Source: Deltaproteobacteria bacterium
Lineage (GTDB): Bacteria; Desulfobacterota; Desulfuromonadia; Desulfuromonadales; BM103
NCBI GenBank assembly: GCA_024636155.1
Contig: JAGXHM010000130.1
Coordinates: forward strand, 1 to 34,890
Reading direction: 5' to 3'
DNA length: 34,890 nt
Positions 1 through 34,890 of the stretch are shown here, in pieces. Below the pieces are notes generated by a model, which was not told the origin of the DNA, did no database searches, and saw nothing but the letters and a program-made list of their open reading frames with translations. The position numbers and the translations under genes were made by a program. How positions within the stretch are numbered: position 1 is the stretch's first letter; the number at the start of each line of letters is the position of its first letter.

Positions 1-419
1 CCGATCAGGGTGATGTCGCCATTCTCCACCCAGGGCAGCAGAGCGTCCTGCTGGGCTTTGTTGAATCGGTGAATCTCATCAATAAAGAGCAAGGTCCGTC
101 GGCCGTAGTAGCTTCTTTCCTGTTGTGCCTTGGCGACCACTTCGCGGATGTCCTTGACGCCTTGCAGCACAGCAGAAAAAGCGACAAAATTGCTGCGTGT
201 GGTTTGTGCGATGACTCGGGCCAGGGTGGTTTTCCCCGTACCCGGCGGGCCCCAGAAGATAGCTGATGTGAGTTGGTCTTGTTCAATCAGTCGACGCAGG
301 ATGCCGTCTTCACCAAGCAGGTGTTGTTGGCCGACCATCTCCTCGAGACGGTGCGGTCGCAGTCGCTCGGCCAGTGGTGCTGCTGCTTTATCAGATGTCG
401 CTGAGGAGAAAAGATTCAT
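1..419 (-). CDS. rarA: RarA/MgsA-type AAA+ recombination factor, N-terminal part (cut by window edge)
   Basis: This is the N-terminal ~139 residues of a replication-associated recombination ATPase; the rest lies left of the window. Reading leftward from the ATG at 419, the sequence gives a clamp-loader-like N-terminus ([20 protein letters not shown]), a Walker [10 protein letters not shown] and a Walker [21 protein letters not shown], then [10 protein letters not shown]. The [11 protein letters not shown] stretch is characteristic of RarA/MgsA rather than RuvB or DnaX. The family acts at stalled or damaged replication forks in the cytoplasm and interacts with SSB. The ribosome site before the ATG is weak (GGTAGAG). 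It is divergent from nadK. No frameshift is visible in the part present. Confidence 0.9.
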
Positions 420-564
420 CTCTACCAAGGGGGTGTGAGGTTGATCCAGAAGAGTATCATAAAGGGGATGGTGAGGACAAGCTTGTGATGCCGTAAGTCA
501 TTGATAGCCATAGACTTTGGCGATCTGCTGTGATAAGGTCACCGCGATTTGGAGGAAGTATTTT

Positions 565-1419
565 ATGAAGCGTATCGGGATTTTCGCCAAACGTCATCAC
601 GAGGATGCTGTTCGCCTCGCTGAAGAGGTCGTTGCCTGGCTCGTCGAACGAGAGATAGAAGTCTTTGTTGATGAACCTTTGGCTAAAGACATGTCTGATA
701 TGCTTGGCTATTCGGGGCACACCATTCCGCCTCTGGTTGATATGGTCGTTGTGCTCGGTGGCGATGGAACCTTGCTTTCTGTTGCCCGTCTAATCGGTGA
801 CCTGGGCACCCCTATCCTTGGTGTTAACCTTGGCAGTCTCGGTTTCCTTACTGAAATAACCCGGTCTGAACTTTTTCCGATGCTTGAGCAGGTCGTCAAG
901 GGTGATTTTACAGTTTCTAAACGTATGCGCCTGTTGGCTGTCATTCATCGTAATGGAAAAGAAGTCGCGCGTTACCGAGTTCTCAACGACGTCGTCATCA
1001 ACAAGGGAGCCCTGGCCCGTATCATCGACATGGAAACCTGGGTCGATGATAACTACCTGACTACTTTCAAGGCGGATGGCCTGATTGTTTCGACGCCGAC
1101 GGGTTCCACTGGCTACAATCTGTCCGCCGGAGGGCCGATTGTCTATCCTGGGAATCACTGTCACGTTATCTCGCCGATCTGTTCGCATACGTTGACCAAT
1201 CGGCCAATTGTTGTCTCTGATGAAGCGAAGATCCGGATTGAAGTCAAATCCATGGATGAGGATGTCGTCTTCACCGCAGATGGCCAGGAGGGGATGCCTC
1301 TCCAGGGCGGTGATGTTGTTGAACTGCGTAAATCTAATCACTCTACACAGTTAATAAAAAGTCCAAGCAAAGACTATTTTCAGGTGTTGCGCACCAAGTT
1401 GCGTTGGGGGGAGAGATAA
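565..1419 (+). CDS. nadK: NAD kinase
   Basis: This cytoplasmic NAD kinase phosphorylates NAD to NADP with ATP or polyphosphate. The 284-aa product has the family hallmarks: GGDGT at residues 65–69, NLGSLGFLTE at 88–97, NDVVINKG at 141–148, and the glycine-rich DGLIVSTPTGSTGYNLSAGG at 171–190. The ATG at 565 is chosen over an in-frame ATG at 517 because it follows a strong GGAGGAAG ribosome site (551–558) and gives the usual MKRIGIFAKR start. Length is normal for the family. It is followed by a 208-nt gap before recN, so co-transcription with recN, common in related bacteria, is possible but not shown here. Confidence 0.96.
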   Translation: MKRIGIFAKRHHEDAVRLAEEVVAWLVEREIEVFVDEPLAKDMSDMLGYSGHTIPPLVDMVVVLGGDGTLLSVARLIGDLGTPILGVNLGSLGFLTEITRSELFPMLEQVVKGDFTVSKRMRLLAVIHRNGKEVARYRVLNDVVINKGALARIIDMETWVDDNYLTTFKADGLIVSTPTGSTGYNLSAGGPIVYPGNHCHVISPICSHTLTNRPIVVSDEAKIRIEVKSMDEDVVFTADGQEGMPLQGGDVVELRKSNHSTQLIKSPSKDYFQVLRTKLRWGER

Positions 1420-1590
1420 ATTCGAGACGAGTAACGGGGAAGGCGAAAATATTTACAGGCGCGGTTCTGTTTGAAAGCCCCTCTTATTGCTTGGATTTCA
1501 TTTTCTGTAGGTTGCGGTTTCATTCTGATTTAGGTTAGCGTTATAGAATGTTCGATTTGTCTCGAAATATTACCATGATTTTGACCCTGG

Positions 1591-1620
1591 CTCGTCACGC
1601 TTCACGCGTTACGCGTTACT
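1591..1620. repeat. Heptamer-type short repeat upstream of recN
   Basis: About four imperfect 7-bp units lie immediately before recN. On the minus strand they read as variants of CGTAACG (CGTAACG, CGTGAAG, CGTGACG). A related ACGAGTAACG word occurs near 1427, just after nadK. The remaining gap (1420–1590) shows no gene and no convincing terminator. Function is unknown. Confidence 0.5.
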
Positions 1621-1627
1621 AGACCTT

Positions 1628-3295
1628 ATGCTTCTCAATTTAACCATCACCAATTTTGCCATTATCGACCGTCTCGAAGTCCAGTTTGACGAGGGCTTCA
1701 ACGTGCTCACCGGAGAAACCGGTGCTGGCAAATCAATTATTCTTGATGCCTTCGGTTTGCTCTTGGGTGACCGGGCACGTCCCGATCTGGTGCGAGCCGG
1801 TGCTTCCGAGGCGACTGTCGAGGCCTTGTTTGATTTGTCTGGACAAGAGGAGATCCGTCAATCCTTTGCCGACTCTGGTTTTTCTGTTGACGAAGAACTT
1901 GTTTTAAGGCGGGTTGTCCAGAGCGGCGGTCGCAGCAGGGCTTATATTAATGGCGCTCTGGCAACCCTCTCTCAACTACAGCTCCTGACTGAGCGGCTGG
2001 TGACAGTCTGTGGTCAGCACGAGCATCAGTCTTTGCTGCAGAGAAACGAACATCTGGTTATTCTGGACCGATATGGCTCTCTCGATGAGCAGGTGAATGT
2101 ATATCGAGATTCATATCGCGCTATGCAGAGGGTGGCTCAGCAGCTTGAGCGCCTGAAAGATGCTGAACGTGACCGTCAGCAGCGGCTCGATTTTTTGCGT
2201 CATCAGTCTGATGAAATCGGTGCGGCGCAATTGTTGCCTGATGAGGAGGAAGCACTCCTGGCGGAGCGGCTTTTACTGCAGAATGCAGAGCGCTTGACGG
2301 CCATAACGCAAGGCGGATACGAAACACTCTATGATGGTAACGGTGCCGTTTGTGAAATTCTGGGTGGCTTGACATCAGACCTTCAGTCGGTTGCCGAAAT
2401 CGATAAAGAGTTGGCGTCTCTTGCCGAGATAGTGCAACGCAGCCTTTTTGACCTTGAAGATGTGTCCATGCAGTTACGTTCTTACCTCGGCCGCATCGCT
2501 TTTGAGCCCAATCGTCTTGAGACGATTGAGGAGAGGCTCACTGTCCTGACCCGTCTCAAACGTAAATATGCGTCAACTTTGGGTGAAGTTCTGAACTTGA
2601 AAGATGATTTTGATCGTGAAGTCGAAGAGCTGGAGACTGCCGGCGCAACGAGGGGAACCCTGTCTGACGAGCTTGTCTCTCTTGCTGATCAAGTCCGCCT
2701 GCTTGGTGCAGAGCTTTCTGCTGCCCGTCAGCAGGCTGCAAGTCAACTAGTGACAACTCTTGTCGATGAGCTAGGTGATCTGGCCATGACTGGAGCTTCT
2801 TTTGATGTTGCTTTCACGCCTTTGGCTCACCCTGGTACCGATGGTCTTGAGCGTATTGAATTTATGGTTAGTCTGAACCCGGGAGAACCTCTCATGCCTT
2901 TGGCTAAGGTTGCATCAGGCGGAGAACTCTCCCGACTGATGCTGGCTTTGAAGCGTCTTGCACCAGATGCCAATAGCGTTCCTACGGTTATTTTTGATGA
3001 AGTGGATGCCGGGATTGGTGGTGTGGCTGCGACCGCTGTCGGGCGTAAATTGCGGGCTGTGAGCCAGTCCTCGCAAATTCTCTGTGTCACGCATCTGCCA
3101 CAGGTTGCGGCTTTTGCCGATCATCATCATCGCGTCATAAAACGCGAAGTTGACGGTCGAACCTTGGCTGCAATGGAATGCCTCACTGGAGACGAGAGGG
3201 TACGGGAAATGGCGCGCATGCTTGGTGGGTCACAGGTGACTGATCAGGCTCTGCTGCATGCGAAAGAATTGATTTTGACTTCGACTTCTGTCTGA
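1628..3295 (+). CDS. recN: DNA repair protein RecN
   Basis: RecN is an SMC-like ATPase of double-strand-break repair that acts on DNA ends and sister chromatids together with RecA. The 555-aa product (normal length) begins LLNLTITNFAIIDRLEVQF and has Walker A GETGAGKS at 29–36. A central coiled-coil follows (about 150–375), then the ABC signature ASGGELSR at 429–436 and Walker B TVIFDEVDAGIGG at 453–465, with a conserved LCVTHLPQVAAFADHHHRV tail motif. The ATG at 1628 is kept because it gives the canonical N-terminus, although no good Shine-Dalgarno precedes it. The GNAT gene follows after 20 nt, suggesting a shared transcript. Confidence 0.97.
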   Translation: MLLNLTITNFAIIDRLEVQFDEGFNVLTGETGAGKSIILDAFGLLLGDRARPDLVRAGASEATVEALFDLSGQEEIRQSFADSGFSVDEELVLRRVVQSGGRSRAYINGALATLSQLQLLTERLVTVCGQHEHQSLLQRNEHLVILDRYGSLDEQVNVYRDSYRAMQRVAQQLERLKDAERDRQQRLDFLRHQSDEIGAAQLLPDEEEALLAERLLLQNAERLTAITQGGYETLYDGNGAVCEILGGLTSDLQSVAEIDKELASLAEIVQRSLFDLEDVSMQLRSYLGRIAFEPNRLETIEERLTVLTRLKRKYASTLGEVLNLKDDFDREVEELETAGATRGTLSDELVSLADQVRLLGAELSAARQQAASQLVTTLVDELGDLAMTGASFDVAFTPLAHPGTDGLERIEFMVSLNPGEPLMPLAKVASGGELSRLMLALKRLAPDANSVPTVIFDEVDAGIGGVAATAVGRKLRAVSQSSQILCVTHLPQVAAFADHHHRVIKREVDGRTLAAMECLTGDERVREMARMLGGSQVTDQALLHAKELILTSTSV

Positions 3296-3315
3296 AGTGT
3301 TTACCAGGAGCATTT

Positions 3316-3765
3316 ATGATTCGTAAGGCCATTCTTCAGGACGCCCGTCAAATTCACAAGTTACTGCTGATATACGCTAAAGATGGGCTGGTTTTGCCGA
3401 GATCGCTCATGGATATTTTTGAAGCGATTCGCGACTTTTATGTATTTGTTGATGAAGACCGAGTCGTTGGCGCTTCTGCTCTGAATATCTGCTGGGAAGA
3501 TCTTGCGGAAGTGCGTTCGCTGGTGGTGGATGAAAATAATGGTGGTCGCGGAATTGGCAGGCACCTGGTTGAAGCCTGTATCTCTGAAGCGCGACAACTT
3601 GGGATTGGCAGGGTTTTTGCTTTAACTTATCAGCAGCGTTTTTTTGAAAAACTGGGTTTCGAGGTTATTGAGAAATCAGAACTGCCTCAGAAAATATGGG
3701 GAGACTGTATCAAATGTGCGAAGTTTCCAGAATGCGACGAAATTGCACTCAGCCTTTCGCTTTGA
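3316..3765 (+). CDS. GNAT N-acetyltransferase, ArgA-like short form
   Basis: This 149-aa single-domain GNAT protein (MIRKAILQDARQIHKLL) has the acetyl-CoA loop NNGGRGIGRHLVEA (74–87), preceded by the β4 motif EVRSLVVDE (65–73). It ends in a conserved-looking KIWGDCIKCAKFPECDE region with three cysteines. The pattern resembles the short N-acetylglutamate synthases (ArgA type) of Geobacter-like bacteria, which would make N-acetylglutamate from acetyl-CoA and glutamate for arginine synthesis. A CAGGAG ribosome site precedes the ATG. It lies 20 nt after recN and probably shares its transcript. The substrate is inferred; another small acceptor cannot be excluded. argJ at 11583 could also supply acetylglutamate. 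Confidence 0.8.
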   Translation: MIRKAILQDARQIHKLLLIYAKDGLVLPRSLMDIFEAIRDFYVFVDEDRVVGASALNICWEDLAEVRSLVVDENNGGRGIGRHLVEACISEARQLGIGRVFALTYQQRFFEKLGFEVIEKSELPQKIWGDCIKCAKFPECDEIALSLSL

Positions 3766-3822
3766 TTTTAGTGTTTGATGCGCTGGTGCGGATTGTATAA
3801 ATACCGATTCGTTTATTTAACC

Positions 3823-3852
3823 TTGACAGCGTGCTTGCCATTCCTTTATTAA
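3823..3852 (+). promoter_or_regulatory. Putative sigma-70 promoter for the M23 peptidase gene
   Basis: TTGACA at 3823–3828 is a perfect -35 hexamer. TATTAA at 3847–3852 serves as -10 with an 18-nt spacer (or TTATTA at 3846 with 17). It lies about 50–75 nt before the TTG start of the downstream gene. Confidence 0.5.
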
Positions 3853-3899
3853 TAACCGTTGAAATCCAGTAAATATAAGGTTCTTGGAGGTTTCAAGTT

Positions 3900-4772
3900 T
3901 TGCCAGTAAAGCGTTTTACCATACTGATTATACCGGAAGGCTCCCATCAGGTGCGTCGTTTTGGTATCCGCAGCACAGTCGTTAAGGGCTTCTTGGCTGC
4001 GTCTGTCGTCCTGGCCCTGGGTCTTGCCGGATTGATTGCTGATTACGTAAGAACGAATCTTGATAGCAATGAACTGCAGCGTCTGCAAGTTGAAAACCTT
4101 TCACAGCGCGAGGAGTTGCATCTCCTGGTTGTTAAACTCGAAGACTTGCGCCAGGAAATGATGGTTTTGGCTCAGAATGATGCCAAAGTCCGTGTCATGG
4201 CAAAACTTTCGGCTCCCAAAGGTGACAGTATCGCTGGCGTTGGTGGCCCTGCTAGAGCAGATGATGTTGACCGGGACTTCAACGGGATTCAACAGCGTAT
4301 AGACGAAGTTCGTCGCCAGATTGATCTGCGCCGTGAGAGCCAGGAAGAAATCCAGGGCATTCTTAATGACCAGCGTTCATTACTTGCAGCCAAGCCATTG
4401 GGTTGGCCAGTTAAAGGATGGCTGACCTCTAATTTCGGTCTGCGTCGTGATCCGTTTAATGGTAGACGCAAGATGCATGAAGGGCTTGATGTTGCGGCAC
4501 GAACTGGAGCCCCGGTGATTGCTACAGCTGATGGCATTGTCAGTAGTGTCAAGACAGAGTCTGGTTACGGTAAGCTGGTAACGATTGACCACGGCTACGG
4601 CTATCGTACCCTTTATGGACACAATTCCAAATTTAACGTCAAGGTAGGACAACGCGTTAGACGTGGAGACCGCATCGCATCGGTAGGCAATACTGGCCGT
4701 TCAACGGGTTCTCACGTTCATTACGAGATTCGCCTCAACGGCGTTCCTGTCAATCCACACAAGTACCTCTAA
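3900..4772 (+). CDS. Membrane-anchored M23 (LytM) metallopeptidase
   Basis: This 290-aa cell-wall endopeptidase candidate faces the periplasm. After a short basic cytosolic N-terminus there is one membrane segment (about 29–49, FLAASVVLALGLAGLIADYV). A coiled-coil follows (about 55–100 and 125–155), then a C-terminal LytM domain (about 165–290). Zinc ligands of an active peptidase are present: H193 and D197 (HEGLD) and H272/H274 (SHVHYEI), so it looks catalytic rather than a degenerate activator. The start codon is TTG, placed by a good GGAGG site at 3886–3890, nine nt upstream. Known LytM proteins of this layout cut peptidoglycan cross-links or regulate division amidases. A terminator follows directly. 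Confidence 0.9.
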   Translation: MPVKRFTILIIPEGSHQVRRFGIRSTVVKGFLAASVVLALGLAGLIADYVRTNLDSNELQRLQVENLSQREELHLLVVKLEDLRQEMMVLAQNDAKVRVMAKLSAPKGDSIAGVGGPARADDVDRDFNGIQQRIDEVRRQIDLRRESQEEIQGILNDQRSLLAAKPLGWPVKGWLTSNFGLRRDPFNGRRKMHEGLDVAARTGAPVIATADGIVSSVKTESGYGKLVTIDHGYGYRTLYGHNSKFNVKVGQRVRRGDRIASVGNTGRSTGSHVHYEIRLNGVPVNPHKYL

Positions 4773-4796
4773 AAATAGATTCCATAAAAATCATTT

Positions 4797-4822
4797 AAGT
4801 CCGGCTTGGCCGGGCTTTTTTG
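4797..4822 (+). terminator. Rho-independent terminator after the M23 gene
   Basis: The stem CCGGC/GCCGG (4801–4805 with 4809–4813, TTG loop) is extended by AAG/CTT pairs and followed by a run of six T. Confidence 0.85.
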
Positions 4823-4939
4823 TGTCTGCAACCAATGTCCCGTCTGTCTGGATATCTCCCTGATTGAAAAATTGAGCATGCCTATTTGACTGCTCAACAA
4901 AGCTATCACATACCGTGAAGAATAAGTGTGTTAGGGTGC

Positions 4940-4967
4940 TTGACTAATTGTTTCTTTTCGATAGAAT
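4940..4967 (+). promoter_or_regulatory. Putative sigma-70 promoter for the VWA–OmpA gene
   Basis: TTGACT (4940–4945) and TAGAAT (4962–4967) are separated by 16 nt, in AT-rich DNA about 80 nt before the start codon. This would give the downstream gene its own transcript, bounded by terminators on both sides. Confidence 0.45.
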
Positions 4968-5046
4968 TGTTTTCTAATTATAGGTATTTCATGATCCAGT
5001 GAGGATCATAGTTCATCTTAAACTTAACATGAAAAGGAGTATTAAA

Positions 5047-6114
5047 ATGAAGAAGTTTTGCAGATTTTTATTGTCATTAACGGTTATTGTTCTGGCTCTG
5101 AATTTAACCATCCCTCTTGTGGCGTCAGCTGAAATGGTGAAAAAGGTAGATAACTTCATCGTTTTTATGGACCAGTCTGGCTCCATGGCACAGGCTAAAG
5201 CCCCAGCAGGGCATCAGAAGTTGGATCAGGCTATAGAAGCAGTCACCCTTCTGGACAAGGTAACTCCCGAACTGGGTTATAACAGCTCGGTTGCTCTTTT
5301 TGCCCCCTACAAAATGCTTAGCAATCCAGCTACGTATAAAAACGGTTCGCTCACTTCCGCTGCGACCGGTTTTACCCCTCCTTTCAATCATATGACACCG
5401 ATGGGCGATGGCTTGGCTGATATTGGTCCTGTAATTGGTCAACTTTCCGGGAAAACGGCTTTGATCCTGTACACCGATGGTGAGTCAAATAAAGGTGTTG
5501 ATCCGGTTGCTGAGGCCAAAGCGCTGTATGGCAAGTATGGCTCCAACCTCTGCATCCATGTTGTCAGTTATGCAGACGTGCCTGTTGGCCAGCAGACCGT
5601 AGACGGAATTCGTGCTCTTAACGGATGCAATGTTATTGTAGAGGGCAAATCCCTTGTCACGGATGCTGCTATGACTCAGTTCGCCAAGGATGTTCTTTAT
5701 GAAGAAAAACAGCCTGCTCCAGCGGTGGTGAAGCCAGCACCCAAGCCAACTCCAGCACCAGTACTCGTCGTTGTCGCCAAAGAGGTGATCACTTTCAATC
5801 TGCTGTTTGGTTTTGACAAATCGGCCATTACCGATGAAATGGTACCCGTCCTTGAGCAAGCCAAGAGGATTCTTGAAGAAGATTCTGGCGTCGATTTCGT
5901 GGTCTCCGGGCACACTGATTCGACCGGTCCTGAGGTTTACAATCAGGGACTCTCCGAGCGTCGTGCTGCTTCGGTGAAAAACTGGCTTGTCAGTAATGGT
6001 GTCTCTGCCAAACGCCTGCAGACTGTAGGTTATGGCGAGACCCGTTCAAAGTATGATAATAGCACCAGGGAAGGCCGTAAACTCAACCGGCGTGTGGAAC
6101 TTCAATCAAAGTAG
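5047..6114 (+). CDS. Exported VWA-domain protein with C-terminal OmpA peptidoglycan-binding domain
   Basis: This 355-aa protein has a Sec signal peptide (about 1–28, ending VASA). A von Willebrand A domain follows (about 33–215) with the metal-site motif DQSGS at 42–46 and TDGES at 143–147. A Pro/Ala linker (about 222–240) leads to an OmpA/MotB domain (247–355) with SGHTDSTG and LSERRA, the usual diaminopimelate-binding region. It is probably a periplasmic or outer-membrane protein that holds peptidoglycan while its VWA domain binds a partner. The start at 5047 (MKKFCRFL) is preferred over a GTG at 4999 because of the AAGGAG site at 5034–5039 and the signal peptide. It is monocistronic between terminators. 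Its partner is unknown. Confidence 0.88.
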   Translation: MKKFCRFLLSLTVIVLALNLTIPLVASAEMVKKVDNFIVFMDQSGSMAQAKAPAGHQKLDQAIEAVTLLDKVTPELGYNSSVALFAPYKMLSNPATYKNGSLTSAATGFTPPFNHMTPMGDGLADIGPVIGQLSGKTALILYTDGESNKGVDPVAEAKALYGKYGSNLCIHVVSYADVPVGQQTVDGIRALNGCNVIVEGKSLVTDAAMTQFAKDVLYEEKQPAPAVVKPAPKPTPAPVLVVVAKEVITFNLLFGFDKSAITDEMVPVLEQAKRILEEDSGVDFVVSGHTDSTGPEVYNQGLSERRAASVKNWLVSNGVSAKRLQTVGYGETRSKYDNSTREGRKLNRRVELQSK

Positions 6115-6144
6115 TCTGCTCTGTATCTGATTGAGAAGTATGTT

Positions 6145-6184
6145 AAACTTGGCCAGGTGCTTTCGCGCACCTGGCCAAGTTTTT
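6145..6184 (+). terminator. Strong rho-independent terminator after VWA–OmpA gene
   Basis: A perfect 16-bp stem (6145–6160 with 6167–6182) closes a 6-nt loop and runs into T residues. It is one of the strongest hairpins in the window. Confidence 0.93.
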
Positions 6185-6240
6185 GACATTGACCTATTCA
6201 TCTGACAGAATAAAATAAACAAGTAGCTTGGATTTGAACG

Positions 6241-6269
6241 GATCATTTGACGCAGAATGTCACATGATC
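6241..6269. promoter_or_regulatory. 11-bp-arm dyad, candidate operator upstream of the unknown secreted-protein gene
   Basis: GATCATTTGAC (6241–6251) and GTCACATGATC (6259–6269) are inverted with one mismatch around a 7-nt centre. It lies in the 306-nt gap 6115–6420, which otherwise holds only the preceding terminator. No T-run follows, so an operator or RNA structure is more likely than a terminator. No convincing -35/-10 pair was found in the gap. Confidence 0.4.
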
Positions 6270-6420
6270 GTCTGAAAAGGCCTCTTGCTCGCATATGGAA
6301 TAAGTATGGATTACCTTTTCTTCGCTGTGAAATCGCGAAGTTAAACTCGTGTAGTTATTTTTTGGTATGGTCATTGCTTTACTAAGTGATCAGACAAAAG
6401 AGTTCTGCAGGAGGAGCCTT

Positions 6421-6909
6421 ATGAATATTATCTTCAGAGTCGCTGTTGTTACGGTCACCATTCTCACCTTTGCTCTTCCTGTCATGGCTGGAGGAACGAC
6501 TCCGATTCAGCTTAGTTTTGCGAACATTGACCCGGCGGATGTTAAAGGCAAGTCCCTCGAAACGCAGACTCTGGAACTTAAGCGTCTCGATTTTGAACTC
6601 TTTGCCAAGTCGAAAGTACAACAGTTGAATCGTAATCACAGATTCTCTCGTCCACGAATGGAAATTACTAAAAAATCAGATGGTACGTTCCTGGCCCGTT
6701 ATTATCAAATTGACGATTCCACAATGAGCGTCAATGTCCGTCGTTCACAATCGGGTTCGATTCCTTACGTTGGTATCCTCTCCTATAAAGAACAGGTCTT
6801 TGAATCTAACGCCAGCACTCGCGATCAATTAAGCAAAGGTGTCTTTGCGGTTGTGAAAGTTATTCCGAATAGACATATTTTCAGTTACCAGAAAGGCGTT
6901 TGGAAATAA
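6421..6909 (+). CDS. Small secreted protein of unknown family
   Basis: This 162-aa product is not recognised. It has a clear signal peptide (MNIIFRVAVVTVTILTFALP, likely cleaved after VMA at residue 23), so it is probably periplasmic. The mature part is basic and polar, without cysteines or further membrane segments. It includes a Lys/Arg-rich helix-like region (about 45–80) and a β-rich second half (MEITKKSDGTFLARYYQID, YVGILSYKEQVF). The ATG at 6421 is chosen over an in-frame ATG at 6367 because AGGAGGAG (6409–6416) sits right before it and the signal peptide starts there. It is isolated between a terminator upstream and a hairpin downstream. Function is unknown. Confidence 0.75.
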   Translation: MNIIFRVAVVTVTILTFALPVMAGGTTPIQLSFANIDPADVKGKSLETQTLELKRLDFELFAKSKVQQLNRNHRFSRPRMEITKKSDGTFLARYYQIDDSTMSVNVRRSQSGSIPYVGILSYKEQVFESNASTRDQLSKGVFAVVKVIPNRHIFSYQKGVWK

Positions 6910-6950
6910 GAAGAAGCATCGCCGCATTTCATCTGCCAAACTATAAATTC

Positions 6951-6995
6951 TAAACGTCAAATCCCCGCTGATTACATCCGTGGATTTGACGTTTA
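6951..6995. terminator. Perfect 14-bp hairpin after the unknown secreted-protein gene
   Basis: TAAACGTCAAATCC (6951–6964) pairs fully with GGATTTGACGTTTA (6982–6995) around a 17-nt loop. The following T-stretch is interrupted (TTTATTCTT), so it may be a weak terminator or a processing/stability hairpin. Confidence 0.6.
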
Positions 6996-7058
6996 TTCTT
7001 ATGTACGTCCAGGGTAAATTAACTGCCTTCGATCTCTTCCAGGAAGACTCATTTAGCC

Positions 7059-7088
7059 TTGTGAGTGTTCACTCTGCTGTGCTAAAAT
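7059..7088 (+). promoter_or_regulatory. Putative sigma-70 promoter for secA
   Basis: TTGTGA (7059–7064) and TAAAAT (7083–7088) lie 18 nt apart, about 80 nt before the secA start. A small dyad GTGAGTGTTCAC overlaps the -35 region. Confidence 0.4.
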
Positions 7089-7166
7089 TCACGATTCTGT
7101 CTGGACTGACAGGCAGAACTTTTCTCATAATTATCATCGGTATTCATACCGGCTACGGAGTTGTGC

Positions 7167-9854
7167 ATGATTGGAAGTCTCGTAAAAAAAATCGTTGGCA
7201 GCAAGAACGATCGTGAGCTGAAACGACTGCAACAGTCGGTCGAAAAAATTAACGCCCTGGAACCGCAAATCAAGGAACTGACTGATGCGGCACTGGTGGC
7301 TAAAACCGTTGAATTTCGTGCTCGGCTGGAAAAGGGTGAAACACTTGATGATCTCCTCAATGAAGCTTTTGCTGTGGTTCGTGAGGCTGCGGTACGTGTT
7401 CTGGGGATGCGTCATTTCGATGTTCAGCTGATCGGTGGCATGGTTCTGCATTCCGGCAAAATTGCCGAGATGAAGACCGGTGAAGGTAAAACTCTCATGG
7501 CAACCTTACCGGTGTATCTTAATGCCTTGGCAGGCAAAGGGGTTCATGTCATTACGGTCAACGATTATCTGGCCAAGCGTGATGCTGAATGGATGGGCGA
7601 GGTTTATAACTTTTTGGGTATGGAAGTTGACTGTGTCGTGCACGGTTTGAATGACAAAGAAAGGAAAGCGGCCTATCGGGCCGACATCACATACGGCACG
7701 AATAACGAATTTGGTTTTGATTATCTTCGCGACAATATGAAGTTCGCTCTGGAGGATTACGTACAACGCGATCTTTACTACACAATTGTTGACGAAGTTG
7801 ACTCAATCCTGATTGACGAGGCCAGAACGCCCCTGATTATTTCCGGGCCAAGCAACGTCACTGGCGAGCTTTACTACACCGCTGATAAAGTGATCCCCCG
7901 CTTGAAAAAGGGCGAGATGATCGAAGACCGCGATGGCACTATCGGTCGGTCGATGAAGAGCTATACAGGCGATTATACTGTCGACGAAAAATCCAAATCA
8001 GCGACCCTCACCGAGGAGGGTGTGCTGAATCTCGAAAAGCTCTTGGGAATCGGTAATCTGTATGAGCCAAGTAACATGCCGATGCTTCACCACGTCAACC
8101 AGGCCCTGAGAGCTCATGCCATCTTCAAGCGTGATGTTGATTACGTGGTCAAGGATGGTGAGGTTATCATTGTTGATGAATTTACCGGGCGACTCATGCC
8201 GGGCAGGCGCTGGAGTGATGGCCAGCACCAGGCGATTGAAGCGAAGGAAGGTTTGAAAATTGAGAAAGAGAATCAGACTCTTGCAACGATAACTTTCCAG
8301 AATTATTTCCGCATGTACGAGAAGCTGGCCGGGATGACGGGTACTGCTGATACCGAGGCCGCTGAATTCAGCGAGATTTACAAGCTCGACGTTGTGGTTA
8401 TGCCGACCAACAACCCCATGATCCGCATCGATCAGGCCGATGTGATCTATAAAACCGGGCAGGAAAAATTTCTGGCAGTCATTGAAGATATTATTACCAG
8501 CCACGAGTCTGGCCAACCTGTTCTGGTTGGCACCATCACCATTGAGGACTCAGAAGTTCTCTCCGAGATGCTGAAGAAACGGGGCATTACGCACAACGTG
8601 CTGAATGCCAAGCAACATGAGCGGGAAGCCGAAATTGTTGCCCAGGCCGGTCGCAAGGGTGCCCTCACCATTGCGACCAATATGGCTGGTCGTGGTACCG
8701 ATATTGTGCTCGGGGGGAATCCTGAGATGATGGCCAAGCGTGAGGCAGCCAATGCCGACGACCCGGAACAAGCATATGCCCAGGCGCTGGAAAAATATAC
8801 GGCGCTTTGTGCTGCAGAAAAGCAGGAAGTGATCGCTGCCGGTGGACTGTACATTCTGGGTACCGAGCGTCATGAGTCTCGCCGTATTGATAACCAGCTG
8901 CGTGGACGTTCAGGACGTCAGGGAGATCCGGGTGAAAGTCGTTTCTTTATGAGCCTTGAGGATGACCTGTTGCGCATCTTCGGTTCTCACCGTGTCTCTT
9001 TTGTCATGGAAAAGCTCAAAGTTCCTGAGAACGAGGCGATTGAGCATGGCATGATTTCCAAGGCGATCGAAGGTGCCCAGAAGAAGGTCGAAGCCCACAA
9101 TTTTGAAATTCGTAAACACCTGATTGATTATGACGATGTCATGAATCGTCAACGTGAGGTTATCTATCGTCAACGCAAAGATATTCTGGCTGGTGAGAAT
9201 ATCCGGGAAACTATTGAGACAATTCTCGATGAAATGGTTGAAGATATGGTTGCGACTTTCTGCCCGGACAAGACAGCGTCTGCCGAATGGAACTGGGAGA
9301 GCTTGACGGATGATTTTGTCAGCCAGTTCAATTTTGTTGCGGATTTCCCGGAGCCTGATAAAAACCTTAAACCCGTTGATCTTGAAGAGGGTCTTAAGGA
9401 GCAGGTTGCGAAGCGCCTGGCTGAGCGGACAGAAACGTTTACGCCGCCAGTCATGGAACATCTGATGAAGGTTCTGCTACTGCAGACAATCGATACCAAG
9501 TGGAAAGATCACTTGCTGTCGATTGACCAACTTAAAGAAGGTATCGGCATGCGGGCTTATGCGCAAAAAAACCCGAAAGAAGAATACAAGCGCGAAGCTT
9601 ATGCTCTCTTTATGGATATGATGGGTCGGATTCGCCAGGAGATTGCGCAGAAGCTGTTCCGTGTCCAACTGGCCCGCGAGGAAGAAATCGCTGAGATGGA
9701 AGCTGAGCAGCGTCGTGAGCGACTTGCGCTTGGTCGCCTGAGTGGCCGACCTGAGAGCCAAAGTCCTGCCAAACGTGAGGCGGACAAGGTTGGCCGTAAT
9801 GATATCTGCCCTTGTGGCAGTGGCAAGAAATACAAGAAATGCTGCGGGCAATAA
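7167..9854 (+). CDS. secA: Preprotein translocase ATPase SecA
   Basis: This is the 895-aa motor of the Sec system, pushing unfolded preproteins through SecYEG at the inner membrane. Visible motifs are Walker [10 protein letters not shown] at 102–110, the DEAD-box region [19 protein letters not shown] near 208–226, [14 protein letters not shown] and [18 protein letters not shown] of the second nucleotide-binding fold, and the zinc-binding tail [13 protein letters not shown] with C881, C883, C892 and C893. The ATG at 7167 has a GGAG site at 7157–7160; a TTG six nt earlier is less likely. Length is typical. The kinase gene follows after 29 nt and argJ after that, so the three are probably co-transcribed. 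No secM-like arrest ORF is visible upstream. Confidence 0.98.
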
Positions 9855-9883
9855 GCCTGCATTGAGCAATCGGGAGGGATTGC

Positions 9884-11590
9884 ATGGCCGCCGGTTCTGA
9901 TCTTTCTACCTGTTTCAAGCTGCTGCTCCTGGAAGCGAAACCAGAGAGCCTTGCGGCGGCCCGCACGGTTTGGCCGGGGGAAGAAATTGTCACGCGTACT
10001 CTCTGCCAGTCGCTGGGTGTCGCGGATCAGATTTCTCGTGAAAAAGTACAGATGGTTCTCTGTGATCTGGCGGGTAATGATTGTCCGGGTCTTGACGTGT
10101 TGCAACAGATTCGTCGGGTTCATCCCCACTTGCCGCTTGTTGCCGTTTTGCCAGGTCAGGACTTTTCTGCCGCCCTCGCTGCCTTTCGCAATGGTGTCGA
10201 TGACGTCCTGATTCATCCTCTCAATAAAGATGTCCTTTTCAACTCCAGAGACCATGTCATTGGTCGAAAGAAAGTTGATGTACAACTGGCGAGCACCCAG
10301 CAAGCTGCCAAACGTTCTCTGGATGATCTGATTCTTCTCAAGGCGGTTGGTGAGACCACGCGTAGCGCCGAGGACCTGCCGAAGTTGCTTGATCGCATCA
10401 TCGATTTGATTCAATCTGCTCTTGATGTGGACATTGCCTCATTGATGCTCGTCGATGACGAGGGCACCCTGAAGCTTCGTTCTGCATACGGTTTGCCTGC
10501 GGACGTGTGGGATAACGTTGCAATTGTGCCCGGCGAAGGTGTCTCTGGTCATGTCCTGAAACACGGCGAACCGGTCTTGATCGATGATTTGTCGACGGAT
10601 GGCCGCTTCCCGCCGCGAGGTGGTGTGGCCCGTTATCGGACCGGTTCACTGCTTTCGGTCCCGATTCGTTATCAACAGCGCACCATGGGGGTGTTGAATG
10701 TTAATAACAAACGAAATGGTGAAGCTTTTACCAGTGTTGACCAGGAGCTGTTGCTGACGATTGCTCACCAGACCGCTCTGGCTATTGAGAATATGAAGCT
10801 GGTTGGAAATTTGCTAGGGAAGAACCTCGAAGTTGAGCGTGCCCATGCCGATCTGATGAAGCTGCATCAGGATCGTACCCGTTTCGTATGCAACCTGTCC
10901 CACGAGTTAAAAACGCCCCTGACATCGGTGCTTGGCTTTTCTGACTTGCTGCTTAATTTCTTCGACCAGATAGAGCCGTCCAAGATGCGTGAATATGTCG
11001 CTGGAATCTATTCTGAAGGGAAGCACCTCGAGCATTTGCTGACTGGAATGCTGCGGCTCTTCTCAATTGACTCCGGTAGCGAGAACTGGCAGTGGCAAAG
11101 CATCTCTCTCGCCGAATCTTTTACCCGCGTCTTGTCAGAGTATGAAGTTGAAATAGCGGAAATGGAGTTGGAGCTGCAGGTCGTTTTTCCCGAAGATCTC
11201 ATGTCGGTCTGGGGAGACCAGGATAAACTGGACTTGCTGCTCAATAGCCTCGTGGATAACGCTATCAAATTCAATAGAGAGGAAGGCTGTCTGTCAGTCA
11301 AAGCCGGAAACCTGATGCTGTACGGAAAACCTGTCGTTTATTTGCAGATTGCCAACCAGGGGCAGTCTGTATCAAGAGAAAATGCGGAAGACATTTTTCA
11401 GGAATATTCTCAATTAGGGGCTCTGGATTTTGGTAAACCCCGCGGCGTTGGTATTGGCTTGGCGACATGTCGGGCGATTCTGCGTCAGATGCAGGGTGAA
11501 ATTTTTCTTGAGCCTGTAGAGAACGAAGGAACATCAATCGGTCTTCTTTTGCTAACGCAGCAATCACACATGGAGTTGAATAATGGCTGA
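9884..11590 (+). CDS. GAF-domain sensor histidine kinase with receiver-like N-terminus
   Basis: This 568-aa protein has no membrane segments. A receiver-like domain (about 11–125) keeps the phospho-acceptor-type D61, but the usual KP lysine is H111 and the conserved Ser/Thr is missing. A GAF domain follows (about 165–305), then HisKA with H340 in LSHELKTPL, then an HATPase domain (about 435–560). The N-box is present (LVDNAIKFN, N459), as is a G2-like GVGIGLATC, but the G1 Asp is replaced (IANQGQ, N491), which may weaken ATP binding. The start has a GGGAGGG site at 9872–9878. It lies 29 nt after secA and overlaps argJ by 8 nt. No cognate response regulator is adjacent. The signal and target are unknown. 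Confidence 0.88.
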   Translation: MAAGSDLSTCFKLLLLEAKPESLAAARTVWPGEEIVTRTLCQSLGVADQISREKVQMVLCDLAGNDCPGLDVLQQIRRVHPHLPLVAVLPGQDFSAALAAFRNGVDDVLIHPLNKDVLFNSRDHVIGRKKVDVQLASTQQAAKRSLDDLILLKAVGETTRSAEDLPKLLDRIIDLIQSALDVDIASLMLVDDEGTLKLRSAYGLPADVWDNVAIVPGEGVSGHVLKHGEPVLIDDLSTDGRFPPRGGVARYRTGSLLSVPIRYQQRTMGVLNVNNKRNGEAFTSVDQELLLTIAHQTALAIENMKLVGNLLGKNLEVERAHADLMKLHQDRTRFVCNLSHELKTPLTSVLGFSDLLLNFFDQIEPSKMREYVAGIYSEGKHLEHLLTGMLRLFSIDSGSENWQWQSISLAESFTRVLSEYEVEIAEMELELQVVFPEDLMSVWGDQDKLDLLLNSLVDNAIKFNREEGCLSVKAGNLMLYGKPVVYLQIANQGQSVSRENAEDIFQEYSQLGALDFGKPRGVGIGLATCRAILRQMQGEIFLEPVENEGTSIGLLLLTQQSHMELNNG

Positions 11591-12782
11591 CTCTTCTTTT
11601 ACTGTACCGAAAGGCTTTAAAGCCGCCGCCTGTAGTGCCGGGATTAAAAAATCCGGGAAACTCGATTTGGCTCTGATCTGTGCGGACAAGCCGGTGGATT
11701 GCGCAGGAGTTTTTACCACCAGCAAAGTCGTTGCGGCACCGGTCAAAATTACCGAGTCAAGGGTGCGTCAAGGGCTCTGTCAGGCGATTTTGGTCAACAG
11801 CGGTAACGCAAACGCATGTACCGGCGGTCCAGGCCTTCAGGACGCGCGACGCTGTGGCGATCTGGTCGCAGAAAGTCTCGATATCGCACCAGAGATGGTT
11901 GCAGTTTCCTCTACAGGAGTGATCGGCGTTCCTCTGCCGATGTACTGTTTTGAGGAGCACGTGCCGACTCTTTGCAGGATGTTGAAGCAGGATCAATTTG
12001 ATGGCGTAGCCAGAGCCATGATGACGACGGATGCATTTCCGAAGATAAGTGGTCGAACTATCACGATCGATGGTCAGGAAGTTCACCTTCTTGGTCTGGC
12101 CAAGGGCGCCGGGATGATTCACCCCGATATGGCAACCATGTTGGCCTTTGTCGTTACTGATGCATTGCTAGCAGATGGTTTGATGGAACACTCTTTGCGG
12201 CAGTCGGTGAACCGTTCTTTTAACCGGATTACTGTCGACCGTGATACCTCGACAAATGACATGGTTCTTCTGCTTGCCAGTGGTGAAGCGGAAAACCAGG
12301 AAATTGCTGAGGGATCTCAAGCATTGGGACAGTTCGACAACGCACTGCATGAAATTATGCTCGATCTGGCAAAGATGATTGTCCGTGATGGCGAAGGTGC
12401 GACAAAGCTGGTGCGCATTCAGATTACCGGTGCTGCAAGTGATGATGATGCTCTTGTTGCTGCCCGTAGCGTTGCAACGTCACAATTGGTCAAGACCGCT
12501 TTCTTCGGTGAAGATGCTAACTGGGGTCGGATTATTGCTGCGGTTGGTTACTCCGGTGCCGATGTAGATCCTGATCAGGTAAGTATCCTGTTTGACGACG
12601 TTGCCATGGTTTCCAAGGGGCTCGGGCTCGGTTCTGAACAGGAAACCCTGGCCAGCGCAGTACTGAAGAAGCCGGAATTCACGGTGACGATAGACCTCGC
12701 TTTGGGCAAAGGCAGCGCGTATTACTATACTTCTGATCTCACATACGACTACGTGAAGATAAACGCCGCTTATCGCAGCTGA
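11583..12782 (+). CDS. argJ: Glutamate N-acetyltransferase / amino-acid acetyltransferase ArgJ
   Basis: ArgJ moves the acetyl group from N-acetylornithine to glutamate in the cyclic arginine pathway; bifunctional forms also use acetyl-CoA. The 399-aa precursor has the oxyanion-hole motif SSTGVIG (T111–G112) and the self-cleavage site KGAGMIHPDMATML, where T185 becomes the catalytic N-terminal residue of the β chain. FGEDANWGRI and the C-terminal SDLTYDYVKINAAYRS are also typical. The start at 11583 lies inside the end of the kinase gene (8-nt overlap) with a GGAG site at 11572–11575, implying translational coupling. Whether it is mono- or bifunctional cannot be told from the sequence alone. 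Confidence 0.97.
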   Translation: MADSSFTVPKGFKAAACSAGIKKSGKLDLALICADKPVDCAGVFTTSKVVAAPVKITESRVRQGLCQAILVNSGNANACTGGPGLQDARRCGDLVAESLDIAPEMVAVSSTGVIGVPLPMYCFEEHVPTLCRMLKQDQFDGVARAMMTTDAFPKISGRTITIDGQEVHLLGLAKGAGMIHPDMATMLAFVVTDALLADGLMEHSLRQSVNRSFNRITVDRDTSTNDMVLLLASGEAENQEIAEGSQALGQFDNALHEIMLDLAKMIVRDGEGATKLVRIQITGAASDDDALVAARSVATSQLVKTAFFGEDANWGRIIAAVGYSGADVDPDQVSILFDDVAMVSKGLGLGSEQETLASAVLKKPEFTVTIDLALGKGSAYYYTSDLTYDYVKINAAYRS

Positions 12783-12816
12783 GAAACGACGAACTTACAA
12801 CCCAAACAAAGTTAAG

Positions 12817-12937
12817 CCACCAAGACGCAAAGACACTAAGAAGACTCTAGCTTTTATCGGATGATTCTGGAATCAAAGAGGACATGATTGCTTGCTGACT
12901 CATGATGGTGTCTCTTTGAGTCTTGGTATCTTGATGG
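12817..12937. repeat. CCAAGAC-type imperfect inverted repeat between argJ and deoC
   Basis: The left arm 12817–12836 (CCACCAAGACGCAAAGACAC) is matched on the other strand by 12908–12937, which contains the same CCAAGAC–CAAAG–GACAC words with small insertions. Together they bound about 120 bp with no gene. Words of this kind (AAGACNCAAAG) are familiar from dispersed intergenic repeats in many bacteria. It may be a degenerate mobile palindrome or act as a terminator-like structure. Confidence 0.5.
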
Positions 12938-12955
12938 ACAACTCTGAGCTTTATA

Positions 12956-13630
12956 ATGATTTCTCCCGCAAAATATATAGACCATACCCTGTTAAAGGCA
13001 GACACCACCGATGTGGATGTTGCCCAACTTTGCGAAGAGGCTGTTGAATGCGGCTTCGCGTCGGTCTGTATCCCTCCATGTCATGTCGCGCAAGCGAGCA
13101 AGCTGCTGTATGGTTCTGAAGTTGCGGTCTGTACTGTGATCGGTTTTCCCTTAGGATATCAAACCACAGAAGCCAAGGTTTTCGAAGCGCGTCAGGCGAT
13201 TGAGTCGGGTGCCGATGAGATTGATATGGTCGTTCACCTTGGCGCTGCCCGCGCGGCAAATTTTGCAAGTGTTCTGGAGGATATTCGCCGGGTTGTCGCT
13301 GTCGCTGAAACTGCTGTGGTTAAGGTGATTATCGAATGTTGCCTGTTTGATGATGATACGAAACGCAGGTTGACTGAAATTGTTGCTCTGAGTGGCGCCA
13401 ACTACGTTAAAACCTCAACCGGTTTTGCTGCGTCAGGAGCCACTATCGAGGATGTCAGCCTTTTGTCGCAGGTTGCGTCTGCAAGGATTAAGATTAAGGC
13501 AGCAGGAGGTATTCGAGACTGGACGACCTGCCAGGCGATGCTGGCGGCTGGTGCCAGTCGCATCGGAACCAGTGCCGGAGTGGTTATCATGCAGCAGTGG
13601 CAGGAAAGTGCAGGGTTGTTATGTCGATGA
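12956..13630 (+). CDS. deoC: Deoxyribose-phosphate aldolase
   Basis: DeoC cleaves 2-deoxyribose 5-phosphate to acetaldehyde and glyceraldehyde 3-phosphate in nucleoside breakdown. The 224-aa product has YIDHTLLKADTT near the N-terminus and GADEIDMVVHLG (85–96). The Schiff-base lysine K152 is in NYVKTSTGF, and the second active-site lysine K181 is in IKAAGGIRDW, followed by RIGTSAG phosphate binding. Length is normal for the short form. The ribosome site is weak. It overlaps deoB by a few bases, and the two enzymes catalyse consecutive steps, so they form an operon. No deoA, deoD or deoR is nearby. Confidence 0.96.
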   Translation: MISPAKYIDHTLLKADTTDVDVAQLCEEAVECGFASVCIPPCHVAQASKLLYGSEVAVCTVIGFPLGYQTTEAKVFEARQAIESGADEIDMVVHLGAARAANFASVLEDIRRVVAVAETAVVKVIIECCLFDDDTKRRLTEIVALSGANYVKTSTGFAASGATIEDVSLLSQVASARIKIKAAGGIRDWTTCQAMLAAGASRIGTSAGVVIMQQWQESAGLLCR

Positions 13631-14808
13631 GCAGGGGACGTGTTGTCTGGATTGTTCTCGACGGTGTCGGGCTTGGTGCTTTGCCGGATGCGAAGGATTA
13701 TGGAGATGAGGGTGCTGCAACCTTGCCCCATGTGGCAGCGGTGTGCGGCGGGCTGAGTTTACCGAACCTTCAGCGTCTTGGAATCGGAAACCTGGCGGCG
13801 ATTGAGGGTGTACCGCCCGTTGCGAATCCCTGTGGTGTCTATGGTCGACTTGCCGAGTGTTCTGTGGGCAAGGATAGCGTCGTTGGCCACTGGGAACTTG
13901 CTGGAGTTGTCCTTGCTGAACCCTTTGCAACGTATCCGCAAGGTTTCCCCGAGGAACTGGTTACAGCGTTTGCTGAAATAGCCGGAGTTCAACCTCTCGG
14001 AAATGTGCCGGCTAGCGGTATTTCGATTCTTAAAGAGTACGGTGCAGAACACGTCAAAACGGGTCGACCGATACTTTACACCAGTGTCGATTCCGTTTTT
14101 CAGGTTGCCGCACACGAAGAGGTTTTGCCTCCTGAGGAATTGTATAAATTGTGTCAGGCGGCCAAGCCTCTGGTTGATGAATACAATATCGCCCGGGTGA
14201 TTGCCAGGCCCTTTGTCGGCAGTGAGCAGAAGGGCTTTCGCCGCACACCTCACCGCAAGGATTTCCCTACACCCCCTCCTCAGCCGACTCTTCTCGAATG
14301 CTTGACCGCTAAAGGTCATATGGTTTCGGCTGTGGGTAAAATTTACGATCTTTTTGCCGGTCGCGGGGTTTCACGTAGCACCACAACTGATGATAATGCC
14401 GACGGGATGCGTAAAACCCTTGAAGAGTTGACTGCTCTGGACAAGAAGGGGCTGTTGATGGTCAATCTGATTGATTTCGACATGGCTTACGGACATCGTA
14501 AAGATGCCATCGGCTTCGGGCGGGCCCTGGAGGAATTCGATGCATGGCTGCCGCAACTGTACGAGAAAATGCAGACGGACGATCTGCTTGTGATCAGCGC
14601 AGATCATGGATGTGACCCGACAACTCAAGGGGCCGATCACACTCGTGAGTATGTCCCCGTTTTGCTCTGGTCGAAATCAATGCCGTTTGGGGCTAATCTT
14701 GGTGACCGACAGTCTTTTGCCGATCTGGGCGCAACTCTGGCAGCTTATTTCAGTGTCCCGGGTGTGGTTTCTGGTGAGAGTTTTGTTGATGCGATCAAAC
14801 TGAAATGA
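13621..14808 (+). CDS. deoB: Phosphopentomutase
   Basis: DeoB interconverts (deoxy)ribose 1-phosphate and 5-phosphate and so feeds DeoC. The 395-aa protein belongs to the alkaline-phosphatase-like metalloenzymes. It shows VLDGVGLGALPDA (metal ligand D14), DSVVGHWELAG, and the C-terminal metal sites SADHGCD (D328/H329) and ADHTREYVPV (H340). Two starts are possible. The ATG at 13621 is 5 nt from an AGGG site, while the ATG at 13627 forms a classic 4-nt ATGA overlap with the deoC stop; the difference is two residues. The gene ends 8 nt from the convergent PilZ gene, with no obvious terminator between. Confidence 0.96.
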   Translation: MSMSRGRVVWIVLDGVGLGALPDAKDYGDEGAATLPHVAAVCGGLSLPNLQRLGIGNLAAIEGVPPVANPCGVYGRLAECSVGKDSVVGHWELAGVVLAEPFATYPQGFPEELVTAFAEIAGVQPLGNVPASGISILKEYGAEHVKTGRPILYTSVDSVFQVAAHEEVLPPEELYKLCQAAKPLVDEYNIARVIARPFVGSEQKGFRRTPHRKDFPTPPPQPTLLECLTAKGHMVSAVGKIYDLFAGRGVSRSTTTDDNADGMRKTLEELTALDKKGLLMVNLIDFDMAYGHRKDAIGFGRALEEFDAWLPQLYEKMQTDDLLVISADHGCDPTTQGADHTREYVPVLLWSKSMPFGANLGDRQSFADLGATLAAYFSVPGVVSGESFVDAIKLK

Positions 14809-14816
14809 CTGTTAGG

Positions 14817-15554
14817 CTAAGTTTTGAGCTGTGCTTCGGCGAAATCGCCAACGCCATTGTGACTGGATGACACCTCTCTGAGAAAATGTTCCCTGATAAA
14901 CGTCTGTAGATGTCCTTTGTAGTCTTCGGTGAGATTGTCAAAACCGACGCCGAACCCTTGGAAAAAATTATTATCAGCTTCCGGTTGAATTGTGTAAAGA
15001 ATCGTTGATTCGACTTCGACTTCCTTGTAGTGGCCAAACAATGGAAAGACGACGGTAACACGATCACCTCGTTTGACTTTTGCCGGTGCTTTAAAGAAAA
15101 GACCAAGCATGCTGAGACTGAGGACGTCTGCGAGTACGAACTCGTGGTTCTCAACACTGTACATCCCGGGTAGCTTCAAACGGAGCCGAAGGTTATGTCG
15201 CGGATGCTTCTCCACTTGGCGCTGGATGAAGGAGAAAAGTTCAAAAAGTCCGACAGGAACATCGATAATCTCGCTGGAAGTCAACGTTGAAATTTCTGCG
15301 TCGTCCTGCTTGAGAGCAATGAAGGGCAAGTCTCCCGATTTGATTTTTTTTGTCATGTCTGGCTCTAGAACAAGACTCGGGTCGGCTAAAAGGCCTTCAC
15401 CGATGATTAACAGGCTGGGTATGTTCTCCTGAAGAAAGGGCATGACTTGGTCGGCTTTACGGGTAGACAATACACGGTAGCCCCAGTGCTTGAGAATCGG
15501 TTCCAGAGTTGCTAGCAGGGCAGAGCGGTTATCAGCGACTAAAATGCTTTTCAT
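14817..15554 (-). CDS. PilZ-domain protein with degenerate receiver domain
   Basis: This 245-aa protein looks like a c-di-GMP effector. Residues 1–112 have a response-regulator fold pattern (MKSILVADNRSALLATLEPI) but have lost the phospho-acceptor: the expected Asp is near G52 and the KP lysine position reads DVPVG. It is therefore a pseudo-receiver. Residues about 115–225 form a PilZ-like domain with RxxxR (R119–R123) and SLSMLG (146–151), where the usual Asp/Asn of the [D/N]xSxxG box is Ser. c-di-GMP binding is therefore plausible but not certain. The gene is convergent with deoB and divergent from the DUF2914 gene. The ribosome site is weak. Target process is unknown; motility, pili or exopolysaccharide are typical. 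Confidence 0.75.
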   Translation of the reverse strand: MKSILVADNRSALLATLEPILKHWGYRVLSTRKADQVMPFLQENIPSLLIIGEGLLADPSLVLEPDMTKKIKSGDLPFIALKQDDAEISTLTSSEIIDVPVGLFELFSFIQRQVEKHPRHNLRLRLKLPGMYSVENHEFVLADVLSLSMLGLFFKAPAKVKRGDRVTVVFPLFGHYKEVEVESTILYTIQPEADNNFFQGFGVGFDNLTEDYKGHLQTFIREHFLREVSSSHNGVGDFAEAQLKT

Positions 15555-15673
15555 AGTTTAACTCAGTGTCTTTAATGGTTTGACCTTTGATTTCTTGCCC
15601 ATTGCGATGAAGCCATCTTTTTAACTGAGTGCAATTTAACGTATTCGCCAATTTGAGCAAAGGAGAAAATTAT

Positions 15674-16060
15674 ATGTTGCGCTGTTTGGTGGTGAGTGGG
15701 CTTCTTCTGTGGATGGCTTTGTCAGCAACCCCTGTCTGGTCGATTGAGGTGATTGAGGCAGTTATCACTACGGCGGTTGTCGATCGGAATCCAGTTGATC
15801 AGGTTACGGCTTTTCCGACACAGAATGGCAAGCTCTATTGCTTCACTAGAATCATCGGTGCCGAAGGTCCGGCTGAAGTATTCCACGTTTGGTACCGTGG
15901 CAAGCAAATGATGTCTCAAATAAAGTTACCGGTGAATTCCCCTGACTGGAGAACCTGGTCAGCAAAAAGCTTTCTTGAGGATCGGTCGAAAGAATGGCAT
16001 GTTGAGATTCAGGACGTTGATGGAAACATTTTACAGAAAGTTGGTTTTCAGCTTCGTTAA
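15674..16060 (+). CDS. Exported DUF2914-domain protein
   Basis: This 128-aa protein has a signal peptide (about 1–23, MLRCLVVSGLLLWMALSATP). The mature domain carries the DUF2914 pattern: LYCFTRI, VFHVWYRGKQM, WRTWSAKSF, WHVEIQDVDGNIL. It is likely a small periplasmic β-sandwich protein. The function of the family is not established. The ATG at 15674 is placed by an AAAGGAG site at 15659–15665; an in-frame ATG at 15629 would bury the signal peptide. It is a single gene with a terminator-like hairpin after it. Confidence 0.8.
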   Translation: MLRCLVVSGLLLWMALSATPVWSIEVIEAVITTAVVDRNPVDQVTAFPTQNGKLYCFTRIIGAEGPAEVFHVWYRGKQMMSQIKLPVNSPDWRTWSAKSFLEDRSKEWHVEIQDVDGNILQKVGFQLR

Positions 16061-16091
16061 TAACGTTGGAAATGTTGTCCTGCCCGAACGT

Positions 16092-16129
16092 TTAAAGAGC
16101 CGTCTGTTGATTATCCGACGGCTCTTTAA
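16092..16129 (+). terminator. Hairpin terminator after the DUF2914 gene
   Basis: A perfect 13-bp stem, TTAAAGAGCCGTC (16092–16104) with GACGGCTCTTTAA (16117–16129), has a 12-nt loop. The T-run lies within the descending arm. The symmetric A/T ends could allow action in both directions. Confidence 0.75.
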
Positions 16130-16320
16130 CTAGTTTCTGTCCGGAAACCGCCCTTTTCCGCAATCTCGGCGTCAATCTGCACATTTGATTGTGCGGCGTA
16201 AAGTGCTACGCCTCCGCTCAAGTGCTTGATTTCCTTGACCTTGCGAAAAATTGCTGGTTTCCAAATCAGAAACTTCCACGGCACCCATCCGGAGTTTCCG
16301 GATGAACACTAACTAGTATT
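16128..16320. mobile_element. MITE-like element bounded by ACTAGTT…TCCGGAAAC inverted ends
   Basis: The left end at 16128–16148 (AACTAGTTTCTGTCCGGAAAC, with a gap in the matching) is mirrored at 16294–16320, which on the minus strand reads ACTAGTT…TCCGGAAAC. Next to the right end is a perfect dyad, CATCCGGA/TCCGGATG with a GTT loop (16286–16304). The interior has no transposase, but on the minus strand it keeps a stop-free stretch of about 55 codons. The size (~190 bp), inverted ends and position between two genes fit a miniature transposable element. Target duplications could not be defined. Confidence 0.5.
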
Positions 16321-16337
16321 TCTGGCGAAGGAGGTGA

Positions 16338-16778
16338 CTATGCTTTCTGCTTGCCTTTGCTTTTGCTGCGGGCTGCTCGAGCCTTCGCAAGGTTTTCGCC
16401 AAGGCCACGATCAATTGCCATCTGACGGCGTTTTTCCGAGTAACTTTTTGATGCAAGAGACTGTGAGCGGGGAACATCGAATTGTTTGCGATATTCCGAC
16501 GCTGTCATATCGTGTGAGGTCTTGAGGTGACGAGACAGGGTTTTCATCCCCTTGCCGCAAATCATGCAGAAGATCTTGTCTTTGCCGAAGGCTTTCTTGC
16601 GAGGTACTGCCGGTCCCTGTTCTTCGGGCGGCGCTTCAGAAACGACTTCACCTTTTTCCAGACGGCTGAGTGCGTTGTATACGTCCGTAAGTTCTAAAAC
16701 TAGTTCCTCTTTTGTCATGTTTGTTGTCGAGGCGTGTGCTGCAACTATTTCAGCAGCCATCTCTAATATTGTCGTCAT
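16338..16778 (-). CDS. MucR/Ros-family zinc-finger transcriptional regulator
   Basis: This 146-aa DNA-binding protein has a single prokaryotic zinc finger with ligands C71, C74, H84 and H89 (spacing Cx2Cx9Hx4H), followed by TASEYRKQFDVPRSQ. The N-terminal ~60 residues include a helical segment (MTKEELVLELTDVYNALSRL), of the kind used for oligomerisation in MucR/Ros proteins. The C-terminus is basic. Family members bind AT-rich promoters and often repress surface polysaccharide, motility or their own gene. The upstream divergent region is very AT-rich, so self-regulation is plausible. A GGAGG site precedes the ATG at 16778. The start lies 227 nt from the divergent dNTPase gene. Confidence 0.9.
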   Translation of the reverse strand: MTTILEMAAEIVAAHASTTNMTKEELVLELTDVYNALSRLEKGEVVSEAPPEEQGPAVPRKKAFGKDKIFCMICGKGMKTLSRHLKTSHDMTASEYRKQFDVPRSQSLASKSYSEKRRQMAIDRGLGENLAKARAARSKSKGKQKA

Positions 16779-17005
16779 TCTTTCCTCCGCTAATCCAGTG
16801 ATTTTTTTTATGAGAAGCGTTTTTGTAATTCAACTATAGTAATACAAGTTTCTTTTGTATAATCAAGCATAAAAGACAAATTTCTTGAAGTTGTTTTTGT
16901 CGCTTTATTTATATGAAGAGATGGAGGTTGTATAACCGTAACAGCCTTTCTCTTGTGCAATTACTTGAAATTGAATTTTGTTTTTTGTCCGTAGAGGAGT
17001 CTCAA

Positions 17006-18046
17006 ATGATTATAAGACAGGTTATTGAATCAACAGAAAGTAGCATGCTCTGTAAATTCGCCTGCCACAGCCGTGCCTCAAAAGGGAGACAAGTCGCTGA
17101 AGATGCTTGCCCGGTTCGTTCACTTTTTCAGGTTGATCGTGATCGGGTTCTGCACAGCAAAGCCTTTCGTCGGCTGAAATATAAAACCCAGGTTTTCCTG
17201 GCGCCAGAGGGAGATCACTATCGTACTCGGCTAACTCATACTCTTGAAGTCAGCCAGATCGCCAGAACCATGGCTCGAGCATTACGACTCAATGAGGATC
17301 TCACCGAAGCTATCGCTCTTGGTCATGACCTGGGCCACACTCCGTTCGGGCACGCTGGTGAACGTGCTCTTGCCGAATTGTTACCTGGCGGTTTCCATCA
17401 TGTAAACCAAAGTATTAGGGTTGTTGAGAAACTTGAAAAGGATGGTGTCGGCCTGAACCTTTCCTGGGAGGTACGTGATGGAATTTTGCGCCATTCAAAA
17501 GGACGAGGTGCCTTGATGGGGCGGAGTCGAAAGGAACTCCCTGCCACGCTTGAAGGCCAGCTTGTCCGCCTCTCTGATGTGATAGCTTATGTCAACCACG
17601 ACCTCGATGATGCCATACGGGGTGGAGTGATCAGTAACTCGGATGTGCCTTCTGAATTGCGCAAGGCACTTGGTGATAGTAACTCGCAACGTTTGAATAC
17701 CATGATTACCGATTTGATCGAGACAACTTTAGCCGGTGGGTATGATGTTGTTCAGTTGTCTGCCACAGTTGCTGAACATGTGTCCTCACTCCGTAATTGG
17801 CTCCACATCAATGTTTATCGTGCAGCAGTGGTTGAGGACGAATTTCGCAAGGCCAGTCGGGTTCTCCGGGAATTATTTGCCTATTTCGTTGAAAATCCTC
17901 AGGAAATGATGGCGTATGATGGTTACCGTGGAACTGGTGAGTCCGACGAGATTGTTATCACTGACTTCCTTGCCGGAATGACAGATCGCTACGCCATGAA
18001 CCTTTATCAGAAGCTATTCTTTCCTCAGCCTTGGAAGTCTCTTTAG
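17006..18046 (+). CDS. HD-domain deoxynucleoside triphosphate triphosphohydrolase (dGTPase-like, type 2)
   Basis: This 346-aa cytoplasmic enzyme should hydrolyse dNTPs to deoxynucleoside and triphosphate, controlling dNTP pools. The HD-superfamily metal site is intact: H78 (RLTHTLEVSQIART), H107–D108 (ALGHDLGHTPFGHAGE) and D191 (RLSDVIAYVNHD). VLHSKAFRRLKYKTQVF is the conserved N-terminal block of the dGTPase-like group. The ATG at 17006 follows AGAGGAG, five nt spaced. An in-frame start at 16913 would add an atypical 31-residue N-terminus and lacks a clear site. Substrate range (dGTP or mixed) cannot be read from the sequence. It is followed by a promoter-like sequence and the receiver gene. 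Confidence 0.92.
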   Translation: MIIRQVIESTESSMLCKFACHSRASKGRQVAEDACPVRSLFQVDRDRVLHSKAFRRLKYKTQVFLAPEGDHYRTRLTHTLEVSQIARTMARALRLNEDLTEAIALGHDLGHTPFGHAGERALAELLPGGFHHVNQSIRVVEKLEKDGVGLNLSWEVRDGILRHSKGRGALMGRSRKELPATLEGQLVRLSDVIAYVNHDLDDAIRGGVISNSDVPSELRKALGDSNSQRLNTMITDLIETTLAGGYDVVQLSATVAEHVSSLRNWLHINVYRAAVVEDEFRKASRVLRELFAYFVENPQEMMAYDGYRGTGESDEIVITDFLAGMTDRYAMNLYQKLFFPQPWKSL

Positions 18047-18084
18047 ACACCCGCTGACAAAAGTAACTGTGTACACCGGGATGC

Positions 18085-18114
18085 TTGACACTCGAGAAGT
18101 CGATATGGTAGTTT
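18085..18114 (+). promoter_or_regulatory. Putative sigma-70 promoter for the receiver–acidic repeat gene
   Basis: A consensus TTGACA (18085–18090) is followed after 18 nt by TAGTTT (18109–18114), about 60 nt before the ATG at 18173. The -10 match is weak. Confidence 0.35.
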
Positions 18115-18172
18115 TTTAGCGCCTTTACAGCCGTTTTTGCAGGTTTCGGATAGAAGAATTAAGGAGATTGTC

Positions 18173-19609
18173 ATGAGCAAGAGATTGCTGTTGGCTGACG
18201 ACAGTATAACGATTCAAAAGGTTATTCAGATTACCTTTGCGCATGAGGACTATGAGCTGACCATTACAGATAATGGTGATGCAGCCCTTGCTATGGCGCG
18301 GGAAATTAAACCTGATCTGGTTATGACAGATATCTATATGCCGGGTAAAAACGGCTACGAATTAACCGCAGCCATTAAACAGGACCCTGCTCTTCAGCAC
18401 GTGCCAGTATTGCTTCTGGCCGGTTCATTCGAACCCTTTGATGAAGAGAAAGCCAGAAGTTGTAAAGCAGACGCCTGGATTGAAAAACCTTTCGAGTCTC
18501 AAAATTTAATCGATAAGGTTGCCGAATTGCTTAGCACTACCCGGGAAGCTCCTGAAACTGAGGCTCTTGCTGTAGAGCGGGAACCGATTGCAGCTGCGAT
18601 GGTAACTCCTGCTGAGAAGACGATGCTGCCGGATTTTGATGCCCCTGCCAGCGCTGAACCTGAGATGGCTGCAGCTTCAGATGATCCTTTTGGAGATATC
18701 TCTTTTGAAGAAGAGGCTCCTGTCACCGAGCCTGAGACGGTGGCTGCTGCCGATGATTGGAGTGACTTTGCTGTTGCGCCAGCGCTTGAAGAGCCTGTCA
18801 CTGAAGCTGACTTTGCCACTTTTGATGGACCTGTTGAGGATATTGCAGAGGATTTCAGCTTTGACGAAGAGGAACTGCTGGTTTCTGAGGAACTCCCGCC
18901 TATAGAAGAATCCCCGGCTGCAGAAGCTGATCTCGATGTTTTTGATCTGGACGACGATGAGATTATGTCTCTTGACGATGATGATATCCTGGGCGCTGAA
19001 GACCTTGAACCCGTTATGCCGGAACAGACTCTTGCCGCCTGGTCTCGTACCGAGATAGAGGTCGAGGATGTGTTCGCCGAATCTCTTGAAGAGCCTGCTG
19101 CTCTTGCCAGTGACGCTGACTCAGTCGCTTCTGTTGATCCACTTGCCTTTGCAGACGAAACTAGCTCCTTTGACGATGATGAATTCATTGCAGCGGCAAC
19201 CCCGGTTTTCGTAGAACCTTTCGCAGAACCGGTTCCCGACGAGGAGCCTGCGCCTGCGGCTGAAGAGGAAGCTGCGTTTGCGGCTGAAGAGGAAGCTGCG
19301 TTTGCGGCTGAAGAGGAAGCTGCATTTGCGGCTGAAGAGGAAGCTGCGTTTGCGGCTGAAGAGGAAGCTGCGCCTGTTGTTGCACAGCTGGAACCTGCTG
19401 AAGTGGCCGCTGCTGTCGTGGGTGTAGAAGCGCAAGTGTCTGCCATGAGCGAAGCAGATGTTGAGAAGATCATTGAAAAGATCGTTACACAGGTCGTGGA
19501 AAAACTGGCCGGATCAATCCTCGAGCGTGTTGCATGGGATGTTGTTCCTGACCTGGCCGAGAATATGATTCGCGAAGAGATTCGTAAAATTAAGGATGCT
19601 GCAGCCTGA
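18173..19609 (+). CDS. Response regulator with long acidic repeat linker and helical C-terminus
   Basis: This 478-aa protein has an intact receiver domain (1–120: D9/D10, phospho-acceptor D53, S85, K105 in IEKPF). A very acidic, Ala/Glu/Asp/Pro-rich region follows (about 125–410) with no predicted fold. It includes five copies of AAEEEAAF. A short helical C-terminal domain (about 424–478, SEADVEKIIEKIVTQVVEKL … VVPDLAENMIREEIRKI) ends the protein. There is no DNA-binding or enzyme domain, so output is probably through protein contacts. The receiver–linker–helix plan recalls FrzS/AglZ-type polarity proteins, but homology is not claimed. The ATG follows AAGGAG (18161–18166). It is monogenic, ending in a terminator. 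Confidence 0.82.
   Translation: MSKRLLLADDSITIQKVIQITFAHEDYELTITDNGDAALAMAREIKPDLVMTDIYMPGKNGYELTAAIKQDPALQHVPVLLLAGSFEPFDEEKARSCKADAWIEKPFESQNLIDKVAELLSTTREAPETEALAVEREPIAAAMVTPAEKTMLPDFDAPASAEPEMAAASDDPFGDISFEEEAPVTEPETVAAADDWSDFAVAPALEEPVTEADFATFDGPVEDIAEDFSFDEEELLVSEELPPIEESPAAEADLDVFDLDDDEIMSLDDDDILGAEDLEPVMPEQTLAAWSRTEIEVEDVFAESLEEPAALASDADSVASVDPLAFADETSSFDDDEFIAAATPVFVEPFAEPVPDEEPAPAAEEEAAFAAEEEAAFAAEEEAAFAAEEEAAFAAEEEAAPVVAQLEPAEVAAAVVGVEAQVSAMSEADVEKIIEKIVTQVVEKLAGSILERVAWDVVPDLAENMIREEIRKIKDAAA
19256..19375 (+). repeat. Five tandem 24-bp coding repeats (AAEEEAAF)
   Basis: Five consecutive 24-bp units encode AAEEEAAF each, with the last ending in Pro instead of Phe. The copies are almost identical at DNA level (one G/A change in copy 3), pointing to recent expansion by slippage or recombination. 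The unit length keeps the frame, so copy number can vary between strains without breaking the protein. Confidence 0.95.
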
Positions 19610-19640
19610 AATTGGATTGCAACCAATAGATTGACGTGTG

Positions 19641-19674
19641 AAATGGGGATTGTATAGATCCCCATTTCCTTTTG
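19641..19674 (+). terminator. Terminator between the response regulator gene and valS
   Basis: AAATGGGGAT (19641–19650) pairs with ATCCCCATTT (19658–19667) around a 7-nt loop, followed by CCTTTT. Confidence 0.75.
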
Positions 19675-19724
19675 TCTGACTTCAGAAAACACAAAAAATC
19701 ACTATGTTGAAGGATTTAGCTCCG

Positions 19725-22382
19725 ATGGAAGAGAAGTTGAGTAAAGGCTACGAGCCGCATGATGTTGAGCGTAAGTGGTATGGTAAGTGGGAAAAAGACG
19801 GACAATTTTGTGCCGATGAAACGTCTGCAAAACCGTCCTACTCGATTGTAATCCCACCGCCTAACGTGACCGGTGTGTTGCATATGGGGCACGCTCTCAA
19901 CAACACCATACAAGATATCCTGGCTCGTTGGAAACGAATGTCTGGTTATGAAGTCCTTTGGATGCCAGGCACCGATCATGCCGGGATCGCTACCCAAAAT
20001 GTCGTTGAAAAACAACTCGCCTCAGAAGGGCTTGATCGCCATGCTATAGGCCGTGATGAGTTTATATCCCGGGTCTGGAAATGGCGCGAAGAGTCAGGTG
20101 GACAGATAATTGAACAACTGAAGCGTTTGGGCGCCTCCTGTGATTGGCAGCGTGAGCGTTTTACGATGGATGAAGGCCTTTCTACCTCTGTTCGGGAAGT
20201 CTTTGTTCGTCTTTATGATGACGGCCTGATCTATCGGGCCAATCGTCTGATCAACTGGTGCCCCCGCTGTCATACCGCTTTGTCTGATCTTGAAGTTGAA
20301 CATGAGGACAAGAAAGGACACCTCTGGCACCTGCGCTATCCGGTTGTCGGCACTGATCGTTATCTGGTTGTCGCCACCACTCGCCCGGAAACTATGCTTG
20401 GTGACACAGCGGTTGCCGTGCACCCGGAAGATGAGCGTTATCAGGATCTGATTGGCAAAAAAGTTCTTCTGCCGCTGGTTAATCGCGAAATCCCGATTGT
20501 TGCTGATGATTATGTCGATAAGGAATTTGGTACTGGTGCAGTGAAGATCACACCAGCCCACGATTTTAACGACTTTGAGCTCGGCAAGCGGCACGATCTG
20601 GAAAAGATCAATATTTTAGATGAATCGGGCGTTATTAATGAAAATGGCGCCCCTTACCAGGGGCAAGAGCGCTATGAGGCGCGTGCCAATGTAGTCGCGG
20701 ACCTCGAAAGCCAGGGTTTGCTCGAGAAGACTGATGACTATTCTAATTCTGTCGGCGAGTGCTATCGCTGCAAAACGGTGATTGAGCCCTACCTGTCACT
20801 GCAATGGTATGTCAAAGTCGGCCCGCTGGCTGAAGAGGCCATCAAGTCGGTTCAGAACGGTGAGACCCGTATTGTCCCCCAACAGTGGGAAAAAACCTAT
20901 TTTGAGTGGATGTTCAACCTTCAGGACTGGTGTATCAGCCGTCAGATCTGGTGGGGACACCGTATCCCGGTCTGGTATTGTGATGCTTGTGAAGAATTGA
21001 CCGTCAGTCGTGAAGATGCGGTTCAGTGTAGCCACTGCGGCAGCACTGAAATACGTCAGGAAACAGATGTTCTCGATACCTGGTTCTCTTCAGCGCTCTG
21101 GCCGTTTTCGACTATGGGCTGGCCAGAACAGACCAAAACATTGAGCAAGTTTTACCCGACTTCCTGTCTGGTGACCGGATTTGACATTCTGTTCTTCTGG
21201 GTGGCTCGTATGATGATGATGGGGCTCAAGTTCATGGATGCCGTGCCATTCAAGGATGTTTATATCCACGCGCTGGTACGTGATGCTCAGGGGCAAAAAA
21301 TGAGCAAGAGCAAAGGCAATGTCATTGATCCGCTACATGTGATCGATGAGTACGGTGCCGATGCCTTCCGTTTTACTCTGACATCGTTTGCCGCCATGGG
21401 CCGTGACGTCAAACTCTCCACTGACCGGATTGGTGGTTATCGTAACTTTTGTAACAAACTCTGGAATGCAAGTCGTTTTACATTGATGAACCTGGAAGAA
21501 TTCGATCCGTCTGGAATCGACCTGGGTACTCTCGATCTCTCTGATGCCGATCGCTGGATTCTGACGCGACTTGAAGAAACTATTCGCCAAACCAATCAGG
21601 CTCTCGAAGATTATAAGTTTAATGAGGTCGCCAGCACACTTTACGCCTTTACCTGGAACAATTTCTGTGACTGGTATATTGAAATGGCTAAAGACGATCT
21701 TTATGGTGAAGATCCTGTAGCCAAAGCGCGAGTGCAAAGTGTCCTCTTTACCGTGCTTGAGCAGTTGTTGCGTCTGCTGCACCCTCTCATGCCTTTCATT
21801 ACCGAGGAGATCTGGCAAGCTCTGCCAGGCGAACGCCCATGCGTTTCGATCATGCAAGCCAATTATCCTGACGGTTCCGGACTCCCAACGGATACGGTTG
21901 GTGCCGAACGGATGGAACTGGTTATGGAGGTCATTCGAGCGATTCGTAATGTCCGTGGTGAAATGGATGTGTCGCCCGGCAAGCAGATCACTGCTTTCCT
22001 CGATTGCAAATCCGAAAAAGCCCAAAAAATTCTCGAAGAAGGGGCTGCAGCTATTCGAGTGCTGGGTAAGGTCGGAGAGCTGACCATTGGTCAGGGTCTT
22101 GAGCGCCCGGAACAGTCAGCCACCCAGGTTGCTGGAGATGTGGAAATCTCTCTGCCTCTGGCTGGTCTGGTTGATGTTGCTGAAGAAGAAAAGCGGCTGC
22201 ATAAAGAGATTGCCAAGGTACAAAAAGATGTTGATCTCTTTACCAAGAAACTTTCCAATGAAAAGTTTGTTGCCAATGCTCCGGAGCATGTTTTGGAGAA
22301 GGACCGTGGTAAGCTGAAGGATGCTGAGGAGAAGTTGGTGGTACTTCAAGAGAGTTTGGCGAAAATTCAAACACTGAAATGA
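19725..22382 (+). CDS. valS: Valyl-tRNA synthetase
   Basis: This class I synthetase charges tRNA-Val. The 885-aa product has the HIGH-type motif HMGH at 53–56 within PPPNVTGVLHMGHALN, and KMSKS at 525–529. The CP1 editing domain is recognisable (TTRPETMLGDTAVAVHPED), and removes mischarged threonine. Cys pairs (WCPRC, CYRC, CDAC…CSHC) suggest zinc binding. A C-terminal coiled-coil arm (about 815–885) closes the protein. The ATG at 19725 (MEEKLSKGYEP) is preferred because AAGGA precedes it by 10 nt and it matches the usual N-terminus. The in-frame ATG at 19704 has no ribosome site. It is transcribed alone, after a terminator. Confidence 0.97.
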   Translation: MEEKLSKGYEPHDVERKWYGKWEKDGQFCADETSAKPSYSIVIPPPNVTGVLHMGHALNNTIQDILARWKRMSGYEVLWMPGTDHAGIATQNVVEKQLASEGLDRHAIGRDEFISRVWKWREESGGQIIEQLKRLGASCDWQRERFTMDEGLSTSVREVFVRLYDDGLIYRANRLINWCPRCHTALSDLEVEHEDKKGHLWHLRYPVVGTDRYLVVATTRPETMLGDTAVAVHPEDERYQDLIGKKVLLPLVNREIPIVADDYVDKEFGTGAVKITPAHDFNDFELGKRHDLEKINILDESGVINENGAPYQGQERYEARANVVADLESQGLLEKTDDYSNSVGECYRCKTVIEPYLSLQWYVKVGPLAEEAIKSVQNGETRIVPQQWEKTYFEWMFNLQDWCISRQIWWGHRIPVWYCDACEELTVSREDAVQCSHCGSTEIRQETDVLDTWFSSALWPFSTMGWPEQTKTLSKFYPTSCLVTGFDILFFWVARMMMMGLKFMDAVPFKDVYIHALVRDAQGQKMSKSKGNVIDPLHVIDEYGADAFRFTLTSFAAMGRDVKLSTDRIGGYRNFCNKLWNASRFTLMNLEEFDPSGIDLGTLDLSDADRWILTRLEETIRQTNQALEDYKFNEVASTLYAFTWNNFCDWYIEMAKDDLYGEDPVAKARVQSVLFTVLEQLLRLLHPLMPFITEEIWQALPGERPCVSIMQANYPDGSGLPTDTVGAERMELVMEVIRAIRNVRGEMDVSPGKQITAFLDCKSEKAQKILEEGAAAIRVLGKVGELTIGQGLERPEQSATQVAGDVEISLPLAGLVDVAEEEKRLHKEIAKVQKDVDLFTKKLSNEKFVANAPEHVLEKDRGKLKDAEEKLVVLQESLAKIQTLK

Positions 22383-22383
22383 A

Positions 22384-22454
22384 GTTGTGATTTGTAATTT
22401 TTAAGTGAAAAGGGACATCAGATTAGCAATTCTGACATTGCAAATCACTACAAC
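22384..22454. repeat. Nested imperfect inverted repeat just after valS
   Basis: GTTGTGATTTG (22384–22394) is mirrored by CAAATCACTACAAC (22441–22454), with an inner TCAGA/TCTGA stem. No T-run follows. It may be a degenerate intergenic palindrome, or it may end valS mRNA inefficiently. Confidence 0.4.
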
Positions 22455-22565
22455 CCGCTGCAACAAAGTACGTTTACTAATTGTGATCAATTCTCAGTCG
22501 TAGTCTTTGGTGTTTAATGGTGCTTTTGGGTGGACTAGTGTGCCAAGAGCGTACCAGGCATGCGC

Positions 22566-22670
22566 TTGATCCTGCGTACTATAAGTTCTGATATGGTCAT
22601 GTAAGAATGACTTGCAGCAATACTTAAAAGAAAGCCCCGACCTTGCGAACTGGTTGGGGCTTTCTTTTAT
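22566..22670 (+). ncRNA. Candidate small RNA with own promoter and terminator
   Basis: TTGATC (22566–22571) and TGATAT (22589–22594) are 17 nt apart and would start a transcript near 22600. It would end at the strong hairpin at 22626–22668, making an RNA of about 70 nt. A GTCAT/ATGAC mini-hairpin (22596–22600 with 22607–22611) overlaps the expected start. No family is recognised; only the terminator is strong evidence. Confidence 0.3.
22626..22668. terminator. Strong, nearly symmetric terminator hairpin without an adjacent gene
   Basis: AAAAGAAAGCCCCGACC (22626–22642) pairs with GGTTGGGGCTTTCTTTT (22652–22668), a 17-bp stem with one G-T pair and a 9-nt loop. A-run and T-run flanks make it usable in both directions. 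It is about 240 nt after valS and 275 nt before the MscS gene. Confidence 0.85.
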
Positions 22671-22944
22671 TGTAAACCGAGATTTGTGAGAAAAGATAGT
22701 GAGGTGTAGCGTATATGATACCAAAGACTATGGTGACGATGGGTTTATATGCCATGCTTGTTGCTTAGCTCTTAGCAGTTCGGGCAGCTGCAAATAAAAA
22801 AGTCATCAAGAGTACTCCTTGCAGGAGAAAAGCGCTATAATGCCAACCAGTTAATATTCTCGGCCTGTTTCATCCTATAGAGGCCATTACTGACATGTAC
22901 TTCTAAAAAAATCACTGCATAATTTTTAATTCTGGAGAGAGTTA

Positions 22945-25446
22945 ATGAACTTGAGGCTGTTCGTAGCAAATACTTCTACTTTTCATTTGTTGAGTTTGGT
23001 GCCAATTATGCTTCACTACGTATATCGACATCTTCTGAGAACAGTCGGATCGAGCGTCTGTTTGTTTCTACTGGTTTGTCTGCTCTTTCCTCAACCGGGA
23101 ATGACTCAGGAAGCACCCGTTGTTCAAGAAAAAACTTTCCCCGGTTTCAACGAAGTTATTCCCAAGGCAACTTCAGTTGCTGCCAGAATTGCTGAAGCAA
23201 AAGCGCAGATTCAACAATCTGAGCAGCTTGATGATGTCTATGCCAGGCTCGACGAAAAGATCGAGACCCTGAAAAAGTTGGAAGAGGAGTACAGCCCCTG
23301 GGATGAAGTCAGCACATGGCAATTCAACCGCCTACTTAACGCGCGCATTAACTATAACGACCTCATAGGACAAAAGAACAAGCCTCTGGAAACCATCAAC
23401 ACACATTTTAATAATCTCGAGAAATTACGCATAAGCTGGGATGAAGAGAAAACCTACTGGAAGGAGTGGCAGGCCTTCTTACGCAAAACCGATGTCAAGG
23501 TTCCCCGAGAAACGTTTACCCAAACCCTGAGTGACATCGACGAGTTGTTGCAGAAGATCACCAATGTGGGCGGTAAATTGCTCAAAGCACAGCAGAAGTA
23601 CTCCCCCGCCCAGGAGATTGTAACCAGTCGCCTCAGCCTGCTCGACAAGACGATAGACAGCCTCCGTTTGGATTCATTCCGCCGCAACACTTATTCACTC
23701 TTCGAGATCGAGTATTACCGTCAGTTCAACCAGGAGCTCTTTACCAGCTTTGTGCAAGGACTGACTTCAAACATTCATCTTCCCGAAAGGTTTTTCGAGC
23801 GTCATCTCGGGATTCTCGTCCTGCAGTTCATCAGTATCATCATCATCTTACTGTTGTTGGATTATCGTAAGAAGCAGAGCAAAGCGCTGACCGAGGAATG
23901 GCTCTTCCTGTATCGCCAGCCCTTTGCCGGAGCTGTCTTCATTGCCATAACACTCACGAGCCTCGTGAGAAATCCTTACACGAGTGCCCCGCTTGTTTGG
24001 ATGTTGTTGATAACTTGTATCATGACAATAGCCGCCATCCGTTTGCTTGATGCAATCTACCCGCAGCGACTGACCAGGCGAATTATCCGTGTCATCGCTT
24101 TATTCTTTATTGTTACCGAGGCGTTCCAGGTCTTCGGCCTGCCAACACCTTTGCTGCAAATTTATCAGATACTCCTCTGCGCTATTGCGATTCCGGCATG
24201 TTGGCTGCTGATACGCAAGAGCCGTCACGAGAATGAGAAACTGTGGTTCGGCGTTTATCTGGGCGGCGGTGTTGCCTTAGTCGGGCTGACCACAGCTACC
24301 CTTGGTTTTGCCACGCTGACCACCAACCTCATTGACGCGACCCTGAGCTCGTTTATTGTTCTCATCATGCTGAAAATGATCCTGCGTCTGTCTGATGGCG
24401 GAATCCAGGCGTTCATGTCTGCAACGTGGGTAAAAGACCGAAAGTTTATGCAGACTCTCGGGGTGGAAGTGGCGACCCAAAAACTTCAGACTCTGATGCG
24501 CATCATCGTACTGGTCAACACGGGCATCTATTTTCTGGTTATCTGGCGAATTTTCGACAATATGGCTGAAGCTCACGAAACCATTATGAGCTACAAGTAC
24601 AGTTTCGGTGAATTCACCTTTTCAGTTGAAATGGTGTTGATGATGGTCATCGTCCTCTATCTGACAACACTCATCTCCTGGGTAATTCAGGCCTTTGTTG
24701 ACTCGCAGATCATGGCACCGAGAAAAATGGATATTGGTGTCAAGGAATCCCTCAAGCGTTTGGCCCACTATGGATTATTCACCCTCGGCTTCCTGATCGC
24801 GGTGAGCATGGCTGGCCTCGATCTGCAGAAATTCACAATCGTTGCTGGGGCATTGGGTGTCGGCATTGGCTTCGGCATGCAGAATATTGTCAACAACTTT
24901 GTCAGCGGCCTGATCCTACTCTTCGAACGCCCTGTAAAAATCGGCGATACCGTCACCATCGGTGAAGATTGGGGTATTATTTCCAGAATAGGTTTACGCT
25001 CAACTATTGTCGAAACCTTCGATCGTTCCGAGATCATCGTGCCCAATGCCGACCTTATCTCGCAGAAAGTGACCAACTGGACATTCAGCAGCAAGGTCGT
25101 CCGAGTCACCCTGACAGTGGGTGTTGCTTACGGCAGTTCACTCGAACAAGTCTTGCAAGTCCTCAACGAAGCGCCAAAGGAACACCCTGATGTGCTCTCG
25201 CACCCGGAACCAAACACGATCTTTGAAGGTTTCGGCAATAGTTCTATCGATTTCACACTGCGCTTCTGGGTTCACACCATAGATGACCGCTTGAAAGTTC
25301 GTAGCGACGTGGCCGTAATCGTCGATCGCAAGTTCCGTGAAGAGGGGATCACGATTCCTTTCCCGCAACAGGACTTGCATCTGCGCAGCATTGATAGTGA
25401 GGTTACAAATGTTCTTCGAGGCGGATCCGACGAAAAGGCAGACTAA
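22945..25446 (+). CDS. Large MscS-family mechanosensitive channel
   Basis: This 833-aa inner-membrane protein has a signal/anchor region near the N-terminus (about 30–52). A periplasmic coiled-coil-rich domain follows (about 60–275), then a set of membrane helices (about 290–620) and the MscS core. The Gly/Ala-rich pore helix VAGALGVGIGFGMQNIVNNF starts near residue 633, followed by the β-domain FERPVKIGDTVTIGEDWG and a C-terminal α/β domain ending near PFPQQDLHLRS. It is a large member of the type of MscK/YbdG-like channels, which release solutes on hypo-osmotic shock. A GGAGAG site precedes the ATG. corA follows after 31 nt, so both are likely on one transcript. Confidence 0.92.
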   Translation: MNLRLFVANTSTFHLLSLVPIMLHYVYRHLLRTVGSSVCLFLLVCLLFPQPGMTQEAPVVQEKTFPGFNEVIPKATSVAARIAEAKAQIQQSEQLDDVYARLDEKIETLKKLEEEYSPWDEVSTWQFNRLLNARINYNDLIGQKNKPLETINTHFNNLEKLRISWDEEKTYWKEWQAFLRKTDVKVPRETFTQTLSDIDELLQKITNVGGKLLKAQQKYSPAQEIVTSRLSLLDKTIDSLRLDSFRRNTYSLFEIEYYRQFNQELFTSFVQGLTSNIHLPERFFERHLGILVLQFISIIIILLLLDYRKKQSKALTEEWLFLYRQPFAGAVFIAITLTSLVRNPYTSAPLVWMLLITCIMTIAAIRLLDAIYPQRLTRRIIRVIALFFIVTEAFQVFGLPTPLLQIYQILLCAIAIPACWLLIRKSRHENEKLWFGVYLGGGVALVGLTTATLGFATLTTNLIDATLSSFIVLIMLKMILRLSDGGIQAFMSATWVKDRKFMQTLGVEVATQKLQTLMRIIVLVNTGIYFLVIWRIFDNMAEAHETIMSYKYSFGEFTFSVEMVLMMVIVLYLTTLISWVIQAFVDSQIMAPRKMDIGVKESLKRLAHYGLFTLGFLIAVSMAGLDLQKFTIVAGALGVGIGFGMQNIVNNFVSGLILLFERPVKIGDTVTIGEDWGIISRIGLRSTIVETFDRSEIIVPNADLISQKVTNWTFSSKVVRVTLTVGVAYGSSLEQVLQVLNEAPKEHPDVLSHPEPNTIFEGFGNSSIDFTLRFWVHTIDDRLKVRSDVAVIVDRKFREEGITIPFPQQDLHLRSIDSEVTNVLRGGSDEKAD

Positions 25447-25477
25447 ATTGACCTCTTTGCACTAAGGAGTTTTGGCC

Positions 25478-26590
25478 ATGAAAGTAAAACGTCTACTGAA
25501 CATTGATCTCCTGAAATTACCTCTCAATAAGACCATATTCAAAGTCAAAGCCAAAGAAGTAGGTCTCCCTCCAGGCACTTTGATCCATGTCGGAGAACGT
25601 AAAGCTGAGAAGCCGGTCATCAGTCTGGTCAACTATGACCAATCTCTCTTTGAGACTGGTACAGACCTTACTGTCGAGGAGGCTATGGTATTCAAAGAGA
25701 CGCCTACTGTTAGCTGGATCAACCTGAGCGGCATTCATGACATTACAATCATCGAGCAGTTCGGCCTAAATTTTGGTATTCACCCTCTAGCCCTCGAGGA
25801 TATCCTCAATACCCAACATCGCCCAAAACTTGAGGAGTTCGATGATTACAGCCTGATCATCCTTAAACAACTGTTATTCGATGACAAAACACAGACGATT
25901 CAAACCGAGCAGGTGAGCCTAGTACTCGGTCCGCACTACCTTCTCTCCTTTCAGGAAATTGAGGAAGATGTCTTTGGTGCAGTACGAAGCCGACTTAAAC
26001 GAGGTAACGGCCGTATCCGTCAACGCGGGCCAGATTATCTGGCCTACGCCCTGCTAGACACCATTGTTGACAGCTACTTTCACATACTTGAGGCCATTGG
26101 GGACAAGCTTGTTCTTCTCGAAGAAAATCTGCTTAGAAACCCGGACCAAACAACCCTTACCCAGATCCATCACTACAAAAAAGAGCTTCTGTCGCTGCGC
26201 AAAGCAGTCTGGCCGCTGCGCGAGGTCATCAGTGGTCTACTCAAGAATGAATCGGCACTGATCAGTGAAGATACCCAGGTTTTTCTGCACGACCTGTACG
26301 ACCATACGATCCAGGTTTTCGATACCGTGGAAATGTTTCGCGACACCGTTTCGGGACTACAAGATCTTTACATGTCGGCTATGAGTAACCGTATGAACGA
26401 AATCATGAAGGTCTTGACCATCATTGCCTCAATTTTTATACCACTGACTTTCATCGCTGGAATTTACGGCATGAACTTCGAGTATATGCCTGAGCTCAAG
26501 TGGGATGCAGGGTACTTTGCAATCTGGGGGGTCATGATCGTCTGTGTGGTAGGCATGCTCATTTACTTCAGAAACAAAAAATGGCTGTAA
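25478..26590 (+). CDS. corA: CorA-family magnesium/divalent cation transporter
   Basis: This 370-aa inner-membrane channel has a large cytosolic N-terminal funnel (about 1–300) with a long stalk helix. Two C-terminal membrane helices flank the signature YGMNFEYMPEL; GMN is at 331–333, and the protein ends with a basic FRNKKWL tail. These are the defining features of CorA pentamers that carry Mg2+ (also Co2+/Ni2+). ALEDILNTQHRPKLEEFDDY near residue 105 is typical. The ATG at 25478 has AAGGAG at 25464–25469; a TTG six nt earlier is less likely. It lies 31 nt after the MscS gene. No terminator is evident in the 243 nt that separate it from the convergent ptsP. Confidence 0.96.
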   Translation: MKVKRLLNIDLLKLPLNKTIFKVKAKEVGLPPGTLIHVGERKAEKPVISLVNYDQSLFETGTDLTVEEAMVFKETPTVSWINLSGIHDITIIEQFGLNFGIHPLALEDILNTQHRPKLEEFDDYSLIILKQLLFDDKTQTIQTEQVSLVLGPHYLLSFQEIEEDVFGAVRSRLKRGNGRIRQRGPDYLAYALLDTIVDSYFHILEAIGDKLVLLEENLLRNPDQTTLTQIHHYKKELLSLRKAVWPLREVISGLLKNESALISEDTQVFLHDLYDHTIQVFDTVEMFRDTVSGLQDLYMSAMSNRMNEIMKVLTIIASIFIPLTFIAGIYGMNFEYMPELKWDAGYFAIWGVMIVCVVGMLIYFRNKKWL

Positions 26591-26833
26591 AATTGGTGGC
26601 AGTACACTTTCACCCGATGATCAAAAAATGCCGGGATACTCTTGTGTTTTTTTCTGTCCACGAATTAGGGAGAAGGGGGCACTGGCTTGAGGCCAAGCAT
26701 ACCGACCAGCATTTACATGAGAACGGTCTTCCCTGGGTCGTTCTTTTCTTTCAAATAAATTAATTGGCTAAATTGCATCGCAGAGACCTGATTTCACAAT
26801 CTGTTGTCCCTTCATGTTCAATCTTTTGGTTTT

Positions 26834-29182
26834 CTAATACCCCAATTCAACTTCCTCCAAAACTTCAGCAAGGTGTTTGCGAATTTGAACACTGCTGTCC
26901 ATGCGGTGAATCTCAGCCCAACACCGACAAGCTACATCCATGGAGACACCCTTAAGGAATGCCTTGGTCCGGGGAATAAAGGGTGCTGGCATGGAAAATT
27001 CACGTAAACCCATACCGATCAGCAACAGGAGGGTCAACGGATCGGTTGCCATCTCGCCGCAAAGACTGACCCCCTTACCCATCGATAGGGCAGTATCGGT
27101 GACTTCGTAGAGTACATGCAGGATGGCGGGGTGCAGTGGGTCATAATATTTGCTGACCAGAGGGTTGTTGCGGTCTGCGGCTAAAAGATATTGAACCAGA
27201 TCATTGGTACCAAGGGCAAAGAAGTCAACCTCGTTGGCCAGTTGCGGTACCATGCGGACAGCCGCAGGGACCTCAATCATGACGCCCAGAGGAACACTGT
27301 CAGCGCAGTCCAGCCCTTCTTCCTTGAGGTTAAGGCGGGCCTCCGCAACCACCTCCTTACAGGCGCGTGTTTCATCCATGCTGGAGATCATTGGAAAGAG
27401 CAGTTTAACCGGGCCATGTAAGCCCGCCATGAGGATTGCTTCGATTTGGGTGCGGAAAATGTCGCGATTGTCGAGCGATACTCTCACTGATCGCCAACCC
27501 ATGAATGGATTGTCTTCTTTGGGAGGGCTGAAATAGGGCAAAGCCTTGTCGCCGCCGATATCCAGGGTGCGAATGGTGACAGGTTGTCCGTCAAATTCTT
27601 TGACCACCCGACTGTAAAGCTCATATTGGTCGTCACGACTGGGGAAGTCACAGCGAGCCATGTAGGGGAACTCGGTGCGATAGAGACCAACACCTTCTGC
27701 GCCAAATCGCTTGGCAACAGTGATGTCACTGATCAAGCCGATGTTGGCTCGCAATGTGATGCGTACGCCATCAGAGGTCGTGGTCGGTTGGTCGCGATAT
27801 TGATCCAGACGGCATAACTCTCGGGTCTGATCCAGCTGTAGGCGTTGGTACTCGTTTTTGATAATTTCTGACGAGTTGATGTAGATGCACCCGGTCCCGG
27901 CATCCATGATCAGGCTGTCTTCCGGGGCAATGTGTTTGAGTGCACCGCGCACGGCGACGATCGCCGGAATTCCCATCGATTTGGCCATGATGACAGCGTG
28001 AGCGTTTTTTTCTCCGGTCTCAGTAATGATGCCGAGAATCTTTTCGCTGTCCAGGGTGGCCATGTCCGACGGTAAAATCTGTCTGGCAACGAGAATGCCC
28101 GGATGCTTCAGATGCAACGTCTGGCCTGAAGTATCACCGACCAGATTGGCAAGGATGCGCCGCCCGATATCTTCCATGTCCGAGGCGCGCTCTCTGAGGT
28201 AGGGATCCTCCATTTTGCGGAAGACTTCAATGTAGTCGGCTACGGTTTTTTCCAGAGCGTAAGCAGCGCTATGAGCGTTAGATATTTCATCCTGGAGTTT
28301 CTTGATGAAGCTGCGATCTTCAAGAATCATCAAATGTGTATGAAAAATTGCTGCATCGTTCTCATTAAGGCGCTCTGCGACCCGTTTCTCAAGAAAGATC
28401 GTTTGAATACAGGTTTTTTCCAAGGCGCTTTCAAGGTTTTTTAACTCGGTTCCAATGTCGACTTCATCCTCGTGCAGAATGTCGGCAAAGCCTAGGCGCT
28501 CTTCAAGAATAATGGCCGGTCCAATGGCGACGCCAGGATAGGCAACGCTTCCAGTAAGAACGCCCTGTTGAGCGTTTTCATCTGCTATCCCGGAGTCATT
28601 GAGGGTTTTTTGCGCCTGTGCAAGAGCCTGGTTGACGCGTTGTCCTTCTTCCTGATGCAGACGAATAGAATCGAGCAGCCGAGCGTTGATGACAATTGAT
28701 GTGACCTGGAAAGCAATTGTCGATAAAGCGCTTATCTCGTCTTTGCTGAACTGCCTGGGATCTTTAGTCTGCAGAACGATGACGCCGAGATGGTTGTTCC
28801 GATCAGAAAAAAGAGGGATGCCCAGGAAAGAATGAAAACGCTCCTCGCCAGTCTCCTTGAAATAGCGGTAACCAGGGTGCTCTTGGGGTTCTTCGATGGC
28901 AATGGCGTGACGCTTCTGGGCTGCCATGCCGGTCAGACCTTCGCCGATGCGCAAGGTTACTTTACCTACTGCTTTGCGGGAGAGTCCCTTGGAGGCTTGC
29001 AGGCGTAAAGTTTCGTTGTCGGGATCAAGGAGGTAGATTGAACAGACATCCGTATGCATACGGCGTGCGACAAGAGTCACAATGTTGCGCAAAGTCTCGT
29101 CGAGATCATGTGACTTGAGAATCAGTGCACTGATGTCTTCAAGAGTGGTAACGCCTATTTTTGCGCTTGGCTTACGTGGCAT
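26834..29182 (-). CDS. ptsP: PEP–protein phosphotransferase EI-Ntr (PtsP)
   Basis: This 782-aa enzyme starts the nitrogen-type PTS: it takes phosphate from PEP and passes it to an HPr-like protein (NPr). An N-terminal GAF domain (about 15–170) is followed by a linker and the EI N-domain. The phospho-histidine domain has H395 in NAHAVIMAKSMGIPAIV. The PEP-binding barrel shows GLYRTEFPYM, DIGGDKALPYF, GVMIEVPAAV, FFALGTNDLVQY and SLCGEMA. The swivel motif reads TGEKNAH instead of the common GGxTSH, but the His is present. No NPr or EIIA-Ntr gene is in the window. No good ribosome site is seen. A terminator lies about 100 nt upstream, so its own promoter must be close, or the terminator acts as an attenuator. 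Confidence 0.93.
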   Translation of the reverse strand: MPRKPSAKIGVTTLEDISALILKSHDLDETLRNIVTLVARRMHTDVCSIYLLDPDNETLRLQASKGLSRKAVGKVTLRIGEGLTGMAAQKRHAIAIEEPQEHPGYRYFKETGEERFHSFLGIPLFSDRNNHLGVIVLQTKDPRQFSKDEISALSTIAFQVTSIVINARLLDSIRLHQEEGQRVNQALAQAQKTLNDSGIADENAQQGVLTGSVAYPGVAIGPAIILEERLGFADILHEDEVDIGTELKNLESALEKTCIQTIFLEKRVAERLNENDAAIFHTHLMILEDRSFIKKLQDEISNAHSAAYALEKTVADYIEVFRKMEDPYLRERASDMEDIGRRILANLVGDTSGQTLHLKHPGILVARQILPSDMATLDSEKILGIITETGEKNAHAVIMAKSMGIPAIVAVRGALKHIAPEDSLIMDAGTGCIYINSSEIIKNEYQRLQLDQTRELCRLDQYRDQPTTTSDGVRITLRANIGLISDITVAKRFGAEGVGLYRTEFPYMARCDFPSRDDQYELYSRVVKEFDGQPVTIRTLDIGGDKALPYFSPPKEDNPFMGWRSVRVSLDNRDIFRTQIEAILMAGLHGPVKLLFPMISSMDETRACKEVVAEARLNLKEEGLDCADSVPLGVMIEVPAAVRMVPQLANEVDFFALGTNDLVQYLLAADRNNPLVSKYYDPLHPAILHVLYEVTDTALSMGKGVSLCGEMATDPLTLLLLIGMGLREFSMPAPFIPRTKAFLKGVSMDVACRCWAEIHRMDSSVQIRKHLAEVLEEVELGY

Positions 29183-29280
29183 GGGATTGTCGAGGTTAGT
29201 GGTTTGCGATTGACAGTATTATGATAACGGACAGACACCGTTTTGGCGAACGAAAAATAGAAGGATACAGCTGGTCTGCC

Positions 29281-29320
29281 AAAAAAAACGCCGCCCGGGG
29301 GAGAGAGGTCCCTGGCGACG
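29281..29320 (-). terminator. Minus-strand terminator upstream of ptsP
   Basis: On the minus strand CGTCGCC (from 29320 to 29314) pairs with GGCGGCG (29295 to 29289, one G-T pair) and runs into eight T. It would end transcripts coming from the fusion regulator gene before ptsP, or serve as an attenuator in a long ptsP leader. Confidence 0.7.
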
Positions 29321-29490
29321 CAAAAAAGGGAACAGGAATCCATAGAGTGGAAAACTGTGTGTCCCTAGACAGTTGTTTAAATATAATAGCAAATAATATG
29401 CCAAGACTGTGAATAGCTCGAGAATGGAGTTAACTGCCTGATCTTGGTAGGGTTACTTCTGTTGGAATGTTTGTACTGTTTTTGGGGAAG

Positions 29491-29508
29491 TGTGCCGTTA
29501 ATGGCACA
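29491..29508. promoter_or_regulatory. 18-bp palindrome TGTGCC-N6-GGCACA, candidate operator
   Basis: TGTGCCGTTAATGGCACA has perfect 6-bp arms around a 6-nt centre. It shares arm sequence and spacing with the palindrome at 29556–29573 and partly with that at 31936–31953. No T-run follows. Confidence 0.45.
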
Positions 29509-29555
29509 TGTTATGGTTCACCATGGGTGAAACGCAGTAGTGGTGGTGAAATAGC

Positions 29556-29573
29556 TGTGCCACTATTGTCACA
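29556..29573. promoter_or_regulatory. 18-bp imperfect palindrome TGTGCC-N6-GTCACA, candidate operator
   Basis: TGTGCCACTATTGTCACA lies 65 bp from the related site at 29491 and overlaps the weak sigma-54-like match on the minus strand. It resembles CRP/FNR-type sites in general form but has a longer centre than a CRP site. Confidence 0.4.
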
Positions 29574-29626
29574 GTGCCCATGACAATTTATGACAAATTT
29601 TGTCTTAGAAAGATTTCATGATTCTC

Positions 29627-31897
29627 TCAGCTTTTGAAACTTGCTCCGTTAAGGCCGCTACGGTTAAGCATCCGATAAAAGGTGCGTCTGGGAATTCCTG
29701 CCACGCGTGCAGCGGCAGAGACATTCCCGTCGGCTTCCCGCAAATAGCGGGTTATGAGATTTTTTTCTACCTGGTTGACATGTTGTTGGCGCTGACTACG
29801 CAAGTTGTCCTGATTTGTTTCATCCGGAGTTTGCAGAACCAACTCAGCAAAAATTACGGGAAGGTTCTCTAACCTGACAACTTCATCGTGAGTCAGTACT
29901 GCGGCTCTCTCGATAATGTTCTGGAGCTCGCGAATATTGCCGGGCCAGTGATATTGACGCATGGCATGAACTGCCCGGTCTTCAATCCCCAACAGTGTCT
30001 TATTGACTCGGGTGCTGGCTTTGGCAATAAATGTCAGAAGCAGTTCGTCCAGAGATTCGAGGCGGTTGCGCAGTGGCGGCATGGTGATGGTGAATACGTT
30101 CAGTCGATAAAAGAGGTCCTCCCGAAACCATCCTTCTGTTACACCTTGCTCAAGATTGCGATTGGTCGCTGCAATCAGGCGTACGTCCACTTTGGCCGAG
30201 GCTGTGCCACCAACAGGTCGAATCTCACCGCTGTCGAGAACGCGCAGGAGTTTGGCTTGCAGCTTGGGGGTGATGTCACCGACTTCATCGAGAAAAATTG
30301 TGCCGCCATCGGCTGCTTCAAAGAGACCACGTTTTTCTGCAATAGCGCCTGTGAAGGAACCTTTTTTGTGCCCAAATAGCTCACTTTCAAGGAGGCTGTC
30401 AGTCAGAGTTGTGCAATTGACTGACACCAGTGGTTTGTCGGAGCGCTGGCTCTGGGCATGGATAGCGCGTGCAGTGAGCTCTTTGCCGGTACCACTTTCG
30501 CCCCGAATCAATACTGTCGTGGGTGTTGGTCCAACTTGATGAATAAGCTTGATAACTTCTCTGGTGCGCTGGTCTTTGCCGATAATCACCGTTTCACCAA
30601 ATTCCTGTTTTAATGCGTGTTGAGCGAGTTCGTATTTCTGGGTGAGCTTGGTGTGGTCTTCTTCAAGGCGTTTCAGTGAGTAAGGAAGGCACATGTTGCC
30701 ATCCGCAAGCTCACGGTACACGGCAACGGCATGCTCTCGGCAAGTTGTATAACCGCAAGCGCCACAATTGAGTTCATCTTTGGTTTCGTATTTATTCGTC
30801 GCTTGAAGAATTTGCCGTAAACGCTCGCTGCTCGGGGTTTTAGGACGTTCGTGTTTATTTGCAAAGGATTTGGTGAAACGCGGTAAGGGTATGTCGGTAA
30901 GGTAGTTTGATTTGGTCCGGTAATACACATTCTCATTCAGGTGCTGTTCGATAATCAGATTGCGTTTGGAGAATGTGGTCAGGCGGTTATTCTTGCCTGG
31001 TCCACCGATGCAGCCACCATTGCAGAAGCGGATATCAACCACTTTTGGAGAAATTCGGCCTGCCGCGAGGTCTTTGATGACCTCCATGGCATTCTCTTCA
31101 CCCTCGGTTTCCACATAATCCTGACTGATGATTTCACTGGCGATATCAAAAGACTTGAAAGGTCCTCCGGAAATTGCAAAAAGGCGACCGCGTTGTGGCT
31201 GCACGCCGTCAAAGGCTGTTTCACCAAGACGATTCAGGTCGAGCTTGCGATCCTTGAACATCTTGCTGAGCTCCTGATAGGAGATGACACAGTCGATGGC
31301 GCCCTCGGTTTGCTCTGCAGTGATCTCGAATTTACCGGCAATGCAGGAGCTGATGTAGATAATCGGGGGGTTGGTCGTGGTACGACTCTTGATGAAACGG
31401 CCGATTGCCACCATCGGCGAGACTAGGCCGATCAGGTTTTTGAGTAACTGCGGGTAGTGTCTTTCGATCAGGTCAACAATCGCCGGGCAATGGGTTGTTA
31501 TGAGAGGGTAGGGCTGGTTTTTTTCGAGGGTGTTACGGTAACTTTCGCGGAGCAGATCGACGCCAGCAGCTCCCTCGTGGACTTCTGCAAAGCCAAGCCG
31601 GCGCAGGCCGGTGACCAGTTGCCCGGAGCGAAGATCATGGAAAAAAGCAGGGTGTGAGCAGCCGAGGATGGCGATCGGCGGATTGTCGCCTGCAAGCAGT
31701 TGACGACAATCTTCAACATGGTCGGCAATGACCTTGGCCTTTTGTGAACAGCTTTTGATGCAATTACCGCATCCAATACAGCGGTTGTTGATGACTTCAG
31801 CGTAATTGCGATGAACGCGAATCGCTTTGACCGGGCAATTGCGGACACACGCATAACACTTGCGACAGTTTTCTTTGACGGTGATAATCTGGCCCAT
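29627..31897 (-). CDS. Fusion regulator: ferredoxin – [FeFe]-hydrogenase-like domain – Fe-S module – sigma-54 AAA+ – Fis HTH
   Basis: This 756-aa protein has no membrane segments. Two 4Fe-4S ferredoxin motifs use C11/C14/C17/C21 and C40/C43/C46/C50. A hydrogenase large-subunit-like domain (about 75–345) keeps the four Cys expected to hold the H-cluster cubane: C137 (TTHCP), C185 (SSC), C292 and C296 (FCNGGC). The proton-transfer Cys position is H136. A further Fe-S module uses C378/C381/C386/C403. A sigma-54 AAA+ domain (about 433–670) has Walker A GESGTGKE 466–473, the loop GSFTGA 513–518 (usually GAFTGA) and Walker B GGTIFLDEVG 531–540. A Fis-type HTH (NVSAAARVAGIPRRTFYRML, 725–744) ends it. 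The start at 31897 follows AGGGGAG; the ATG at 31921 is less likely. It probably senses H2 or redox state and activates sigma-54 promoters. Confidence 0.9.
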   Translation of the reverse strand: MGQIITVKENCRKCYACVRNCPVKAIRVHRNYAEVINNRCIGCGNCIKSCSQKAKVIADHVEDCRQLLAGDNPPIAILGCSHPAFFHDLRSGQLVTGLRRLGFAEVHEGAAGVDLLRESYRNTLEKNQPYPLITTHCPAIVDLIERHYPQLLKNLIGLVSPMVAIGRFIKSRTTTNPPIIYISSCIAGKFEITAEQTEGAIDCVISYQELSKMFKDRKLDLNRLGETAFDGVQPQRGRLFAISGGPFKSFDIASEIISQDYVETEGEENAMEVIKDLAAGRISPKVVDIRFCNGGCIGGPGKNNRLTTFSKRNLIIEQHLNENVYYRTKSNYLTDIPLPRFTKSFANKHERPKTPSSERLRQILQATNKYETKDELNCGACGYTTCREHAVAVYRELADGNMCLPYSLKRLEEDHTKLTQKYELAQHALKQEFGETVIIGKDQRTREVIKLIHQVGPTPTTVLIRGESGTGKELTARAIHAQSQRSDKPLVSVNCTTLTDSLLESELFGHKKGSFTGAIAEKRGLFEAADGGTIFLDEVGDITPKLQAKLLRVLDSGEIRPVGGTASAKVDVRLIAATNRNLEQGVTEGWFREDLFYRLNVFTITMPPLRNRLESLDELLLTFIAKASTRVNKTLLGIEDRAVHAMRQYHWPGNIRELQNIIERAAVLTHDEVVRLENLPVIFAELVLQTPDETNQDNLRSQRQQHVNQVEKNLITRYLREADGNVSAAARVAGIPRRTFYRMLNRSGLNGASFKS

Positions 31898-31935
31898 GAA
31901 ACTCCCCTGACGTTTTGACACTTAGTTTTCTCATT

Positions 31936-31953
31936 TGTGGCACGATTGTGTCA
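31936..31953. promoter_or_regulatory. 18-bp site upstream of the fusion regulator, related to the palindromes at 29491 and 29556
   Basis: TGTGGCACGATTGTGTCA matches the 29556 site at 14 of 18 positions and lies 39 bp before the start codon. It also overlaps one arm of a separate TTGACAC/GTGTCAA inverted repeat (31915–31921 with 31948–31954). Confidence 0.4.
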
Positions 31954-31987
31954 ATGGGAACAAAGATGAACCGGTTGTAGGGTTGTG

Positions 31988-32015
31988 AAGCTGCAAGCTG
32001 TAAGCTTAAAGCTGC
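31988..32015. repeat. Four tandem AAGCTNN heptamers after yajQ
   Basis: Four consecutive 7-bp units begin AAGCT (ending GC, GT, TA, GC), directly beside the yajQ stop codon. They resemble the heptamer-like DNA at 34590–34670. Confidence 0.6.
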
Positions 32016-32016
32016 T

Positions 32017-32502
32017 TTAACCCCTCATATTGATGAACTGCAGGTCGATACCGAAATCTTTCCCTTTGAGCAGCTGAATGACGTCCTGCAGGTCGTCAAT
32101 TTTCTTGCCAGTCACGCGCACCTGCTCTTCCTGAATCTGGGCCTGAACCTTGAGCTTGCTCTCTTTGATCGCTTTGACGATCTCTTTACCTCGTTCCTTA
32201 TCTATGCCTTGCAAGAGGGTGATGCGCTGGCGCATGGCACCGTGTGAGCCCGCTTCCTTCTTGCCAAACTCAAGACAGCTGGGGGAGACACTGCGCTGGG
32301 CCAGCTTGCCGCGCAGGATGTCAACCACTGCCGTCAGCTTGTAGTCATCGGCACCCAGAATAACGATGCAGTCTTTTTCCAGATCAATTTCGTTGTGCGT
32401 CCCCTTGAAATCGTAGCGTTGATTAACTTCCTTGCGTGCAAGGTTGACCGCATTGTCAACTTCCTGCATGTCAACTTTAAAAACAACATCAAAGCTCGGC
32501 AT
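32017..32502 (-). CDS. yajQ: YajQ-family nucleotide-binding protein
   Basis: This 161-aa soluble protein covers the whole family: [20 protein letters not shown] at the start, [33 protein letters not shown], and the end [15 protein letters not shown]. YajQ proteins have two RNP-like αβ folds; some bind c-di-GMP and act with transcription factors, others were reported to bind RNA or nucleotides. The ligand cannot be told from sequence. AGGAG lies eight nt before the ATG. It follows the peptide-transporter ATPase gene by 57 nt, so it may be the last gene of that transcript. Confidence 0.95.
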
Positions 32503-32559
32503 GGTAACGGCTCCTCTAATGCTGGCTGAAATTTTATTCGATATCGTTATGTGGCTGTG

Positions 32560-33555
32560 TTAACTGTTGGTATTGCGAAATCGACCAACCTCAAGGCTGA
32601 AATGGCAAGCAGCCTGGTGTCCTGCTTCCTGTTTGATCAACGAAGGATATTCCCGCCGACAAATCTCCTGTACGTAAGGACAGCGTGGGTGGAAATGGCA
32701 GCCGCTCGGAGGATCGATCGGTGAAGGTATCTCACCGCTCAAAATCTGATGCTGACGAACGCGATTGGGGTCGGGGATCGGTACAGCATTGAGCAGAGCT
32801 TCGGTATAGGGGTGCCGAGGCTTCAGATAAAGCTGCTCGGCATCGGCGATTTCGACGATTCTCCCCAGATACATCACCGCCACCCTGTCACAAACATGTT
32901 CAATAACGCCAAGGTCATGGGAGATAAAGAGGTAGGTTAAGCCGAACTCTTCTTGAAGATCTTTGAGCAGGTTGATGATCTGGGCCTGAATGGACAGATC
33001 AAGTGCCGAGACCGGTTCGTCGGCAACCACCAGACGCGGTCGCACTGCCAAGGTGCGAGCGATGCCGATGCGTTGGCGTTGTCCACCGGAAAATTCATGA
33101 GGATAGCGGTCGTAATGTTCAGCTGAAAGGCCGACTTTTTTCATTAGCGTAAGAACCTGCTCGCGGATTTCTTTGCCGCGCGCCAGGTTGTGCACTACGA
33201 GAGGTTCACCGATGATCTCACCGACCCGCATGCGTGGATTGAGTGAAGAGTAAGGATCCTGAAAGATGATCTGCATCTCTCGTCGCAGAGCTGTCAGCTC
33301 GCGCTTCGGCATGCCGGTCACTGTCTGACCGTCAAAGATGATAGTGCCATCATCCGGCTCGATCAGACGTAGTAGCAGTTTGCCGGTCGTCGATTTGCCA
33401 CAACCAGATTCGCCTACCAGACCGAGGGTTTCGCCGGTTTTAAGCTTGAAAGAGACACCATCGACAGCTTTAAGCAGCTGTTTTGCTGCGCCGGGGCGAT
33501 TAGCACTGACCTTGAAGGCTTTCCGCAAGTTTTGAACGATAAGGAGATTCGACAT
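32560..33555 (-). CDS. Oligo/dipeptide ABC transporter ATPase, OppF/DppF type
   Basis: This 331-aa cytoplasmic ATPase energises peptide import. It has Walker [10 protein letters not shown] (48–56), Q-loop [20 protein letters not shown] (97–116), signature FSGGQ (155–159), Walker B LVVADEP (175–181) and H-loop [10 protein letters not shown]. The C-terminal peptide-transporter extension has [16 protein letters not shown]. The ATG at 33555 overlaps the stop codon of the upstream ATPase gene (TAATG), giving translational coupling; a longer in-frame upstream reading would run inside that gene. Opp/Dpp systems use this F subunit paired with a D subunit. No permease or binding-protein gene is in the window. 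Substrate (dipeptide, oligopeptide or nickel) is unknown. Confidence 0.93.
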
Positions 33556-34517
33556 TATTGCGCATGCCAGCAGCGCACCCAGTGACCCGGTTGCACTTCC
33601 TTGAGTGGTGGCAGATTCCCCTGACAAGGGGCGAAGCTCTCGGGGCAGCGTTCAAGGAAAGAACATCCTTCATCAGCAGCCCCAATTTTGGGGACGCTCC
33701 CTTCGATAGGGACCAGTCGTTTCCGACGCTCGCCAACGCGTGGGATACAGGCTAATAGACCTCGTGTATAAGGGTGCTGCGGGTTGCCGTAGATCTCCTT
33801 TACCGGAGCCGTTTCCAAAATCAAGCCGGCATACATAATGGCAACCCGATCGGCATTCTCGGCAACCACGCCCAGATCGTGAGTGATCAACAGGGTGGCC
33901 ATGTCGTGTTTCACTTTGATTTGACCAAGTAGATCCATAATCTGTGCCTGAATGGTGACATCGAGAGCAGTGGTCGGCTCGTCGGCAATCAACAACTGCG
34001 GATCACACGCCAGCGCCATGGCGATCATGACTCGCTGGCGCATGCCACCTGAGAGTTGATGCGGATAGTCTTTAATCCTCTGACTGGCGGCCGGGATGCC
34101 GACCTTATGCAACAGTTCCATAGCGATTTCTGTCGCTTCCTGTTTGTTGTGCCCGCGATGGAGTTGCAGGGTTTCCATGATCTGATCGCCGATACGAAAG
34201 ACCGGGTTGAGGGAGGTCATCGGTTCCTGGAAGATCATGCCGATGCGGTTACCGCGGACCCGGCGAATCTCCTCCTCAGGTATATGCAATAGATCGATTC
34301 CGTCAAAGTGGACATGGCCTTCGACGATACGTCCCGGTTCGGGAACCAGACGTAGCAAAGAGAGGGCTGTCATCGATTTGCCGCACCCGGACTCACCCAC
34401 CAGAGCCAGCGTTTCACCCCGGTCTATGGTAAAATCAATTCCGGCAATAGCCTTGAGCAAGCTCTCACCGGTAAAGAAAAAAGTTTGCAGGTTTTTGACT
34501 GTGAGAAGTGTGCTCAT
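33555..34517 (-). CDS. Oligo/dipeptide ABC transporter ATPase, OppD/DppD type
   Basis: This 320-aa partner of the adjacent F-type ATPase has Walker A GESGCGKS (41–48), Q-loop [14 protein letters not shown] (92–105), signature LSGGMRQRV (155–163), Walker B LLIADEP (175–181) and [15 protein letters not shown]. The C-terminal peptide-transporter extension carries [14 protein letters not shown]. The ATG at 34517 is preferred over an in-frame ATG at 34598 because it gives the usual [14 protein letters not shown] start, with a CAGGAC site upstream. It is the first gene of a minus-strand string (D, F, yajQ). In most Opp/Dpp operons the two permease genes precede it; here the upstream neighbour is an unrelated divergent gene. 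Confidence 0.93.
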
Positions 34518-34589
34518 GGTGTCCTGTTTCAGGGTCTGGTATTGAAGCAAATGGAACCATGCAACGCTGGGGATGTCAATATCTAAAGC

Positions 34590-34672
34590 TGTAAGCATTA
34601 GGGTTGTAAGACTTTAGGATTGAAACCTTACGGCCCTACAGCCTTAAATCTTTTTAGTTGTAAGTTGTGATA
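34590..34672. repeat. Heptamer-like low-complexity repeat between the ATPase and PHP genes
   Basis: Loose 7-mer variants of TGTAAGC, TTGTAAG and CTTTAGG recur, with some inverted copies (TTACGGC, CTACAGC). They lie in the divergent promoter region and resemble the heptamers at 31988. Confidence 0.4.
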
Positions 34673-34712
34673 TTATAACTTCTACCTACTTCCTGAAAAA
34701 ATGGTGATAAAA

Positions 34713-34890
34713 ATGCTCGACCTGGTTGACCTCCACCTTCACAGTCTCTTTTCCGACGGCGTTTTAACGCCGACGCAACTGGTTGCCGAAGCAGCGGCCA
34801 TAGGTTTGCGAGCGATTGCCCTCGCTGATCACGACAATGTGGATGGTATTCCGGAAGCACTTGCTGCTGGTCTGGAGCAGGGTGTTGAGG
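34713..34890 (+). CDS. PHP-domain metal-dependent phosphoesterase, N-terminal part (cut by window edge)
   Basis: Only the first 59 codons are inside the window. They show the PHP start: VDLHLHSLFSDGVLTPTQLV with the DLHxHS metal ligands, then RAIALADHDNVDGIPEAL, the second metal motif ADHD. This pattern fits the YciV/TrpH-like PHP group, members of which are nucleases or nucleotide phosphatases. The ATG at 34713 has a weak GGTGA site; a GTG at 34704 and ATG at 34701 are in frame and also possible. It is divergent from the peptide-transporter ATPases. Confidence 0.85.
   Translation, partial: MLDLVDLHLHSLFSDGVLTPTQLVAEAAAIGLRAIALADHDNVDGIPEALAAGLEQGVE

Follow-up and report, generated by a model that had tools for sequence, protein, structure and literature searches.

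A predicted sigma-54 activator on a hydrogenase-like scaffold and an adjoining predicted, conserved small RNA in Desulfuromonadia

Judged from sequence, bacteria of the class Desulfuromonadia carry a sigma-54 enhancer-binding protein (EBP) built on the scaffold of an [FeFe]-hydrogenase, which in the window's order probably turns on an adjoining, predicted small RNA not listed before. The host microbes seem unable to build the hydrogenase's special metal centre, and the sensor of the regulator is most likely a [4Fe-4S]-only module, without a [2Fe] subcluster, that would read redox state. The window, by which we mean the whole stretch of DNA analysed, comprises 34,890 nucleotides of a deltaproteobacterial contig (JAGXHM010000130.1, assembly GCA_024636155.1; order Desulfuromonadales, family BM103).

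The regulator gene lies on the reverse strand, as do its domains listed here, within an open reading frame at 29627-31921; its likely start codon, preceded by AGGGGAG, is the ATG at 31897, giving a coding sequence at 29627..31897 and a product of 756 aa. Pfam matches and cysteine motifs delimit two 4Fe-4S ferredoxin motifs (aa 7-54, 31736..31879, Cys 11, 14, 17, 21, 40, 43, 46 and 50; Fer4-type matches within aa 6-54), a Fe_hyd_lg_C H-domain (aa 90-300, 30998..31630, 1.3e-45), an FeS domain with the motif Cx2Cx4Cx16C taken from the alignment (aa 376-405, 30683..30772, 9.3e-8), a Sigma54_activat AAA+ core (aa 438-604, 30086..30586, 5.7e-69) and an HTH_8 DNA-binding domain of the Fis type (aa 709-743, 29669..29773). 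An earlier note on this DNA had claimed this set of domains in a single chain, with C137, C185, C292 and C296 in the H-domain and the motifs TTHCP and SSCIAGK, and all of these are present where it placed them. An AAA+ core with a GAFTGA-type loop followed by a Fis-type HTH marks a sigma-54 EBP, while an H-domain with four cubane cysteines, two N-terminal 4Fe-4S motifs and a C-terminal Cx2Cx4Cx16C are marks of the sensory group C/D hydrogenases, whose layout the regulator shares as far as the AAA+ core (for their FeS domain, see the available part of PMC8163306). The loop reads GSFTGA in the window, against the usual GAFTGA. The Pfam domains thus bear out the note's one-component sigma-54 activator on a hydrogenase-like scaffold. 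Two of its suggested checks came out the same way: the Fe_hyd_lg_C profile upholds a relation to the hydrogenase large subunit, and the AF2 model of the sensor part (pLDDT 91) has [FeFe]-hydrogenases as its top PDB structural matches (8a6t, TMq 0.70). The full-length model is middling (pLDDT 80, pTM 0.54), usable for the domains and not for their arrangement. Orthologues with 62-89% identity occur in 19 other genomes of the family (20/22 counting the window's own), and the predicted cluster cysteines are invariant across all 12 aligned family orthologues, so the architecture is not a product of chance. Upstream lies a gene for a YajQ family protein (32017..32502, reverse strand).

Where the regulator departs from a hydrogenase is the pocket of the diiron site, whose positions (C299, M353, K358, M497) are numbered in what we take to be the CpI scheme. 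In a profile alignment with solved hydrogenases, C137, C185, C292 and C296 fall on the four cubane cysteines, H136 on C299, the proton-transfer Cys, S183 on M353, G188 on K358, K189 on the next Lys and R290 on M497. The contact Lys of the MPCxxK motif, which we take to be one of the residues hydrogen-bonding the [2Fe] unit, had been described earlier as shifted or lost; since G188 aligns with K358 and K189 with the Lys that follows it, it is lost rather than shifted. Replacement of the proton-transfer Cys by His, claimed from the same motifs, holds throughout the clade (H136 in 57/57 sequences), together with R290 in 56/57, the cubane cysteines and the ferredoxin-motif cysteines (57/57). The contact Lys, a [2Fe]-holding residue and a further mark of groups C/D, is found at position 188 in 0/57. 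Among comparison sensors (60 group-C-like and five sigma-54-fused from Firmicutes) the pocket Lys occurs in 65/65 and a pocket Leu in 64/65, and Lys at position 188 is found also in 14/16 plain sensory hydrogenases of the class and 4/10 further sequences. The 57 clade sequences are 56 distinct ones, L139 being a duplicate of L059 that is counted in this tally, and L142, L193, L204, L208, L225, L226 and L230 are left out as duplicates or fragments. In a tree of sensors (81/148 sequences, chosen by per-group limits and a length floor), the Desulfuromonadia regulators form one clade (100/99), and all five Firmicutes proteins branch outside it. C299, M353 and M497 are also named in PMC8163306 and PMC10055695, and PMC10055695 reports that sensory enzymes retain those residues which form hydrogen bonds to the [2Fe] unit.

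The genomes tell a similar story. HydG and HydF exceed the cut-off in 0/22 family genomes, with sub-cut-off matches in 21 and 22 of them; in each maturase search one control genome was over the cut-off (T. maritima for HydG), and completeness is 72% for the window's own genome and up to 100% for the others. Exactly one H-domain protein, the regulator, is present in 20/22 family genomes, a profile search of all 22 gave no further Fe_hyd_lg_C match beside it, and no hydrogenase gene is seen adjoining it in the window. Across the class, HydG is above the cut-off in 29/277 genomes; it is missing from about 195 of about 205 regulator-bearing genomes, and about ten carry both. These two approximate counts derive from 219 genomes with candidate matches, at most six candidates being scored per genome, after removal of 14 as hydrogenase-type by E-value (G116, G118, G122, G153, G192-G199, G259 and G273; seven were read); G151 and G185 were counted unread as regulator fragments, and G113-G115 and G117 by their likeness to G112. 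Because the maturases are lacking and residues of the diiron pocket are replaced clade-wide, a canonical H2- or CO-binding H-cluster in the regulator appears unlikely.

Directly 3' of the regulator gene lie the candidate elements of its output: two palindromes, each one mismatch from GTGCCA-N4-TGGCAC (distal, 29557..29572; proximal, 29492..29507), and a putative sigma-54 -24/-12 promoter, TGGCATATTATTTGC (GG-N10-GC; 29389..29403, reverse strand). In the window alone, two palindromes at two or fewer mismatches compare with 1.33 expected, which is the level of chance, and the window's own genome has no exact copy; the case rests on conservation. In the 22 family genomes 25/30 exact palindromes sit at the regulator locus. 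A palindrome precedes the target promoter in 37/37 and 14/14 loci at two or fewer mismatches, against 68/1020 control windows, and in 28/37 and 9/14 at one or fewer, against 40/1020 (L139, the duplicate, omitted), and the promoter with its upstream activator sites is kept in sequence in 37/38 loci of the order. The regulator's own promoter, for which TTGACA at 31949..31954 (reverse strand) is a putative -35 element, carries a further palindrome at two or fewer mismatches in 30/34 loci of the order; the window is among the four without, having a degenerate candidate operator, GTGCCACAAATGAGAA, at 31928..31943 whose three mismatches all fall in its right half. Counted separately for the clade's three parts, the own-promoter palindrome occurs in 30/34, 17/18 and 1/2 genes, as against 0/91 other sensor genes (a tally without L142, L193, L204, L208, L225, L226, L230, L139, L196 and rows with less than 120 nt upstream). 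On these comparisons the palindrome is specific to the regulator clade, and the regulator presumably binds it.

Behind the promoter we predict, from conservation, covariation and folding, a small RNA of about 97 nt (29281..29377, reverse strand) with a 5' hairpin and an intrinsic terminator, bearing CCUCUCUCC in its loop region. It is found in 84/277 class genomes, as a single copy in each and always within the window's order, and the regulator is present in 77 of the 84. In the other seven the RNA persists although the regulator is absent, and a sigma-54-like promoter was recognised in six of these, so another EBP can presumably drive it. It was not found where the GAFTGA loop is lost (2/2 loci read in family f17). 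Conservation is highest in the terminator, which also covaries, with 16 double-changed cells compared with 3.6 after shuffling (0/500 shuffles as high); alignment A2 of the RNA comprises 34/38 loci. The RNAalifold consensus supports the terminator hairpin alone, the 5' hairpin appearing in per-sequence predictions, and of six sequences folded singly, one (L143, z -1.55) barely surpasses its shuffles. A covariance-model search put no Rfam family over its gathering threshold, and on this evidence the RNA is a conserved family unlisted in Rfam; similarity to ar14, suhB/mmgR and ncS54 is weak (12-17 bits, far below their gathering scores), and it is not a member of any of these. Those RNAs carry loops of the anti-Shine-Dalgarno type. 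The loop complement GGGGAGAGAG occurs at 25 sites in four family genomes, four of them the RNA gene itself; the remaining 21 compare with 18 for a reversed control, a start codon follows closely at one of the 21, and no recurrence was seen. As the complement is not enriched over this control, we claim no target for the RNA. For the regulator itself, whose targets the earlier note had called undescribed, the predicted RNA is a specific candidate close at hand.

Elsewhere in the class, in other families, the regulator gene precedes a gene for a ribbon-helix-helix (RHH) protein of about 60 aa, the open reading frame being found in 18/18 loci of this second group. Pfam RHH_1 scores 20.5 on that of L162 (cut-off 20.5), 25.7 on L168 and 16.1, below the cut-off, on L159, and matches to DUF6290 and NCBIfam RelB-type models fall just or well below cut-off. 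The RHH gene is perhaps, and we think quite probably, HgtR, an identification that rests on gene order: the part of PMC2725144 available to us gives, for G. sulfurreducens, an EBP gene, a predicted RpoN promoter and the repressor gene HgtR (GSU3364), and the RHH loci agree with this order. Later papers, as far as their available text goes, cite HgtR as the repressor of H2 growth in Geobacter, and an excerpt of PMC7894505 has it as H2-induced in G. sulfurreducens, HgtR being undetected in that paper's own data. The gltA, nuo and atp genes are where HgtR is reported to exert its effect. An indirect link of the regulator to H2 through HgtR is therefore possible.

We propose that the sensor takes electrons from ferredoxin-type donors and so would act as a gauge of the cell's reducing pressure; the electrons may derive from H2, supplied via other hydrogenases. 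The state of the clusters would pass through the Cys4 FeS domain and a helix (aa 409-433) to the AAA+ ring, which when active would sit on the one or two palindromes and open the sigma-54 promoter of the small RNA, with its C/U-rich terminator loop. Most relatives have an extra palindrome in the promoter of the regulator gene, which would probably serve autorepression, and in those families of the class that have the RHH gene the regulator would drive its protein, perhaps HgtR, instead of the RNA. The model draws on the domains, the lost pocket residues, the missing maturases, the conserved palindrome, the promoter and the RNA; from these we infer the cluster content, the signal, the binding of protein to palindrome, and the expression and action of the RNA. 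Taken whole, a [4Fe-4S]-only EBP on a hydrogenase scaffold that binds the palindrome and drives a sigma-54 small RNA, with RHH elsewhere, seems to us probable.

The earlier note took the protein for a non-turnover sensor of H2, CO or redox state. A genuine H2 or CO sensor would need a [2Fe] subcluster supplied in trans or by some unknown route, so that H2 binding switches the activator. The homology of the scaffold and the four conserved cubane cysteines speak for it, as do two Firmicutes relatives of like domain order (L082, L094) downstream of genes for an NADH-dependent group A6 hydrogenase, and its output would be H2-induced in G. sulfurreducens if the RHH target is HgtR (PMC7894505, available part). 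The maturase counts in family and class, the want of any other Fe_hyd_lg_C match in the family and the three changed pocket positions argue the other way, the clade having lost the contact Lys and gained Arg at M497, where sensory enzymes are said to retain the residues bonding [2Fe] (PMC10055695, in its consulted portion); we have dropped this as the leading view and consider it very unlikely. Iron-sulfur switches triggered by loss or damage of a cluster are well known. The regulator could accordingly be imagined as a sensor of O2, NO or iron-sulfur status, switched by loss of or damage to a cubane, with the RNA as a stress or iron-sparing RNA: the predicted sites for four cubanes, their invariant cysteines, the missing sign of a diiron site and the one-component layout all suit it. 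Present evidence does not tell it apart from redox sensing, although a possible link to HgtR favours a signal from the electron donor, and we regard it as unlikely, if worth keeping in view.

The remaining alternatives concern the output. The sigma-54 transcript might be an attenuated leader of the next gene and yield no free small RNA, that gene encoding a PEP-protein phosphotransferase of the ptsP kind (26834..29182, reverse strand), a downstream neighbour that is probably not part of the system; in 18/35 compared loci ptsP follows on the same strand at a distance of one to three genes, and the gap from the terminator is about 100 nt in the window. Yet by reading the next frame is YebC-type in L145 and ferredoxin-nitroreductase-type in L220, the RNA is kept in both, and conservation in it peaks at the terminator, which leaves a leader highly doubtful. 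That the palindromes serve another transcription factor, the regulator acting elsewhere, gains something from the seven genomes with RNA and no regulator; it appears improbable in the face of the concentration of exact palindromes at the regulator locus, their absence from the own promoters of sensor genes outside the clade, and the fact that one palindrome precedes two unrelated outputs beside the same regulator.

Compared with known systems, the regulator shares with the sensory enzymes TmHydS and TamHydS (group C/D) an N-terminal two-cluster domain, an H-domain with four cubane cysteines, the Cx2Cx4Cx16C motif and a replaced C299; it differs in its fused sigma-54 AAA+/HTH, where those have a PAS domain or nothing, in its missing contact Lys and Arg at M497, and in that the family lacks HydG and HydF matches above cut-off and no hydrogenase gene is seen adjoining it. 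LuxO receives its input through a two-component relay. The Qrr systems of vibrios, like the one proposed here, have EBPs that drive a sigma-54 small regulatory RNA (PMC10162802, in its available part), although the inputs differ and the RNA is unrelated. Since PMC6615313 lists Clostridiales EBPs that combine Fer4, Fe_hyd_lg_C and FeS domains, to call the architecture undescribed, as had been done, was too strong. Those of Moorella (L082) and Thermanaeromonas (L094) share the domain order (including the AAA+ core in L082) and differ in their position downstream of the A6 hydrogenase gene; the five Firmicutes EBPs differ in keeping the pocket Lys and Leu and in branching outside the clade. The HgtR system of G. 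sulfurreducens, with its upstream EBP gene (PMC2725144, in part), has the order seen at the f23-f25 loci with the RHH gene, likened to HgtR by that order, whereas the output in the window's order is a predicted RNA. In open-licence PMC papers we found no mention of the regulator's sensor in Desulfuromonadia, of the RNA or of GSU3363.

For hydrogenase-like sensors both the signal and the targets still await an answer (PMC10055695 calls the physiological role of T. maritima HydS unclear), and the locus offers a small adjacent read-out for a hydrogenase-fold sensor: one promoter and one RNA or small protein, genetically accessible. It predicts that a hydrogenase fold is able to signal without an H-cluster. 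If function is conserved, an RNA and a protein standing in for each other under one activator would be a clean regulatory replacement. On a bolder reading, which we hold to be less likely than not, the [FeFe]-hydrogenase scaffold, stripped of its diiron site, may serve throughout the class as an electron-pressure switch for H2-type growth, whose output has been swapped, beneath a single conserved activator and operator, between the repressor HgtR in one branch and an equivalent small RNA in the other.

The regulator (29627-31897, minus strand; 756 aa) comprises, from N- to C-terminus, two ferredoxin-type motifs, an [FeFe]-hydrogenase H-domain, a Cx2Cx4Cx16C FeS domain, a sigma-54 AAA+ domain and a Fis-type HTH. 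The earlier note had read four cluster cysteines in the H-domain, a histidine in place of the proton-transfer cysteine, and the cluster-contacting lysine as shifted or lost, and the domain search and alignment to solved hydrogenases bear out these residue assignments: C137, C185, C292 and C296 match the cubane ligands, H136 aligns with the proton-transfer Cys, and S183, G188 and R290 fall on M353, K358 and M497 of hydrogenase CpI. The top PDB matches of the sensor model (pLDDT 91) are likewise [FeFe]-hydrogenases (8a6t, TMq 0.70).

Of the 22 genomes of the family, 20 carry the gene (62-89% identity to the window copy), and the two that lack it are 87% complete. At 1e-25 the family profile matched 219 of 277 genomes of the class, about 205 of which are counted as regulator-bearing after exclusion of 14 that score like plain sensory hydrogenases (7 of the 14 were read); among the 80 matches listed, the close loci that bear a name go under Desulfuromonadales, Desulfuromonas, Geobacteraceae or Deltaproteobacteria. 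A tree built from 81 sensors unites the regulators of the class in a single clade (support 100/99), outside which lie five Firmicutes sigma-54-fused sensors and group-C-like sensors from many phyla, the latter so called after the two of 60 that were checked (L073 and L089, both histidine kinases). Copies in G123 (L193/L208, L225) are split across two overlapping frames and those in G124 (L196/L226) lack about 40 H-domain residues, reflecting either decay or assembly error. Elsewhere in the window, a 490-aa protein (18137-19606, plus strand) has an N-terminus resembling a response-regulator receiver, with no NCBIfam match at 1e-20.

Whether the H-domain holds a complete H-cluster was approached through maturases (HydG and HydF) and pocket residues. 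PF02906 matched a single protein, the regulator itself, in 20 of 22 family genomes, and neither HydG nor HydF exceeded its cut-off in any of the 22; matches below cut-off (HydG in 21, at most 212 bits against a cut-off of 312; HydF in 22) we take to be other radical-SAM enzymes and GTPases. HydG occurs in 29 of the 277 class genomes, about 10 of them among the roughly 205 with the regulator. Across 57 clade sequences (56 distinct), position 136 is always His, position 188 never Lys, and position 290 Arg in 56. The 60 group-C-like and five Firmicutes sensors have Lys at 188 (65/65) and Leu at 290 (64/65), as do most of 16 plain sensory hydrogenases of the class (14 and 15, respectively); among 10 further sequences, Lys occurs at 188 in four and Leu at 290 in none. 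According to PMC10055695, sensory enzymes retain the residues hydrogen-bonding the [2Fe] unit, and the M497L variant of a prototypical enzyme lacked a properly integrated [2Fe] unit. From the scarcity of HydG and HydF, the changed pocket and these statements, we infer that the H-domain is cubane-only. Unlike the clade, sigma-54-fused relatives in Moorella and Thermanaeromonas keep the Lys and have a gene for an NADH-dependent A6 hydrogenase upstream of them; direct H2 sensing is plausible there.

In Bacteroidales, a second H-domain protein lies about 4.5-5 kb from a group-C-like sensory hydrogenase; six such proteins, all on the minus strand (L089:3361-5283, L093:2752-4620, L097:3312-5174, L101:2-1726, L112:3326-5191 and L133:3266-5182), form one clade. 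Going by residue counts for the group, they have His at the place of C499, Ala at that of K358 and Ser at that of C14, apparently another diiron-less H-domain.

Upstream of the regulator gene, most family members (18 loci printed) have TTGACA, then GTGCCA-N4-TGGCAC, then ACAAT, the palindrome being a predicted operator between putative -35 and -10 elements. The 22 family genomes contain 30 exact palindromes (reversed control, 6), 25 of them at the regulator locus; five genomes, the window's own included, have none, and the window's own-promoter copy is degenerate. The other five (G017:C161:54-69, G017:C181:2409-2424, G013:C32:76142-76157, G020:C15:10779-10794 and G005:C101:2159-2174) are possibly further regulon members, chance occurrences or assembly fragments. 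At two mismatches the own-promoter site is found in 30/34, 17/18 and 1/2 loci of the clade's three parts and in 0/91 outside it.

Beyond the stop codon come further palindromes and then a GG-N10-GC promoter, recognisable in 37 of 38 loci of the order (the exception by the pattern used being L068). All 37 have at least one palindrome at two mismatches, 28 at one, and 33 carry more than one. Among windows drawn at random from the same loci, with true sites left in, 68/1020 had such a site (40/1020 at one mismatch). In the window, palindromes at 29557-29572 and 29492-29507 (65 bp apart, a count not above chance for this window alone) precede the predicted promoter TGGCATATTATTTGC (29403-29389, by pattern match).

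Transcription from this promoter would yield a predicted RNA (29377-29281, minus strand) with a 5' hairpin, which is absent from the consensus fold, followed by an intrinsic terminator; the sequence in the terminator's loop region, CCUCUCUCC, is strongly conserved. Five of six single folds lie 3-5 sd below shuffles (L143 does not), and the terminator stem shows double changes in five of ten pairs over 34 sequences (16 double-changed cells; shuffled mean 3.6, 0/500 as high; slid controls 0-1). Rfam gave no match over threshold, and a loop-complement search for targets failed, giving none. The covariance model found one copy each in 84 of 277 class genomes, all within the window's order, and the class profile scan places the regulator in 77 of these; G032, G037 and G039, missed genome-wide, carry the RNA at 31-36 bits in their fetched loci, the three re-checked in this way. 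The remaining seven genomes have RNA-only loci (L218-L224, in G093, G094, G132, G133, G023, G046 and G084), six with a recognised promoter and the G023 copy with no sigma-54-like promoter seen. All regulator candidates were scored without a match in G023, G093 and G132; absence in G046, G084, G094 and G133 rests on the class profile scan and the local region. A dipeptide-transporter-type ABC gene adjoins the RNA in L218, L220, L222 and L223. In family f17, where the model found no RNA, both regulators read (L194 of G112, L195 of G109; both genomes HydG-positive) have lost the GAFTGA-type loop and have perhaps become non-sigma-54 regulators; in L141 and L171 this loop is slightly altered.

Families f23-f25, another order of the class and a branch we take to be Geobacter's, yielded no RNA in 15 loci (one match in L170, 18.5 bits, E 0.23). 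By pattern, an ORF of 59-62 aa with ribbon-helix-helix similarity follows the regulator in 14 of these 15; by HMM it is in 18/18 loci of the group (about 2.5 kb away in L167), with no match in the locus stretches of the window's order. A TTGG-N10-GC promoter precedes it, with the palindrome 93-106 bp further upstream (14/14 at two mismatches, 9/14 at one). In G. sulfurreducens, PMC2725144 places an EBP gene ahead of GSU3364 and reports a predicted RpoN promoter for the latter; PMC7894505 and PMC7726332, both citing Ueki and Lovley 2010, describe GSU3364 as HgtR, an H2-induced repressor lowering gltA, atpG and nuoA, although HgtR itself was not detected in the data of PMC7894505. We regard the ribbon-helix-helix gene as a candidate, and probable, HgtR gene.

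Sensory hydrogenases of such layout and sigma-54-driven regulatory RNAs are already known, and hydrogenase-domain EBPs are described in Clostridiales (PMC6615313). As far as the literature searched reaches, four things are apparently new: the maturase-poor, pocket-altered clade, the operator it uses, the family of RNAs, and the swap between RNA and ribbon-helix-helix protein behind one switch. Inferring the signal, the cluster content and the action of the RNA, we propose that reducing pressure, perhaps as H2-derived electrons supplied by other hydrogenases, would set the state of the cubanes, from which a signal would reach the AAA+ ring by way of the Cys4 domain and helix 409-433. The ring would open the adjacent sigma-54 promoter; the own-promoter palindrome would limit the supply of regulator.
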